A stretch of DNA of 64,000 bases. Origin: Methanosarcina horonobensis HB-1 = JCM 15518. GTDB taxonomy: Archaea > Halobacteriota > Methanosarcinia > Methanosarcinales > Methanosarcinaceae. Below, one piece after another: positions 1-64,000 of this stretch. Positions within the stretch are counted from its first letter, which is position 1. Each line of letters opens with the position of its first letter. The notes below the pieces were generated by a model. It ran no database searches and had not been told where the DNA came from. It saw only the letters and a program-made list of their open reading frames with translations. The position numbers were made by a program, and so were the translations under genes. The stretch lies in assembly GCF_000970285.1 (NCBI RefSeq), contig NZ_CP009516.1, forward strand, positions 558,001 to 622,000, read 5' to 3'.

Positions 1-1
1 G

Positions 2-1318
2 GAGGATATGATCTCCGGAATAGAGAAAGATGTCATCCTTATTAACAGGGGCATGCGGCTTCTTGATCAGTACTACAGTACCCTTGAAGTCTCCTCTATC
101 CATAAAATAATGTATTTTCTTAGAAGGAATTTCATCGGATATGAACGGATAAATCCACTGATCCTTGACCCGAATATTGAAGATATTTCATGCTCTGGGA
201 TTGAGATTCCCATTTATCTTTACCATAGAAAGCACAACAACATTGTGACCAATATCCACTTTGGGGAGAAAGAACTTGACTCCCTGGTTGTCAAGCTCTG
301 CCAGAGGAGCGGCAAGCACATCTCTATAGGAGAACCGATTGTAGATGCAACTCTTCCTGATGGGTCAAGGATTCAGGCAACCCTCGGAAAAGAAGTTACG
401 ACAAGAGGCAGTTCTTACACTATCCGTAAGTTCAAAGGAGACCCGATAACTCCTATTGATCTGATCAGATATAGTACATGCAGTGTCGAGATGATGGCTT
501 ACTACTGGATTGCCATTGAAAACAATATCAGTGTACTCTTTGCAGGAGGTACTGCTTCGGGTAAGACATCTCTTATGAATGCTATTTCCCTTTTTATCCC
601 GAGGCTGTCAAAAGTAGTGTCCATTGAAGATACAAGGGAGATTATGCTCCACCACGAAAACTGGATCGCAGGCGCAACCAGAAAATCGTTCACTGTAGGT
701 GGTACCGGAGAGGTCTCCATGTATGAGCTTCTGAAAGCTGCCCTCAGGCAACGTCCTGAGTATATCCTGGTAGGTGAGGTCCGCGGTAAAGAAGCTCTCA
801 CTCTTTTCCAGGCGATGTCAACAGGGCATACTACCTATTCAACAATGCATGCAAGCGATGTGCAAACTGTGGTTAACAGGCTTGAAAACGAGCCTATCAA
901 TGTTCCTCATGTAATGATGCAGGCTCTCGGAATAATCTGTATCCAGATGCAGACCTATGTCAATGAGACCAGAGTGAGGAGAACCAAAACGATTGTGGAG
1001 ATCACAGGGCTTGATGCAAGGACCGGAAGCCTCAGGATTAATGAACTTTACCGCTGGGAACCTGTTCATGATACCTTCAAGCGGGCAGGAGATTCCTATG
1101 TGCTCAATGAGATTATGAAAGCAAGGGGCTGGAGCCCTGATAAACTTTTCATTGAGTTCAAAAACAGGGAACAAATCCTCGCCTATCTCGCGGCAAAACA
1201 GATTCGTGATTATGTAAGCGTTTCTCTTATAGTACATATGTACGCTACAAACCCGCAGCTTGTAATGGAAGCGATTGGAAACGATACCTTGCGGGACATG
1301 ATAATGCACCACAGTTAA
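2..1318 (+). CDS. Type II/IV secretion-system ATPase (GspE/TadA/FlaI-like), 5' end cut by window edge
   Basis: Hexameric secretion ATPase that would energise assembly of an archaeal type IV pilus-like or secretion machine at the inner face of the membrane. Counting from the first ATG (position 8): Walker A GGTASGKTS near residues 180-188, Asp box SIEDTREI near 205-212, Walker B region YILVGEVRG near 252-260, and His box STGHTTYSTMHA near 271-282. The frame is open through the left edge. GGAGG lies only 2 nt before the ATG, too close for a normal Shine-Dalgarno, and archaeal members usually have a longer N-terminal domain, so I read this as 5'-truncated. The next gene starts immediately after the stop and encodes the cognate membrane platform. 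No pilin genes are visible here, so the exported substrate is unknown. ATPase identity is secure; the specific system is not. Confidence 0.92.
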   Translation, partial: EDMISGIEKDVILINRGMRLLDQYYSTLEVSSIHKIMYFLRRNFIGYERINPLILDPNIEDISCSGIEIPIYLYHRKHNNIVTNIHFGEKELDSLVVKLCQRSGKHISIGEPIVDATLPDGSRIQATLGKEVTTRGSSYTIRKFKGDPITPIDLIRYSTCSVEMMAYYWIAIENNISVLFAGGTASGKTSLMNAISLFIPRLSKVVSIEDTREIMLHHENWIAGATRKSFTVGGTGEVSMYELLKAALRQRPEYILVGEVRGKEALTLFQAMSTGHTTYSTMHASDVQTVVNRLENEPINVPHVMMQALGIICIQMQTYVNETRVRRTKTIVEITGLDARTGSLRINELYRWEPVHDTFKRAGDSYVLNEIMKARGWSPDKLFIEFKNREQILAYLAAKQIRDYVSVSLIVHMYATNPQLVMEAIGNDTLRDMIMHHS

Positions 1319-3280
1319 ATGGGGATATCCATGAGCGCTATAAATACCCTGGCATTCAGGATCTTCGGAGAAAAAATTCTTGAGAAAGAAGACCGGTTTG
1401 CGCTTCTCAAGATAAAGCTTCGTCAGGCTCAAATTCCTCTGCCTGTGGAACAGTATGTCTCAACTGCAGTTTTATTTTCCCTGCTTACGGGAATTTTTGG
1501 CGGGCTTGCAGGTTTACTTCTCGGAAGAGTGCTCTTCAGGGGCATTACTCCGGAAAGTATTGTCTCAACATTTGGCATCTCACACAGGGTGACCAGGGCG
1601 GTCGAGACCCCTGCGTTTATTGAATCTCATCTTCCCTTTCTCCTTACGGCTGTAGGTGGGCTCATTTTCTTTTCGATAATTGCTGCCCTTACCTACGGAC
1701 TTATTATGGCGTACCCGCCTATGAAAGCTGACAGCAGGAAGCGGGCTATCAATGCAGCAATGCCTCATGCAACAGCTTTCCTTTACGTACTGCAGAGGGG
1801 CGGGGGCATGACTATCTATGATATAATGAAGTCACTTTCGAAGCATTCTCATCTTTACGGAACCACTTCCCGGGAGTTCGGAAATATTGTCAGGGACATA
1901 GAGTACTTCGGAAAGGACCTTCAGGATTCTCTCTGGGATGCTGCTGACAGGACGCCATCCGAGCAGTTCAAAGACCTTGTTGACGGCCTGATTTCAATAG
2001 TGTCAAGTGGAGGAGATATTACTCTTTACCTGAAAAACAAGACTGACCTTTATAAATCGAATGCAAACAAAGAACACAAGCGTTTTCTTGATACCCTCGG
2101 GCTCCTGGCAGAGGTCTATATTACAGTATTCGTTGTAGGTCCTCTTTTCCTGATGGTCATCCTCGTAGTCATGAATATGATTGACAACGGAGGAGCAACC
2201 AATCTATACATCCTTGTATACGGAGCAATTCCTTTCGGGACCACTATCTTTCTTGTTTTCCTGGATATGCTCACCGGAGATGCGGAAAAGATGCCTGAGG
2301 AGAGGATCTCTGCAATTAAGCCGGATTATTTCAGTGATGTCAGGGTAAAGCCGCCAACAGAAGAAGATGAAGAACTGCTCCAGAAAATGGAGTTTTTTGA
2401 GAAAGTATCAAGAGTTAAGAATGTGCTCCTGCACCCTATAAGGGCTATGCTTGACAGGCCGGTATATGCCTTTGCAATAAGCGCTCCTGTTGCGATAGGA
2501 TACTTTGTTTTCGCTTTTCTGGAACACAGACCTTATTATGGAGGGTTCGTTGAGACTGCGTCTACTCTTGATGACTATCTCTATGTAACTCTTCTTGTCC
2601 TTTTCATTCCTTACATTATTTTCCACGAACTCGAAGTCCGGAAGATCCGGCAAATTGAAGATCAGGTCCCTGAATTCCTCAAAAGGCTTGCAAGCATTAA
2701 CGGGACAGGGATTTTACTTGCCGACGCCATAGCTATCACAGCCCAGTCAAACATGGGCAGACTTAAGTCAGAAATTAAACGTACGGTTGCAGACATCCGC
2801 TGGAATTCGAACCTTGTAGAAGCCCTGAAGCATTTCGAAACCAGAATACGGACCAACATGACCCGGCGCAGCCTGACCCTTATAGCAAAAGCAAGCGAGT
2901 CCACAGGAGATATTCATCAGGTTATCAGCACTGTTGCAGATGATGCCGATATTGAGAAAAACCTCAAAAAAGAGCGTTCTGCAGAGATGTTCATTTATGT
3001 CTTCATCATCTTCGTGACCTTCTGTGTTTTCCTGGTAATTGTATATGTGCTTGCTGCGTTCTTCCTGCCTGCTCTTGACGGTTCCAGCAACCCGGCAATG
3101 TCTATGGGAGGTTTTGACCTGAAGGAGTATACTCTCCTTTTCTTCCATGCAGCTCTCCTCCAGGGCTTCGGCTCCGGACTGGTTGCAGGTAAAATGGGTT
3201 CGGGAAGTATCTCTTCCGGGCTCAAGCACTCTCTGGCCATGATGTCAGTATCCTATGTGCTATTCATTGTGTTTATCTGA
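1319..3280 (+). CDS. Type II secretion F-domain membrane protein (TadC/FlaJ-like)
   Basis: Polytopic membrane platform partner of the preceding ATPase. It contains two T2SSF-like cytoplasmic helical segments (about residues 145-260 and 440-560, the second beginning near QVPEFLKRLASINGTG), each followed by hydrophobic membrane helices, for about nine membrane segments. At 653 residues it matches the double-domain archaeal FlaJ/TadC layout rather than single-domain bacterial GspF. The ATG abuts the stop of the ATPase gene (0 nt gap), so the two are translationally coupled; a second ATG four codons in (1331) is a possible alternative start. A hairpin with a T-tract lies 20 nt downstream and probably ends the unit. 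Family assignment is firm; substrate unknown. Confidence 0.9.
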   Translation: MGISMSAINTLAFRIFGEKILEKEDRFALLKIKLRQAQIPLPVEQYVSTAVLFSLLTGIFGGLAGLLLGRVLFRGITPESIVSTFGISHRVTRAVETPAFIESHLPFLLTAVGGLIFFSIIAALTYGLIMAYPPMKADSRKRAINAAMPHATAFLYVLQRGGGMTIYDIMKSLSKHSHLYGTTSREFGNIVRDIEYFGKDLQDSLWDAADRTPSEQFKDLVDGLISIVSSGGDITLYLKNKTDLYKSNANKEHKRFLDTLGLLAEVYITVFVVGPLFLMVILVVMNMIDNGGATNLYILVYGAIPFGTTIFLVFLDMLTGDAEKMPEERISAIKPDYFSDVRVKPPTEEDEELLQKMEFFEKVSRVKNVLLHPIRAMLDRPVYAFAISAPVAIGYFVFAFLEHRPYYGGFVETASTLDDYLYVTLLVLFIPYIIFHELEVRKIRQIEDQVPEFLKRLASINGTGILLADAIAITAQSNMGRLKSEIKRTVADIRWNSNLVEALKHFETRIRTNMTRRSLTLIAKASESTGDIHQVISTVADDADIEKNLKKERSAEMFIYVFIIFVTFCVFLVIVYVLAAFFLPALDGSSNPAMSMGGFDLKEYTLLFFHAALLQGFGSGLVAGKMGSGSISSGLKHSLAMMSVSYVLFIVFI

Positions 3281-3301
3281 GTTTCCGGGTTTCAGGTTCG
3301 A

Positions 3302-3330
3302 CCTTCGGATTTTTTTCTCCGAGGGTTTTG
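3302..3330 (+). terminator. Hairpin terminator candidate after the secretion gene pair
   Basis: An 8-bp stem (3302-3309 with 3318-3325, one G-U pair) closes a T-rich loop and is followed by TTTT. It sits just downstream of the FlaJ-like stop codon. Seen by eye; no folding energy was computed. Confidence 0.45.
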
Positions 3331-3365
3331 CCTGAGTTTTTAATTTGTCTTTTTACCCGCCTCTT

Positions 3366-3375
3366 TTTTAATATT
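3366..3375 (+). promoter_or_regulatory. TATA-like box, possible leaderless promoter
   Basis: The T-rich sequence TTTTAATATT is centred about 25 nt before the ATG at 3395, the usual archaeal TATA-to-start distance, and no Shine-Dalgarno lies before that ATG. Together these suggest an own promoter with a leaderless or nearly leaderless transcript for the next gene. Confidence 0.35.
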
Positions 3376-3394
3376 AGAACTAAGTTTTAGAAAT

Positions 3395-4012
3395 ATGTCT
3401 GAAAATCCGAAAACAAAAAAAGTACTCTTGACCCTGCTTGTCTTTGCATTTGTCCTTTCTTCCTTTTATATCCTGGACTTCAAAGCGTCACAGAGCGAGA
3501 CTCAGGCAAATTCGGGAGTAAGCGCTTATTCCTCAGGAAGTCCCGAGATCAATTTTTCTGGCAGGATTCACCTTTATATCGAAGGGGATGATGCGCTTAC
3601 AGTGCATTTGAAAGAAAAACTCGAGGAAAACCTTAGAGCGGCAGGTATGGAAGTCATAATTGTAGATACTATAGAGGAAAAATACGATTCTCAAGCTCTT
3701 CTGGTGAATATTAGCAGAAATAACTGGCTGTATACTCCTGTTTATGCTTCTTCAAATCTGAATTTAGTATTTTTTTATACGTCCACAGGTAAAGATACAA
3801 AATATTTCGAACAATTCAAAAATGGAAACAAGACCGTTGTTTTTGTAAACGACAGTTCAGTGAATGGGCAGAAGCTGATGGATGGAGAAATCAAACTTCA
3901 GGACTCTACAAAAGGTCTGATCTCTTTAAAAGCCTACAAAAAACATCTTGCTTCCGAAGCGGCAAAAGAAGTTGTCGACATGCTTGAGCAGAATGTCAGG
4001 AACCTTCCTTAA
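3395..4012 (+). CDS. Membrane-anchored protein of unknown function
   Basis: A 205-residue protein I do not recognise. Residues 8-28 form one hydrophobic segment (VLLTLLVFAFVLSSFYIL) after a Lys-rich start, so it is probably anchored in the membrane with the rest outside; there is no lipobox Cys. A Ser/Gly-rich linker (about 35-52) leads to a mixed alpha/beta domain containing charged helices (HLKEKLEENLRAAGMEV). It follows the secretion ATPase/platform pair, but a hairpin and its own TATA-like element separate it, so a role with that machine is only a possibility. A clear terminator hairpin follows. It is likely a real gene because it has coding-like composition and flanking signals. Confidence 0.75.
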   Translation: MSENPKTKKVLLTLLVFAFVLSSFYILDFKASQSETQANSGVSAYSSGSPEINFSGRIHLYIEGDDALTVHLKEKLEENLRAAGMEVIIVDTIEEKYDSQALLVNISRNNWLYTPVYASSNLNLVFFYTSTGKDTKYFEQFKNGNKTVVFVNDSSVNGQKLMDGEIKLQDSTKGLISLKAYKKHLASEAAKEVVDMLEQNVRNLP

Positions 4013-4099
4013 CTGCAGGTAACTTAAATTAAAATTTAAAAAAATTAGAAAAGAAAATAAATTAAAGAGTAACTTTCCGTTTGGGAAGGGTCGTTTTTT

Positions 4100-4145
4100 C
4101 TGTCAGTTCTCATGAGCGGTTTTCTGACAGTTTTTCTCCTTTCCT
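4100..4145 (+). terminator. Intrinsic-type terminator hairpin
   Basis: A perfect 7-bp inverted repeat, CTGTCAG (4100-4106) and CTGACAG (4134-4140), is followed immediately by TTTTT. It lies between the convergent genes ending at 4012 and 4205, so it most likely ends the rightward transcript. Confidence 0.5.
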
Positions 4146-4204
4146 CTCCTACCTGAAACCCGGTTTTCTCTCAGGACTTTTTCTTTCCATCCCTTTTCTT
4201 TAAT

Positions 4205-5179
4205 TTATTCCTCAGTTAGTTTCTCTTCACTGAGCATCCTGCACCAGATATTCATGTCCTCGAACCCACTTTCTATCCTGCAGTTTTTCACAAGCCTGCC
4301 TGTATAAGTATATCCCAGGGAAGCAAAGGCTATATTGATGCCAGAGGATGAAGCCCTGCAGAGGGTATAAGAGCTCAGGAAGTTCCTGGCTGAAAGTTCT
4401 TTTTCCAGGGCTGCTATAAGTTCTTTTATCAGCCCTTTTCCTCTTTCTGAAGGAACCGTAAGACAATCAGTTATTTCAGCGCTTCCGGTTTTTGGGTCCA
4501 TTTCTGCCGAGGCAATGCTCACAATTTTCCCATGCTTTTCTATAAGGAGGTAAAGGACATTGGAATCCATTGTTTTGAGCAGGTAGTTTTCCATGTGCAG
4601 GGGAGCAGGATACATTTGAAATCCTTCCCTGTAGAGTACTGCCATTGCAGTGGCATCTGCCTGGACTGCGGGCCTGAGTGTGTACTCTTCCGAAAGCCGT
4701 TTTTTCTCTTTTTGTTTTTTCCAGCTCTCTTTTTTCCGGAAACCTCTATCTTTCTGCCGGGTTTTTCCTATCTTTCTGTCTTTCTTCAGACAGCTTTCAA
4801 TTATCTGATTTTCTTTTTCTTTATAGAAAGAAATCCCTCTGGAGTTTTCAGGGTAAATTGAGAATATATAACAATCCTTCCCGGCATAGTATCCTTTGAT
4901 AGTCCCCTCTTCGATGTACCCGCAGGTTTCAAGTTCCTGCCTTTTTTCCGGAGGAGTGTATACGATTATTTTTCCCACTTCTTCTGCTTCGGCAAGAGCT
5001 TTGAGGGTTTCGGATACCTCTTCAAAAAGTCCGGTAAAATCCATGACTTTTATTCTTCTATTGTAGTAATCAATTACAAGCTCAGCCTTTTCCGTGCCGG
5101 AGATCTTTAGATGTGCTTTTCTCCAGTATCCGGGGAGTTCCTCTTTTATTTCAAGCGTTAAGGGAACGTTTTTTTCCGT
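4205..5179 (-). CDS. ablB: Beta-lysine N(epsilon)-acetyltransferase, start codon uncertain (possibly ACG)
   Basis: GNAT acetyltransferase that converts beta-lysine, made by the upstream gene product, into the compatible solute N-epsilon-acetyl-beta-lysine. The GNAT core is in the C-terminal half, with the acetyl-CoA loop PSERGKGLIKEL; a Lys/Glu/Arg-rich linker separates it from an N-terminal domain. The only ATG near the start is at 5044, but coding-like sequence (YWRKAHLKISGTEKAEL, then IDYYNRRIKV) continues in frame 45 codons upstream to a TAA at 5194. That interval contains no ATG, GTG or TTG. A strong Shine-Dalgarno (AAGGAGGGG) is spaced about 7 nt from an ACG at 5179, which I take as the provisional start (324 residues). 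The alternatives are ATG 5044 with a truncated N-terminus, or a mutated start. It lies about 70 nt after ablA on the same strand. Confidence 0.85.
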   Translation of the reverse strand, partial: TEKNVPLTLEIKEELPGYWRKAHLKISGTEKAELVIDYYNRRIKVMDFTGLFEEVSETLKALAEAEEVGKIIVYTPPEKRQELETCGYIEEGTIKGYYAGKDCYIFSIYPENSRGISFYKEKENQIIESCLKKDRKIGKTRQKDRGFRKKESWKKQKEKKRLSEEYTLRPAVQADATAMAVLYREGFQMYPAPLHMENYLLKTMDSNVLYLLIEKHGKIVSIASAEMDPKTGSAEITDCLTVPSERGKGLIKELIAALEKELSARNFLSSYTLCRASSSGINIAFASLGYTYTGRLVKNCRIESGFEDMNIWCRMLSEEKLTEE

Positions 5180-5249
5180 AGCGACCCCTCCTTAGTTTTT
5201 AAACACATTTTTTGCTTCCAGAACACTATTTTTTCGAGATATTTTCCTT

Positions 5250-6509
5250 TCAGAAACGCTGTTTTCTTTCAAGGCCTTCAGGTTCAAGGGCGATGATATC
5301 ATTTTCTTCATCGTAGAGTTTTGCAAGACCTGTATCACTTTTAAGCCCGGGGTGCTTATCGCAGATGGAACATTTTTGCTGGCACTTCGCAGAGTACTCT
5401 GCAGGTTCCGGGTACATACAGATAACCCCTTCATAATTCCTGAGGGTTACCCCGGTGTCCGAACTTGAGATCAGGTAACTGGGTCCGACAGGGATTTTTC
5501 CTCCCCCTCCAGGGGCGTCAACTACAAAGGTGGGAACAGCAAGTCCTGAGGTGTGCCCTCTGAGCATCTCTATTATTTCTATACCTCGTGCAACCGAGGT
5601 CCTGAAATGTTCAAGTCCGAAGGAAAGGTCGCACTGGTAGAGGTAGTAAGGCCTGGTCTTTATCCTCAGGAGTTCATGGCAGAGATTTTTAATTATCACA
5701 GGACAGTCATTTACCCCCCTGAGGAGTACGGACTGGTTGCCTAGAGGAATTCCGGCACGGGCAAGCATGTTCACTGCCTTTCTTGATTCGGGAGTAATCT
5801 CTTTTGGATGATTGAAATGAGTATTGAGCCAGACCGACGGATATTTTCCAAGGATTTCGCACAGTTCCGGGGTTATGCGCTGGGGCAGGGTGACAGGCAC
5901 TCTTGTACCTAACCTTACGATCTCTACATGAGGAATACTAAAGAGTTCCCCTAAAAGCCAGTCCAGCCTTTTATCCGATACAAGAAGGGCATCTCCTCCC
6001 GAAAGCAGGACATCCCTTACTTCAGGATGCATCCTGACATACTCGATCCCTTCCCGGATTGCTTTTTCAGAATAGTCATATTCTCTGTTGCCGACTCTGC
6101 GCTTGCGGGTGCAGTGCCTGCAGTACATTCCGCAGCGGTTTGAAATAAGGAAAAGCACCCTGTCAGGGTACCTGTGTGTAATACAGCTCTCTTCTGATGG
6201 TGAATCCTGGTCTTCACAGAGAGGGTCTTCAAGTTCCCAGAAAGATTTTTGAAGCTCGGCTGAAATGGGGACAGCCTGCATCCGAATAGGACAGTCAGGA
6301 TCTTCCGGATCTATAAGGGATGCGTAATAAGGAGAAATTGCCATGGGAAAAACTTCCAGGGCCTTTTTTATATCTTCTTTCTCAGACTCCGAGAGAGGAA
6401 TAAGTTTTTCAAGTTCTTCCACAGTCGTAATTCTATGTCTGTACTGCCATTTCCAGTCTGAAAATTCTTCTTCAGATACGTTAAAACAGTCTTTAATCTT
6501 GGATCTCAC
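5250..6509 (-). CDS. ablA: Lysine 2,3-aminomutase
   Basis: Radical-SAM, PLP-dependent enzyme that converts L-lysine to beta-lysine, the first step of N-epsilon-acetyl-beta-lysine osmolyte synthesis in methanogens. The radical-SAM cysteines are in [12 protein letters not shown] (C-x3-C-x2-C, about residue 125), followed by [10 protein letters not shown] Cys-rich C-terminal tail ([15 protein letters not shown]) matches the Zn-binding region of the family. The 419-residue length is normal. The start is GTG, with GAGGT about 7 nt upstream. It heads an ablA-ablB unit, and a long AT-rich upstream gap with a TATA-like box is consistent with regulated (salt-responsive) expression; that regulation is known in Methanosarcina but only inferred here. 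Confidence 0.95.
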
Positions 6510-7085
6510 GTTTGAACCTCGTGAAAGCTGGATGAAAAATTAGGGACAGATGTCCAAAATATAGGAAAAATTGATTCCTGTTCAGTAAATTAATTTCTGT
6601 TTTTTCCAGCTTATTTAAAGAAAATGCGTCTTTAATTGATTAATGTTAAGAGTAAACACATATATTAAATACTTTTTTGTCTAAAGGAGTTCTAATATTT
6701 CTTTTATTGAGATAATAAGCTCCAAAAAACCTCGTTTTATAGCCAGTTTTTCCGTGTTTAAACGTATCTGATCTTTTTATTCTCGTATAATTCCTTGAAG
6801 TCAAGATTATTTACTTTTTAGTCCTTTCTGAGCAATTTTGGTATTAAAAAGAGGATTTTTATACCTTTAAAACTTATTTTAGGCTTCTAAAATGAGTGAA
6901 ATAACAAGAAGATCACTATTAATCTTATACTAAGAACACATTTTTACAGATAATTTTTAAGCTTATGGTTTAAGATGGACTTAAAAACGGGTTAATTTGA
7001 TAATCCTCGGCATGGTTTGTTTTCCCAACTTTTTGTTCGGGTGGCATAATGACATTTATATCATTTGAAAATTAAATATATATTG
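6510..7085. other. Divergent intergenic region between ablA and the antiporter gene
   Basis: About 576 nt, strongly AT-rich, with no credible gene. It holds the leftward ablA promoter candidate and must also hold the rightward antiporter promoter, for which I saw no single convincing box. Confidence 0.6.
6658..6671 (-). promoter_or_regulatory. TATA-like box for ablA
   Basis: On the minus strand the sequence reads GTATTTAATATATG, preceded by an A-run that could act as a BRE. It would start transcription near 6635 and give ablA a leader of roughly 125 nt. Confidence 0.35.
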
Positions 7086-9077
7086 ATGACATCGGATCTT
7101 TTGACTGATCTGCTAATCATTTTTGGGCTCTCAATTCCTGTAGTGTTTACTTTCTCAAAGCTAAAGATAGCCCCGATAGTGGGTTTCTTGCTCGCGGGAA
7201 TTCTTTCCGGTCCTTTCGGATTAGGGCTGGTTAACGATATAGATAATATTGAAATGCTGGCTGAAATAGGAGTCGTACTTCTGCTCTTTACTATCGGCAT
7301 GGAATTTTCCTTGAGGGAACTCCTGCAACTTCGCAGAATCGTAATCTTCGGAGGAGGGCTACAGCTTTCTATAACTGCTATTGCTGTTGCTTTTATTTTC
7401 CTCCTGCTAGGAAGTTCCAGGGAAACTGCTATTTTCCTCGGGCTTCTGGTGGCATTGAGCAGCACTGCAATTGTCCTTAAAATACTGCAGGAAAAAGGAG
7501 AAATTTACAGCCTCCATGGAAGAACCTCTCTGGGGATACTGATCTTCCAGGACGTGGCTGCAGTAGTAATTATTCTTTTGATCCCTCTCCTTGCAGGAAC
7601 TGAGGGAACGGAAAAATCCTTCTTAGAGCTTATCCTGCAAGGGCTTGGACTCATATTATTTACCATTTTCAGCGCCAGATATGCAGTTCCTTTCATTATG
7701 TACCAGGTAGCAAAGACGCGCAACAGCGAGCTCTTTCTCCTGAGCGTTGTAGCAATAGGGCTCTCGGTTGCCTGGTTGACATCCATGGTTGGCCTTTCTC
7801 TGGCTCTCGGAGCTTTTCTTGCCGGCCTTATCATCTCAGAGTCCGAATATTCTGTCCAGGCACTCGGGAACTTAATCCCTTTCAGGGATATGTTCATGAG
7901 CATTTTTTTCGTTTCGATAGGGATGCTGCTTGACCTGGATATATTGAGAGAGCATTTGTCCTTTATACTGGCTGCGACTCTGGCAGTGCTGATCCTGAAA
8001 GCTGCAGCAAACTCTCTGAGCACTTTCCTCATAGGTTTCCCTATGCATACAATGATTCTGGTCGGTTTTTCCCTATCTCAGGTAGGGGAATTCTCACTGA
8101 TTCTTGCAAAGACAGGCTTTACAAGCGGGTTGATATCTTCCGAAATTTACCAGGAATTCCTTGATATAGCCGTTATTTCCATGGTACTCACTCCTTTCAT
8201 AATGGGCATGGGATACAGGACTACCTCTTTTGCCGAGTCGCTTCCCATTCCTTCAATAATAAAATCCGGGTGGTACAGGCATTTTAAGGAACACGAATCT
8301 CAGGAAATTCCCGAAAACCATGTGATTGTAGTAGGTTTCGGGGTAAATGGGAGAAACGTCGTGACAGCTGCAAAGTCAGCTTCTATCCCTTACAGGATAG
8401 TAGATATCAATCCAGAAACCATCAGGAAGGAAAAACAAAACGGAGAACACATCCTTTATGGAGATGCTGCCCAGAAAGCTGTGCTGGAACACGCAGGTAT
8501 CCTGACTGCAAAATCAGTTGTCGTGACCGCAGGAGACCCTGCCAGTGCGAGAAGAATTATTGAAGCTGCCCGGAGGCTAAACCCGGAAGTCCATATTATT
8601 GCCAGAACACATTTCCTGAGCGAACTGGATAAGTTTTATGCTGCCGGGGCGGACGAGGTCATCTCTGATGAGTTTGAAAGCTCGATAGAGCTTTTTACAA
8701 GAGTACTCCACAGGTATCTGGTTCCAGGGAGCGAAATCGATTCTCTGGGTTCAACCTTACGTGCGAACCATTACAGGATGCTCCGCAGCCCTGATATCCT
8801 CCGGAAAAAGTTCTGTGACCTGGCTCTTGATTTTGCAGATGTAGAAATCAGGAGTATAAGAGTCGGGAAACTTTCCATGGGAGCAGGAAAAACGATTGGA
8901 GAGCTCAATATCCGGAAAAAGTACGGTGTTTCCATACTTGCAATTTCCAGACATCATAAACTGATCTCCGGGCTGCAAGCTGAGACTGAGATCCTTGCAG
9001 ATGATATTCTGCTTGTAATCAGCCCGCCGGAAAAGCTTGATGAAGTTAAAAGACTTTTTGAAGATGGAGTGAAGTGA
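7086..9077 (+). CDS. Kef-type (CPA2) cation/proton antiporter with TrkA domains
   Basis: Monovalent cation:proton antiporter of the CPA2 family, probably K+ or Na+ linked. The N-terminal 380 residues carry about 12 hydrophobic helices, including the family signatures ALSSTAIVLKIL and SLALGAFLAGLIIS. A TrkA-N (RCK) nucleotide-binding domain begins near residue 412 with VIVVGFGVNGRNV, and a TrkA-C domain closes the protein (about residues 580-660). I chose the ATG at 7086; an in-frame TTG lies seven codons upstream and no good Shine-Dalgarno distinguishes them. The gene is divergent from the osmolyte genes ablA-ablB, which fits joint use in ionic adaptation, though co-regulation is inference. 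Confidence 0.92.
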   Translation: MTSDLLTDLLIIFGLSIPVVFTFSKLKIAPIVGFLLAGILSGPFGLGLVNDIDNIEMLAEIGVVLLLFTIGMEFSLRELLQLRRIVIFGGGLQLSITAIAVAFIFLLLGSSRETAIFLGLLVALSSTAIVLKILQEKGEIYSLHGRTSLGILIFQDVAAVVIILLIPLLAGTEGTEKSFLELILQGLGLILFTIFSARYAVPFIMYQVAKTRNSELFLLSVVAIGLSVAWLTSMVGLSLALGAFLAGLIISESEYSVQALGNLIPFRDMFMSIFFVSIGMLLDLDILREHLSFILAATLAVLILKAAANSLSTFLIGFPMHTMILVGFSLSQVGEFSLILAKTGFTSGLISSEIYQEFLDIAVISMVLTPFIMGMGYRTTSFAESLPIPSIIKSGWYRHFKEHESQEIPENHVIVVGFGVNGRNVVTAAKSASIPYRIVDINPETIRKEKQNGEHILYGDAAQKAVLEHAGILTAKSVVVTAGDPASARRIIEAARRLNPEVHIIARTHFLSELDKFYAAGADEVISDEFESSIELFTRVLHRYLVPGSEIDSLGSTLRANHYRMLRSPDILRKKFCDLALDFADVEIRSIRVGKLSMGAGKTIGELNIRKKYGVSILAISRHHKLISGLQAETEILADDILLVISPPEKLDEVKRLFEDGVK

Positions 9078-9393
9078 TGTCTCCTTCCTCAATATTTTTT
9101 GTTAGATGGTATTGAGAATAAGCAGTTCTAAAGAAAATTCCAAAACTCTGGATACGCTAATATTACTTATAATATTATTACTCATTTACTTATTAAATTA
9201 GTATTTATTTTATTAGTGTTAACATTAATTATGTGTAATATCATAATTCGGTGGGGTCAAAAACTTCAATTTCAATCCTGATAATGGCAAATAAGATTTC
9301 AACTATACCTCTTTAATTTAAGTTTGCTTTCACATATCTTCGATTTGCAATATTTGTAAAATATTTTACTTTATAATTTGGTGGAAAACTCTT
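9078..9393. other. AT-rich intergenic region
   Basis: About 316 nt of very AT-rich DNA (9150-9240 especially) before the DUF1538 operon. A GGTGG Shine-Dalgarno lies at 9380-9384. No gene or RNA was recognised. Confidence 0.5.
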
Positions 9394-10089
9394 ATGATGA
9401 GGGATTTTAAAGAAACCTTTCTCGAAGTTATTCAGGCAGTATTGCCTTTAACACTGGCAGTGATAGTGATCATGCTAGTGTTCACAGGTTCAAACCCGGT
9501 TCATTTTGTATCCTTTTTATCCGGCACAGTGCTGGTCATAATGGGAATGACTTTTTTCCTTATGGGTGTCAAACTGGGGATGCTGCCAATAGGTGAGGCA
9601 ATCGGAGCTGATTTGCCAAAGCATGGTTCACTGATATTTATTGCAGTAGTAGCGTTTTTACTCTCCTTTCTTACAACGATTGCAGAGCCTGATGTAAGAG
9701 TTCTGAGCAGTATGATTGATTCAGTTTCAGAAGACAGCATAGACCGTAATTTACTGCTCATATCAATAGCTTTCGGAGTAGGATTCTTTGTGACCGCTTC
9801 CATTCTCAGGATAGTCTACGGAGTCTCGATAAAACATCTGTTTGCAATAAGTTATCTAATCATAATCTTACTGTCCTTTTTTACACCGTCTGAGTACCTT
9901 GCTATTTCCTTTGATGCAGGAGGCGTGACCACCGGACCTATGACCGTACCTGTAATTATGGCCCTGGGGATCGGGACAGCTTCGGTGTTGCAGGAGAGGT
10001 CTCAACTTTCTGAAGGTTTCGGGCTCATAGGTTTTGCATCGATAGGTCCCATACTCAGTATAATGCTGCTGGGGGTGCTTTCTTCATGA
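9394..10089 (+). CDS. DUF1538 family membrane protein (first copy)
   Basis: A 231-residue polytopic membrane protein of the DUF1538 family, usually described as a putative permease with no established substrate. It has about six to seven hydrophobic helices; recognisable segments are FLLSFLTTIAEPDVRVL near residues 88-104 and FDAGGVTTGPMTVPV near 171-185. The same two motifs recur in the next gene (FLATFAEPAVRVL and FDSGGVATGPMAV), so the pair are diverged repeats that probably form a two-subunit transporter. GGTGG precedes the ATG with 9 nt spacing. The stop overlaps the start of the second copy (ATGA). Family assignment is good; function unknown. Confidence 0.85.
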   Translation: MMRDFKETFLEVIQAVLPLTLAVIVIMLVFTGSNPVHFVSFLSGTVLVIMGMTFFLMGVKLGMLPIGEAIGADLPKHGSLIFIAVVAFLLSFLTTIAEPDVRVLSSMIDSVSEDSIDRNLLLISIAFGVGFFVTASILRIVYGVSIKHLFAISYLIIILLSFFTPSEYLAISFDAGGVTTGPMTVPVIMALGIGTASVLQERSQLSEGFGLIGFASIGPILSIMLLGVLSS

Positions 10090-10820
10090 ATTCTGCGAGT
10101 ACAGAAGGAATATTGCTTGTGTTTCTCGAAGTTATTCAGGCACTTGCCCCTCTCGTGTTATTTTTTATAGTGTTCCAGTATTTTTACCTGAAGCTGCCTA
10201 GATCACAGTTGATCAAGCTCTTTACAGGAATATTTTTTACTGCAACCGGGATGATCTTATTTTTACACGGAGTCTATAGTGGTTTTTTCCCTGTGGGGAT
10301 GGAAATAGGTGAATTTTTTGGTAATTCTAACAAAAAAAGCCTGTTAATCCCTATAGGTTTTGTCCTTGGATTTCTTGCCACCTTCGCAGAACCTGCCGTA
10401 AGAGTATTATGTTACCAGATTGAGGAATCTTCCAGTGGTTATATCAGTTCGAAACTTATGCTCTATACACTTTCTTCCGGAGTTGCTGTATTTGTTTCCA
10501 TTGCGATGACAAAACTTGTTTACGGAATTCCTTTCATTTATATTATAGTCCCAGGATATTTGTTTGTCCTTGTTCTGTTATGGTTTTGCGACAAGGATTT
10601 TATTGCTATTGCATTTGACTCAGGAGGGGTTGCAACGGGTCCTATGGCTGTGACATTCCTCATGTCAATGGCAGTCGGAGTAGCCTCGGTGCAGGAAGGC
10701 GGAAATCCCATTGTAGACGGTTTTGGCCTGATTGCAATGATAGCACTTGCACCTATTATCTTTGTTATGCTTCTGGGTGTTTATATAAGATTTATCGGAG
10801 GTAGAAATAATGTCGAGTGA
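10086..10820 (+). CDS. DUF1538 family membrane protein (second copy)
   Basis: A 244-residue paralogue of the preceding gene with the same order of membrane helices and motifs (FLATFAEPAVRVL, FDSGGVATGPMAV, GFGLIAMIALAPI). It begins within the ATGA overlap with copy one and overlaps the following PII-like gene by 11 nt, so all three are very probably one translationally coupled operon. In some bacteria DUF1538 occurs as one longer protein with two such halves; here the halves are separate genes. The transported substrate is not known. Confidence 0.85.
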   Translation: MNSASTEGILLVFLEVIQALAPLVLFFIVFQYFYLKLPRSQLIKLFTGIFFTATGMILFLHGVYSGFFPVGMEIGEFFGNSNKKSLLIPIGFVLGFLATFAEPAVRVLCYQIEESSSGYISSKLMLYTLSSGVAVFVSIAMTKLVYGIPFIYIIVPGYLFVLVLLWFCDKDFIAIAFDSGGVATGPMAVTFLMSMAVGVASVQEGGNPIVDGFGLIAMIALAPIIFVMLLGVYIRFIGGRNNVE

Positions 10821-11175
10821 AGGAGATTTTGTATTAGTCGTAACGATTGTAAAAAAAGGATGGGGCGATGATGTAGTCAAGGCTTCCAGAAAGGCCGGTG
10901 CCCAGGGTGGAACAATTTTGTTTGGGCGAGGTACAGGTATACATGAAAACAAAAGTATCCTTGGTCTGATGATAGAACCGGAGAAAGAAATCGTACTTAC
11001 CATCGCAGAATCGGATATGGTAGATATTATCCAGAGTTCTATTACCGAGGCAGTAAAACTTGATGAACCTGGAATGGGTATAGGATTTGTGCTTCCTATA
11101 GAGAAAGTGTTTGGCATTTCTCGCTATTTCTGTGACGTCCAGGACACATTACAGAAAAATCTTAAATCACAATAA
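10810..11175 (+). CDS. PII-like (GlnB/GlnK superfamily) regulatory protein
   Basis: A 121-residue protein with the PII ferredoxin-like fold pattern: an N-terminal strand VLVVTIVKKGWGDDVVKAS, a T-loop region around GGTILFGRGTGIHENKS, then a second strand-helix repeat EIVLTIAESDMVDIIQSSI. The T-loop lacks the uridylylated-Tyr context of enteric GlnB, so it is better called PII-like than GlnK. GGAGGT lies about 6 nt before the ATG, inside the end of the upstream DUF1538 gene. By analogy with AmtB-GlnK and SbtA-SbtB, a soluble PII trimer encoded with a membrane transporter probably gates it; ligand and partner contact are inferences. Confidence 0.85.
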   Translation: MSSEGDFVLVVTIVKKGWGDDVVKASRKAGAQGGTILFGRGTGIHENKSILGLMIEPEKEIVLTIAESDMVDIIQSSITEAVKLDEPGMGIGFVLPIEKVFGISRYFCDVQDTLQKNLKSQ

Positions 11176-11330
11176 CCTCTTACCTGAGGGTAAATATGAA
11201 TACCTTTTTCCCATTTGTGTTTATTGAAGCATCAAGAAAAACAATCTCATCTGTTGTGTCTTTGTGTATAATTTAATTATATCTGAGACATTTATTGACT
11301 ATTTAATAATCTTGACGAGAATCAGGTTTG

Positions 11331-11525
11331 GTGGTTTTCATAAATGGAGAGAAAATTGAGAAAAGGATCTTCGAAGAACTTAACTTTATCAAAAAACAAC
11401 TTGGGGAAATGAAAGAACATATGGTAGACATAGATGCCCTACTCACTGCAGAAGAAAAGGAGATTGTTTCTAAAAGCTTTGAAAACGAGAAGAAAGGAAA
11501 ACTCATAAACTTTAAAAACTTTTAA
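11331..11525 (+). CDS. Antitoxin-like small protein paired with RelE-type toxin
   Basis: About 64 residues, charged and helical (KQLGEMKEHMVDIDALLTAEE), without a recognisable DNA-binding domain. Position 16 nt upstream of a RelE-like toxin gene and its size and composition identify it as the likely antitoxin. The start is GTG at 11331; a TTG one codon earlier is possible. The identity rests mainly on context. Confidence 0.65.
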   Translation: MVFINGEKIEKRIFEELNFIKKQLGEMKEHMVDIDALLTAEEKEIVSKSFENEKKGKLINFKNF

Positions 11526-11540
11526 TAACCGGAGTTTAAA

Positions 11541-11798
11541 ATGTTTGAAGTTTTCCTTGACACTCAAGTTCAAAATTTTTTGAGATCTGCAGACGGAATT
11601 ACTTTTGCACGGGTCAGGGAAGTCTTTCAAGAGCTTGCCCTTGATCCTGTCCCTCGGGGTGCAAAAAGAACAATTGAGAGTCCGGAAAAACTTTTCAGGC
11701 TGAGGTCCAGACATTTAAGGTTACTTTATAGAATTAATTATGAAAAAGAAGCAGTTGTAATTCTGATTATCGAACCTTTGATTCGTATGTATCGCTAA
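11541..11798 (+). CDS. RelE/ParE-superfamily toxin
   Basis: An 85-residue basic protein with the RelE/ParE layout: N-terminal strand and helix (FEVFLDTQVQNFL), a middle helix region ending LALDPVPRGAKR, then beta strands KLFRLRSRHLRLLYRINYE and AVVILIIEPLIRMYR. The Arg-rich LFRLRSRHLRLLYR strand is typical of the mRNA-interferase branch. The ATG has CCGGAG upstream. It is immediately downstream of a small acidic partner, the standard antitoxin-toxin order. Whether the toxin acts on ribosomal mRNA or on gyrase cannot be told from sequence. Confidence 0.8.
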   Translation: MFEVFLDTQVQNFLRSADGITFARVREVFQELALDPVPRGAKRTIESPEKLFRLRSRHLRLLYRINYEKEAVVILIIEPLIRMYR

Positions 11799-12809
11799 AT
11801 AAGATTAACGGGAAAAAGCTTAATATAGGCTAAGTTAAAATAAAGTTTAAAAAAGCATGCTTTAACGTGCAGAATACATACTACAGATCTGTTGTAATAA
11901 AACAGGAAACTTGAGACTAACGATACAGTTGTGACTGTGGAATAAATCCGGTGAGATTATATCTTAAACATTTATCCAATCACTAATTTTTGCAATTCTC
12001 CTCTTTGCTTTCTCCCCTTTCCTGAATCAGAGCTTTTTTGTTTCTTGATTGGTTACTTAAAATACGGGATCAAAAGAAGCAAACTTTGAGTCCTGGGGCC
12101 GGCTCATCTACTATATATTATTGAAGAAAATAAAAAGACTTTAAATTTGCTCTCTTACCATAGCACTTATAATTCTGCTTGGGTTGCTTAGCATGTTTTT
12201 CCCTAATTTATGAGACGATCAACGTTCTACCTTTTCCTATTATAGCCTGTTGCATCAATCATTTCATCCAGGACTGGCCGCAGAAAATCAAAAGAAGTAC
12301 AAAGAGGCAAATACAAAATATTATTTCAGCCTGTCTTAAAAAATTGTCAACCATAATACTATACCACCAACATATTTTGTATATTATCTCCTGTTTCATC
12401 TTTTAAATGTATTTTATATTGTCTCGCATTAGTTTATACATCTGATGACATATCAATTTAATTGATATTGTAAATCTAGTTTTTTCGGCTAAACAACTAA
12501 ATTAATTTACTAATGTTTCTTTGCATATTTCACCTCTCTGGCTTCCAAAATATAGAAACCTCGCTTCTATCTATATTGTTTTTTTCTTCCATTTCTCTTT
12601 GAATATTGATCAATTTTCGCAATCTTCCGGCGGTCTCTTTGAGATTAGTCGGACACTGTGATTGAAGAGCATCTCTTCTATATATGGAATCTTTTCCTAT
12701 TCCTATACCATTATTGCCGGATCATTTTTTTTATTACAATATTTTTAAAATTAAAAAGTATCTTTGTAAAAAAAACAAAACATTTTTATATTTCACTGCC
12801 CTGTTATTA
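11799..12809. other. 1 kb intergenic region without a credible gene
   Basis: AT-rich and broken by stops. The longest reading frame (12179-12406) has no Shine-Dalgarno and unusual composition. The last 30 nt carry a TATA-like element for the next gene. I cannot identify a degraded gene here. Confidence 0.5.
12783..12792 (+). promoter_or_regulatory. TATA-like box for the membrane/actin-like gene pair
   Basis: TTTTTATATT lies 20-30 nt upstream of the candidate starts at 12810 (ATG), 12813 (GTG) and 12819 (ATG). No Shine-Dalgarno precedes them, suggesting a short or absent leader. Confidence 0.35.
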
Positions 12810-13604
12810 ATGGTGTCAATGAAATCCAAAATAAGCCACTATTTTGCATCGATGGCGCTACTGTCCGGTTTTCTTTTGGCGCTAACAGGTATTGTTTATG
12901 CTCTTTCTGTAAATCTTACCAGAAGATCCGATCCCGGAGAAATAGCCATCACTTATGGTTTTATCGGTTTCGGGTTATCCCTGATTCTTACGGGTATCAA
13001 CCTGATGATCAAGAACCCGAAAGAATATCATCTTCATATTGTAGGAACAGGGCTTGTCCTTAACTGTATAGGGATTGGAGCTTTTCTTGTACTTTACCCG
13101 CAGGGTTATCCGGTTTGGGTATACCCTAACGTTACTTATGTGGCAGCTGTATATGCTGGGGGTGTCTGCCTGCTTGCAGGAAATGCCTTTGCAAATACAG
13201 TTCTGAATTTGATTGAGGAAAGAGCAAGACAACTTTCTGAAATAGAGTCTGAAAAGATAAAAAGTCACAGTGAACACGAAATCGAGAAAGAAGTCCAGAG
13301 AACCCTCGCTAACTCCTTTACGAAAAAAGATAGTTTTTCGAAGTTTAATATGGACTTAAAAGACACCGAATATGATTTTATTCTCGGAAAAGGGCTCTTG
13401 GAGTCAGAGAAGAAAATCACTATTCAGGATGAAATTCCTGAAGTTGAGAACCTGAAGTTTGCCAGTACCGGCAAGCATGTAGCTCTCGATGAAGGGCTTG
13501 ATTCAGCGTCACTGCTACTTGCCCGGGCAACCAGTACGCCTTCCAGAGGCAAACAAACTAAAGGATTACTCCATAACAAAACGAAATTTTTGAGGAGACG
13601 TTAA
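12810..13604 (+). CDS. Membrane protein with cytoplasmic coiled coil, partner of actin-like ATPase
   Basis: I do not recognise the family. From the ATG at 12810 the first 130 residues contain about four hydrophobic helices (for example MALLSGFLLALTGIVYAL and LVLNCIGIGAFLVLYP). A charged, probably coiled-coil segment follows (LIEERARQLSEIESEKIKSH), then a polar tail of about 110 residues with Lys/Glu-rich and Ser-rich stretches. It ends 1 nt before the ATG of an actin-like ATPase whose Shine-Dalgarno (GAGGAG) lies inside this gene, so the two are translationally coupled. The membrane anchor plus cytoplasmic tail would suit a receptor or anchor for an actin-like filament; this is inference. An in-frame upstream extension to 12684 looks non-coding. 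Confidence 0.75.
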   Translation: MVSMKSKISHYFASMALLSGFLLALTGIVYALSVNLTRRSDPGEIAITYGFIGFGLSLILTGINLMIKNPKEYHLHIVGTGLVLNCIGIGAFLVLYPQGYPVWVYPNVTYVAAVYAGGVCLLAGNAFANTVLNLIEERARQLSEIESEKIKSHSEHEIEKEVQRTLANSFTKKDSFSKFNMDLKDTEYDFILGKGLLESEKKITIQDEIPEVENLKFASTGKHVALDEGLDSASLLLARATSTPSRGKQTKGLLHNKTKFLRRR

Positions 13605-13605
13605 A

Positions 13606-14703
13606 ATGGCTAAAGGCCTTGATGTAGGAACAATGAATATCATATGTGCTACAAAAGGAAATGGCTCAATTTCCTTTTCCCAGCAGAGAAACGCATTCCT
13701 TGAAATGGAATCAACTGACCTTACAAAACAAATGCTAGATAATGGAAGAGTACTATACACCCAGAGAGGAGGCGTTATTAATGTTCTCGGAGAAGATGCC
13801 TTTAAGTTCTCAAACGTATTTAATAAGCATATCCGAAGGCCCATGAAGCAGGGAATTATAAGTCCTGAGGAAAAAGATTCCATTCCTATGATCAAGCTCA
13901 TTATTGAAAGGGTACTCGGACTCCCTGACAAGAAAGACGAACTTCTGTACATTTCCGTCCCTGCAAATCCTGTGGATAATCAGCTAAATGTGCTCTACCA
14001 TGGAAAAACCGTAGAAGCCCTTGCCACAAAACTCGGGTATACTGCCTGCCCTATTGATGAAGGACTTTCAGTCGTGTACTCTGAACTTAGCGATTCCAAT
14101 TTCACAGGAGTCGGGATAAGTGTAGGCGCAGGCATGACAAATGTAACCGTAGCCTACATGGCAACCCCGATTGTTTCCTTCAGTATAGCACGCGGAGGGG
14201 ACTGGATTGATGAGCAGGTCGCAATTGCCACAGGCATGGCAAAGGAAAGAATCACCTACATAAAAGAGACGGACTTTTCACTGTCTGGAGAACATGAAAT
14301 AGGAAGTGTCCAGGGAGCACTTGCTGTTTACTACGATGCTCTTCTGACATATGTACTGCAGCATCTCAAGCGCAAACTCTCAGAAACCGCTCCGCCAGAT
14401 GCTGAATTCCAGATAGCAATCGCAGGTGGAAGTACAAGGGTCAAAGGCTTTACAGAGCTGTTTGAGGAAAGATTAAAAGAAACTGATCTACCTATCAGGA
14501 TTTCGAGCATTAGAAAGAACAGGTTTAGCACATCAGGAACGGACTCAAAGGACCCCCTCTACTCAATTGCAAGGGGATGTTTGATTGCTGCTCTCTCCAA
14601 GGAGGCAACTCTCAACCCGGATTCCTCGTCCTCATCTGAAGCCCACGATTCGAAACACTCTTCTCACAAGCCCGAACCTATAGTGGTCACTAACCGAAGC
14701 TGA
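13606..14703 (+). CDS. Actin-like ATPase (MreB/ParM-type fold)
   Basis: A 365-residue actin/Hsp70-superfamily ATPase. Phosphate-1 motif GLDVGTMNI (residues 4-12), phosphate-2 motif GVGISVGAGMTNV (about 167-179), and adenosine motif IAIAGGSTRVKGF (about 268-280) are in the right order and spacing. The C-terminal 30 residues are Ser/His-rich and disordered (SSSSEAHDSKHSSHKP). It could form a cytoskeletal filament, assist cell-shape control or segregate DNA; no partition-protein gene is adjacent, which argues against a plasmid ParM role. It is coupled to the upstream membrane/coiled-coil gene, and a hairpin with T-tract follows the stop. Superfamily is firm; function is not. Confidence 0.85.
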   Translation: MAKGLDVGTMNIICATKGNGSISFSQQRNAFLEMESTDLTKQMLDNGRVLYTQRGGVINVLGEDAFKFSNVFNKHIRRPMKQGIISPEEKDSIPMIKLIIERVLGLPDKKDELLYISVPANPVDNQLNVLYHGKTVEALATKLGYTACPIDEGLSVVYSELSDSNFTGVGISVGAGMTNVTVAYMATPIVSFSIARGGDWIDEQVAIATGMAKERITYIKETDFSLSGEHEIGSVQGALAVYYDALLTYVLQHLKRKLSETAPPDAEFQIAIAGGSTRVKGFTELFEERLKETDLPIRISSIRKNRFSTSGTDSKDPLYSIARGCLIAALSKEATLNPDSSSSSEAHDSKHSSHKPEPIVVTNRS

Positions 14704-14730
14704 AATATCAAAACTGATATCTGTGCATTC

Positions 14731-14764
14731 GAAGGAGGGTAGAAACCCTTCTTCAAATCTTTTC
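14731..14764 (+). terminator. Terminator hairpin after the actin-like gene
   Basis: A 10-bp stem with one G-U pair (14731-14740 with 14745-14754) and a 4-nt loop is followed by a short T-tract. It lies 28 nt past the stop of the actin-like gene. Confidence 0.5.
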
Positions 14765-15000
14765 TTCAAGACCTTTCTTCAAATTCTACCTGCGGAATTT
14801 TTTCAGTTTTTTAGTTTTCTTCCTGCTCCGATATCTTTAAATAACGTATTCTCTATTCTACATAACGTAAATAAAACATTACATTATGTATGCTTAACTT
14901 GACTATATGTCTTTAGAACTTTACTTAGGAATTTAACAAAATCGATGTTAATTATATTAATTAAAATTATAACTGAAAAATATCCAGGCAGGTTTTTCAA

Positions 15001-15396
15001 ATGAAGCAAAAACAATTCAGGATAATCTCTCTCCTGATCGTAATGGTCATGGGAGCCGTAGTGGGTTTCTCGGTATCGATAGGAAATCCGGTACTTGCAG
15101 TAGGCGTCGTACTTGCAGGCATGGCAGTTATGTACAATTTGAAACAAATGCTGGAAGATGTGGTCGAAGATGAGAGAATTCACCAGATCAGCCAGAAGGC
15201 TTCGCAGGTTACTCTCCAGATAGTTATGACAGGGCTTGCTCTTGGGGGTGCAGCCCTGATAGCGATGAGAGAGGTTTATCCAACATATACCGATCTTGGT
15301 TTCTTCATGGCATACGCAGGCTGCGGGGTTCTTGTACTTTATTCCCTGTTTTACAGATATTACAACAGGAAATATGGTGGCTTTGATGAAGAATAA
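15001..15396 (+). CDS. DUF2178-type membrane protein
   Basis: A 131-residue membrane protein with four hydrophobic helices in two pairs, separated by the charged stretch LKQMLEDVVEDERIHQISQK, which resembles the DUF2178 family. The 3' end overlaps the next gene, an XRE-type regulator, by 11 nt. This membrane-protein plus HTH arrangement is common in archaea and bacteria; the membrane protein is often thought to control the regulator or be its target, but its function is unknown. GGCAGGT precedes the ATG. Confidence 0.75.
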   Translation: MKQKQFRIISLLIVMVMGAVVGFSVSIGNPVLAVGVVLAGMAVMYNLKQMLEDVVEDERIHQISQKASQVTLQIVMTGLALGGAALIAMREVYPTYTDLGFFMAYAGCGVLVLYSLFYRYYNRKYGGFDEE

Positions 15397-15589
15397 TATC
15401 AAAGTTTACAGGGCGATGCACGACCTTACCCAGGAAAGTTTGGCTGAGAAAGTAGGAGTAACAAGACAGACAATACATGCTATTGAAAAAGGAAAGTATG
15501 ATCCCTCTCTTGACCTTGCTTTCAAGCTTGCCAGACTTTTTAACGCAAATATCGAAGATATTTTTCTCTATGAGGGTAACGAGAACTGA
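15386..15589 (+). CDS. XRE/Cro-family HTH transcriptional regulator
   Basis: A compact 67-residue regulator that is essentially one helix-turn-helix domain: LTQESLAEKVGVTRQTIHAIEKGKYDPSLD style HTH (positions 14-43), ending IFLYEGNEN. This is the short YozG-like type that normally pairs with a DUF2178 membrane protein. I chose the ATG at 15386; an in-frame ATG at 15374 and GTG at 15377 are possible. It probably acts on its own operon, but no operator repeat was evident. Confidence 0.85.
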   Translation: MKNNIKVYRAMHDLTQESLAEKVGVTRQTIHAIEKGKYDPSLDLAFKLARLFNANIEDIFLYEGNEN

Positions 15590-15998
15590 GGACTTCCCTT
15601 AAAAGGGCTTGTTCCCTAAGTTTCCGTCTTATTTTTCTCAAAGGCCTATATCATAACATTTTTTCCAGCTAAACTTAGCTTTCCCGAACTCTTCCACACA
15701 AATAAACCTGAAGTAAAAGATCATATAATCAAGATTTTATTTTTGTAAAACCACTGTCCGGCAAAGAAGTGAGATTTCAGTACGTAAGTTAATTTTCTTA
15801 ATAAGGATTTAAAGCCGCCGCATCCGGAAAATCAAAATTAGTTTTTAAATAAATTTATAAGGAATGAACAGGTAGTTAATACAGGTATCTGTTTCCAGAA
15901 TCTCGGTTTGAAAACCGATATATCTAAAGCAGTGGTAGACAGGTAACAGACAGATAAAACAGCTACTAAAATAAGAATCTCAACGGGAGTCAAGAAAT
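15590..15998. other. Intergenic region upstream of the tandem small-protein genes
   Basis: About 409 nt with no gene seen. A GGGAG Shine-Dalgarno-like sequence occurs just before 15999. No convincing promoter was singled out. Confidence 0.4.
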
Positions 15999-16178
15999 AT
16001 GATGCAATCTTTTATAGTGGAGCATTATCTCAATAGTGCCGTAGATGTTTACTGTGGTGGGCCAGATATCTTCAGGGGAACCGTAAAAGCCTGTGCAGAC
16101 AATGTACTCACCCTCGAAAACGAAGGAAAACTGACACATATAGCTATAGATAAGATTATAGCTTTGTGGGCTCAGTAA
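15999..16178 (+). CDS. Small Sm-like protein, tandem copy 1
   Basis: A 59-residue protein (ATGATG start; GGGAG 9-13 nt upstream). It has the strand-rich pattern AVDVYCGGPDIFRGTVKAC, DNVLTLEN, then HIAIDKIIALW, which resembles a minimal Sm-like beta-barrel. That resemblance is my structural guess, not a recognised hit. It is 74% identical (43 of 58 aligned residues) to the gene 243 nt downstream, so the pair are a tandem duplication. The Cys at CGG and Cys at ACAD are conserved in both. Too short to show in many gene predictions but clearly coding, since differences between the copies are mostly synonymous or conservative. Confidence 0.75.
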   Translation: MMQSFIVEHYLNSAVDVYCGGPDIFRGTVKACADNVLTLENEGKLTHIAIDKIIALWAQ

Positions 16179-16313
16179 ATTCGAAAATTGCAGATCTCAA
16201 ACAATTGTATAAGAATCAACCGGGAGCAGAGAAAGGATATTAATGATCCTTTTCTGAACCTTGTTACAGTCGAATAATTTTCTGGACTGAAGGATTAGCT
16301 TAGTTTCTTCATT

Positions 16314-16346
16314 TTAGCTCAGGCTTTTCACTTAGCTCAGGCTTTT
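16314..16346. repeat. 15-bp direct repeat between the tandem small genes
   Basis: TTAGCTCAGGCTTTT occurs twice (16314-16328 and 16332-16346) with a 3-nt spacer. It lies upstream of the second paralogue; a regulator site or replication slippage product are both possible. Confidence 0.5.
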
Positions 16347-16420
16347 TGTTCTTCATACTTGGGATGGAAACTGATCCTGATTCACAGAACCAAACATGAA
16401 ACACATTGAGGTGTAAAAAA

Positions 16421-16597
16421 ATGCAATCTTTTATAGTGGAACATCTTCTTGGTGAAGTTGTGGATGTCTATTGCGGAGGTCCCGATGTTTTTAACGGAAA
16501 GGTGGAAGCCTGCGCAGACGATGTACTCACTCTCGAAAATAAAGGAAAATACACGCATATCACAATTGATAAGATCATAGCTATCTGGCGTACGTAA
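16421..16597 (+). CDS. Small Sm-like protein, tandem copy 2
   Basis: A 58-residue paralogue of the preceding small gene: VVDVYCGGPDVFNGKVEAC, DDVLTLENKGKYTHI, TIDKIIAIW. The ATG at 16421 is preceded by GAGGTG with 7 nt spacing, which decides this start over earlier in-frame codons. Alternating hydrophobic strands with a conserved Gly-Gly-Pro turn suggest a small beta-barrel such as an Sm fold; RNA binding is an unproved guess. The charged differences from copy 1 (T/K, K/E, N/D, E/K) suggest divergence of surface rather than core. Confidence 0.8.
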   Translation: MQSFIVEHLLGEVVDVYCGGPDVFNGKVEACADDVLTLENKGKYTHITIDKIIAIWRT

Positions 16598-16691
16598 GAT
16601 GGGAAAAGAGTGTAATCAAGTCAGATCTTTTTGAACAGAGAGCTGTCATAATAGAGCAGTTAAATAAAAGAGCTTGGTAGAGGAGAAATCC

Positions 16692-16725
16692 ATAAATGGA
16701 TACTTAAATCTATAAATGGATACTT
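16692..16725. repeat. 14-bp direct repeat, 20-nt period
   Basis: ATAAATGGATACTT is repeated at 16692-16705 and 16712-16725, in the gap between the second small paralogue and the convergent agmatinase gene. No function is apparent. Confidence 0.45.
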
Positions 16726-16791
16726 CATCCTTTTCCGCAACTTTTAGCAAAAAGCTGAAATTGCTCTATCGCAACAGTCAACTGTATATGT

Positions 16792-17667
16792 TTATGTTTT
16801 GATGCAGCTTTTTGCATGAGAGGCGATGAACTCTCTCATAAGTTTTGCTCCAAGCATGGCTGTCTGTCCTGAATCATATTCAGGGGCAATTTCCACGATA
16901 TCAAAAGCCATTGAATAAGGAGCAAGAGTTCTTATCGCAGTCCTGACATCCCTGGCACTGAGCCCGAAAGGTTCAGGTGTGCCGAGTCCGGGAGCGTAAG
17001 CAGGATCTATTGCATCCATATCAAGGGAAAGATAGATCTGACTGCAGTCCAGCCATTCAATAACTTCTTTAAGGACTTCTACCATGCCTATGGATTCGAC
17101 GTCATCTGCCGTGTAGTATTTAAGGTTATTCTCCCTGGCAAAAACCCATTCTTCTTCGGGTCCGCTCCTTATGCCTATAGAAACAAGATTCTTTGTAACA
17201 TTCTCCAGAATATTTCTGGATACACAGGCGTGGTTATGCTTGAATCCCCTGTACTCCTGCCTGAGGTCGAAGTGGGCATCAAGGACAAGGACTCCGAAAT
17301 CATCTCCTGCAAACTCGGCACATGCCCTGACCGTAGAATAAGTCAGGGAATGCTCGCCTCCTAGCATAATAGGAAGCTTTCCGTCGTTTAACAGAATCTT
17401 TACTTCTTCGTAAAGATCCCTCAGAGTTTCATCAACCAGGGCTGAAGTCTCCAGATTTCCTGCATCATAAATCGGAAGGTCTACAAGATCTATGTCGAAC
17501 ACAGGGTTATAACTCTCAAAATTTGCAGAAACCTGCCTCATCGCGTCTGGAGCCCAGCGGCTGCCTGCACGGTACGAAGAAGTGTTGTCAAAAGGTACAC
17601 CGAAAATAACATATCGTGCAGATTCGTAGTCTGCAAGAGCGTCTATAAAGGAATTGGGTAAAAACAT
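16792..17667 (-). CDS. speB: Agmatinase (ureohydrolase family)
   Basis: Binuclear-manganese hydrolase that cleaves agmatine to putrescine and urea, in the arginine-agmatine route to archaeal polyamines. The metal-binding motifs are all present: GGEHSLTY (about 102-109), DAHFDLR (about 129-135) and SLDMDAIDPAYAPGLGTPEP (about 214-233). The 291-residue length is typical. The ATG is 77 nt downstream of the aIF5A gene on the same strand, but a hairpin followed by seven T lies between, so expression is probably partly or wholly separate. The grouping still links polyamine supply to hypusination of aIF5A. Arginase or another ureohydrolase is a less likely reading. Confidence 0.92.
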   Translation of the reverse strand: MFLPNSFIDALADYESARYVIFGVPFDNTSSYRAGSRWAPDAMRQVSANFESYNPVFDIDLVDLPIYDAGNLETSALVDETLRDLYEEVKILLNDGKLPIMLGGEHSLTYSTVRACAEFAGDDFGVLVLDAHFDLRQEYRGFKHNHACVSRNILENVTKNLVSIGIRSGPEEEWVFARENNLKYYTADDVESIGMVEVLKEVIEWLDCSQIYLSLDMDAIDPAYAPGLGTPEPFGLSARDVRTAIRTLAPYSMAFDIVEIAPEYDSGQTAMLGAKLMREFIASHAKSCIKT

Positions 17668-17693
17668 ATTCTTACCTGATGTAATTATTTATT

Positions 17694-17722
17694 AAAAAAA
17701 GAGCTCAGGCTGTTAACCTGAG
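17694..17722 (-). terminator. Intrinsic-like terminator between aIF5A and agmatinase
   Basis: On the minus strand CTCAGG (17722-17717) and CCTGAG (17709-17704) form a 6-bp stem with a 7-nt loop, then CTCTTTTTTT. It is well placed to end or attenuate the aIF5A transcript before speB. Confidence 0.55.
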
Positions 17723-17744
17723 TTTTTGCCTGTTTTTCAGGGAC

Positions 17745-18131
17745 TTATGTTCTTATATCGAGTTTGACTTTTCCGAGGGCTGTGATATAAGACACCTCTT
17801 CACCCTCTTTTACTCTGTCCTTGTATTCATCGGGGATTATAATCTCAAAGGTTGAGAAGTCTCCCATGTCCATAAGCTGGGCAATGTTTCCAGTAATTGA
17901 GATTATCTGAGCGCTCTTCCTTTCCACGATCGGGACATAGATTTTATTTGCAACGGAGCCTATGTAGGAACGTTTCTGGCCGTCAAAGAGGCCTATAGCC
18001 TCTACCCTTGCCTTTGCAGCTCCATGTTTCCCTGGTTTGGACTTGGTAATGCTTTTTATAACACATGCTTCGTCGTCAATAATTACATATTTCCCTTCTT
18101 TAAGGTCTTTTACTTCTACCTGCTGTTTCAT
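17745..18131 (-). CDS. eif5A: Translation initiation factor 5A (aIF5A)
   Basis: A 128-residue archaeal eIF5A homologue, which promotes peptide-bond formation on stalling sequences. The hypusination loop SKPGKHGAAKARV is intact, with the Lys of PGKHG (about residue 36) as the site for deoxyhypusine or a related modification. The C-terminal OB-fold (about 70-128) follows. Agmatinase, in the polyamine route supplying the modification, is the next gene downstream. Family assignment is unambiguous. Confidence 0.97.
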   Translation of the reverse strand: MKQQVEVKDLKEGKYVIIDDEACVIKSITKSKPGKHGAAKARVEAIGLFDGQKRSYIGSVANKIYVPIVERKSAQIISITGNIAQLMDMGDFSTFEIIIPDEYKDRVKEGEEVSYITALGKVKLDIRT

Positions 18132-18596
18132 AGTGATTCTCCCTTACGTTTTAAGATCTATAATAAGCTGTAAACGCCATACCGGATTTGATCGAAAGTT
18201 TTTCAGTGTCAATTCCGGCGAAGTGGTATAAGAAGGCTTTTCTAATTTTTAAGCCTGTCTACCCTTTCATCCATACTTTGCTTAACTGCTCTGTATAGAA
18301 AAGCTGGAAAGTAGTTACTACCTGAATGCCTGTATAACTTCACAGGTCGAGACTAATACGATTAATTATCCTAGAGTATATAACGCTTATGCGAGATTTT
18401 GTTTTTTCGGGCATAGTTTCAGATAAAATATTTCGAAATATTGGTCAATTGCTCTAATTAGGGTAAGCAGTTAAGGTTTAAAGGACAAAAAAGACCATTT
18501 AAATAAAATCTGTATGGACTCTATTCCGAAAAATATTCCGATGAATATTCCGAATATTTTTCCGTATGTAAAATCCTTGACTACGCTCATTTTTCT
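18132..18596. other. Intergenic region upstream of aIF5A
   Basis: About 465 nt between the aIF5A start and the stop of the AOR-like gene. It holds three close ATTCCG(A) units at 18521-18560 (tattccgaaaaatattccg, then attccgaat); otherwise it is AT-rich leader and promoter sequence. No gene was seen. Confidence 0.45.
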
Positions 18597-20318
18597 TTAA
18601 CAGCCGATTTCCAATTCTCCAAGTTTTTCCCGAAGGGGTACCCCCTCTTTATCCCAGCCCCGATAATGGTAATACTCCTCAAGGGCTGCCTCAAATTCCT
18701 GTCGTCTTAAGAATCCATTTCCTTTTTCTGCACTGCCAGCTTCGAACAGCCTTTCAGGAAGGGTATCGTCTTTTCGCGTGAAACCCGCTTTCAGATTATA
18801 AATTCTCTCCAGATTCCAGATCCTTTCTCCCGTTTTCAGGAGTTTGGCAGGTGAAATTTCTATCTCGGCACCGGAGTGTAAAAGGGCTGAACAAAGCTCT
18901 TCGTTGATGGCAAAAACCGAGAACGGGCAGAGCACAAGTGAATCAAGTACAGCAGTCAGGTTTTCAAAGACCTGCAGAATTCCAGCTTTTCCTTTAAGGG
19001 CGAAACGGTCGAGAAGTAAAGGTTTTCCGAGAACCTCCGGTCCTATCATAAAGGCTGTAAGGTAATCTCCACCATGACAGGAGGTAGCATAAGCAAGAGC
19101 CTGTCCTTTAATCCTCCTGGGATCAAAACCTGCAATTTCAAGTCCTTTCACGTCCATACTCAGGTCTTCTCTCTCCCGGGCTGAGAAATATCTCCGTGCT
19201 CCTTTCCCAGGCTCGTTTCCTTCCCCTATTTCTTCAAGCAAGGTTTCAATTCTCTTTGCTTCGATTTTCTCTGACTTGAATTCTGCAAGAGCACCGAGTA
19301 CGGAACCTGCAGAGATAGGGTCAAGTCCGTAATCTTTACATATCCTGTCTGCCAGGAGCACCGAGTTAAAATCCGGATTTTCAAGGTTAAACCCGAAAGC
19401 CCATAGAGAATCGTAGTCAGGTAGAATTTGTCCTGTCTTCCTTATCCTTCGTTTACAGCCCAGGGGGCAGGCAGGGCAGCTTTCCTTCTCAAGTTCAAGG
19501 CTGGATTTAATATACTCTCCTGAGAACATATCCGCAAAAGGAGTTCCTCTCACGGAAAAGTTTCTGCAGGGAATGAGGTCCATATAATCCAGAAGTTTTA
19601 CAAACGCAGGAGTACCATACTTTGCAAGTCCTTTGGAGAGTACAGGATTTGCTTCAAAAAGTTTCAACGTTTTTGTCTTAAGGTTTTCAAAACTTTCGGG
19701 GCTGGCAGGTAAGAGTTCTTTTTTTCCTTTTACGGCCACTGCTTTCAGCAGCTTTGAGCCTGCAACCGCTCCCAGGCCTCCCCTCCCGCTGTGAATGGAA
19801 TCGATCACAAAAGAAGAAACAAGAACTTCTTTTTCTCCGGCCCTGCCTATGCAGGCAACGCTTCCTTTATCTTTCAGGGCATCAGTACATGCTTCTGTGT
19901 TTTTTCCCCAGAGACTTCCTGCATGTGCAATTTTTATTTCTTCTCCCCTTATCTCTACAAAGGAAGGACTCCCTGCTTTTCCGATAATAACCAGGGCATC
20001 GATTTCAGCTTTCCTTAGTTCCCTCCCAAAACCTCCACCTGCATTCCAGCTGAACACCGTGCCTGTGAGAGGGGATTTTGATGTAATAACCGCCCCTGAG
20101 GACATGGGAACAAGACCTGTAAGCGGTCCGGAAGTAAAAACAAGGGGATTTTCCGGGCTGAGGGGGTCAATGTCAGGTTTTGCAAGCTCGCTAAGCAGTT
20201 TTACTCCCAGTCCCCTGCCGCCTATGTACCTGCGAATTAACTCTTCATCGGTACTCTTAACAGTAATCAATCCCGAGCTAAGGTCTATGTATATTGTTTT
20301 TCCTTTCCAGCCAGTCAT
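18597..20318 (-). CDS. Aldehyde:ferredoxin oxidoreductase family protein (tungstopterin)
   Basis: A 573-residue member of the tungsten-containing aldehyde:ferredoxin oxidoreductase family, which oxidises aldehydes to acids with ferredoxin as acceptor. The N-terminal family segment is clear (IYIDLSSGLITVK, IGGRGLGVKLL, FTSGPLTG, and SKSPLTGTVFSWNAGGGFG). The iron-sulfur cysteines include CPACPLGC (about residues 281-288), with a further Cys near residue 467. Which of the AOR, FOR, GAPOR or WOR subgroups it belongs to cannot be decided; substrate unknown. The ATG is followed by a normal family start. It is divergent from the Nudix gene and not in an operon. Confidence 0.9.
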   Translation of the reverse strand: MTGWKGKTIYIDLSSGLITVKSTDEELIRRYIGGRGLGVKLLSELAKPDIDPLSPENPLVFTSGPLTGLVPMSSGAVITSKSPLTGTVFSWNAGGGFGRELRKAEIDALVIIGKAGSPSFVEIRGEEIKIAHAGSLWGKNTEACTDALKDKGSVACIGRAGEKEVLVSSFVIDSIHSGRGGLGAVAGSKLLKAVAVKGKKELLPASPESFENLKTKTLKLFEANPVLSKGLAKYGTPAFVKLLDYMDLIPCRNFSVRGTPFADMFSGEYIKSSLELEKESCPACPLGCKRRIRKTGQILPDYDSLWAFGFNLENPDFNSVLLADRICKDYGLDPISAGSVLGALAEFKSEKIEAKRIETLLEEIGEGNEPGKGARRYFSAREREDLSMDVKGLEIAGFDPRRIKGQALAYATSCHGGDYLTAFMIGPEVLGKPLLLDRFALKGKAGILQVFENLTAVLDSLVLCPFSVFAINEELCSALLHSGAEIEISPAKLLKTGERIWNLERIYNLKAGFTRKDDTLPERLFEAGSAEKGNGFLRRQEFEAALEEYYHYRGWDKEGVPLREKLGELEIGC

Positions 20319-20482
20319 ATCAAAATCCCTTTTTCAGATCTCTTTACCTTTTCAAATCTCTTCATCTTTTTCGTAATTATTTCTGGTGCTTATCTATTGA
20401 AGATAGCCTTTAATTAGAATCCGTATCGTGAAAATCTTGAAAGAGCCAGTCTTTAAGAGAAATAAACCTTAGATAATATTAC

Positions 20483-20920
20483 ATGAATCTGGAGAAACCT
20501 TATGTTGTTTCTGTATACGCCCTTGTCCGGAACGAGAAAGGAGAATTCTTACTTCTCAGACGCTCGGAAAACTCCCGCACTAATCCTGGAAAATGGGATC
20601 TTCCAGGCGGAAAGGTGAACCCGGATGAGGCGCTTAAAGAAGGGGTTACACGCGAGGTATGGGAGGAGACCGAAATTTCAATTGTCCCGGGGGATATTGC
20701 AGGGGAGGTAAACTTTGAGCTTCCGGAAAAAAAGGTTATTGCTATTGTATTTGATGGGGGATACGTTGTCTCTGATGTTAAATTAAGTTACGAACACATG
20801 GAATACGCCTGGCTCTCTCTTGAAAATATTCTTTCAATGGAGGAGCTTCCTATTTATTTCAGAGATTTCTTCAAAGAGTTTGCTAATGAGAATAAACCTC
20901 CTTCTGACCTTCCTATCTAA
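20483..20920 (+). CDS. Nudix hydrolase
   Basis: A 145-residue Nudix-fold pyrophosphohydrolase, a family that cleaves nucleoside diphosphates linked to other groups. The Nudix box is GKVNPDEALKEGVTREVWEE, followed by TEI. It matches Gx5Ex7REUxEExGU except that the final Gly is Glu. The catalytic Glu residues of REVWEE are present, so activity is likely. The substrate could be a dNTP, ADP-ribose or another nucleotide. No clear Shine-Dalgarno precedes the ATG. It stands alone, divergent from the AOR-like gene. Confidence 0.9.
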   Translation: MNLEKPYVVSVYALVRNEKGEFLLLRRSENSRTNPGKWDLPGGKVNPDEALKEGVTREVWEETEISIVPGDIAGEVNFELPEKKVIAIVFDGGYVVSDVKLSYEHMEYAWLSLENILSMEELPIYFRDFFKEFANENKPPSDLPI

Positions 20921-21051
20921 CTGGAAGGCTATTCGTTAAAGACAATTTTACATTTTTTCCGGAATATTTCTAATTTTTTGAGATTTCTTAAGATATTCTA
21001 AACTTTCCAGATTATCTGAAGCTTTTCAGGAATACGTTTCTCAGCGTCTAC

Positions 21052-21762
21052 TCATGTTTCTTCATTGAAGCACTCATCCTCAAGTTTTTTTCTTTTTCTC
21101 CGGCTGTACTGCCAGCTTATTCCAAGGAACAGGAGAACTATAAGAGCCAGAAAACCCGCAGCACGCAGCAAGCTCCCGTACTTGCTCAGCAATATGGGAT
21201 TTATATTATCTCTCATTTCGTACTCTGGGTACATTATATCCCTTGGGTTATTGCTATGTCCGAGACCAAGAGCATGCCCTAACTCATGCTTTGAAATAGT
21301 AAGCATTGTCGAATCTCCATACTGGCGCCATCCTCTGCCCTGATAGTTTCCAACCTCAAGGACCATATCTACTTTAACGAAACGGTCTCCAGATATTCTT
21401 GGTTTTGCATAACCTGCCACGCCCGAAGGAGCACCTTCGATACTCTCCAGGTTTTCAATCCATCTTATTCTGATGTCTGCTTCTTCGGAGTCAACAATCT
21501 CAAAAACAGGGGTATAGTCGAGATTCCCGTTTCCTCCTTCTTCCCAGTATTTGAGGGCTTTTTCTATCTGCTCATAGTACGTAGGACTGTAATGGAGTGG
21601 GGTATTTTCATCGTCTATGTATACTGTAATTGGGGAATGATCCCAGGGGTTATCAAGAATCTTTTCCGAACCTGTTCCGGACACAGCTGAAACGGCAGGT
21701 ATAAAAACTACCGTTAGTAGTACGAAGGATAAAGTTATTAGATACTTATTGTTCCGGTTAAT
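21052..21762 (-). CDS. Matrixin-like zinc metalloprotease with signal peptide and C-terminal anchor; start codon uncertain (possibly ATT)
   Basis: Secreted, membrane-tethered metallopeptidase of the metzincin (M10/matrixin) type. The zinc motif HELGHALGLGH is followed by the Met-turn DIMYP, and a C-terminal hydrophobic helix (AAGFLALIVLLFLGISW) with an Arg/Lys-rich tail anchors it in the membrane. The first standard start is GTG at 21684, but this would remove an excellent signal peptide encoded in frame immediately upstream: RNNK, hydrophobic YLITLSFVLLTVVFI, then PAVSA cleavage region. Between the in-frame TAA at 21789 and that GTG there is no ATG, GTG or TTG; I use ATT at 21762 provisionally, with GGGGG about 9 nt upstream. 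A decayed start codon is the alternative. Substrate unknown. Confidence 0.82.
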   Translation of the reverse strand: MNRNNKYLITLSFVLLTVVFIPAVSAVSGTGSEKILDNPWDHSPITVYIDDENTPLHYSPTYYEQIEKALKYWEEGGNGNLDYTPVFEIVDSEEADIRIRWIENLESIEGAPSGVAGYAKPRISGDRFVKVDMVLEVGNYQGRGWRQYGDSTMLTISKHELGHALGLGHSNNPRDIMYPEYEMRDNINPILLSKYGSLLRAAGFLALIVLLFLGISWQYSRRKRKKLEDECFNEET

Positions 21763-22101
21763 GCGAGTAAACCCCCGTATCGTTAATTAATTTAGTTTAT
21801 TTTTCTTTCAGGTAATCCTGCTGTACGGGTATGAGGTATAATTTCTGTGCTAGTTTTAATAGTTTACAGAGTGAGTTTACTAAACCTAAAAACGTCTTTC
21901 CAAAAATAAGTTTTAAAGTTATAAGAACCTTGACCCTGAGAACCTTGCAGCCATCTATTTAATGTCTATCTGGATCCAGGCTTACAACGCGATTTTTAAC
22001 TTTAAGCAGATAAAAAGACCTTTTTTAAAAATAAATCTTGAAAATTGAACTTCTGATAGGTGAACCCTGAGAAGTTAAACTTCCGGAGCTTTGCTCTCTT
22101 C
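21763..22101. other. Intergenic region
   Basis: About 340 nt between the leftward protease start and the end of the AhpD-like gene. It should hold the protease promoter; no definite box or RNA was identified. Confidence 0.4.
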
Positions 22102-22596
22102 TTATTTTACATTCGCTCCGGCTATATTACATACCTCACAATCAGGGTCGCAACATTGCTCTTCTTCTTTTTCTTTATCTTTTCCATTTTTTTTCTCATT
22201 TTCATCAGGGAATTCTGAGGCTAAAGCCCTTGTACTTTCTGCAAGTACTGCGGCATTGGATAGGGATGCTCCTATCATTATTGCAGAAAATATTTTTTCT
22301 TTCGGAATTCCTTTTCTTTTTGCTATTCTTAAATGCATTTTCAGGCAATGTTCACAGCGAAGGGCAGAAGCCACACCAATGGAAATAAGCTCCACGGTTT
22401 CCTGATCGAGATTTTTAAACTCGCGCATTATGGAGTTGTCATAAAGGGTCTTCGGAATGAAGATCTCAGGGAGATCTTTCATAAAATTCATAATATACGG
22501 GACTTCTCCATATTGCTTCCGGACATCATCAAGGAGCTCCGGAATGACTTTCTCGGGATCACTTTTCAAAATTTCCACAATATCCTCAAGTTCCAT
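22102..22596 (-). CDS. Carboxymuconolactone decarboxylase/AhpD-family protein
   Basis: A 164-residue AhpD-like alkylhydroperoxidase-family protein, probably a thiol-based antioxidant enzyme or disulfide reductase. The active-site motif CEHCLKMHLRIAKRKG (C-x2-C-x3-H, about residues 81-96) is intact. The C-terminal tail has a run of Glu/Lys (KDKEKEEEQ) and then four further cysteines (CCDPDCEVC), a short metal- or redox-type tail that is not part of the usual fold. The start is ATG preceded by GGTGGTTTCTT. It lies just downstream of the MCR-activation genes on the same strand but after a 143-nt gap. Confidence 0.85.
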   Translation of the reverse strand: MELEDIVEILKSDPEKVIPELLDDVRKQYGEVPYIMNFMKDLPEIFIPKTLYDNSIMREFKNLDQETVELISIGVASALRCEHCLKMHLRIAKRKGIPKEKIFSAIMIGASLSNAAVLAESTRALASEFPDENEKKNGKDKEKEEEQCCDPDCEVCNIAGANVK

Positions 22597-22739
22597 AAGA
22601 AACCACCAGCATAGATTAACGTGGAAACCGGGCTAGACACCGTTTTCCGGGTCGGGCTTTACAGTTTTAAGGATAAGTGAAAAGGCACAAACCCAGTAAA
22701 AATGTAAAGTAGATACTTTTTAGCTCAACAGAATCCGGG

Positions 22740-23675
22740 TCAAATTGCAAAACCAACGTCAGACTTAGATTTGATTTTTATCAATATATAATTTTTCATT
22801 TTTGACCTGGAAATATTTGCAAGCTCGGAAAGAGTCACTCCTTCATCAAACTCCAGATTTTCTATTTTTTCATGGAATTCGTCATACGGCAGTTTGACTC
22901 TGAGTCCATCAAGCTGAAGGGTGAGCGGAGCAGGGGAGAGGACGGTGCGGATTTCCGGAACCTGGTTTTCGATCTCCTTCATAACCCGCGCAGGAAGCAC
23001 TGCAAGCGGATCTTTTGCCTGCTGTTTGCGGATATTGTCCGCTATCTTTGAGACTCCTTCGTTAAGGCTGTCAAGGGCATTAACTTCCTCGGTTCTTCTT
23101 AGTCTGTGAGAAACTCTTCCGATATTACCTATGTAAAGGTCTGCTCCGGGAACATCTTCCGTTTTCAACTCAACAGGCCCTCCGGTAACTACAATAGGTA
23201 TCTCAATGCCTTCAAAAAGCTTCGGCTTCTTCTTTGTAATGCAGTCGCTGAAAGACCCGAAGGTGAATACCGCAATATCATGCTCGTTAATCAGTTTCCT
23301 TTCGTAGTCCATTGACAGGGATACCCTTCGCCCCATTCCTCTTGCGAGCCCTATCATGTTTGTATTGGCTCCGGGGTGGCGGAGGTATTCTGCTACATCG
23401 CAGGCTGAGTGAGGAAGATGATGGGAAGCAAGCGTAGGGGAGACAACTGCAATCTCCACACCTGTAAGAGGTGCTTCCATCAGGACTCCGAGAAGCTCGT
23501 CCGAGAGCTTTTTTACAACATTAACGTCTTTTTCAGGGATAAGCATTATAAGATTGACTTCAGTCCCGGTAACCACTTTCTGGATTATGTAGCCTCCGAG
23601 GTCTTCCATCAGTTCGATTAAAAGCCCGTGCTTATGGACTCCACCGGTGTAAAGATAGGGTAGGAGTACAGCCAT
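22740..23675 (-). CDS. mmp7: Methanogenesis marker protein 7
   Basis: A 311-residue methanogen-specific protein (methanogenesis marker 7), known as a subunit of the ATP-dependent MCR activation complex with McrC, Mmp3, Mmp17 and component A2. Characteristic segments are LLPYLYTGGVHKHGLLIELM at the N-terminus, HHLPHSACDVAEYLRHPGAN and FGSFSDCITKKKPKLFEG. The start ATG is preceded by GGAGGGG, and it begins 1 nt after the mmp17 stop, so it is the last gene of the tightly packed activation unit. Its exact role in reductive activation of F430 is not fixed; identity is well supported by sequence and context. Confidence 0.92.
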   Translation of the reverse strand: MAVLLPYLYTGGVHKHGLLIELMEDLGGYIIQKVVTGTEVNLIMLIPEKDVNVVKKLSDELLGVLMEAPLTGVEIAVVSPTLASHHLPHSACDVAEYLRHPGANTNMIGLARGMGRRVSLSMDYERKLINEHDIAVFTFGSFSDCITKKKPKLFEGIEIPIVVTGGPVELKTEDVPGADLYIGNIGRVSHRLRRTEEVNALDSLNEGVSKIADNIRKQQAKDPLAVLPARVMKEIENQVPEIRTVLSPAPLTLQLDGLRVKLPYDEFHEKIENLEFDEGVTLSELANISRSKMKNYILIKIKSKSDVGFAI

Positions 23676-23676
23676 T

Positions 23677-24276
23677 TTATTTTTCCCCTCCTTCCGTCAA
23701 TTCGTCGAGCATTGCTCCTGCTTCTTCAATCCACTCACGTTTCAAAGCTTCTTCGGATGCTACGAAAACAAAGTGGTTACCTTTATACAGGTGGTAGCGA
23801 ACTCTGAAACCTTCGGGAGTTGCCCGGATTGCGAAATCCACGAGGTTTTCATGGAGCCTGTGCCTGGGGTCTGCAACCATCATTTCTTTGATAAAAGCAG
23901 CCTCTTCCGCAGGCTTATCCGTACTTATGGTTACAGTCCAGCGGTCAGGCTGGCTGATGTTTGCTTTTCCGTAGCGTTCCCAGAGTTTTACGAGCAGTTC
24001 CGGGATGTACTGTTCTTTTTTGATCGAGATTACCACTTCACCGGCGACAGGCTTTGATTCTACATCGGCAATATCAATTGTCGTAACCTTGGTGCCTACA
24101 TCCCTGAGGATGATTGCCATCTGGAAGAGGGAGTCTTCAGGCTTCAGCACTACCTTTATCCTTCCTATTGCAGGGGCAAGCTTGAGACTTGCAAGGTTGT
24201 CCTCAATAATCTTCCTGTAAAACTCCTGCTCCGAATCAATTGCTGACTCGACAACAAAGGTCTCAAGCGAATCCAT
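23677..24276 (-). CDS. mmp17: Methanogenesis marker protein 17
   Basis: A 199-residue methanogen-specific protein (marker 17), another subunit of the MCR activation complex. I chose the ATG at 24276 (MDSLETFVVESAID) because GAGGT lies 5 nt before it; the frame extends 11 codons further to 24309, into the mmp15 gene. With this start the gap from mmp15 is 7 nt. No catalytic motif is visible; family recognition relies on the overall sequence (AIGRIKVVLKPEDSLFQMAI, IAIRATPEGFRVRYHLYKGN-like segments) and on its position between mmp15 and mmp7. Confidence 0.88.
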   Translation of the reverse strand: MDSLETFVVESAIDSEQEFYRKIIEDNLASLKLAPAIGRIKVVLKPEDSLFQMAIILRDVGTKVTTIDIADVESKPVAGEVVISIKKEQYIPELLVKLWERYGKANISQPDRWTVTISTDKPAEEAAFIKEMMVADPRHRLHENLVDFAIRATPEGFRVRYHLYKGNHFVFVASEEALKREWIEEAGAMLDELTEGGEK

Positions 24277-24283
24277 TCTGACC

Positions 24284-25531
24284 TCACTCCTCCACATAGC
24301 CTGAGGCAAGAAGGGCTGCTCCTACCGCCCCTATGAGGTGGGAGTTTTCTGGCACAAGGACATCGATCTTAAGGAGCCTTCCAAGGGCTTTTGGTACTCC
24401 CTCGATCAGGGAAGATCCGCCCACAAGGATCAGCGGTTCTCTTACGTCTACTTCCTGTAGCTGTTGCTCATAGATCTGCTCTACCACACTATAGCAGGCA
24501 GCAGCTGCCACGTCTTCAGGAGTAGCTCCTCTGGCAAGGGAATTTACAAGGGACTGAATCCCGAAAACTATACAGTAGCTGTTCATGGATACATTTTCAT
24601 GCATGCCTTTAACTGCAAGAGCCCCAAGTTCGGTAATATCCACACCGAGACGCTTTGAGATCATTTCAAAGAAACGTCCCGACGCTCCAGCGCAGATTCC
24701 GCCCATTGTAAACATTCCGGGAATTCCGTCTTCAACCGAAATTGCCTTGTTGTCCATCCCGCCTATATCGATAACTGTTGCAGGACCTCTTTGTCTGTCC
24801 GCAAGGTAAACTGCTCCTTTCGAGTTGACGGTAATTTCTTCCTGGATAAGCTGGGCCTTGAAGTGATTTCCTATAAGGAATCGCCCGTATCCTGTCGTGC
24901 CCAGAGCCTGAACTTCTTCTCTTGAGACTCCTGCTTCTTCAAGAGCCTGAGAGTATGCTTCTTCGGCGCTTTCAAGGACTTTTGTTGTGGGCACCCAGCC
25001 TTTACCTATTATTTTATTGTCCTTCATAACCACGGCTTTCGTGGTTGTTGATCCCGAATCTATTCCTGCGGTCAGTCCTTTTTGAACTTCCCTTGTAAGA
25101 AGGTGCCTGCGTCTGACAATTGTGGTCAGTGCTTCCAGGCGAGTGAGAAGAGTACCTGCAGTGGTACTCTCGGTAAAAGAATAGCTAATTACCGGAATAT
25201 TCGAATGTCTGTGGATGTACCTTCTGACCTCGTTTCGTACGATAGCTCCTTCGGCGCAGCGGAAGCATGTAGTAATGAAGACTCCGTCCACATTGGTCGT
25301 GCCTTCAACTACAGCCTTTGCCCGTGCCATCATAAGTCTCAGGTCTCCGCTTGCAACCTCAAGCCCGAATTCCCTGCCAATGGTATCTATGGATGCAACA
25401 TCAATTTCAGGGAACACGAATTTTGCATTTACTTTGGCTGCTGCCTCATCAAATTCAGGCTGAACTCCTGCATATTCGGAGCCACAGGATACAAGGGCGA
25501 TCTTGACAACTCCGGAATCTTCAGCGCTCAT
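24284..25531 (-). CDS. mmp15: Methanogenesis marker protein 15 (BadF/BcrA-type ATPase)
   Basis: A 415-residue ASKHA-fold ATPase of the activator type found with 2-hydroxyacyl-CoA dehydratase and benzoyl-CoA reductase, here the methanogen-specific marker 15. The nucleotide-binding signature is [18 protein letters not shown] (about 154-171), followed by [15 protein letters not shown] (about 252-266) and [14 protein letters not shown] (about 274-287), where the Cys may ligate a bridging [4Fe-4S] cluster. The N-terminal third has further cysteines ([19 protein letters not shown]). ATP-driven low-potential electron transfer for MCR maturation is a reasonable inference. It overlaps mmp5 by 4 nt (ATGA). 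Confidence 0.9.
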
Positions 25532-26040
25532 TTTTTGTCCTCCTTTTCTTCCGGTTTTTCCTCTTCTGCCTTTTCCTCTTCTTCTGATTTTTCTTTTGGC
25601 AGCGAACTAAGGAATTCCGCGATTTTGTTTACAAAATCACGGGCTTCTTCGTCAGACTCCGGGTATTTTACTTCAAGTATAGGGACATTTTTTGAGCGGA
25701 TAAGATATTTCATTAACTCATTTGTGCGATTACAGCCCACGCAACCAAAATTTGTGGGCGGGTTTTCAACTATAATTGCAGCTTCCGTTTCTTCTATCAG
25801 AGGTCCAATAAGTGCCATTCTTCCCCTTACTCCAGCCGGCACTTCAATTGCAGCATATTTAAGACCCAATTTAGGATCTTCAGAAGTGATATTGATAGGA
25901 GGAGAATCCAGGCTAATGTTTGTAACTTTTTCTCTTATTTGGCTCATCATAGTAAGGGGTTTGTGCCCGAAACGCTCAACCAGGTCGGCAAGAATAAGAC
26001 TGTTTATAGGGTAAATGAAAACTTTTGCCAAAAAATTCAC
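25528..26040 (-). CDS. mmp5: Methanogenesis marker protein 5
   Basis: A 170-residue methanogen-specific protein (marker 5). Recognisable parts are the N-terminal [20 protein letters not shown] and a cysteine region [14 protein letters not shown] (about 111-124), a C-x2-C pair; the C-terminus is very rich in Glu and Lys. The start is GTG and overlaps the stop of mmp6 (GTGA), and its own stop overlaps the start of mmp15, so translational coupling is likely. Its individual function is not established. Confidence 0.88.
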
Positions 26041-26480
26041 CTCGAAAGTTCCGCTTCAATAATTTTTTCCAGATCCGAAACTTTAAGCCTGCATTTCTCC
26101 TTTGGCTTCTTTTTTACGGACTCACTTGCTTCCAGTTCATCAAGTGCAGCCCCTATGGCAGGGAGCATCTCAACTTCTTCCCTGAGGAAGTGGAATCCTG
26201 GTCTCGGACCTCCCCCCCGGCTTGCCCGGCAGCGCCTCTCGTCGCCTGCAGGGAACCCTCTATCTTTTACAAAAATATGATTCTTATCCAGTTGACGGAT
26301 ATTTTCGACCACTGCAGTAACGTCCTCTTTTGGGCCCGTTACAATCAGTCCAAAGCAGGTCTCCTTTACAGTAACCGGAAACTCTGATTCGTATATCCTC
26401 ATGGCTGCATCTGCAGGCAGCACTTTATCCGAACTGATTACAATATATTTTGTAATCTCTTCATTTTTTGTCTCTGTCAT
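26037..26480 (-). CDS. mmp6: Methanogenesis marker protein 6
   Basis: A 147-residue methanogen-specific protein (marker 6). I use the ATG at 26480 (MTETKNEEITKYIVISSD) because GGAGAG lies about 7 nt upstream; a longer frame to 26546 has no such signal. The core includes ICVKETCFGLIVTGPKEDV-like and FPAGDERRCRASRGGG segments, with a conserved Cys pair. The end overlaps mmp5 by GTGA. Function unknown beyond membership in the methanogen marker set next to MCR-activation genes. Confidence 0.86.
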   Translation of the reverse strand: MTETKNEEITKYIVISSDKVLPADAAMRIYESEFPVTVKETCFGLIVTGPKEDVTAVVENIRQLDKNHIFVKDRGFPAGDERRCRASRGGGPRPGFHFLREEVEMLPAIGAALDELEASESVKKKPKEKCRLKVSDLEKIIEAELSR

Positions 26481-26634
26481 TTTCTGTCTCTCCTTAGCTT
26501 CGGGAGACTTCACCTGTAATAAACCTAAATATGTGAATCTGCTCAAGCATCAGATACTTACTTCGTTTATGTATTAATTTTTATTATTGCATTATCATTT
26601 TAATTATATGGACATTTTTATATTTTAACAATTA

Positions 26635-28227
26635 TTATTCGTCATGATTTTCAGTTTTCTGGTTATAAGCTTTTCTGTGTGCAGCTTCACTTATGTATAT
26701 CGCATCTCCTTCTTTGATGCCTCTTAGTCTCTCAGGTTCGATTATCCTGCCGATAATGTTCGTTGAAGAGAACTTTTCTCCTGTGGGGCCGAAAAGGTCG
26801 TCATTTACAAGTCTGACTCCTATGGTTCCCATTCTCTTTGCTGCCTGGTTTGTGACCCCTATTTCTCCAGCCAGTACCCTGTCAGCTGGAGTGTTTTCCG
26901 GAAGGACCTCTTTATATTTCACTACTTCTTCTTCTGTTTTGAAAAGGTAAGTATCATCATATATCATATAAACAGGGAGTTTTCCGACAGTTTTTGTCTT
27001 GAGTCCGAGTGAGTGGCGGAAAAAGTCCACAGATTTCGGAGCTCTTTCCGAGTAAAGTTCAACCTCAACGAGTTTTTCTCTGGATACCGCGTAGGCAGTC
27101 ACCTTTGCTTCTCCGAGAATTTCGAGGGTTGTTGGCGGGTCCTGTCTGACAATTACTGCATCTTCTCCTGTATACCCATCCCTTATCAGTTCGATTCCTA
27201 TCGAGGAAAGTACAGGCTCTACCTCTTCAAAGCCGTGCCCGAGCAGGACAATCTGGGGAGGAAGGCTTTCTATTGACAGTTTCTGCCCCTTTTCCGCAAG
27301 TTTGATAAGTTCAAGCCCTTTTGTTACCTGCCCCACTACAGAATGAACAAGGCTTGAAGGCCGTTCCTCTCTGGAAATGTAAGTTCTTCCTGTCCCGTAT
27401 CCTACTGTCCTGACTGAAATTGCACCTTCTCTTCTCTGTTCAAAGTTTTCGTAAGGAACAGATACTTCTCTCAGGCTGTCGTCAGAAATAAATGAACTGG
27501 TAACAACATCCACCTTAAGAGTTCCTTCACGGGTCAGGGAATAGAAGTGTTCTGCACCCACAGGAGCATTTCTGGAAAGCTCTACTTCAAAATAAGTGAA
27601 TACGCTGTCTTCATCCTCGAGAAGAGTCGAAAGGTCAGTTGTGCACTTTTTCTCTGCAATCTGCTCCCATTCTATAACCGGTTCTATGCTCAGGATAGAG
27701 TCTTCTCTTGAAAGTTTGGAGATTATTTTTCTTCCGGTTACAATTGTTGCAAAAGCACCATCTTCGGGAGATCCATATTCAGCAGTGTGCTTTTTTCTTG
27801 ACAGGATAAGATGAGTGTTATGAGGATCAAATCCTCCTGCTCCGAACAGGACGTCAAAAGCTTCAAAACTCCCTTTTTCACGCGAAGGTTTTATGTCAGC
27901 TTCAAAAGGTCCGAAAGCCAGAGCTTCAGGACTTTCCCAGTGGATATTCTTTCCTTCGTATTCTTTATAGTGTTCTGCCCATAATTTTCCGGAGGATGAT
28001 TCGGGATCTTTAATTTCTATTATCAGTTCCCCTCTGGGCGTGTTGATAGCGTATTCGGTGATTTCTTCCGTTCTCTTCTCAGCAGCCTTCTTAAGAATTC
28101 CAACTGCTGCACCGGCTATGTAGGGGGCTCCGGAAACTTTAAGGGTGTCTCCAAGGGTAGAGCCTGCGGGCAGAGTATAAATTTGCCCGTTCACCTCTAC
28201 GCTGATCTCATTACTCGTAATCGGCAC
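26635..28227 (-). CDS. mmp3: Methanogenesis marker protein 3
   Basis: A 530-residue methanogen-specific protein (marker 3, UPF0288), a known component of the MCR activation complex. The N-terminus reads as a ubiquitin/ThiS-like start (ISVEVNGQIYTLPAGSTLGD), then a central region with VSVPYENFEQRREGAIS and RTVGYGTGRTYISREERPSS, and a C-terminal ending LVNDDLFGPTGEKFSSTNII. The start is GTG at 28227; GAGGT is almost adjacent, so initiation may be weak or use another site. It follows atwA by 41 nt and is 154 nt ahead of mmp6 on the same strand. Confidence 0.9.
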   Translation of the reverse strand: MPITSNEISVEVNGQIYTLPAGSTLGDTLKVSGAPYIAGAAVGILKKAAEKRTEEITEYAINTPRGELIIEIKDPESSSGKLWAEHYKEYEGKNIHWESPEALAFGPFEADIKPSREKGSFEAFDVLFGAGGFDPHNTHLILSRKKHTAEYGSPEDGAFATIVTGRKIISKLSREDSILSIEPVIEWEQIAEKKCTTDLSTLLEDEDSVFTYFEVELSRNAPVGAEHFYSLTREGTLKVDVVTSSFISDDSLREVSVPYENFEQRREGAISVRTVGYGTGRTYISREERPSSLVHSVVGQVTKGLELIKLAEKGQKLSIESLPPQIVLLGHGFEEVEPVLSSIGIELIRDGYTGEDAVIVRQDPPTTLEILGEAKVTAYAVSREKLVEVELYSERAPKSVDFFRHSLGLKTKTVGKLPVYMIYDDTYLFKTEEEVVKYKEVLPENTPADRVLAGEIGVTNQAAKRMGTIGVRLVNDDLFGPTGEKFSSTNIIGRIIEPERLRGIKEGDAIYISEAAHRKAYNQKTENHDE

Positions 28228-28268
28228 CTCATTTTAGTATTTTTCCATACTAAGAGGTGGCAGCATAT

Positions 28269-29882
28269 TTATATTTCTTCTGCAGCTTGGATCTTCTCTT
28301 CTTCAGTAAGCTGAGTAAGCACGGTTTTTGGTTTCCCTATATCTACGATCTTTCCGTCGCGCATAAGTGCAACACGATCGCAGATCTCATTTACAAAGTC
28401 CATATCGTGGGAAACAACAACAAAAGTCTCTCCTATTTCTTCTCTGGCTTTAAGGATAGAGTTTGTTACCGCGATTTTTGTGATCGGGTCCATGGTCCCT
28501 GTTGGCTCGTCCATAATGACGATCCTTGGCTCTTTGATCAGAACCTGTGCAAGTGCAATTCTATGCCGCTCCCCTTCACTCATTTCATCGGTCATTTTGG
28601 GTAAAATAGCTTTTGCCTTGTTTTCATCAAACCCGGCAGCCTTGAGGGTGATTATGGCTTTTCTAACCCCGAGTTCGAACGGAAGATCCAGGCTGATGGA
28701 TTCTGTAAGATTGTCTATTACAGAGCTGTGGGTATAAAGTCCGTATTCTTGGTGCAGGAATCCCATATACTTCGTTGCCCTGCCTTTGTTTTCAACTCCC
28801 AGCTTTGTCATGTCCACCCATTCGTCTCCTACACGGACTTCGACTTCTCCTGACGTGGGTGGTAAAATCCCCATAAGGATTTTTGAAGTCGTGGTCTTGC
28901 CTGCTCCGCTTACTCCGACAAGTCCGAAGATCTCTCCTTCCTTGACATCAAAAGATATATTGTCCACAGCTCTTACCACACCACGGTCTACTGAGATATA
29001 GCGTTTTGACAGGTCCCTTACCCGGATAATAGGTTCACCTACCAGAGAGTTCTTTTCCTGCCTGACCATGGATGCGCTTTGCATGAAGATCGCTGAAACT
29101 TCAAGAGGGTTTCCTTCCTGGATGACTTCCCCGTTTTCAAGCAGGATTGCCTTATCTGCCAGTTTCTCAATTACTTCGGGCCAATGAGAGGTGAGTACCA
29201 TGCTCATGTTGTAGTTCTTAACGGCATTAATAATAGCTTCGTGGACCAGTTTTGCAGTCATGGGGTCAAGAGTACCCGTAGGTTCATCGGCCAGGAGGAG
29301 AAGCGGGTTTCTTACAAGCTGTCTTGCAAGCACAACCCTCTGTTTTTCTCCCCCTGACAGCTCCCTTGCCACATGCATCATGCGGTGGCTCAGGTTCACC
29401 TCTTCAAGGAGTTCAACCGCTTTTTTCATGGCGTCATTTCCCTTATACCCGATTTCGTTCAGGGAGTTTATGACGTTTACCAGAACTCTTTCGTCCCCGT
29501 AAAGGGCAAAAGTTCTCTGGAGCATGATAGCAATGCGTTTGGTGATATCTTTTCTTATAGGGTCGTAAAGAGAAAGTTTTATGAAATCAGCTTCAAATTC
29601 ATCAAGTGTCTCTCCACACACAGGGCACTTCTGGCCTACCCTGCTCGGACGTTCTATATATCCGCACTTTTCACAGCGGGCCAGATGATAAATTACTTCA
29701 CCTGAGATATTCTCAAAAGATTCGGTCCCGCGCAACACATGCATCAGGATTGTTTTTCCGGATCCGCTTTTTCCCAGAATTCCAACGACTTCCCCTTCGT
29801 TGATACTTAAATTTACATTTTTCAGGGCTTTGAGACCATCGAAGTCTACAGTTAGGTTTTTAACTTCAATAAATACTGGCAT
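28269..29882 (-). CDS. atwA: MCR system component A2, double ABC ATPase
   Basis: A 537-residue soluble protein with two ABC ATPase modules, the ATP-dependent component A2 needed for reductive activation of methyl-coenzyme M reductase. Walker A sequences GILGKSGSGKT (about 33-43) and GLVGVSGAGKT (about 313-323) each have an ABC signature (ELSGGEKQRVVLARQL and EMSEGERHRIALAQVL) and Walker B (LLLADEPTGTLDP and IVIMDEPTGTMDP). A four-Cys insertion in the first module (CEKCGYIE ... CPVCG) should bind a metal. I chose the ATG at 29882, with GGAGG about 9 nt upstream. It heads the leftward atwA-mmp3-mmp6-mmp5-mmp15-mmp17-mmp7 block. Confidence 0.96.
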   Translation of the reverse strand: MPVFIEVKNLTVDFDGLKALKNVNLSINEGEVVGILGKSGSGKTILMHVLRGTESFENISGEVIYHLARCEKCGYIERPSRVGQKCPVCGETLDEFEADFIKLSLYDPIRKDITKRIAIMLQRTFALYGDERVLVNVINSLNEIGYKGNDAMKKAVELLEEVNLSHRMMHVARELSGGEKQRVVLARQLVRNPLLLLADEPTGTLDPMTAKLVHEAIINAVKNYNMSMVLTSHWPEVIEKLADKAILLENGEVIQEGNPLEVSAIFMQSASMVRQEKNSLVGEPIIRVRDLSKRYISVDRGVVRAVDNISFDVKEGEIFGLVGVSGAGKTTTSKILMGILPPTSGEVEVRVGDEWVDMTKLGVENKGRATKYMGFLHQEYGLYTHSSVIDNLTESISLDLPFELGVRKAIITLKAAGFDENKAKAILPKMTDEMSEGERHRIALAQVLIKEPRIVIMDEPTGTMDPITKIAVTNSILKAREEIGETFVVVSHDMDFVNEICDRVALMRDGKIVDIGKPKTVLTQLTEEEKIQAAEEI

Positions 29883-30130
29883 GCATTTTCCTCCGCAAAT
29901 TATGAGCTGCATCTAAATCTGGTGGCTTTCTCCCGCCTGCCTGGGTGTATCGCTCAAGAGTGAAAAGTAATTACTTCAAAGTGAAATCTCGCATTAACAT
30001 GACCAATAAATTTCACACATATGGGCAACAAGTAGATAAGAATAAACATTACATAAACATAACGCATTATTTTGTCACTGTGAACATCCATAACCAATAT
30101 CAGTTGGCGAATCTGCCGGATTTTTGTTCT

Positions 30131-30931
30131 TTATATTCCTTTTACCACATCCACAACTTTTATTATGTCGTCGAGTACCACATCTGCTGCTTGCCTGAGT
30201 TCTTCCGGTCTTTTATCTCCCTGCTGGACTGTCATTATTCCCACGTCTGCTGCCCTGAGCGCCAGGATATCATTAATTCCATCCCCTACCATAATTACTT
30301 TCTCATATCTGCTTTTGAGTTCAAGCACAACTTTCTCCTTCATAAAGGAATCCGCAAAAGCAAAGACCCTTTCTATTGGGATATTTATTAACTCCGCAAG
30401 TTGAGCAAGGGCAGACATCCTGTCTCCGGATGCTATATATGTATCAACTTCCATGGTCTGAAGTATCTGAACGGTCTGCAAAGTCTTGCTGAATACCTGC
30501 CCTCCCGTACTGAGCACATAGGGTATTTTTCTTGCCTCCGAGTCTACTATCAGACCTGCCGCAAGATAAATACTGTCAGGGCAACGGGCTGTAACTGCTT
30601 TGAGAACATCATGCACATCTCCCATAAAGAGGGAAGCTCCTTTTATGACCTCATACGCAATATCCGGGGTAAACTGTCCTTTTGAACAGCTTACACCTAT
30701 TGAAACTCTATACTCCCTTATAAATTCAAATAAAGACATCTCCCTTTTTGAGCGCAGGATTATTTCTTTCTCTGTATTAAGAGCTACAAGGCCGCAACCG
30801 TTTTTCTTTGCGACAATGGCAGTGCTCTCTATATTTTCAAGAATAATCCCTGTACTGGGATCTTTTGCAACTCTATACATGTGTAGAAGAGTTCCGGCAC
30901 TGTCAAAGACCACTGCGATTCTTCTGGCCAT
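30131..30931 (-). CDS. HAD-superfamily phosphatase/soluble P-type-ATPase-like protein
   Basis: A 266-residue haloacid dehalogenase-fold protein. Motif I is VVFDSAGTLLH (about 7-17; Asp nucleophile but Ser in place of the second Asp/Thr), and motif IV is MVGDGINDILALRAADVGI (about 215-233), as in the P-domain of P-type ATPases. There are no membrane segments. The altered DSAGT motif suggests a P-type-ATPase-like soluble HAD rather than a classical DxD phosphatase. It lies 248 nt upstream of atwA on the same strand, so a link to the MCR-activation genes is possible but not shown. Substrate unknown. Confidence 0.82.
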   Translation of the reverse strand: MARRIAVVFDSAGTLLHMYRVAKDPSTGIILENIESTAIVAKKNGCGLVALNTEKEIILRSKREMSLFEFIREYRVSIGVSCSKGQFTPDIAYEVIKGASLFMGDVHDVLKAVTARCPDSIYLAAGLIVDSEARKIPYVLSTGGQVFSKTLQTVQILQTMEVDTYIASGDRMSALAQLAELINIPIERVFAFADSFMKEKVVLELKSRYEKVIMVGDGINDILALRAADVGIMTVQQGDKRPEELRQAADVVLDDIIKVVDVVKGI

Positions 30932-31049
30932 GTCAAATGATTTATCTGTAAAATAAAAAAATCTTTTTGAAAACAGGAAAAAATAGCCGGGAAAAGAAAA
31001 TTTATAAAAATAAATGAAGTTATTATGTTAAACTTCTGTTTAGATTCCT

Positions 31050-31943
31050 TTACAGGATTGAGGCCCCAGAAAGCAGGACTCCGGCAAAAAAACCGAGAAT
31101 TGCTCCTGAGTTCAGGAAGGGCAACCCTGCCTGAGGCTTTCCTCTCATTACCAGGATAGAAAGGAATATGTGTCCTGCAAGAGTTCCAAGCATTGCCCCG
31201 AGTACAGGGTATGATAATCCTCCGTTTTCAATGAATACGTTTGCGGAGACTACCAGCAGGGTGGGCATAACTGCATCGCCGAGGCCCATGAAAAAGGCTT
31301 CGCGTTTTTCTCCTCCTTTAAAACTTTCTTTAATAAACGAATAATCCGAATGTTTTGGAATTATGAAAAGAATGGGAAGTTTAAGATCCATCACACCTTC
31401 AGCCATGGTTATCATATGTTTTGTCTTATATACTGAGATTGCATCATAGACTGCAAGGAGTACCAGAAGGATTACTACAGGGATAACGGAAAGGGAAATT
31501 CCTATCAGGGCACTGACTCCAGCTGCTATGCAGACTCCAAGAATATCTATTATATACCATTCAGGGTATTTGTAAAGCAGGACTGTCAGCCCTATAGATA
31601 TCAGGATTGAAAGAATATCTTCAAAACCTGAGAGAGAAGGAACCAGGGTGAAAAGTGCGAAAAACACATAATATAGAGTACTTACTATAGCGAGATATAT
31701 GAATAAGCTGATGATCCATTTCATGTTTTTCTTTATCGCTATCAGGACAAAAAGCGTAAAAATCAGGATCATTACGATATAATAAATTGAATTGGAAACC
31801 TGTGTGGGGTCCTCAAAAGCCTGCATTTCATTAGTTTCCATCGGCATTGACAAAAGCAGGGCAAGAATCTGTACTATCAGGATTAATCCTGCCATAGAAA
31901 GGATCGGTAAATAATCTTTAAGTGAATGTTCGCTGGAACTCAA
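31050..31943 (-). CDS. Presenilin/signal-peptide-peptidase-type intramembrane aspartyl protease
   Basis: A 297-residue membrane protein with about nine hydrophobic helices and the paired catalytic motifs of the presenilin/SPP (A22) family: YD in VYDAISVYKTKHM (about 165-177) and GxGD in GLGDAVMPTLLVV (about 216-228). The third family motif, PAL, appears altered as AGLPFLNSG (about 273-281). Such proteases cut substrates inside the membrane. The start is TTG with GGAG 8 nt upstream. It stands alone on its strand, 118 nt downstream of nothing but the HAD gene region. Confidence 0.88.
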   Translation of the reverse strand: MSSSEHSLKDYLPILSMAGLILIVQILALLLSMPMETNEMQAFEDPTQVSNSIYYIVMILIFTLFVLIAIKKNMKWIISLFIYLAIVSTLYYVFFALFTLVPSLSGFEDILSILISIGLTVLLYKYPEWYIIDILGVCIAAGVSALIGISLSVIPVVILLVLLAVYDAISVYKTKHMITMAEGVMDLKLPILFIIPKHSDYSFIKESFKGGEKREAFFMGLGDAVMPTLLVVSANVFIENGGLSYPVLGAMLGTLAGHIFLSILVMRGKPQAGLPFLNSGAILGFFAGVLLSGASIL

Positions 31944-32461
31944 TTATTAAACTCCTTATTTCTTGACACTATGCATCTTCTATTTTTATTTATATATTTA
32001 CTCTATCCTCTATCTTAAGTTTTTATTCTCTTTTTTATATTTGTCCATTTAACCGATTATCCATCTTATTTACGTTGTTTCTGCAATTTTACTCCTGATT
32101 TGTAAGCTCTCTTGGACTTTTGTTTTATAAAACTCCCAGGATTCTGTTAGTTCACCTTATTCTGTTCCCAATTATTCTCTTTTATATATTTTTGATTTTT
32201 ACCGGAAAACAGGAAAAACAAATTCGAGATAAAAGATACATAAATAGTTTATGCAAATAATTATATAGAATAACTGTGTAAAAAATAAACAAAAATAGAA
32301 GAATAGTAAATAGAGAAATACATTAAAAATTGAAAAACAGTAAATACTTTATGGGGTTATCTCCATCTAACAATTTCCATCCCGATATCGAGAAATTTGT
32401 TTTTTACGCGAAATTTATGATTTCATAAGGAAAATTTCCATAAGTACGTTAGAGGTATACA
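31944..32461. other. AT-rich divergent intergenic region
   Basis: About 518 nt between the leftward presenilin-type gene and the rightward small membrane protein gene. It consists mostly of A/T runs and no gene or RNA was recognised. Confidence 0.5.
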
Positions 32462-32797
32462 ATGGAGACAAGAGATACAGTATTCCTTATTGTGATGGTT
32501 CTGTCATCTTTCCTTCTATCCTTTGAGTGGCTTAGAAGGTTTACATACAAGCCCACAAATCCTTTCATTGACCCTTTAATTATCATATCCATCATGGTTC
32601 TGACCGGAACCTTATCTCTCATGCTCATCTCTATTAACAACAAACTTCAGGATTTTGAAGATAAGATAGAAGCAAGGGACCGTGCCCTCAGGGTTAATAT
32701 GGAAAGTTCGGATACAAAAATTGAAGAAAGGATGAATGAACTCTCAAGCAAAGTTGATAATGCAGTATACGAATTCAACCGCAGAAAGTATCACTGA
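32462..32797 (+). CDS. Small membrane protein with coiled-coil tail, unknown function
   Basis: A 111-residue protein with two hydrophobic helices (VFLIVMVLSSFLLSFEWL and LIIISIMVLTGTLSLMLI) and a C-terminal charged coiled-coil-like segment (KLQDFEDKIEARDRALRV, then MNELSSKVDNAVYEFNRR). I do not recognise the family. The tail could mediate oligomerisation. The gene stands alone in an AT-rich region. Confidence 0.68.
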   Translation: METRDTVFLIVMVLSSFLLSFEWLRRFTYKPTNPFIDPLIIISIMVLTGTLSLMLISINNKLQDFEDKIEARDRALRVNMESSDTKIEERMNELSSKVDNAVYEFNRRKYH

Positions 32798-33790
32798 TTT
32801 CTGCCCATAATCTTATTTTTTCCATTAGGAATAAGTACTGTTAGTGTTCTTCTCATGCCTTTTATCTTTTTTACCTTTCTTTCATGAATAACCTGATCTT
32901 ATCTGGTTTTTCCAGTTAAATATTATAACAAGTTATTATTTAACAAGTTATTATTGATTTTATCCTAAAACTCAGAATTTATTTCTCAAATCCTACACCC
33001 TAAATAATCAATAAAGTTCCTGATCCTAAAAACAATTGTGAGAATTGTTAATAAATAAAAGCTAAATGGATTTTGAAATAAGCTTATTAAGTTAAATATC
33101 TTCCATTCCTGTAATCTCCAATAACCTTCTATATATAGGGCTGCTATTCTTTTCTTTTTCTTTAGTTTTTACCTTTTGTCTTTTATTCTTCTTCCGTAAA
33201 ATAATTTTTTTCCTTTAATCGTTGTTTTCTTTTCACATTAATCATTTATTTTTTCATATCCTTTCTCATTCTTTATTTTACTTTCATACTGTAGTTTTTC
33301 TATTTTTCTTTTTAATATGAATACTTTTAAACTATATTATCGTTAATCAACGATTTTTTGTAGTCTTTTAAATATGTTTATTTTTAAATTCTTTTAAAAC
33401 TGAAAAATACTATAACATATTTAATTAAGTTATTACGTAGGTAATTCCTTCATTACAAGTGTAATTAAAAGGAAAAGTTCATATATGAGTTTTGTTAAAG
33501 AGACTTCAACTCACATTTTAACTATGTTTTATTTATTATTTCTATCAGGTATATATTTAAGAACTTATATTACTTGATTGCTCTGGAACGCTGTCTCCTC
33601 TAGTATTTTCGGGTACAAGCTCCACGATTTAGCAAAACTTATATACCGGATATACTCTAGTAAAAAGGAATATCTTGGTTCCAGATATTTATAAATATAT
33701 TCATATTGATATACTGTATCGTAAATTATTATTACTCAGAGTTAGTATATTGAATTACCTTGTGTAAACAGGTAAAGAAGGAAAGCTAAT
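32798..33790. other. 1 kb AT-rich intergenic region with an orphan hairpin
   Basis: Very AT-rich and without a gene. At 33339-33359 a perfect ATCGTT/AACGAT stem with a 4-nt loop precedes six T, terminator-like on the plus strand, though no annotated gene precedes it closely; it could end an unrecognised short transcript. A TATA-like element for the next gene lies at 33638-33645. Confidence 0.45.
33638..33645 (+). promoter_or_regulatory. TATA-like box
   Basis: CTTATATA preceded by AGCAAAA (BRE-like). It would put transcription start near 33665 and give the next gene a leader of about 125 nt. Confidence 0.35.
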
Positions 33791-34093
33791 ATGCACCTCA
33801 ATCTTGAACCGATTGGTATTATCAAAAAGGTTGCAAATAAGTCGGAGATTTTGATTTATTCTGATTTTGAACAGGTTATACGAAATATCGTATCCAAAAT
33901 AGGAGAAGGAGCGGAAATGGGCCAGAAGCTTCTGGTTATCCACAAAAACAATAGCAAAAAGCAAATAGATGGCCACCAGGTCCAGGTTACGAAGGCTACG
34001 CTTCTGGAACGAAAAGGGAATTTGTTGACAATATCCAAAATAGAGGCAAACGAAGACTCAGTGATTGATGTCAGACTTGATCTGACCGCCTGA
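33791..34093 (+). CDS. Small conserved-looking protein of unknown function
   Basis: A 100-residue protein I do not recognise. It begins with the strand MHLNLEPIGIIKKVANKSEI and is rich in alternating hydrophobic positions (KLLVIHKN, VQVTKATLLERKGNLLTISK), suggesting a small beta-barrel-like fold. The opening EPIGIIK vaguely resembles the N-terminus of TsaA/TrmO proteins, but it is too short and lacks the rest of that family. AAGGAAAG precedes the ATG. No neighbours within 500 nt. Confidence 0.65.
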   Translation: MHLNLEPIGIIKKVANKSEILIYSDFEQVIRNIVSKIGEGAEMGQKLLVIHKNNSKKQIDGHQVQVTKATLLERKGNLLTISKIEANEDSVIDVRLDLTA

Positions 34094-34656
34094 TACCCCC
34101 AGACTTCGACATATGCCGACAAAATATTGGATTCTTTCGCATTCTCCTTTTTTTCTGGATAGTTTGGACTATAATTACAAAGACTAAACTCTGATTAGAA
34201 ACTCTGAAAAGAATGATTTATCACCATTCTTTCTATCATAATATTTTAATTCCTGGCAAAGGTTGTCAAATGGAAAGTACAGGTTTTTAAAAGCCCGGCA
34301 GGAGACTGAGATAAAAAGAAATACCCTCTGAAATCTAATATTTATTTTTGCCCTGAGAGCCCGGAGATGAGGGAGCTTGAAGAAAGTCCGATCCTCCGTT
34401 AATCCGAAGTAACTTTTCTTTAAATCCTTTTTTAATTCTTCTCCAGTTGAAAGAACTTCTATCTGGTAGCGAGCGTAAAACTTCAGTATACATAATGCCT
34501 ATTGTCAAATAACTGGAGATTCCTGCAGTGATATGCGCCCCTGATAAACTTGCCTGAAGATACCGATTGTCCTGGCGGTTAAAGGGTTAAAGATAAAAGA
34601 ACAAAAGCAAAGAAACACTGAGGCTTAAAATAGAGTTTTATTACCTGAGGGAAAAC
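34094..34656. other. Intergenic region with a GC-richer structured segment
   Basis: Within 563 AT-rich nt, 34351-34398 is GC-richer and can pair (CGGAG 34362-34366 with CTCCG 34394-34398). It contains GAAGAAAGTCCG (34379-34390), one base from the universal RNase P RNA P4 sequence GAGGAAAGTCCG. I found no partner P4 strand (ACAGAA type) before FEN1, so this is not called as RNase P RNA. Confidence 0.3.
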
Positions 34657-35673
34657 ATGGGTACGGATATAGGAGATCTGCTCCAGAAAAGAAAAATAGA
34701 ACTTTCTGACCTCTCAAACCGGGTGGTTGCAGTTGATGCATTTAACACACTGCACCAGTTTTTGAGCATTATTCGCCAGAAGGATGGAAGTCCTCTGGTT
34801 AATTCGGATGGAAAAGTAACCTCTCATCTCTCCGGGCTGCTCTACAGGACAGCCAGTCTGGTTGAAGCGGGTGTAAAACCTGTTTTCGTTTTTGACGGCA
34901 AACCCCCCGAAATGAAATCCGGGACTCTGAATCGAAGGAAAGAAATCAGGGAATCGTCGCGGGAAAAATGGGAGAATGCAAAGGCAGAGGGGGATCTTGA
35001 GGCTGCCTATAAGTATGCTCAGGCTTCTTCAAAAGTTGATCAGGATATTGTTGAGGATTCCAAATACCTCCTCGGTATAATGGGCATTCCCTGGATACAG
35101 GCTCCATGTGAAGGAGAGGCGCAGGCTGCCCATATTGTCCTTAAAAAAGATGCCGATTGTGTTGCTTCCCAGGACTACGACTCTTTCCTCTTCGGAGCTC
35201 CGGCTGTTGTCCGCAATCTGGCTGCTACTGGCAAACGCAAGCTCCCTGGAAAGAGTGTGTACGTTGATGTCGAACTTGAAATGATTGAACTTGAGGAAAC
35301 CCTGGAAGCTTTGGGTATTAACAGGGATCAGCTTATTGATATCGCAATCTGTGTGGGTACTGATTATAACAAAGGATTGGAGAAAGTGGGCCCCAAGACA
35401 GCTCTCAAGCTCATTAAAAAACACGGGAACATTCATGCCGTGCTCCGGGAGAAAGGGGTGGAGATTGAAGCTGTGGACAATATAAAGGAACTTTTTACCC
35501 ATCCTGATGTTACAGATGACTATGAAATCAAGTGGAGTAAACCTGACTCCGAAAAACTCATTAAGTTCCTCTGCGAGGAGAATGATTTCTCTGTGGACAG
35601 GGTAGAAAAAGCTTCAGAACGCCTTAAAGCAGCTTCGGGGGCAAGGCAGAAAACTCTTGACCAGTGGTTCTGA
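34657..35673 (+). CDS. fen: Flap endonuclease 1
   Basis: A 338-residue structure-specific nuclease of the FEN1/XPG family that removes 5' flaps during Okazaki-fragment maturation and repair. The N-domain ([22 protein letters not shown]) and I-domain ([23 protein letters not shown]) acidic residues are present, with the helix-hairpin segment [19 protein letters not shown]. The C-terminus QKTLDQWF is a PCNA-interacting box. GAGGGA precedes the ATG. It is a lone gene of normal length. Confidence 0.97.
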
Positions 35674-35785
35674 GGAGTTTTAAGAAATCAGGAAATTCCA
35701 TTTTATACCGGCTTTGTTTACATTTTTTTATCTAAACCCGTTTCCTGTATGAATCTTCTCGCAGGAATAATACAGGCAAAGAGGT

Positions 35786-36793
35786 GTGCAACTGACACAA
35801 CTTGGACCAGGGAATTCAAGGGAGGAACATTCACATTCTCACGCACACGGAGTTGTGGACCCTGAACTTCTTTCCACGGATAGAGGTCTCTCTGCTGTTA
35901 AATGGTCCTTTACAGGTCTGATAATAACTGCGCTTTTTCAGATTCTTGTTGTCTGGATTTCGGGAAGTGTAGCTCTTCTTGCAGATACCATTCACAACTT
36001 CGGGGACGCCGCAACTGCAATCCCCCTGGGTTTTGCTTTCCTGCTCTCCAGAAAAAGACCTGATAACCGTTTTACATATGGTTACGGCAGGGCAGAAGAC
36101 CTGGCAGGCCTATTAATTGTTTTCCTTATCTTTCTCAGTGCCGCAGTCGCAGCTTATGAATCGGTCTCCAGGCTTATTTCCCCTCAGCCCGTTGATTTTC
36201 TCTGGGCAGTAGCTGCAGCTTCAATTATTGGCTTTCTGGGAAATGAACTTGTAGCAAAATACAGAATCAGGATTGGAAAAGAAATAGGGAGTGCTGCCCT
36301 TATCGCCGACGGATACCACGCACGGGCAGACGGGTTTACGAGCCTTGCCGTACTCTTCGGAGCCCTTGGTGTCTGGCTGGGTTACCCTCTTGCAGATCCG
36401 ATAATAGGACTTCTGATTACAGTTGCAATTCTGCACATAGTGTGGGACGCAGGCAAATCCGTCTTTTCCCGCATGCTTGACGGGGTTGACCCGGACATTG
36501 TTGACGAAATCCGCCAAATAGTCAGCCAGGTAAAAGATGTGAAGGATATTACAGAGGTAAGGGTGCGCTGGTTAGGACACAGACTTTATGCTGAAGTGAA
36601 CATTGCAGTAGACTCCGGTCTCTCTGTTAAGGAAGGGCACGAAATCGCAGTAAATGTGAGGCACACGATGCTTCACGGACTGGATTACCTTTCAAACGCA
36701 GTTGTGCATGTAGATCCTCTGGGGGCATCGGGAGAGATTTTCCATCGGCTTCCGGAACACGAACTCAATGCTCCTCATGATAATTCTCATTGA
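35786..36793 (+). CDS. Cation diffusion facilitator (CDF) transporter
   Basis: A 335-residue CDF-family exporter for Zn2+, Co2+, Fe2+ or similar divalent metals in exchange for protons. It has six hydrophobic helices, with the metal-site motifs LLADTIHNFGDAAT in helix II and DGYHARADGFTSL in helix V, and a C-terminal cytoplasmic domain (VKDITEVRVRWLGHRLYAEV). The N-terminus is His-rich (EEHSHSHAHGV), as in many zinc exporters. The start is GTG, with GAGGTG overlapping it, so the exact start is uncertain. Metal specificity is not assignable. Confidence 0.92.
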   Translation: MQLTQLGPGNSREEHSHSHAHGVVDPELLSTDRGLSAVKWSFTGLIITALFQILVVWISGSVALLADTIHNFGDAATAIPLGFAFLLSRKRPDNRFTYGYGRAEDLAGLLIVFLIFLSAAVAAYESVSRLISPQPVDFLWAVAAASIIGFLGNELVAKYRIRIGKEIGSAALIADGYHARADGFTSLAVLFGALGVWLGYPLADPIIGLLITVAILHIVWDAGKSVFSRMLDGVDPDIVDEIRQIVSQVKDVKDITEVRVRWLGHRLYAEVNIAVDSGLSVKEGHEIAVNVRHTMLHGLDYLSNAVVHVDPLGASGEIFHRLPEHELNAPHDNSH

Positions 36794-36840
36794 AACCTGA
36801 GCTTTCAAATGCTTAAAAAGTATAGATATTCTCTAAGATT

Positions 36841-37803
36841 TTAATAATCAGATCTGGACATTTCTGCTCCGCTGTTTTTGGCTCGAGTCATCATTGTGAC
36901 TCCACCAACTGACTCGTCAAGCATCTTCTGAACTTCTGTTTGAAGCTGCTTTCCTTCTTCCCTGTTATCCATGAAAGCATAAACAACGGGACCGAATGAG
37001 CTTACTCCAGCTCCGTAACTCCGGCTGCGCATCAAAGAGGCAATGTCCTTAACGAAGCCAGGCCAGATTAGACTCTCTCTTTTGTTAAAACCAACTGTCT
37101 GGACATGATTTACCGCAGCTCCGAAGCTTTCGATGTCCCCCTCTATTACTGCAGGCATCATCTTCATGAGCACCATGTGTGCGACTTCCCTGACCTCTTC
37201 TATCGGTAAGGGACAGAATTTCTTAAACACATCGATTTCTTCTTGATCGTGCATGCCTTTCTCATTGGGGATCGCGATGACTATATCCCAGTCAGGAAAA
37301 TCTTCCCTGAACAGTACAGGCCCGGGCGGCACCCTGCTGGCAGCAGAAGGCAGGAAAACTCCCTTATCTTTGAACCTGTGCCCTCCATCGACTATGAATC
37401 CGCCTTTCTCAAAAGCGGCTACTCCTATACCTGAGGTTCCTCCTCTTTTTACTGTAAATGCAAGCTCTCTAATACTTTTTCCAAGCCCGTAAAGTTCGTT
37501 CACAGCTGCCGCTGCAGCAAGGGCAGACTGGGTGCCTGATCCGAAACCCACATGGGCAGGAATCAGCTCTTTTACCTCTATTTTGATTCCTTTCCCTGCA
37601 GGGAGCAAGGCTTCTGCGGCTTTTTTCATGCGGTCAGCAAACCCCTGCAGTCCTTCTATCTGGATTTCATCAGCTTCTTCTGCAGTAACTTTTATGTTGG
37701 GGGAGGAAAGGGTCAACCCTGCTCCTCCATCCATTCTTCCTATCTCGCCGTTCATATCGATAAGTGTTACGTGGAGCCGGCAGGGCGTGGTTATTCTGAT
37801 CAT
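36841..37803 (-). CDS. mptG: Beta-ribofuranosylaminobenzene 5'-phosphate synthase family (methanopterin biosynthesis)
   Basis: A 320-residue GHMP-kinase-fold protein matching beta-RFAP synthase, which joins p-hydroxybenzoate or p-aminobenzoate to phosphoribosyl pyrophosphate in methanopterin synthesis. The nucleotide-type loop is VGFGSGTQSALAAAAAVNEL (about 85-104), preceded by TPCRLHVTLIDMNGEIGRMD at the start. The enzyme works as a synthase rather than a kinase. Its C-terminus GVSSFGPVVYAF and MTRAKNSG fit the family. It is convergent with the CDF gene and separate from other cofactor genes. Confidence 0.86.
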   Translation of the reverse strand: MIRITTPCRLHVTLIDMNGEIGRMDGGAGLTLSSPNIKVTAEEADEIQIEGLQGFADRMKKAAEALLPAGKGIKIEVKELIPAHVGFGSGTQSALAAAAAVNELYGLGKSIRELAFTVKRGGTSGIGVAAFEKGGFIVDGGHRFKDKGVFLPSAASRVPPGPVLFREDFPDWDIVIAIPNEKGMHDQEEIDVFKKFCPLPIEEVREVAHMVLMKMMPAVIEGDIESFGAAVNHVQTVGFNKRESLIWPGFVKDIASLMRSRSYGAGVSSFGPVVYAFMDNREEGKQLQTEVQKMLDESVGGVTMMTRAKNSGAEMSRSDY

Positions 37804-38098
37804 ATGTAGTACAACCCAAAAACATTTTAAAATTTTATAATATATTCTTTATCTTTATCTCTTATTATAGCTGCTGATATTTAATCTTTTTAAAAAAATC
37901 CTGCACGGAAAGCCTTTGTTTTTTATATAAACGGGTGAGGGATACATGTCATAAAAAGAAATCTACATAGCGTTTATCCTGATGAACAGAGTAGAAACAA
38001 AAATAAAAAAGAAATTTACTGAAAAATTAAAAAGTATTGATCTTTTCTTCAATGCTCTCTGTCCTCAATACTTTCCTTCTTTTTACTCCTTTTTGTAG

Positions 38099-39646
38099 TC
38101 ACTCTTTTATTATTAATGATTTGCCTGTCATCTCTTCGGGTTTCTGGATCCCAAGAAGGTCCAGGAGAGTTGGGGTAAGGTCTGACAATTTTCCGTTCTC
38201 CAGGGCTTTTACTTCGCCGTTTCCTGTGTAAACGCATCTTACAGGGTTAGAAGTATGCGCTGTATGCGGTTCTCCTGTGTGCGGGTTTTCCATCTGTTCG
38301 GCGTTTCCGTGGTCTGCAGTTATAAGTGCTGCTCCACCTGCTTTTTTCAGAGCATCTACAATCCTGCCCACACAGTTATCAACGGTCTCAACCGCCTTTA
38401 CTGCAGCTTCAAAAATTCCTGTGTGCCCTACCATGTCCATGTTTGCAAAGTTAAGTATGATTACATCATACCTTCCCGACTGAATTCTCCTTATGACCTC
38501 ATCCGTAACCTCATATGCGCTCATCTCAGGCTTGAGGTCATATGTTGCAATCTTTGGTGAGGGAATCAGGCAGCGGTCTTCTCCTTCATAGCATTTTTCC
38601 TGCCCGCCGTTAAGGAAAAAAGTCACATGTGCGTATTTCTCGGTTTCGGCAATTCGAAGCTGGACAAGCCCTTGATCGCTCAATACTTTGCCAAACACAT
38701 CTGTTAATTCCTCAGGTGGGAATGCAATAGGCAAGTCCAGGTTTTCATCATACTGTGCCATGCAGACATAGTGAACTTCCGGGCGTTTTTCCCGTACAAA
38801 ACCTTCAAAGTCGTCTGTTACAAAAGCCCATGTGAGCTGCCTTGCCCTATCGGGCCTGAAATTAAAAAAGATTATTGAATCATTGTCCTGTATGACTGTC
38901 TCAGGATTTCCTTCAGGGTCGGTGACTACAGTGGGTTTTATGAACTCATCAGTTTCTCCTCTGGCATAAGCTTCAGAAACTGCTGTTTCTGCATCTGGGG
39001 CTGTATATGGGGCGACTCCAAGAGTCAGGGCATCATAGGCGAGTTTTGTCCTTTCCCAGCGTTTATCTCTGTCCATTGCGTAGTAACGCCCCTGTACTGT
39101 CGCAATCTTTGCGCTCCCGTTCTCCTTACAAAAAGCATCAAGCTCCTTAACATCAGCAAGACCGGCTTTAGGAGGAACATCTCTCCCATCCAGAAAAACA
39201 TGTATATATACTTTTTTTAACCCTTTCTCCTGTGCGAGTTTGATAAGGGCATAAAGATGGGTCATATAACTGTGAACGCCTCCGTAAGAAACAAGCCCCA
39301 TGAGCTGCAGGCTTGAATCATTGAGCTTTGCGTTTGAAATTGCGTCCAGCAAAACAGGGTTTTTGAAAAAGTCTCCGTTTCTGATAGAGACATTTATCCT
39401 TGTAAGATCCTGGTAAACAACTCTTCCTGCCCCTATATTCAGATGACCAACTTCAGAGTTTCCCATCTGACCTTCCGGCAGGCCTACGGCTTCCCCGGAA
39501 GTTTCTAAAAAGCACCATGGACATTCTTTAAGCAGGCGGTCAAGGTTCGGGGTTCTGGCTGCCAGGATAGCGTTTCCTTCTTCGGCTTCCCTGTAGCCCC
39601 AGCCGTCAAGGATCATCAGCATAAGAGGTTTTCTTGCCTGAGTCAT
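38099..39646 (-). CDS. gpmI: 2,3-bisphosphoglycerate-independent phosphoglycerate mutase
   Basis: A 515-residue Mn-dependent mutase interconverting 3- and 2-phosphoglycerate in glycolysis and gluconeogenesis. The alkaline-phosphatase-fold metal residues begin with [13 protein letters not shown], and the phosphoserine site is in [16 protein letters not shown] (about 62-77). Distal metal residues fall in [12 protein letters not shown] and [12 protein letters not shown] prefer the ATG at 39646 over an in-frame GTG six codons upstream (39664). The C-terminal [16 protein letters not shown] is typical. The full-length bacterial-type enzyme, not the short archaeal ApgM type. Confidence 0.96.
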
Positions 39647-39740
39647 ATGAAGGAAATTCCACACATGGTCATAAATAGCTTGTTATGCAACATTTGGATC
39701 TTGTTTTACATGATTCTCTGGACTCTTCTTATGAATTTGT

Positions 39741-39754
39741 ATATTATATATTTA
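39741..39754. promoter_or_regulatory. TATA-like element in the gpmI-acetate permease gap
   Basis: The nearly palindromic ATATTATATATTTA lies about 95 nt from the gpmI start and 165 nt from the permease start, and could serve either strand. Confidence 0.25.
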
Positions 39755-39919
39755 TGATGTCTTGAAAATTTATCTACAGTCCGTAAATATAAGTATTAAT
39801 AATTACATACTTCCACAAAAGGTGAAAAAGAGACCTCAAAAACGGCTGAGTGTCTCCACATATTTTTTATTGGAAGTTCAGGCTAAATCTCCGGTTAACG
39901 GGAAGGAGGATTGGATTTC

Positions 39920-40528
39920 ATGAGTCAAGAAGTTAGTAGAGATGTTATGAACATTAGTGATGTAAAAATAAAGGATTTAACCGCAAACCCCGCTCCTCTG
40001 GGTTTGATGGGTTTCGGAATGACAACTGTGCTTTTGAATATACACAATGCCGGCTTTTATCCGATGGATGCAATGATCCTCTCCATGGGTTTCTTTTATG
40101 GTGGCATAGCTCAGATCATTGCCGGACTTATGGAATGGAAGAAAGGTAACACTTTCGGAACTACAGCTTTTACCTCATACGGGCTGTTCTGGCTGACTCT
40201 GGTTGGAATTGTTCTGCTCCCAAAATCTTCGGAGAGTTACACAACCCTGGCTCCCGGTTCATTTCCTTTTGCCGCATACCTCTTCATGTGGGGAGTCTTT
40301 ACCCTTTTCATGTTCGTAGGCACGCTGAAAGGCACAAAGGCTCTTTCTGTGGTTTTTCTGGCTCTTGCAGTCCTGTTCTTCTTACTTGCTGCCGGAAATT
40401 ACTCAGGCAATGCAGCAATACTGAGGGTTGCAGGTTATGAAGGAATCTTTACAGGAGCTGCCGCAATCTACACAGCCCTTGGTCAGGTACTGAATGAGGC
40501 GTATGGGAAAAAGATAGTTCCTCTCTAA
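39920..40528 (+). CDS. aceP: GPR1/FUN34/YaaH-family acetate permease
   Basis: A 202-residue six-helix membrane protein of the acetate-uptake (SatP/AceP) family, which in Methanosarcina is the acetate permease used for acetoclastic methanogenesis. The family signature is [20 protein letters not shown] near residues 20-39; helices such as [16 protein letters not shown] and [13 protein letters not shown] follow. I chose the ATG at 39920, with AAGGAGGA about 9 nt upstream; an in-frame TTG at 39911 sits directly after that Shine-Dalgarno and is less likely. A hairpin terminator follows. Confidence 0.93.
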
Positions 40529-40553
40529 AGAAGTATTTTAACCTTGTTTTTTG

Positions 40554-40576
40554 CCGGGCTCAAACCCGGAATTTTA
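40554..40576 (+). terminator. Terminator hairpin after acetate permease
   Basis: CCGGG (40554-40558) pairs with CCCGG (40565-40569) around a 6-nt loop, followed by AATTTTACTATTTTT. Short but well placed downstream of the permease stop. Confidence 0.4.
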
Positions 40577-40766
40577 CTATTTTTGATGAGGATAATTTTT
40601 CAATCCACTCATCTACTTTTTCATCGGTCGCCTCAATCCAGCCGTTTTTTAATAGAGTCTTTTTATGTTTATGTGCTATTTTTTAGTAAAATACTTATTT
40701 CTTAGCACTATTCTATCTTTTCGTAATAACTGCCCTAAAGTCGGTCAAAGTAAGTGAGGAATTAGG

Positions 40767-41606
40767 ATGAACACCAAAATCAACTGGAATGAAGTCTGGA
40801 AAGAGAGAATGGAGTTGCAGAGTAAGACACAGATGAACACTGACTGCACAAATATGTGGAAAAACAAAAAGAACGCAAAACGTTTCTGGGAGATGTCCCG
40901 GGAAAATAATGGCAGGATTGAAAAAACTCTGACCGGGATGGCTCTTACTCCGGAGTCAAGAGTCCTTGATATCGGGGCAGGCCCCGGAAGCCTGGCAATT
41001 CCTCTTGCTGAAAGGGTTACACATGTAACAGCAGTCGAGCCTGCAGAAGGCATGATGGAGATCCTGAAACAAAATATAGAGAGCCATGGAATCAGGAACA
41101 TTAACTGTGTCTATAAAGACTGGGAATCTGTTGAAGCGGAGTCTGACCTCTGTCCTCCATATGATATCGTGTTTGCATCTTATTCTCTGGGCATGAAAGA
41201 TATCCGTGCCTCAATCCAGAAAATGATTGATGTATCTTCGGGATATATTTATCTCTACTGGTTTGCAGGAGATACCTCCTGGGATGTACATTCTCGAAAT
41301 CTCTGGCCTATCCTGCATGGGTGCGAGTACAGTCAGGGCCCAAAGGCAGACATCCTTTATAATATACTCTATGACATGGGAATCTATCCCCATATAAATG
41401 TCTTTCCTTTTGAGCATAAAAACCGTTTTGAAAATCTCGAAGAAGCCATTGAGCATTTTAAACCCCAGTATGCTGCTTTTTCTCCTGAGCAGGAAGAGAT
41501 TCTCAAGTCCTATCTTCAGGAGGTGCTTGAGGAAGAGAATGGGGCTTTAATGCAGAAAGGAAGGAGCACAAGGGTGAAAATCTGGTGGAAAGTCTCTTCT
41601 TTTTAA
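40767..41606 (+). CDS. Class I SAM-dependent methyltransferase
   Basis: A 279-residue Rossmann-fold methyltransferase. Motif I is LDIGAGPGSLAIPLAERV (about 69-86), followed by AVEPAEGMMEIL (motif II) and a motif near YDIVFASYSLGM. The N-terminus is Lys/Asn-rich (NMWKNKKNAKRFWEM). The substrate is unknown; several such genes accompany methyltransferase systems in Methanosarcina. GAGGAATTAGG precedes the ATG. It is convergent with the P-type ATPase gene (21-nt gap). Confidence 0.88.
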   Translation: MNTKINWNEVWKERMELQSKTQMNTDCTNMWKNKKNAKRFWEMSRENNGRIEKTLTGMALTPESRVLDIGAGPGSLAIPLAERVTHVTAVEPAEGMMEILKQNIESHGIRNINCVYKDWESVEAESDLCPPYDIVFASYSLGMKDIRASIQKMIDVSSGYIYLYWFAGDTSWDVHSRNLWPILHGCEYSQGPKADILYNILYDMGIYPHINVFPFEHKNRFENLEEAIEHFKPQYAAFSPEQEEILKSYLQEVLEEENGALMQKGRSTRVKIWWKVSSF

Positions 41607-41627
41607 GGTAAGAGACTCAAGGTTATG

Positions 41628-44417
41628 TTACATATCCTTATTACGAGCAGCTCTTACCCTTTTAAAGACCTCCATTACAGCAATGACACTGCTGGCAATT
41701 ATGAAAAGGATAAACCAGATCTCAAACGAAACGGGGCTTGCACCAAGAAGACCCTGGAAGAAAGGTATATGCATGGCAGAAATATGGAGTCCCTGCATCA
41801 TAATTACGCCCATAACCAGGAAATAATTGTTCCTGGCTGGTACGCGGAATGCGGAACGGTATTCAGAACGGCAGTTAAATACATGGAAATTCTCAAAGAG
41901 AACCATCAATAGCAACAGGAGGTTCCTTGCCCATTCCTCTTCGTATCCTTCCCCTAGCAGCCACACCCAGACTGCAAAAGCTATTACCCCTATAGCTGCC
42001 CCGGAAAGCATTGTTTGATTTATCATGAGTTTATTGAAAACTCCTTCTTCGGGCTTTCTTGGCTTTCGATACATTGTTCCGGGTTCTCCTGCCTCAAAGG
42101 CCAGAGCCACCCCTTGAATTCCATTTGTAACGAGATTAAGCCACAGGAGTTGCACCGCAAGCAGCGGGATTGGTAACCCCATAGCAAGCGCGAATATGAA
42201 AAGTATCACTTCTGCAAGCCCGGTTGAGATAAGAAGAAGGGTGACCTTCCTGATATTGTCATAGGCAATTCTCCCTTCCTCAACACCTGCAACAATCGAG
42301 GAGAATGTATCATCAGTTACTATCATTGACGAAGTATCTTTTGCCACATCGGTCCCTGACCCCATTGCAACGCCGATATTTGCCCTCTGGAGCGCAGGAG
42401 CATCATTAACCCCGTCTCCTGTAACCGCAACAAAATGTCCTCTCCTGACAAGTGCGTCTACAATATTCATCTTCTGCACGGGCGTTACTCTTGCAAAAAC
42501 ACGTGCCTTTTCAATTGCAGAGATGAAAGCCGGGAGCTCGGGATCTCCAAATTCTTCCATTTCTCTGCCTGTGATCATTTCCTCTTTGGAATGGGCGATG
42601 TCGAGCTCGCTGGCTATCGCAAGTGCAGTTTTCGGATGGTCTCCTGTAATCATTACCACGTCAATTCCAGCCCTTTTACAGGTATGGACCGCTTCAGTAA
42701 CATCGGGCCTCAAAGGATCTATGAACGCCGCAATGCCGAGAAATGTGAGCTCTGGCTTTACAGACTCGAGCTCAGGAGTGTCTTCAACCTTTCCTGAGAC
42801 CTGACCTTCAGCCACAACGAGAGCACGGTACCCCTTCTCCATCAGGGAATTCAGTTCCTGGTTCAGGACATCAGGATCAATCGGGACCGTGCCTTCTGAT
42901 GTATTCATTTCTATACAATATGGCAGGACTGCTTCCATAGCTCCTTTGACAGCTACTTTAACGGGTCCATTTTTATCATCCTTATAGTATACAGCCGCAT
43001 ACATCCTCTCGGACTCGAAGGGAATCTCGGCAACTATTTTCGCCTCCTTTCTGGTCTTTTCCGGATCTATTCCTATCTTGGATGCAAGTGCAAGAAATGC
43101 TACATCTATGGCATCTCCATGATGAACCCATATTCCATTTTTCTGAGAGAGGGCTCCTTCATTGCAAATCGCTGCAGCTACTGCAAGCCTTCGAAGCCTT
43201 TCCTCATCTTCAGTGCCAGGAGAATCTCCATTCTTTAGCCTTACCTCCCCTTCAGGAGTATAGCCTTCTCCTGAGGCCTCAAAATAGTCTCCTGGGGGAA
43301 GCAATACCATTCTTGCTGTCTGCTGGTTGACAGTAAGAGTGCCTGTTTTATCAGTTGCTATTGTGGTACAACTTCCGAGACTTTCAACTGCGGAAAGCTT
43401 GCGGACGATTACATTTCTTTTAGCCATACGGGTGGCTGCAATCGAAAGTGCAACTGTGACACCTACGGGCAGCCCCTCAGGAATAGCCGATACAGTGAGT
43501 GCCACTGCAAGGAAGAAAACTTCTATAGGTGCAGTTCCCTGTGCAAGAGCAATAGCGCTCATCGCAACACTTGCAGCGATCACAGCAATTCCTACTTTCT
43601 GGGCAAAATCTTCCATTCGTATAAGGAGAGGTGGCTTTGCTGACTCTGTTTCCGTAACTGCACGTGCAATCCTGCCAACTTCGGTTCGGCTGCCCGTCGC
43701 AGTCACAACACCACAGCCGCGTCCCGTAATAGCAGTACTTCCAGCATATGCCATATTGTGCCTGTCACTTACAGGAGCATCTTCTTTGAGTACGTCCACA
43801 GTTTTCTGCACAGCAGCGGATTCGCCGGTAAGGAGTGATTCATCAACAGTCAGGTTTGTAGCACGGAGAATACGAAGGTCAGCAGGGATACGGCTTCCAG
43901 ATTCGAGCAGGACAATATCCCCCGGGACTATCTCTTCAGCCGGAATCTCCTTCTCGGCTCCCTCTCTTCTGACCCGGGACATAATTTTCAAGATTGTCTG
44001 TAGCTGTGATGCGCTCTGTTCTGCTTTCCATTCCTGGATAGTACCGATTACAGCATTGATAATTACTACAAGGAAAATGAACCCCGCATCCCTGAGGTCA
44101 TCCAGAAGAACAGCGATTACTCCTGCTATAAGAAGGATGTAAATTAAAGGGCTTTTAAACTGGTGAAGGACTATTTCCGCAAGTCCAGGCGGCTTCTTTG
44201 CTGGAAGGGTATTTTCTCCGTATTCTTTGAGTCTGATAGATGCTTCTTCAGGATCAAGTCCCCTGGAGGAAGTTTCAAGCTCTTTAAATACCTCATCACT
44301 TCTCTGAGAATGCCATGGAGTGATATCTTTATCATGGCTCTCCGGGATCTCTGACTCAGAAGGTTTTTCATGGAATTGGCTGTTCCTCCTTTTTTCTTCC
44401 AGACCTCGTTTATCCAT
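41628..44417 (-). CDS. P-type cation ATPase (SERCA/PMCA-like, type II)
   Basis: A P2-type ATPase of about 929 residues, probably for Ca2+ or another cation. From the chosen ATG: N-terminal cation-ATPase segment, actuator-domain LLTGESAAVQKT, membrane motif SAIPEGLPVGVTVALS (PEGLP, typical of the Ca2+/Na+ group), phosphorylation site ATDKTGTLTVNQQT, MITGDHPKTA and hinge VTGDGVNDAPALQRANIGVA. Four C-terminal helices complete it. I use the ATG at 44417 because GAAGGAGAC precedes it; an in-frame GTG at 44462 would add 15 residues. Transported ion is not certain; a Ca2+ exporter is the simplest reading. Confidence 0.94.
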   Translation of the reverse strand: MDKRGLEEKRRNSQFHEKPSESEIPESHDKDITPWHSQRSDEVFKELETSSRGLDPEEASIRLKEYGENTLPAKKPPGLAEIVLHQFKSPLIYILLIAGVIAVLLDDLRDAGFIFLVVIINAVIGTIQEWKAEQSASQLQTILKIMSRVRREGAEKEIPAEEIVPGDIVLLESGSRIPADLRILRATNLTVDESLLTGESAAVQKTVDVLKEDAPVSDRHNMAYAGSTAITGRGCGVVTATGSRTEVGRIARAVTETESAKPPLLIRMEDFAQKVGIAVIAASVAMSAIALAQGTAPIEVFFLAVALTVSAIPEGLPVGVTVALSIAATRMAKRNVIVRKLSAVESLGSCTTIATDKTGTLTVNQQTARMVLLPPGDYFEASGEGYTPEGEVRLKNGDSPGTEDEERLRRLAVAAAICNEGALSQKNGIWVHHGDAIDVAFLALASKIGIDPEKTRKEAKIVAEIPFESERMYAAVYYKDDKNGPVKVAVKGAMEAVLPYCIEMNTSEGTVPIDPDVLNQELNSLMEKGYRALVVAEGQVSGKVEDTPELESVKPELTFLGIAAFIDPLRPDVTEAVHTCKRAGIDVVMITGDHPKTALAIASELDIAHSKEEMITGREMEEFGDPELPAFISAIEKARVFARVTPVQKMNIVDALVRRGHFVAVTGDGVNDAPALQRANIGVAMGSGTDVAKDTSSMIVTDDTFSSIVAGVEEGRIAYDNIRKVTLLLISTGLAEVILFIFALAMGLPIPLLAVQLLWLNLVTNGIQGVALAFEAGEPGTMYRKPRKPEEGVFNKLMINQTMLSGAAIGVIAFAVWVWLLGEGYEEEWARNLLLLLMVLFENFHVFNCRSEYRSAFRVPARNNYFLVMGVIMMQGLHISAMHIPFFQGLLGASPVSFEIWFILFIIASSVIAVMEVFKRVRAARNKDM

Positions 44418-45430
44418 GTCTCCTTCAGGGATATCCTGATCTGACGAAAATATACCTGTCACCCCCCAGTCTCTTTTTTTCTAAAAGGTTGTTTTCCGAC
44501 AAATTTACCTTCCTCTTTTCTTAAGTTAATTTGCAGGTTCAGGTATTCTTCTGCTCAGGAACTGGAGATGCAGCTTGACAGTTTTTCCAGACATGATTTT
44601 GTATTTTTTTAAAATAACTGCATCTATTGAACACAGGAACCCCCTTAGTATCAGAGCAATTTTCAGTTTCTGAACTGTTAAATGTCCTGATATTCTCTCA
44701 AAAACTTATTTTGCCCGCTGTATCCCCTTTCGCAACATATGTTGCTTATCTTATAAATCTAGTTTCTTTACATTTGAGCAGCTTTTACACTTCTATTTTA
44801 ACTCAGATAATTCCATTAATATATTTAGTGACAAATTTTAATATCTATTTATTACTGCTAAAAATAGTTTGCGAAACAGATTTATATCGATTTTTTGCAT
44901 GAGCCCTGCATAGAATTTTTGAATTTAAATGCCTAATAAGATATTTTTCACTATTCATAATTTTTACTCTCTGCTTTGACTCCCATTTTTGCATCAGTAG
45001 ACCCGATAAATTCAATAAAAAGCTCGACTACGGCCGAAATTCGTTTTTATACAGCTTAGAATACCGGATTCACAAAATTATATTCCATTGTTACGAAGGT
45101 TGTCAAACCTGTAATGACCTCAGTTTGAGAGTGTTCTGTTTTCACGAAGTTTAAATAATTTTTTTAAAATATTAATTGCCACCACCCCGAATATCAGTTT
45201 GATCCAGAATTACCTATTGTGCGTGAATGTTAAGGTTTTTGTAATCATGTATCCCGTAGTTCTTTTTTCAGTCACGGCAGGATATTTTTTCTGTATAAAT
45301 ATAATTGCTAGTTTATTCTCTCAATCGTTAGTTCAATCATATATAATTTGTATAGTAATTTATTTGTTATACGGATCTGTCTATATTATATTGGATTAAT
45401 AATATTTAAAAGTCAGACTGTATTAGTTTT
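44418..45430. other. 1 kb intergenic region
   Basis: AT-rich with no credible gene; two short hydrophobic reading frames near 44627-44902 and 45199-45399 lack Shine-Dalgarno sequences. A TATA-like element lies 24 nt before the UbiA-type gene. Confidence 0.5.
45403..45410 (+). promoter_or_regulatory. TATA-like box, possible leaderless promoter
   Basis: TATTTAAA is centred about 24 nt before the ATG at 45431 with no Shine-Dalgarno in between, consistent with leaderless initiation. Confidence 0.4.
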
Positions 45431-46354
45431 ATGAGCTCCAATGTATTTTCTGGAAGTTTTGGATCTATTTTCAAGCACAGACGAACGAATTCCCCCAAGT
45501 ATCCTGAAGAAAATGCCACTCTTGAACTACTTAAAAGTTCTATTTTAGTTGCATTCTCTGGTGCACTAAGAATACATCTCGCGTTTCTACTACTTCATAT
45601 TCAATCAAGTATACTAACCTGTGTTGCAGGTGGTCTAATTATTTATACTGTATATACCCTTGACAGAGCTCTTGGATCTGAAGAGGATACTGTAAACCGG
45701 ACTGAATTGAATGGTTCGAATAAAAAAATAGGACTTGCAGTTTCGATACTGGCTTTTATTATAGGAACCTGTATACTGGCAGTAGAGGAAATGCTTTTAC
45801 TTGCATTCATACCTTTCATAACTGGTTACCTGTATAGTAAAGGCATTAAAATCGGCAGGTTTGCTTTGAAACTCAAAGGTGGACTTGGAATTAAAAATCT
45901 TGTTGTAGGACTCACCTGGGGTATTTTCATTGCAGGACTTGCAGGTAGTGGGTGTGGAAACCTGGTTCCTGTTGTTCTGGTCTTTATTTTTTTCGGCGTT
46001 AAACTCTTTATAAACTCTGCTATATACGATTTCAAGGACATTAAGGGAGACACTCTTGCTGGTATCAGGACTCTTCCCGTAAGCCTCGGAGCACGAAAAA
46101 CCCGCAATCTTCTTCTCTCGATGCACCTGTTCTCCCACATGGTAATCGGAATTGCCCTTATCCATGGAGCCCTTGCTTTTGAACCCTTTATAGTCCTCTA
46201 CAGTTTTGTTTGCGGGCTGATATGCATCCAGAAATTTACAAACTCCGAAAATGCCGAGTTTTCTTCCCGGAAACTCGAAAGAACCGTGCTTGTCGACGGG
46301 GAATCTACATCCATTCTTGGATTGAGAATGGTTGCAGTCTCGCTGATTGCATAA
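45431..46354 (+). CDS. UbiA-type prenyltransferase family membrane protein
   Basis: A 307-residue membrane protein of the UbiA prenyltransferase superfamily (quinone, archaeal lipid or pigment prenylation). It has about seven to eight hydrophobic helices. The second aspartate motif is clear (YDFKDIKGDTLAGIRTLP, about 198-215). The first, normally NxxxDxxxD, is reduced: TVYTLDRALGSEED has one aligned Asp and ends in Glu-Glu-Asp, so Mg/substrate binding may differ. The N-terminal 35 residues are polar and Lys/Arg-rich. Possible substrates include menaquinone/methanophenazine-type or lipid precursors; not assignable. Confidence 0.82.
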   Translation: MSSNVFSGSFGSIFKHRRTNSPKYPEENATLELLKSSILVAFSGALRIHLAFLLLHIQSSILTCVAGGLIIYTVYTLDRALGSEEDTVNRTELNGSNKKIGLAVSILAFIIGTCILAVEEMLLLAFIPFITGYLYSKGIKIGRFALKLKGGLGIKNLVVGLTWGIFIAGLAGSGCGNLVPVVLVFIFFGVKLFINSAIYDFKDIKGDTLAGIRTLPVSLGARKTRNLLLSMHLFSHMVIGIALIHGALAFEPFIVLYSFVCGLICIQKFTNSENAEFSSRKLERTVLVDGESTSILGLRMVAVSLIA

Positions 46355-46596
46355 AGACTCAATGCCTGAAAATACTCTTATGGAAAGTTCACTCGGATTT
46401 TACAGCTGGAGCCTGAAGTTATACCGAAAACAATGCAAAGTTAATATGAAAAATCTGTTATAGTCTCTCAAAGAGACTTCAAACAGGTTAGACTGAAGAT
46501 CATAGATTCTTCAGTCATACTTCTAATTTGTTTTTCAGCTTTTTTCTTTTCAGTCTCTCAGATTAAGTGGACTTAAGATGGTTGTGAATCTTCGGC

Positions 46597-47382
46597 TTAC
46601 AAAGTCTTAATCTCGACCGCATTTTCTTTGTAATACTTAAAAAGGTCTTCTCCCCATTTAATTGATGAAGAATCAAAGCCCACAAGATCACTCCTGGGGT
46701 CAAATGTTCCGTTTTTGAAAAAGAGTGATAGTGATACAAACCTGTCTGTTACGACAAAAGCCACTTTTGCAGTGTCGTACACATGAAAACTTGTGTGTTT
46801 GTGATTAAGAAACTCTTCAATTTCAGAGTTATGCTCGCTTTTTATTTTGAAAAACACATTTGGTGTAACAATTATAGAAATCGGGATATTCTTGCGAGCC
46901 ATATCAAGAAACATCGATGGGTAGCTGGGAAGGAAAATGGACGTAAAACCCATAAAACGTCCAGAGGCAGGAACATTATCCATAAATGTTTTATGAGAAT
47001 CGTAAATATGTTCGTGTTCGTCTTTTATAACCCTGCATTCTTTTAGCTCTTGAATTCTGTTTAGCAGCATCTCTGGGACTGCTGTGATGTCATGATCTCT
47101 CCAGAACTCTTCGTTTGTTTCTATGGCTGTCAGAGTGTCAAGGAAAGGTTTGTAATGTATAGCTGAAACTTTTCCCAGGGAAGTTAATCGATACATCCCT
47201 TCCTGCCTGACAATCATATTCGCGGTCTCCATTTCTTTCAGGCGAGGTAAAATCTCCGGTGATCTTACATCGAAGTAGTCTTTGATCTCCGAAAGGGTTT
47301 TAGGGCTCTCCTGAAGTAAAAATAGGATATCTTTTCGTTTTTCAGAAAAGGTTAGGATGCTTAAAAGTCCAGTTGATTTCAC
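46597..47382 (-). CDS. Winged-helix regulator with DUF1724/FilR1 domain
   Basis: A 261-residue archaeal transcription factor. Residues 1-75 form a winged helix-turn-helix (FSEKRKDILFLLQESPKTLS, EIKDYFDVRSPEILPRLKEM). The remainder is the FilR1/DUF1724 sensor-type domain, with segments such as FMGFTSIFLPSYPSMFLDMA and VYDTAKVAFVVTDRFVSLSL. In Methanosarcina, proteins of this class (Msr family) control methyltransferase genes; that role here is only analogy, since no such genes are adjacent. The start is GTG. It is convergent with the UbiA gene. Confidence 0.86.
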   Translation of the reverse strand: MKSTGLLSILTFSEKRKDILFLLQESPKTLSEIKDYFDVRSPEILPRLKEMETANMIVRQEGMYRLTSLGKVSAIHYKPFLDTLTAIETNEEFWRDHDITAVPEMLLNRIQELKECRVIKDEHEHIYDSHKTFMDNVPASGRFMGFTSIFLPSYPSMFLDMARKNIPISIIVTPNVFFKIKSEHNSEIEEFLNHKHTSFHVYDTAKVAFVVTDRFVSLSLFFKNGTFDPRSDLVGFDSSSIKWGEDLFKYYKENAVEIKTL

Positions 47383-48090
47383 AAATATCAGCCCATAGTT
47401 CTTATGCTGTTTCTGGAGTAGTTTGAAAGTAATTATACAGATATAAGCTCTCCATCTTTTATTTACAGGGGAGGCAATTTGATTTTTTTAATTCCTTTCA
47501 TCTTTTATATTGAATTGAGGTTGCAGTTATGTCAAGGTGATATAATATTGCTAGAATGGTATACGAATTCAATATATATTATCTTTTTCAAGAGTATATC
47601 TAATCTTTAATAAATTTTTCTAATATTTAGATATTCTGTGTACCGGTCTTTCGAAAACGAAAATTTCCGGTCAAAAAAGCACCCGTAAACTCCGTAAAAT
47701 AATCTATTATCTGAATGATATAAAATTATTCTATTAATATATGACTTAATACTGCATATTCGGAGTGCAGGTTGAAAATCATAGATAAAAAATTGATATT
47801 TAATATTTAGCCGTTCGATAAATTCTTAGTAAAAGTACATCTATCTAATATGACCTGAATGCCTGCCAGATGTATTAATTATTTACTGAAGTATGTGAGT
47901 TAATTTGTGGTATAGATATCCAGTTCAAGATTTGCAAAAATAGCAATCTGGCAAATTTTTTATCTTTTAAACCTGGCAGTCTGGAAACAAATTTAAAATG
48001 AGGATGTACCCTGCCTTATGCAGGAGTACTCGAGTTTTATATGGACTCAGTTATGTATCTGGGTCCCTCTTTGTCTAAGCTTCTTATTTT
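47383..48090. other. AT-rich intergenic region between regulator and purH
   Basis: About 708 nt upstream of the leftward FilR1-type gene and downstream of purH. It should hold the regulator promoter; no gene or defined element was identified. Confidence 0.45.
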
Positions 48091-49707
48091 TCAGTGAAGG
48101 AAATGCCGCATACCTGTGAAGACAAGGGCGACTCCAAGTCTGTTTGCAGTAGCAATAACCTCACTGTCTCTTATGGAGCCGCCTGGAGAAACAATGTAGC
48201 GGATGTTATTTTCTGCTGCATAAACCACACTGTCATCAAAGGGGAAGAAAGCATCTGAAGCCATTACACATTCGGACATAATCTTCTTGCAGTATTCTTC
48301 AAAAGATTCAGCAGGCTGCTCACGTTCATATATTATCTTTAGATTTTCAACTGCTTTTGTGGCTGCCAGTTTACGGATCGAGTCTACTCTGTTAGGCTGT
48401 CCTGCTCCCATACCCAGTACCATGAAATTTCCTGGTTCATACTCGTGAGCAAGAATCACGGCATTGGATTTTGTGGCTTTGCAGGCTTTAAGGCAAAACT
48501 CTGAGAGCGCACGCTTGTTTTCAGGATAGGGAATTTCAGTAACAGACTCCCATTTTTCGTAAATGCCTATATCACGGCTCTGCTTAAGCATACCTCCTAT
48601 TACGTATTTGTAGGTATACTCCGTTCCGAAAACCTCTCTAAGTTCAGGAAGTTTCAGGAGTCTCAGGTTTTCACTTTTATTTTTCAGATATTCCAGGGCA
48701 TCGGGTTTGAAGTCAGGGGCAAGGATAATTTCTACAAATTTCCCGTTCAGAAAAGTTGCAGCTTCGAGGTCAAAAATCTCGTTTGTACAGATTATGCTTC
48801 CGTAGGCAGAAATGGGGTCTCCGTCCCAGGCAGCCTGCAAAGCCTGGAGGAGGGTTTCTCCGGTAGCAAGTCCGCATGGATTATTGTGTTTTACAATTGC
48901 CACGGCGGAGGAAGCATTTCCGAGTTCTTTAACCGTCTGGAGGGCATTGTCCGCATCTACATAATTATTATAGGAAAGCTCTTTCCCATGCAGCTGGACT
49001 GCCTTTGCCAGGCTCGGGCCTTCTATTGCAGGGTCTTTATAGAAATAGGCCTTCTGATGCCAGTTTTCTCCATATCGAAGTTTTACCCCGTCTGTAAATT
49101 TTAGGCGGAGTATCTCTTCTCCAAGCAGGGTCCTGCTCAAATAAGTATCAATAGCTGCATCATAATCCGCTGTGTGCCTGAAAGCTTTGACTGCAAGTTC
49201 AGCCCGGGTTTTTTCTGAGATTATTCCGCTTGAGCGCAGTTCCTTAAGGACGTGCCCGTAGTCAGAAGGGTCGGATAATACCGTTACCGAGCGATAGTTC
49301 TTGGCTGCAGAGCGGAGAAGAGTAGGACCTCCGATATCTATGTTTTCAATAGCTTCTTCAAGCTCTACATTTGCTCTGGAAACCGTTACCTCAAAGGGGT
49401 ACAGATTTACGGCTAACAGATCGATAAGGGAGATGTCTTCTTTTGCAGCCTCCTCCATCTGTTCCTTGCTGTCCCGCAGACATAGAAGCCCGCCATGAAT
49501 TCTCGGGTGGAGGGTTTTGACTCTTCCTCCCATCATCTCCGGATAGCCTGTGACTTCCGTGACATCGGTGACCTCGATGCCGGCATCACGAAGGATTTTC
49601 GCAGTCCCGCCGGTTGAGATGATCTTCACGCCAAGTGCTTCAAGCCCGCGTGCAAATTCCACAATTCCTGTCTTGTCTGAAACGCTGAGCAGTGCCCTTT
49701 TTACCAA
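48091..49707 (-). CDS. purH: Bifunctional AICAR formyltransferase/IMP cyclohydrolase
   Basis: A 538-residue bifunctional enzyme for the last two steps of IMP synthesis. The N-terminal MGS-like IMP cyclohydrolase domain has IISTGGTAKILRDAG (about 29-43) and GGRVKTLHPRIHGG (about 60-73). The C-terminal AICAR transformylase domain has IVKHNNPCGLATG (about 269-281), the Lys-His transformylase pair. This two-domain bacterial-type PurH differs from the separate PurP/PurO route of many archaea. The start is TTG, with GGTGA about 5 nt upstream. It lies alone, 396 nt from the next gene. Confidence 0.95.
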   Translation of the reverse strand: MVKRALLSVSDKTGIVEFARGLEALGVKIISTGGTAKILRDAGIEVTDVTEVTGYPEMMGGRVKTLHPRIHGGLLCLRDSKEQMEEAAKEDISLIDLLAVNLYPFEVTVSRANVELEEAIENIDIGGPTLLRSAAKNYRSVTVLSDPSDYGHVLKELRSSGIISEKTRAELAVKAFRHTADYDAAIDTYLSRTLLGEEILRLKFTDGVKLRYGENWHQKAYFYKDPAIEGPSLAKAVQLHGKELSYNNYVDADNALQTVKELGNASSAVAIVKHNNPCGLATGETLLQALQAAWDGDPISAYGSIICTNEIFDLEAATFLNGKFVEIILAPDFKPDALEYLKNKSENLRLLKLPELREVFGTEYTYKYVIGGMLKQSRDIGIYEKWESVTEIPYPENKRALSEFCLKACKATKSNAVILAHEYEPGNFMVLGMGAGQPNRVDSIRKLAATKAVENLKIIYEREQPAESFEEYCKKIMSECVMASDAFFPFDDSVVYAAENNIRYIVSPGGSIRDSEVIATANRLGVALVFTGMRHFLH

Positions 49708-50103
49708 AAAATCACCAATATACTTGGTTTAAAAATTATTAGCTATAAAACTTATGGTTTACGCATTATTTTATTGGAAATAGATTTTTTCCGTTGAAAA
49801 ATCAGAATTTAACTCCTTAAGTACAACATTTCTGTTAACATCCTGATTAAACCTTCAGATATGTAGTTCTTTAATCTTTTGGTATTTTTGCATGAACGTT
49901 TCCATAATTCTTCTATTTCCATACTTTTTCAGGAAGAATGTTCAGGTGGAATACTTATTCTTTGGAAATAGAAAGAATAAGGAGTACTGGGAGTGGGGTT
50001 TCTCAATATTATCCATTAAGCCTGCTCCTGATTTTCTGCTCATTTTTTTATTTTACGTTCTGCTCATTTTTTTCAAGAAACAAGTAAAAAGGTTGAGTAA
50101 TCA
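49708..50103. other. Divergent intergenic region between purH and FAD oxidoreductase
   Basis: About 396 nt. A short reading frame at 49892-50128 runs into the next gene and is not credible. No clear promoter box was singled out. Confidence 0.4.
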
Positions 50104-51456
50104 ATGCAAAAGGAATACGACATCATAATCATCGGGACAGGTACTGCAGGCCGAACTCTCGCAGGCAGGGCAGAGTCATCTGGATTGAAGTTTGCTATTA
50201 TTGACTCGAGGGAGTACGGAGGTACCTGCCCTCTTAGAGGGTGCGACCCCAAAAAAGTTCTTGCAAATGTATCGGAAGCTACAGACTGGAATAACAGGCT
50301 TATAGGCAAAGGCGCAGGGACAAAAGAGCCTTTAAATATTGACTGGCCTTCACTTATCAAATTCAAAAGAACATTTACCGAGGGCTATCCACAGGAGACC
50401 GAGAAAGTGTTCGCAGATATGGGGATTGACATGTATCACGGGAGAGCTTATTTTGAAAACGAAAATACCGTGATTGTCGGGAAATATACACTCAAAGGGA
50501 AATATATTTTTCTTGCGACAGGGTCGAAGCCTCGAAAACTGAGCATTCCTGGTGAAGAGTACCTTACAACAAGTGAGGAGTTCATGGAAACCGAGAAGCT
50601 CCCTGCAAAGATCGTTTTTGTCGGTGGGGGGTATATCTCTTTCGAGTTTGCACACATTGCCCGGCGAGCCGGAGCCGAGGTTTTAATCCTTCACAGAAGC
50701 GAAAAGCCCCTGGGAGGTTTTGACTCCGATATGGTAGACCTGCTTGTCAAAGCCTCAGAGACGGCAAGTATAGGGGTTCTTGTAAACAGGCCGGTAGTAG
50801 CCGTTGAAAAAGGAAGCAACGGATTCCTGGTCAGAACCGAGTATAAAACAGAAGCAGGACCCGAAACTCAGACTTTCAATGCAGATATGGTGGTAAACGG
50901 AGCAGGCAGAGTCCCTGATCTTGAAGACCTGCACCTAGAGAGTGCCGGAGTTAAGGCCGAAAAAAAAGGGATTATAGTTGATAAACACATGCGGACATCA
51001 AATCCCTGTGTTTACGCAGGTGGAGACTGTACTGCCGAGGGCATACAGCTCACTCCGGTAGCAACTCTTCAGGGAGAAGTTGCAGCTGCCAACATTCTTG
51101 ACGGAAATGAAGCTGAAGCCGATTATACAGGCATTCCCAGTGCAGTTTTTACTATTCCTGTCCTTGCTTCCGTTGGAAGCAGTGAAGAGAAAGATTATGA
51201 GAAATATAAGGTAATCTTCAGTGACCGAAGTAATTGGAACACTACCAGGAGAACAGGACTTCAGTTTGCAGCCTCAAAGGTAATTCTCGATGAAACAAAT
51301 GACCGGATAGTGGGAGCTCACATTCTGGGCCCGCATGCAGAAGAGGCTATTAATATTTTTGCCATGGCAATGCGACTTGGTCTCAGGGCATCGGATATAA
51401 AGAAAATGGTGTTTACTTATCCAACGATATGTTCCGATATTCGTTATATGTTTTAA
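50104..51456 (+). CDS. FAD-dependent pyridine nucleotide-disulfide oxidoreductase
   Basis: A 450-residue class-I flavoprotein disulfide reductase-like protein. The FAD-binding GxGxxG is IIGTGTAGRTLAG (about 9-21), the redox-active pair is GGTCPLRGCDPKKVL (Cys about 43 and 48), and the NAD(P) site is VFVGGGYISFEFAHIARRAG. The C-terminal catalytic segment, normally HPTxxE, reads YPTICSD, so the His acid-base residue is replaced by Tyr and the Glu by Asp. It may therefore reduce a substrate other than lipoamide or glutathione, or act as an oxidase. No lipoamide-complex genes are near. Confidence 0.9.
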   Translation: MQKEYDIIIIGTGTAGRTLAGRAESSGLKFAIIDSREYGGTCPLRGCDPKKVLANVSEATDWNNRLIGKGAGTKEPLNIDWPSLIKFKRTFTEGYPQETEKVFADMGIDMYHGRAYFENENTVIVGKYTLKGKYIFLATGSKPRKLSIPGEEYLTTSEEFMETEKLPAKIVFVGGGYISFEFAHIARRAGAEVLILHRSEKPLGGFDSDMVDLLVKASETASIGVLVNRPVVAVEKGSNGFLVRTEYKTEAGPETQTFNADMVVNGAGRVPDLEDLHLESAGVKAEKKGIIVDKHMRTSNPCVYAGGDCTAEGIQLTPVATLQGEVAAANILDGNEAEADYTGIPSAVFTIPVLASVGSSEEKDYEKYKVIFSDRSNWNTTRRTGLQFAASKVILDETNDRIVGAHILGPHAEEAINIFAMAMRLGLRASDIKKMVFTYPTICSDIRYMF

Positions 51457-51596
51457 AACCCGGCTTCATGGCAAGACTGCCAATTTTATATTGCTTTGAA
51501 CCAAAAAAGAGAGACAAAATATGGCTGCATACCTTCAAGTATATTCGTTCTTATGATTGAGATCTGGAAAACAAATCTGATGCCGGAGTTCTTTTG

Positions 51597-52301
51597 ATGC
51601 CTGAAAAAAAACCTGATAAATTGACTTCCAATGAGTTCCTCAAAAAGTATAATATCCTTGATAATAGACATAATTTTGACCGGATATGGGCTCTATTAAA
51701 GAAAGAATACCCGGATGCTAAACCTTCTCTTAACTACAGTAACCCTCTGGAACTTCTTGTGGCAACTGTCCTTTCTGCTCAGTCGACTGATGTCCAGATT
51801 AACAGGGTGACTGAAAATCTATTTAAAAAGTATAGGACTGCCCGAGATTATGCAAACGCAGACCTCAGGGAGCTCGAAGAAGATATTTATTCAACTGGAT
51901 TTTACAAAAGCAAAGCAAAAAACATCAAAGCTGCTGCGCAACTGATTGTCGAGCGCTATGGAGGGGAAGTCCCGCAGACAATGGAAGAACTGGTAACCCT
52001 TCCCGGAGTAGGAAGAAAAACCGCTAACATAGTGCTTGCCAGAGCTTTTGGAATAACAGAAGGAATTGCCGTGGATACCCACGTAAAAAGAGTTTCCGGA
52101 AGGCTGGGATTTACTAAACATACAGATCCTGTAAAAATCGAGCAGGACCTTATATCCCTTGCCCGAAAAGAAGACCTGGATTCGATTTCAATGACCCTGA
52201 TTTATCACGGGAGAAAAATTTGCCAGGCAAGAAAACCAAGGTGCCGTGTTTGTGTTGTGAAAGATCTATGTCCTTCGAGCATTATATTTATTGGGGAGTA
52301 A
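51597..52301 (+). CDS. nth: Endonuclease III (DNA glycosylase/AP lyase)
   Basis: A 234-residue HhH-GPD base-excision repair enzyme that removes oxidised pyrimidines. The helix-hairpin-helix is LPGVGRKTANIVL (Lys in GRKTA as the catalytic lysine), the catalytic Asp is in GIAVDTHVKRVSGRLG, and the [4Fe-4S] cluster motif C-x6-C-x2-C-x5-C is CQARKPRCRVCVVKDLC. I chose the ATG at 51597; a TTG immediately before it is possible. All active-site features are intact. Confidence 0.95.
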   Translation: MPEKKPDKLTSNEFLKKYNILDNRHNFDRIWALLKKEYPDAKPSLNYSNPLELLVATVLSAQSTDVQINRVTENLFKKYRTARDYANADLRELEEDIYSTGFYKSKAKNIKAAAQLIVERYGGEVPQTMEELVTLPGVGRKTANIVLARAFGITEGIAVDTHVKRVSGRLGFTKHTDPVKIEQDLISLARKEDLDSISMTLIYHGRKICQARKPRCRVCVVKDLCPSSIIFIGE

Positions 52302-52461
52302 GCAGCGAATTTTTTCTGAGGTTTGTAGAAAATAGCTTGGTTGAGATGAATCCGGAAAGAAGCCTGTTGAAATCCTTAATAACAAAAAACTATATGGGGT
52401 AGCCGCTTCTTCCATCTCTGGAAGAAATAGGCTTTAAAAAAAGGTAAGAATGTTTTTTTGC

Positions 52462-52767
52462 TCAGGCTTTTTTATTAAAAACTTTGCCTAGCCCGAAACT
52501 GATTGCCAGTACTGCTATAGTCCCTATGGCAATCGCCATTATTTCTCCGCTCTTCCCCATACCTTCAATTGCATAATCAGGCATTGGAGAACTTACTGCG
52601 GGTTCCATTTCTTCAAGTTCTGACATTTTCGATTCTTCAATTACCCCTCCCGCTGCACTTTCCAGCCCGTCAGGGTCGGGAGATGCAAGGAAAGGAGCAA
52701 GGATGGAAAGCAAAAGTGCAATTGCAATTCCTGCGTAAAGGAATTTCATATTCGAATTCCCGCTCAT
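52462..52767 (-). CDS. cbiN: CbiN/PDGLE-domain subunit of ECF cobalt/nickel transporter
   Basis: A 101-residue membrane protein with N- and C-terminal hydrophobic helices (FLYAGIAIALLLSILAPFL and IMAIAIGTIAVLAISFGLG) and the diagnostic DPDGLE between them. It is the auxiliary subunit that assists CbiM/NikM in metal uptake. The start overlaps the cbiM stop (ATGA), so they are coupled. Cobalt versus nickel cannot be decided. Confidence 0.9.
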   Translation of the reverse strand: MSGNSNMKFLYAGIAIALLLSILAPFLASPDPDGLESAAGGVIEESKMSELEEMEPAVSSPMPDYAIEGMGKSGEIMAIAIGTIAVLAISFGLGKVFNKKA

Positions 52768-53429
52768 GCATGAGCCTCCTTCTTTGACTTCTCTGGTCTG
52801 GCAGTAAAGCTGTCTTCAAGGAGATCAGGGCGGGATTTTGCAATTGCTGTGATTACAACCGCAGTGATCAGCCCTTCTCCTATAAAACCAATTATCAGGT
52901 GATAAGTACCCATTGCAATGAGACCCGGAACCAGGGGGAAAGTCCCTGCAATCCACATCTGAACTGCGCAGACAACAGCCGAAATGAAGAGCCCTAGCCA
53001 GGCACCTCCAAAGGCTGCAATGCTTGTGCCTGTGCTCCTGCGAAGAGCAGCATAAGTATAATATCCTACAAAACCGGAAATGATGCCCATGTTGAGAATA
53101 TTTGCACCCATAGTGGTTATCCCGCCGTCACCAAAGGCGAAACCCTGTACTAGCAGTACAAGTGTGAGTACCAGTACTCCGGCCCAGGGGCTTCCGAAGA
53201 CAATGGCAACAAGGGTTGCTCCTACCATATGTCCGCTTGTTCCCATCCCTATGGGAATGTTCATAGCCTGGATTGCAAATATTCCTGCCGCAAGGGCGGC
53301 AAGAACAGGCACTTTCATTTCGTCAAGATCATTTTTTGCCCATTTCATTGACATAAAAATAAACGGAATAGCAATTACCCAGTAGACAACTGCCTGCGTT
53401 AACGGAATAAAAGAATCAGGTATATGCAT
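52764..53429 (-). CDS. cbiM: CbiM-type substrate-binding subunit of ECF cobalt/nickel transporter
   Basis: A 221-residue membrane protein with about seven helices. It starts MHIPDSFIPLTQ; the N-terminal Met-His region forms the metal site in CbiM/NikM proteins, and MHIPD is more NikM-like while MHIMEG is typical of CbiM, so the metal is uncertain. Family-type segments include NIPIGMGTSGHMVGATLVAI and NMGIISGFVGYYTY. GAGG lies upstream of the ATG. The transport partners CbiQ and CbiO lie 3 kb to the right, beyond a sensor kinase on the opposite strand. Confidence 0.92.
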   Translation of the reverse strand: MHIPDSFIPLTQAVVYWVIAIPFIFMSMKWAKNDLDEMKVPVLAALAAGIFAIQAMNIPIGMGTSGHMVGATLVAIVFGSPWAGVLVLTLVLLVQGFAFGDGGITTMGANILNMGIISGFVGYYTYAALRRSTGTSIAAFGGAWLGLFISAVVCAVQMWIAGTFPLVPGLIAMGTYHLIIGFIGEGLITAVVITAIAKSRPDLLEDSFTARPEKSKKEAHA

Positions 53430-54148
53430 TTTTGTTTCCTCTTTTACACCTTATTTTTAATTTTCCCCTTTTTCACTGTGAACATTCCAGCTCCCATATT
53501 TTTCAGATATCCGTCATATAAAGAAGGAAAACACTCAAAAAGTCAGAGTTTGCTGAGTGCTGTTTTATAAGTTAATAATAATTAGAATTCTGTTATGACT
53601 GTTCCTAATGAGTATTTTTGAGGTTATTTCTGGAAGATTTTTCTGTATAATCTTAGATATTTCAGTATTACATATATACATTTTGGTATTATTTTTTTTG
53701 ATAATTTTTTTATGAAATCTTCTTCTGTGTCGGCATTTTTACTTTTTAGTCAAATTAAGTATCCTATAATCTTCCATCAAGTCGAATTGATTCATCCCGG
53801 AAAAGTTGGTGTTAATCCATGTAAGCCCAATTTTAACTGTCTTTTTGGTTCCTTGTGGATTGCTTCTATTTGCACTTAAGTAATATGTACTCATCAAATT
53901 TCAATCTTTGGTAATATTTATTATGAAAAAACTGTATATTTGTATATTACCTTCTTTTCAGTGTTATAACATGGATTTGGATATTGATTCTTTGATAAGA
54001 TTTGATACTTTGAGACTACGCAATTGAATCCTTGAAAACTTAATATTACTCTAAAATAAATTATTCTAAAATGTAATGAGTATTACAATAATGGCCGGAG
54101 TTCTTTCTTTAAACTTGCCGCCGTAAGTCCTAAGTTGGAGAGATATGG
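53430..54148. other. Divergent intergenic region upstream of cbiM and the sensor kinase
   Basis: About 719 AT-rich nt holding the promoters of the leftward cbiM-cbiN pair and the rightward kinase. I saw no riboswitch-like structure or gene. Confidence 0.4.
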
Positions 54149-56311
54149 ATGGGAACGAACACTAGGAGTTCTGGTATTGATGTTATTGGGGATATTCACT
54201 GGGGAGCCCACCTGTGTCAGTTTTACCAAACCAACGAAGATTTGATGGATATACTTGTTCCTTATTTTAAAGCAGGGCTGAAAGCTAATGAATTTTGCCT
54301 CTGGATCACATCACAATCTCCATACGTAGAAGAGGCAAAAGAAACTTTAAGGAATTCTTTCCCAGGTATTGATGTTTATCTGGAGAAAGGTCAAATTGAA
54401 ATCCTTCCCTATACGCATTGGCTTCTCGAGGAGGGAATTTCTGATCTGGAGAGACTATTCGAAGGATGGGTCGAAAAACTTAACGAAGCTCTTGCCAATG
54501 GCTATGATGGTTTGAGGTTGACCGTGAATATTTCCTGGCTGGAAAAAGAAAACTGGAGTGATTTTGTTAACCTTGAAGAAAAACTGGGCAGCCTCATAGA
54601 GGATTACCGGATAATTGCTCTGTGCACTTATTTTCTCGACAGGTGCAGTGCAATCGAGATCATTGACATTGTAGCAAATCATCAATTCTCTTTGATTAAA
54701 AGAGAGAGTATATGGGAGCATATTGAAAGTCACAGGCGCAGGAAAATAGAAAAAACAGCTATTTGCACCGTACAGGACGAAGAAGTTGAGGACACAGAAG
54801 TTGAATTGAGAGAATCCTACGATCATCTGGAAGAATTAGTTAAAGAAAGAACAATGCAGCTTGAAATGGCTTACAAAAGACTGAAAGAGAGTGAAAGAGA
54901 TCTTTCTGAAGCTCAAAAAATGGCTCATATTGGAAGCTGGAAATGGGACATTATAACCGGTGAACTATACTGGTCTGATGAAATTTATCGTATCTTTGGA
55001 CTTAATCCTCAAGAATCCAAAGCAACTTACAATGCATTTTTTAATTATATACATCCCAACGATCGAGACTTTGTGGATACTACCATTAAAAAAGCTTTGT
55101 ATGGAGAGCAGCCCTATGACACTGACTATAGGATTATCTCAGCTGATGGAGAAGAGCGCATAGTCCATTCACGTGGAGAAGTTATTTTTGATGAAAACAA
55201 TACTCCTGTCCAAATGAGAGGAACACTCCAGGACATTACGGAGCGTACTAAAATTGAAGACTCGCTTTTATTAAGCGAGGAAAGGTACCGTTCTTTCATA
55301 CAGAACTTTACAGGGATTGCTTTTCAGCAGGACAGGAATCTCAACCTGGAGTTTGTAAAAGGAAATGTAGAAGAGATTACAGGGTACAGCGAAGAAGAAT
55401 TAATGTCTAAAAAGCGGTGGAGAAAAATTGTTGAGAAGGAAGATTTGCCTTTGTTCCTCAAAAAAGAAAGAGAGATTAAAAACGCTCGTTCTCCGTATTA
55501 TGGAAAAATTAGCTACAGAATAAGATGTAAGGACGGAAAAATAAAATGGGTACATGAAGTATATCAGAAGATTCCGGGCAAGAACGGGAGATCCGATTAT
55601 CACCAGACCACAATAACCGACGTTACCGAGAGAATAAAGGCAAAAGAAACCCTGGTAAAAATTGAGGACGCTAGGAAAAAAGAAATCCACCACAGAATAA
55701 AAAACAACTTACAGGTAATCTCTTCTCTTCTTGACCTTCAGGCTGAAAAGTTCAGTCATAGAGAGGCAGTTACCACTCCGGAAATTCTAGAAGCTTTCAG
55801 GGAAAGTCAGAACCGGGTAATCTCAATGTCCCTTATCCATGAAGAACTCTATAAGGGAGAAGGAACCGATACACTGAATTTTTCTGCATACCTTCAAAAG
55901 TTAGCTGAAAATCTTCTACAGACCTACAGTCTTTGTAGTAAAAATGTTCACCTGTACATGGATCTGGAAGAAAATGCTTTCTTTAATATGGATGCCGCTG
56001 TCCCTTTAGGAATAATTGTTAACGAACTCGTTTCGAATTCTCTCAAACATGCTTTTACTGAAAAAGAAGGAGACATTCGAATCCGGCTTTGCAGGGAAGA
56101 AAAGAATAACAAAACACATAAGTCCCTTTTCAGCCTGACGATTTCAGATGACGGAAAAGGAATTTCTGAAAACATAGAATTAGGAACTGTTAAATCACTA
56201 GGACTGCAGCTGGTTAGCATTCTTGTTGACCAGGTAGACGGAGAAATCGAACTTAAGAGAGTAGAAGGGACGAAATTCCGAATTACATTCCGAGTAGCAG
56301 AAAGATTATAA
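54149..56311 (+). CDS. MEDS-PAS-PAS sensor histidine kinase (HisKA_2 type)
   Basis: A 720-residue, probably cytoplasmic sensor kinase. It starts with a MEDS (DcmR-like) sensory domain (about 12-190; HLCQFYQTNEDLMDILVPYF), then a coiled coil (about 215-250), two PAS domains (about 255-370 and 380-500, the first with IGSWKWDIITGELYWSDEI), a HisKA_2 dimerisation domain with the phosphoacceptor His in EIHHRIKNNLQVISSLLDL (about residue 512), and a C-terminal HATPase domain (GIIVNELVSNSLKHAF; DDGKGI). There is no receiver domain and no response-regulator gene adjacent. The ATG at 54149 has GGAG 8 nt upstream. It lies between the two halves of a metal transporter locus on the opposite strand. Confidence 0.93.
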   Translation: MGTNTRSSGIDVIGDIHWGAHLCQFYQTNEDLMDILVPYFKAGLKANEFCLWITSQSPYVEEAKETLRNSFPGIDVYLEKGQIEILPYTHWLLEEGISDLERLFEGWVEKLNEALANGYDGLRLTVNISWLEKENWSDFVNLEEKLGSLIEDYRIIALCTYFLDRCSAIEIIDIVANHQFSLIKRESIWEHIESHRRRKIEKTAICTVQDEEVEDTEVELRESYDHLEELVKERTMQLEMAYKRLKESERDLSEAQKMAHIGSWKWDIITGELYWSDEIYRIFGLNPQESKATYNAFFNYIHPNDRDFVDTTIKKALYGEQPYDTDYRIISADGEERIVHSRGEVIFDENNTPVQMRGTLQDITERTKIEDSLLLSEERYRSFIQNFTGIAFQQDRNLNLEFVKGNVEEITGYSEEELMSKKRWRKIVEKEDLPLFLKKEREIKNARSPYYGKISYRIRCKDGKIKWVHEVYQKIPGKNGRSDYHQTTITDVTERIKAKETLVKIEDARKKEIHHRIKNNLQVISSLLDLQAEKFSHREAVTTPEILEAFRESQNRVISMSLIHEELYKGEGTDTLNFSAYLQKLAENLLQTYSLCSKNVHLYMDLEENAFFNMDAAVPLGIIVNELVSNSLKHAFTEKEGDIRIRLCREEKNNKTHKSLFSLTISDDGKGISENIELGTVKSLGLQLVSILVDQVDGEIELKRVEGTKFRITFRVAERL

Positions 56312-56470
56312 TCCTGGACAAAAAGGCACTAAGACTGGATAAAAAGTTATTGGTATCATCAAAGCCCCGAAGTTCTAGGTAGTCGTTGATTGCTGGAGGT
56401 TAACTGCAAGGATCAAAATAATAAGTACGGTCTTTTTAATGACTGTACTTCTCAGTCTCAGGGATTTCAT

Positions 56471-56544
56471 GCAGCAGATCGTTATTTCAAGCAGTAGATC
56501 GTTATTTCAAGCAGTAGATCGTTATTTCAGGCAGTAGATCGTTT
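56471..56544. repeat. 20-bp tandem repeat, nearly four copies
   Basis: GCAGTAGATCGTTATTTCAA is repeated with single changes at 56471, 56491, 56511 and 56531 (last copy partial). It ends at the stop codon of cbiQ on the other strand, between the kinase and that gene. No function evident. Confidence 0.7.
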
Positions 56545-57349
56545 AGACATAAAGATGGATGTATAACATGCAACCTGCACTCAGGAGCAAAAAAAAGACA
56601 TCCCAAGTTCTGATTTTGGTCCTGTAATACGATTTTTCGTGTCCGCTCCCATATCCCCGGCAAAGCATGCTGATATAAGTCCTTTCTCCCTGCTCATAGG
56701 AGCGAATAAAGATTGAGCTCATACTGTTTCCTATCTGTTCGATGACCCATTTTCTCGACACATCTTTGTTCCAGATATCAAAGAGCCTGGTCTGCTGTGC
56801 AATCCTTATCCTTTTGAGGACGGCCCAGAAGAGAAAGAGGTAGCGCACCATCATGCTCAAAAGCAGAGTGAATTCCCTGGGGATGCCTATCCTATCGGCT
56901 GCTGCAACCATATCTCGCAGCCTTGTGGCGGATGATAGCAGGACAATGGATGTTATGCAGACAAGAAATTTCGCAAGCAGTGTGCTCCCAAAGGCAAGCC
57001 CCTCATATGTTATGCTTAGCCCTAAAGGCAGGTCGAGAGGATAAACCGTATAGTTTTCAATAAAGGAAGGTCTCAGAAAAGGCTGGATAAGGGCAATTCC
57101 GAGTCCGAAAGGTAAAATTGCAAGGATACGAAGGAAAAAGTATCTTAAATCCAGTCCGGCAACAAGTACAAGAAGCAACAAATAGACTTCTATGGCAAGA
57201 AGGCGAACTATGTTTTTATCATGAATTCTGGGCAAGCTAACTACATAAACAATTACGGTAAGTGCAAAAAGCAGTTTTACTCTGGGGTCAAGCCTGTGTA
57301 TCGGGCTATTTTTATATGATTCGCGCTCGATATCAGTAAGTGTTACCAT
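56543..57349 (-). CDS. cbiQ: CbiQ-type transmembrane subunit of ECF transporter
   Basis: A 268-residue ECF T-component with about five hydrophobic helices. The typical opening HRLDPRVKLLFALTVIVYVV and the cytoplasmic coupling-type helices with Ala-Arg-Gly motifs (RSYEQGERTYISMLCRGYGS, about 219-238) are present. I prefer the ATG at 57349, preceded by GAGGAG, over an in-frame TTG just before it. It follows cbiO by 53 nt on the same strand. Confidence 0.92.
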   Translation of the reverse strand: MVTLTDIERESYKNSPIHRLDPRVKLLFALTVIVYVVSLPRIHDKNIVRLLAIEVYLLLLVLVAGLDLRYFFLRILAILPFGLGIALIQPFLRPSFIENYTVYPLDLPLGLSITYEGLAFGSTLLAKFLVCITSIVLLSSATRLRDMVAAADRIGIPREFTLLLSMMVRYLFLFWAVLKRIRIAQQTRLFDIWNKDVSRKWVIEQIGNSMSSIFIRSYEQGERTYISMLCRGYGSGHEKSYYRTKIRTWDVFFLLLSAGCMLYIHLYV

Positions 57350-57402
57350 CAAAAATTCTCCTCAAAACGCCCCGTAAAATTTTCATGATTTTATTGTTGA
57401 TT

Positions 57403-58386
57403 TTATTTTATCCCTGCTTTCTGATGCGCAGAGCCTATAACACGCAGGATCTCATCTCTGGCAGTTTCTGCTGTTATCTGTATGTTAACGTCAACACCTT
57501 CCTGCTGCAGCATCTCGAAAACTTCCGCAACTCTGGGGAGCCTTAAGTGTGCTTTTCGGAGTAGTTCGGGATCATTGAAGATCGCTTCCGGAGTTCCGTC
57601 AGCCTCAAGTTTTCCGTGGTGAAGTACGAAAACTCTTTCTGCAAAATAGGGAACAACATCCACATCATGGGTTGAAAGCAGCATGGTGATCCCCAGTTCC
57701 CTATTCATCTTCGTAATAAGCTCCAGGACTCGGGATGAGCTTAAAGGGTCAAGCCCTGCTGTGGGTTCATCAAGCACGATAACTTCCGGGCGCATGGCAA
57801 GAATACCTGCGATTGCTACAAGTTTCTTTTGCCCTCCGCTCAGGTGATGCGGGGCTCTTTCTTCAAAACCCTTAAGTCCTACCATCTCCAGGGCTTCTTT
57901 TACCCTCTTTTCTACTTCCTCTCTGGACAGCCCCATATTGATCGGCCCGAAAGCCACATCTTCTTCAACACTAGGGGCAAGTACCTGGTCGTCGGGGTCC
58001 TGGAATACTATTCCTACTGTTTCCCTGCACATCCGGACGTTCTTTTTAGTTATCTTTTCTCCCTTTACCAGAACTTCTCCGGAAAGAGGGCGTAGGATCC
58101 CGTTAAGGTGTTTGAAGAGGGTGGACTTTCCTGCTCCGTTAGCTCCGAGCACCGCAACTCTTTCTCCACTGTATACTTTGAGGTTTATCCTGTCAAGAGC
58201 ATTTGCCTCCAGGTGAGGATATCTGTGACAGAGATCTTTTACTTCCAGGATAGGAGTGCCGGTTCTTTCACTGGAGCCATCTGTTTTTCCCGAATTTTTC
58301 CCGGTTTCAGGGCTATTTTTGCTCTCTGTTTGCTCCGGAAGATCTGCTCTTTTTCCGGGATTCCGTGGGGAGGTTGACTTGCTCAT
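57403..58386 (-). CDS. cbiO: CbiO-type ATPase subunit of ECF transporter
   Basis: A 327-residue ABC ATPase energising metal uptake. Walker A VLGANGAGKSTLF (about 84-96), Q-loop DPDDQVLAPSVEEDVAFGPI, signature HHLSGGQKKLVAIAGILA, Walker B VIVLDEPTAGLDP and switch HDVDVV are intact. A polar N-terminal extension of about 45 residues (KSTSPRNPGKRADLPEQTES) precedes the ABC core and is not usual. It is followed 53 nt later by cbiQ. Confidence 0.93.
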   Translation of the reverse strand: MSKSTSPRNPGKRADLPEQTESKNSPETGKNSGKTDGSSERTGTPILEVKDLCHRYPHLEANALDRINLKVYSGERVAVLGANGAGKSTLFKHLNGILRPLSGEVLVKGEKITKKNVRMCRETVGIVFQDPDDQVLAPSVEEDVAFGPINMGLSREEVEKRVKEALEMVGLKGFEERAPHHLSGGQKKLVAIAGILAMRPEVIVLDEPTAGLDPLSSSRVLELITKMNRELGITMLLSTHDVDVVPYFAERVFVLHHGKLEADGTPEAIFNDPELLRKAHLRLPRVAEVFEMLQQEGVDVNIQITAETARDEILRVIGSAHQKAGIK

Positions 58387-58713
58387 AACTGAAAACGTCC
58401 TCTAATGAGACCACATTTACCTTTTTATATAATTTTTTTAAAAATAGTGTTACAGCTAATGAAGTTATCTTTTTTATGTGTTATGGTTTGTACTTTCCGG
58501 TTTGCGGTTGATATCCTCACTTAATTCTGTTTTTGATTCTGTTTATTTTTCACTTAATTCTGTTTAAGGTCAGTCCTTAAGTTAGCATTTGTTTTTATAT
58601 CTTTCCTTCTTCTTTTTCCGGCTTAAAAAGCTAAAGGCAAACAAGCCCTAGAAATTACCTGAGAGATAATCCAAGAGATAATTATACAAATCTTCCCTGC
58701 ATCTTTTCCTTTG
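58387..58713. other. Divergent intergenic region between cbiO and dinB
   Basis: About 327 nt with a 15-bp direct repeat, CACTTAATTCTGTTT, at 58518 and 58551, plus a partial copy between. No gene. Confidence 0.45.
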
Positions 58714-59811
58714 ATGCAGCGAGTCGTCCTTCATATAGACATGGATTATTTTTTTGCAGCTATCGAAGAAAGGGAAAATCCCGGACTCCGGGGAAAAGCA
58801 GTTGTAGTCTGCATGCTTTCAGGAAGGAGTGAGTTAAGCGGAGCTGTAAGTAGCTGCAATTACATCGCGCGAGAATTCGGAATCAGAGCGGGAATGCCCT
58901 GCTCAAGAGCTAAGAAACTAAATCCTGAAGCCGTTTTTCTACCTGTCAGGAAAGAATTTTACACTTCGGTTTCGGACAGGATTATGGAAATCCTCCGCAG
59001 CTATGCAGACCCTGGGGTAAATGGAGATTTTTTTGAGCAGGTAAGTGTTGATGAGGCATTCCTTGAGATCTCCGAAAGGACAGATGGAGACTTTAACCTT
59101 GCTTTTGAGCTTGGGATGCAGATTAAAAAAGAAATTAAAGAAAAGGAGAACCTGACCTGCTCTATAGGAATAGGCCCGAACAAGTTAATTTCCAAAATGG
59201 CTTCCTCCGCAAAAAAACCTGATGGAATAACAGTCGTGAGCTCGCAGGATCTGGAAGCTTTCCTCTGGCCTCTAAAAGTATCCAAACTCTGGGGGATCGG
59301 GGACGTAACTGCAAGAAAATTACAGGAAATGGGCGTAGTTACAGTAAAGGACCTTGCAGAGCATGATGTTATCGAACTTATCTCCACCTTCGGGAAGTCC
59401 AGGGGTACCTGGCTTAAACAGGCAGCTGCAGGAATCGATAACTCTCCACTTAAAGAAAGAGACGGCTCGGAGCAGATAGGAAGGATTGCGACACTACCTG
59501 AAGATACCCTGGATAAAGAGCTTATCTCTTCTTTACTTGAGAGGCTCGCAGAGGATGTTATCAAAAAGCTGGACTCTAGAGAACTTTCCTTCAGGATTGT
59601 AACCGTTACTGTCATAAACTCAAATTTCAGGATGTATACCAGGAGCCGCACGCTCAGTCATCCTGTCTCTTCAAAGGAAGTTCTTCTTCAGGTAGCCAGG
59701 GAAATTCTCGGGGAATTCCTTGCGGAAAACAGGACCGAATTCAGGCGTGTGGGAGTAAGGGTAGGAGGACTCCAGAAAAGCAAAGGCCAGAAAAGCCTTT
59801 TTGATTATTAA
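58714..59811 (+). CDS. dinB: DNA polymerase IV (Y-family, DinB)
   Basis: A 365-residue translesion polymerase. The catalytic motifs are HIDMDYFFAAIEERENP (metal Asp residues, about 7-23) and SVDEAFLEIS (about 112-121), with the HhH region LWGIGDVTARKLQEMGVV. The C-terminus QKSLFDY is a PCNA-interacting box. I chose the ATG at 58714; a TTG just before it is less likely. It is the usual full-length archaeal Dpo4-like enzyme. Confidence 0.95.
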   Translation: MQRVVLHIDMDYFFAAIEERENPGLRGKAVVVCMLSGRSELSGAVSSCNYIAREFGIRAGMPCSRAKKLNPEAVFLPVRKEFYTSVSDRIMEILRSYADPGVNGDFFEQVSVDEAFLEISERTDGDFNLAFELGMQIKKEIKEKENLTCSIGIGPNKLISKMASSAKKPDGITVVSSQDLEAFLWPLKVSKLWGIGDVTARKLQEMGVVTVKDLAEHDVIELISTFGKSRGTWLKQAAAGIDNSPLKERDGSEQIGRIATLPEDTLDKELISSLLERLAEDVIKKLDSRELSFRIVTVTVINSNFRMYTRSRTLSHPVSSKEVLLQVAREILGEFLAENRTEFRRVGVRVGGLQKSKGQKSLFDY

Positions 59812-60262
59812 GTATAACGTTTGAGTTATATTTGAGTTTGAAAATTTACGTTTACCTTGTTTAATATTGAGCTTGAGGGTTACGTTTACCACATTAAACC
59901 CGTATGGAACTAAGGCTCCCGGCATGATTTATATTTATAATTATTATATAAATAATATCCTCCTCAGTCTAAATTATTTCATTTGCTGTTCCTGTTTTTT
60001 GTTAACCTATCAGATAATTTTTTTTCATAAAATTTATCATACAAGAAATGTAATAATAATATGGCTAATATACAGAAATTGCTTCCAGAACCTGAATTTC
60101 TATCCCCATTTTTTTTGAGCCAGGCTATTTTTCATGTAGATCATCTCTGCATGCGGGTTTCTTCAAAACAGCACTTTATTCGAAATTCACTAAAAATGGC
60201 GAAAAAATTTGTAAATTGGGTAAGGAAGGACGGCACATAAGGACGGTCAGGAGAGGGACAGA
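59812..60262. other. Intergenic region upstream of the chagasin-like gene
   Basis: About 451 AT-rich nt. AAGGACGG occurs twice at its end (60226-60250), and GGAGAGGG precedes the next ATG. No gene seen. Confidence 0.4.
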
Positions 60263-60517
60263 ATGATTAAAAAACCGTTTACAATCCAGTTTCCGGAAAA
60301 TCCGGTCAGCGGATTCAGCTGGAATATCGCGACCAGTAACGGGTTACAGATAACGAGGGACAGATTCATTCCTGAAGATGAGGAAAAGACCGGCAGCGGA
60401 GGATACCGAGTATGGGACATCCAGGTAACTACCCAGGGCAGTCAAAAGATAACAGGTACATACCGGAAGGGTAACCAGATAGCAAGTTGTTTTGAAATCA
60501 ATATTGATGCCGAATAA
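60263..60517 (+). CDS. Chagasin-like (I42-type) protease-inhibitor domain protein
   Basis: An 84-residue protein resembling the chagasin/I42 cysteine-protease inhibitor fold: the loop ENPVSGFSWNI (family NPTTGYxW), the GSGGYRVWDIQVT segment (family G-x-G-x-x-x-W), and the TGTYRKGNQIASC strand. It lacks the usual signal peptide and starts only 12 residues before the first inhibitor loop, so it would be cytoplasmic and shorter than typical (about 110 residues). GGAGAGGG lies 6 nt before the ATG. Its target, if any, is unknown; the matrixin-like protease 39 kb away is not a cysteine protease. Confidence 0.65.
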   Translation: MIKKPFTIQFPENPVSGFSWNIATSNGLQITRDRFIPEDEEKTGSGGYRVWDIQVTTQGSQKITGTYRKGNQIASCFEINIDAE

Positions 60518-60697
60518 CAGTTTTTACAGGCCGCAAAGCCTGAGAATCCTGGAAAGGTCGCCTTCTCTGGTAAAAACCCAATCCGCCCTGCCTTTCCAGG
60601 TTTGCTTACTTTTTTCCTGCTTTCTCTTAATTTTTCCCCTTTCCAGTTTTCTCCAGACCTTTCCCGATTTTGCAATATTTTATCAGTCTGCTATTAC

Positions 60698-62602
60698 TTA
60701 CATGAATTTCACAAGTGGGCAGACTTCTATACAGGCTCCGCAGTGAATACAGCTATCCTTTATCCATGCTCTCTTTTCTTTCATTTCAATTGCACTGTGC
60801 TCACAGTGTCCTACACAGACCCCGCACCCCTGACAGAGAATAGCTCTCCTTACCGAAAATTCAACCTTTCGCATGAGCTTCTTCAGCGTTTTTTCATCTT
60901 CACTTCTTCCGTTCACATTCCCTGAAGCAAACACCTGAGCTCTTGATTCTCCCATAGCAACAGAAGCAGCTCCTTCAATAAAGGAAACTTTACCTGCAGG
61001 CTTAAGCATCCCGCTTTCTTCCAGGGCTTCTATGTCTATTGCCTGCCCGAAGCTTCCATCCGCAGAAATCCCACCTGCTTTACAGGGCCTGTATCCTGTA
61101 GCAACCTCGAAATGGAGTTCTTTTAGTGCTCCCTGGGAAGGGAGCAGGGAAATTCCCTTTCTGTCCGCAAGCTCCTGCAGTACCTTTGGATAGCGTTTGA
61201 AGCGCCATAATCCGTACTTTACCCACTCAGAGGAAAGTCCCATTTTTTCTGCATAAGCCTGGAGATGAGAATTGAGTTTTTTCGCAAGTTCAGGATGGCT
61301 TTCCTCAAGCTGGAAGAAATCGGACAAAGACGAAGACGGGCAGAGCCAGCACCCCATCCGGTCGTACCCTTTCTCATATGCAGGATTATAAGGAGCTTTT
61401 GTTCTGAATAAGTAGAGCCAGACATGCAGAGCCGTCCACTCCTGTATAGGAGATGCTCCTACCTGGTTTCCTACCCAGGGATTTTTCCATACCCTTTTGC
61501 TGATAGAGCGAGCATGGGACTCGTACTGCCGCTGTCCTATAAAGCTCAGGCAACCTCCCTCATAATTCTCGTCAATCAGCCTGGTAATGGGTCCCAGTTT
61601 GCATATCTTGCAGCACCAGCGTGTGTCCATTGTAGGGGGGCCGAAAACTCCTATGGACTCCCAGAAAGAATCTCCCGCACTCGCTGTCCTGAGAGTTTTT
61701 CCGTAATATTCCGCAACCTCTTTGACATTTTCAAGGGTTTCCGGAAACTCAAGCCCTGTATCTGCAAACATAAGTTCGTAATCGTCCAGAGTTTCGTCCA
61801 CCAGCTGCAGGACTGCAAGGCTGTCCTTGCCTCCTGAATAGGATACGCTGACCTTCAAATCCATACTTCTCGAAACGTCCTTTATGAAGGCATGAGCTTC
61901 TTCTATCATGAGGTTCAGGATTTTCTCATTGGCTTTTACGGCGTCGTCCCAGCTTTTTCCTGACTCAAGGGTTTTTGCAGCCGCTGGCTCTGCGCTCCAT
62001 CGAGGCTTCACTGCATTTCCGCGCTTTTCCTCTATCATCTCTTTTCCTGACATACGTGCGCGTCCGCAGCAGACTACTTCTCCAGCAGGGTTCAGGACAA
62101 CGACTTCGTCCTCTCTTTTGATTTCAGTGTCTGCATCAAGGATTCCGGGAGCCAGAATACTTGCCCCTTTTTTCAGGATAAAAGGTAAAATTTCCTCTTC
62201 AATAACGACCCATTTTTTCAGGTCTTTTTTATCCCTGCCCTGGAAAAGCCGCCTTGCCCCTTCGAGGCGGGGGAGAAGGACCCATTCGCAACTCTCTATT
62301 TCAAACCTTATGGATGCAAGGACTTCCCCGTCCACTATAATTTCATCCATCCTGTCTTCATAAGGGGCTTTGTTAAGTACCACAAGGTGCCCTTCGGGGA
62401 TAAGAGGAGCACTAAATTGTTTTTCAGAAACGGAATTTATGCGTCTTATATCGTAATCAAAAGCAGGGCGAATATCTCCTGGAGGAGTTACTTCAACTTT
62501 TTTTGTTCTTCTGCCGCACCCGCACTGTTTTCCGAGCACAGGCACATTGCAGGCCTCGCACCAGTGAAGGAGCATTTTGCCAAGGTATGCTGGTCTGGAC
62601 AT
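60698..62602 (-). CDS. PAPS-reductase-type/ferredoxin fusion protein
   Basis: A 634-residue fusion. An N-terminal Cys-rich element (WCEACNVPVLGKQCGCGRR, about 14-32) could bind zinc, followed by a region of about 170 residues resembling a PUA-like domain (IKREDEVVVLNPAGEVVCCG). Then comes a PAPS reductase/PP-loop domain (VSYSGGKDSLAVLQLV, about 253-268), and two [4Fe-4S] ferredoxin motifs close the C-terminus (CQGCGVCVGHCEHSA and CIHCGACIEVCPL). The PP-loop suggests adenylyl chemistry on a sulfur compound or thiolation of RNA; the C-terminal clusters suggest redox coupling. The exact reaction is unknown. It is a lone leftward gene. Confidence 0.85.
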   Translation of the reverse strand: MSRPAYLGKMLLHWCEACNVPVLGKQCGCGRRTKKVEVTPPGDIRPAFDYDIRRINSVSEKQFSAPLIPEGHLVVLNKAPYEDRMDEIIVDGEVLASIRFEIESCEWVLLPRLEGARRLFQGRDKKDLKKWVVIEEEILPFILKKGASILAPGILDADTEIKREDEVVVLNPAGEVVCCGRARMSGKEMIEEKRGNAVKPRWSAEPAAAKTLESGKSWDDAVKANEKILNLMIEEAHAFIKDVSRSMDLKVSVSYSGGKDSLAVLQLVDETLDDYELMFADTGLEFPETLENVKEVAEYYGKTLRTASAGDSFWESIGVFGPPTMDTRWCCKICKLGPITRLIDENYEGGCLSFIGQRQYESHARSISKRVWKNPWVGNQVGASPIQEWTALHVWLYLFRTKAPYNPAYEKGYDRMGCWLCPSSSLSDFFQLEESHPELAKKLNSHLQAYAEKMGLSSEWVKYGLWRFKRYPKVLQELADRKGISLLPSQGALKELHFEVATGYRPCKAGGISADGSFGQAIDIEALEESGMLKPAGKVSFIEGAASVAMGESRAQVFASGNVNGRSEDEKTLKKLMRKVEFSVRRAILCQGCGVCVGHCEHSAIEMKEKRAWIKDSCIHCGACIEVCPLVKFM

Positions 62603-63278
62603 ATCATGCAGATTGAGAGGGGTTCACCTTTAAAAGGCTTTGGCTCAAGCTTTTTAAAAAAAAGCTTGACCAAAAATTTCTGTAGAAAGCTTTGGCTTTT
62701 ACTATGAGAAAGTCTTAACATCGAGTTTATTTTGAAGCAGCAGAAGGACTTGCGTATTTGAACTGGAAATATAGCGTTAAAACGTTAAGTATCTAAGATG
62801 TGAATCAAATTATATTGATTGCTATATTTGGCTTTTAGCTTGAGTGCGCAAATCCAATAAGATAAAAGTATCCTTAAGGTCAACGTGTACCCTAATTTCG
62901 GAAAAATTTACAATCTGATTTAATGTTAACCTTGCCTATTATCTAATTGTAAGAATAGTTTGAATTTTAAGGCAGTCTTTTTTTTAATAACTTTGTTTTT
63001 TTGAATATTCTGCTGCAAGTACTGATAGCAAGACAAATATCAATACCAGAATTAATAGGTAAGAATTTCTTGATTTGTCTATCCAAGATATGCATTATAG
63101 AGTGCTATAAAAACAGCTATCAGTGCTAATATACGTGCTATTATGTTAGCTGATTTTGCATTTATATGAACTCTCCTAAAACGTTAGTCCATCCATAGTG
63201 AACCAAAAATCCAAAAAGCATATACGACATTCAAAGAAACAAATATTGAGTTTTGGGATCAACAAATTAAGTCGGTCT
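62603..63278. other. Intergenic region upstream of the PAPS-reductase fusion, with a palindrome
   Basis: About 676 AT-rich nt. At 62645-62669 a perfect 11-bp inverted repeat (TCAAGCTTTTT with AAAAAGCTTGA, 3-nt loop) lies 43 nt before the gene. No gene was recognised. Confidence 0.5.
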
Positions 63279-63491
63279 TTAGGATGGTCTGCTGTCATGA
63301 TTTATTATGTGTAGGATCAGAATTATAATCAAATACGGGATGAGAGATCCCATTAAGGATACAAGAGTTACCGCTATAAATATCGAAAAATCAAGCTCTC
63401 TCGAAAGTAATATAGTTGGAATGAAAAAAATTGCAAAGTAAGCGATAAACAGTTTAATATAACTTGATTTTCTCATCAAAATAATACACAT
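63279..63491 (-). CDS. Small two-helix membrane protein downstream of UPF0228 gene
   Basis: A short protein of 70 residues (76 if a TTG at 63509 is used), almost all hydrophobic in two helices (YIKLFIAYFAIFFIPTILL and YLIIILILHII). It begins within a few nt of the upstream UPF0228-type stop, and the alternative TTG start overlaps that stop, so the two are probably co-transcribed. I do not recognise it. Confidence 0.55.
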   Translation of the reverse strand: MCIILMRKSSYIKLFIAYFAIFFIPTILLSRELDFSIFIAVTLVSLMGSLIPYLIIILILHIINHDSRPS

Positions 63492-63505
63492 CCTTATGCT
63501 GTCAG

Positions 63506-64000
63506 TCAACCTGGAAAGTACAATGGGCGTTCACTGAAGTGAATATGACAATAGAAAAACTTCTCAACCTTAAGATTATATTTTTCCAGTATCGCAAGAA
63601 AATTTTTATCGTTAATAGATTGTTCAGAAAATGCAATTATGTAGTCATTTTCTTTTTCAATTATGTAATAATTTCCTTTTTCGATAGCTGGAGTAGATTC
63701 GGTCCAATTTTCTTTTCTTAATTTGTCTCTTATATCTGTTATTTTCTCTTTATTTACTATTATGTAGTATTTGTCCAGCATATCATAAACATTGTAATCT
63801 ATCTTATACTTGGTCAAACTGTAGTTTTCAAGAACATTTTCTGCTTCCTGTTCACTAAGTCCATCTCTAAACTGAATTATCAAGCCAGCTACTTTTCTCT
63901 CTTCCGGTTGAGGGGCTCCAGTTGGAGTAAAAATTGTACCTTTACAAAACAATCCAATAAGTACTACGAAAATCAGAAAAACAATAAAGGAGGCGATTTT
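63506..64000 (-). CDS. UPF0228-type protein with signal anchor, 5' end cut by window edge
   Basis: A partial gene open at the right edge. The last 20 visible codons form a hydrophobic signal (ASFIVFLIFVVLIGLFC), so the protein is exported or anchored; the Cys could be a weak lipobox. The mature part (about 145 residues: GLIIQFRDGLSEQEAENVLE, NYVYDMLDKYYIIVNKEK-like and DYIIAFSEQSINDKNFLAIL) resembles UPF0228 proteins of Methanosarcina, of unknown function. Reading only from the internal TTG at 63952 would omit the signal. Confidence 0.72.
   Translation of the reverse strand, partial: KIASFIVFLIFVVLIGLFCKGTIFTPTGAPQPEERKVAGLIIQFRDGLSEQEAENVLENYSLTKYKIDYNVYDMLDKYYIIVNKEKITDIRDKLRKENWTESTPAIEKGNYYIIEKENDYIIAFSEQSINDKNFLAILEKYNLKVEKFFYCHIHFSERPLYFPG

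Follow-up and report, generated by a model that had tools for sequence, protein, structure and literature searches.

What does a PII-like protein control when its gene overlaps those of two putative membrane permeases? The question is raised by three head-to-tail genes on the forward strand of a window, the whole stretch of 64,000 nucleotides of Methanosarcina horonobensis DNA that was analyzed. The first gene (D1, 9394-10089) encodes a UmpA-like DUF1538 half of 231 aa, with the conserved motifs E98-P99 (9685-9690) and FDAGGVTTGP (from 9910). The second (D2, 10086-10820) encodes a DUF1538 protein of 244 aa that resembles the C-terminal half of fused homologues and carries E102-P103 (10389-10394) and FDSGGVATGP. 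The third (10810-11175) encodes a PII-like protein of 121 aa, in which the family motif RGTGIHE at the base of the T-loop (10927-10947) has H-E for the canonical Q39-K40, and the B-loop PGMGIGF (11068-11088) retains its glycines with Ile at the position of Lys90. The ORF coordinates give overlaps of 4 nt between D1 and D2 and of 11 nt between D2 and the PII-like gene, and the three overlapping genes are exactly those described in an earlier, sequence-only reading of this DNA. Both DUF1538 proteins match the Pfam family (PF07556) over almost its whole length (E=3.4e-71 and 2.2e-72; 239 and 243 bits against a gathering threshold of 22.6; profile positions 2-211 and 2-210 of 211), and the PII-like protein matches P-II (PF00543) modestly, above the cut-off (E=2.4e-6, 28.2 bits vs 25). 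DUF1538 is present in this genome as a single pair. Of the genome's five PII genes, that of the operon scores 28 bits to the PII model and the remaining four score 87-114. The closest named loci belong to Methanosarcina, at 90% identity. Downstream, 11328-11798 holds a small gene and then an 85-aa ParE-type toxin-like ORF (PF05016, 21.0 bits, under the cut-off of 23); similar 85-aa ORFs also lie downstream in two related loci (L008, L009).

DUF1538 loci were gathered from 247 Halobacteriota genomes, from plasmids, and from the phyla to which a Clostridiales locus (199 genomes), a Nitrospiraceae locus (118), a Spirochaetia locus (120), and a Planctomycetota locus (199) belong, and were annotated with locally built profiles. 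Far from usually lacking a PII neighbor, DUF1538 loci have, in 144 of the 145 non-redundant cases whose downstream sequence reaches 350 bp or more, one or more PII-like genes directly downstream on the same strand, although such counts are not independent trials, since the loci are related and since the PII-like profile used for the reverse search (A4) was built from DUF1538-linked sequences. The median gap in this set is -8 nt, with 100 loci overlapping, and the linkage extends over Halobacteriota, several bacterial phyla, and plasmids. The sole exception (L039) was considered as a case of PII loss and rejected as such, as longer sequence places its PII-like gene 2.7 kb further on, displaced by an insertion that carries an IS605-type OrfB gene. 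Co-occurrence is nearly two-way. Among the Halobacteriota, the 37 genomes (of 247) with an A4 match of at least 76 bits are the same 37 that have DUF1538 over the cut-off, the best other PII reaching 44 bits. In Bacillota, the phylum of the Clostridiales locus, a PII-like gene is found in 66 of 67 DUF1538 genomes, the odd one holding the remains of a broken DUF1538 gene, and PII-like matches occur without DUF1538 in two genomes; on plasmids, the two queries return the same 9 records. The Nitrospirota pairs, which are the nearest to the characterized UmpAB among the phyla surveyed (293 and 264 bits to UmpA and UmpB), also have the PII-like gene. Plasmids of Methylocystis and Chelativorans carry the module (L068, L069), with transposases near L068 and a shortened first DUF1538 gene on the Chelativorans plasmid. 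In one genome with a full operon, a further PII-like gene stands alone, downstream of a gene for a PntB-like transhydrogenase (L239:3703-4050).

The DUF1538 genes occur as adjacent pairs, as fusions of about 500 aa, or as apparent single genes, and the number of accompanying PII domains varies from one to three. One of the single-gene members is the only DUF1538 match in a genome assembled as one contig (G006). The term "half-transporters" used in the earlier reading is apt, as the two domains form one fused protein in many bacteria. When Lys and Arg residues were counted over the loops, as delimited by the seven helices assigned to UmpA (PMC5484666) and by the helix ends of a predicted model, the bias was positive in 121/121 first halves and negative in 121/121 second halves, while the single-gene members (n=8) were nearer neutral (0 to +4); the simplest counts, over the N-tail, first loop, and C-tail, gave the same charge split. 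Opposite biases with single genes near zero are the pattern of inverted topology, assuming an odd number of transmembrane helices per half, and to judge from the sequences the pair would be an inverted-topology heterodimer, with D1 predicted N-in/C-out and D2 N-out/C-in. The model of a fused homologue is confident (pLDDT 84.6, pTM 0.84) and, in each half, its helices break where the conserved motifs E-P and D-x-G-G lie. No close structural relative was found in the PDB (best E at least 0.013, TM about 0.2 or less), and a sequence profile search of the PDB gave weak matches only. A scan of viral contigs with the fused protein gave no relative; matches in a phage collection sit in unannotated fragments that may be bacterial DNA.

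The sequence-only reading had left the substrate of these proteins unknown, a statement that needs updating: UmpAB, a DUF1538 pair from Halomonas, has been characterized as a Na+(Li+,K+)/H+ antiporter and reported as a heterodimer (PMC5484666), and DUF1538 is also present in a published list of features for bacterial growth pH. As the family has this characterized member, the substrate class of the window's pair is probably, by analogy, monovalent cation/H+ rather than ammonium or bicarbonate. D1 and D2 are homologues only of UmpA and UmpB, scoring 130/98 and 116/85 bits to the equivalog models NF041627/NF041628, far below the curated 490/500, so that the substrate could differ. The cloned 4.2 kb Halomonas fragment with antiport activity has no PII ORF listed (PMC5484666), which indicates that transport in E. 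coli works without a PII-like partner.

That the third protein has a PII fold is borne out by Pfam scores, structure prediction, and PDB matches alike. Its AF2 model has the strand and helix order of PII, with low confidence in the loop region, and the best 50 PDB structure matches listed are all PII or GlnK proteins (Foldseek E 4e-7 to GlnK1). PF00543 matches 20/20 rows of the PII-like family at E<=0.01, and by sequence the closest PDB entry is the P-II protein 9p1x (E 2.3e-10). Five canonical PII sequences split from the PII-like proteins in a tree with support of 100/100, placing the latter in a distinct clade by sequence. The T-loop, as claimed earlier, lacks the enteric modification site: it is about 5 residues shorter than that of GlnK, without an equivalent of Tyr51, and the signature Y-[KR]-G-[AS]-[AE]-Y is found in 0/143 PII-like domains. 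The canonical ligand residues are lost as well. Across 65 single-domain members, T29, G35, G37, K58, G87, G89, and F92 (GlnK numbering) are conserved in most or all, whereas other residues stand in place of Q39, K40, K90, R101, and R103 and the Tyr51 region is absent, the positions of Q39, K90, R101, and R103 holding mostly H, I/L, G, and mixed residues, respectively; the RGTGIHE motif is common to the family. Since both ligand residues and modification site are gone, ATP/2-oxoglutarate sensing should not be assumed, and the loss of phosphate-binding residues disfavors canonical ATP binding. Nucleotide ligands are still possible, because SbtB binds nucleotides with residues other than the canonical ones (PMC10117731). 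In two loci (L179, L181), three PII domains lie in one chain of 374-377 aa beside a fused DUF1538 protein, which fits a trimeric unit.

The operon belongs to a salt/osmolyte island. On the opposite strand lie ablB (4205-5044; beta-lysine N-acetyltransferase, 323 bits vs a cut-off of 205) and ablA (5250-6509; lysine 2,3-aminomutase of acetyl-beta-lysine osmolyte synthesis, 671 bits vs 525), and they are followed on the forward strand by a KefC/KefB-like CPA2 monovalent cation:proton antiporter gene (7065-9077) with TrkA_N and TrkA_C domains. This Kef-like neighbor and the operon probably share physiology. Both ablA and the Kef-like gene precede the operon in the window and in L008, as do ablA and an ORF resembling the Kef-like antiporter in L009; the Kef-like gene is retained near the operon in L008, L011, and L012, and by ORF resemblance only in L009. 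In all, a CPA2-type antiporter lies near 5/6 Methanosarcinaceae loci, in three arrangements, if L009 is counted on this resemblance. Divergent PII-like genes are also the immediate neighbors of CPA Na+/H+ antiporter genes at two loci that lack DUF1538 (L240:274-2106, L243:3767-5439). Riboswitches for c-di-AMP control K+ transport genes (PMC6488665); in two cases among about 65 Bacillota loci scanned, one is found immediately upstream of a DUF1538-PII operon (L142:3749-3896; L102:2952-3079, minus strand), a link that is suggestive only. FMN, T-box, c-di-GMP, and cobalamin matches near some loci were set aside, none being directly upstream on the operon strand, and an Rfam search of 6500-12500 of the window gave no match.

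The explanation toward which these observations lean, by a little, is that the pair is a UmpAB-type monovalent cation/proton antiporter gated by a PII-like sensor dedicated to it. The operon would encode the antiporter, made of two homologous DUF1538 subunits in opposite membrane orientations, together with its own PII-like regulator. The latter, probably a trimer, would bind a small ligand in its inter-subunit clefts, likely not the canonical ATP and 2-oxoglutarate and perhaps an adenine nucleotide, a cyclic nucleotide, or a cation. The ligand-bound protein would then dock its short loop on the cytoplasmic face of the antiporter and open or block it, a step modeled on GlnK with AmtB and SbtB with SbtA; that the effect is inhibition is a guess. 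What the analysis shows is that the genes are linked, that the third protein has a PII fold, belongs to its own clade, and is without the canonical ligand residues, and that the two halves differ in the sign of their charge bias; direct contact, a ligand, a trimer, and, through the Halomonas UmpAB, antiport in M. horonobensis are inferred. The gating of a transporter by the PII-like protein, as first proposed, is the best-supported reading given the linkage at 144/145 loci, with direct gating a step beyond that linkage. Known PII-gated transporters are trimers (PMC10710835), and the report of UmpAB as a heterodimer counts against gating. A broader generalization is put forward tentatively, and may well not hold: that a PII subfamily devoid of canonical ATP/2-oxoglutarate residues serves, in archaea and bacteria, as the dedicated sensor-gate of an inverted-topology monovalent cation/proton antiporter with a fold absent from the PDB, sensing ion or c-di-AMP status rather than nitrogen.

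Near-obligate linkage with gene overlap, and the loss of canonical ATP and 2-oxoglutarate residues, would also be expected of a structural or assembly subunit that is permanently bound and does not switch with a ligand. This is unlikely, as the Halomonas clone is active with no PII ORF listed, and both the conserved RGTGIHE loop motif and the pairing of divergent relatives with unrelated CPA antiporters fit a sensor better. Membership of the PII family and the analogy with AmtB-GlnK and SbtA-SbtB speak for another role, in which the pair moves a nitrogen or carbon compound (ammonium, bicarbonate, or an amino acid) and the PII-like protein reports nitrogen/carbon status. However, the characterized homologue is a Na+/K+:H+ antiporter, Q39, K90, R101, and R103 are lost, and the neighbors are osmolyte and K+/H+ exchange genes, which leaves such a role distinctly improbable. 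Least probable of the three is that the PII-like protein is merely co-encoded and acts elsewhere, on the Kef-like neighbor or in metabolism. Relatives do lie beside CPA antiporters in L240 and L243, and the Kef-like gene adjoins the operon in the window, but the linkage that crosses phyla is with DUF1538 and not with CPA genes, and the Kef-like protein already carries TrkA_N and TrkA_C domains.

PII is mentioned neither in the UmpAB paper (PMC5484666) nor in two cable-bacteria papers that name UmpAB, and the DUF1538-PII partnership thus seems undescribed in the open-access papers covered. The linkage suggests an unrecognized PII branch that controls salt balance in this archaeon and in numerous unrelated bacteria. 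Should the two partners interact physically, PII control would reach Na+/K+:H+ antiport, on which pH and salt tolerance depend, and the generalization that PII gates only trimer-capable transporters (PMC10710835) would be put to the test. The occurrence of DUF1538 genes as singles, pairs, and fusions also offers a natural series in which to study the evolution of inverted-repeat transporters.

Several known systems offer partial parallels. As in AmtB-GlnK, a PII-fold protein is encoded beside a membrane transporter; the transporter of the window is nevertheless of another family, its gene precedes that of the PII-like protein, and the latter has neither the uridylylation Tyr nor Q39/K90/R101/R103. 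As in SbtA-SbtB, a dedicated PII-like protein is co-encoded with a secondary transporter, whereas no PDB structure, SbtA included, significantly matches the predicted DUF1538 fold; neither SbtB nor PstA is named among the 36 PDB matches of the PII-like family profile at E<=0.01. The analogy with these two systems, drawn in the sequence-only reading, is the best explanation as regards a gated transporter and probably does not extend to an ammonium or bicarbonate substrate or to canonical ligand sensing, given UmpAB activity and the lost residues. By its description, the CzcA-linked PII-NG (Sant'Anna 2009, as cited in PMC7726332) likewise combines a divergent PII with a proton-driven cation exporter, but the pumps to which it is linked are divalent-metal RND pumps (PMC7726332). 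The c-di-AMP receptors PstA/DarA are PII-like proteins with a ligand outside the canonical set; they have a short T-loop and a long B-loop (PMC6516651), whereas the B-loop in the window is short, as in canonical PII. Lastly, the PII-like gene of the window overlaps that of the second subunit, unlike in the Halomonas UmpAB clone (NF041627/NF041628), which lists no PII, while the two share the arrangement of adjacent, overlapping, and homologous DUF1538 genes of about 230-270 aa, as reported in Halomonas zhaodongensis (PMC5484666).
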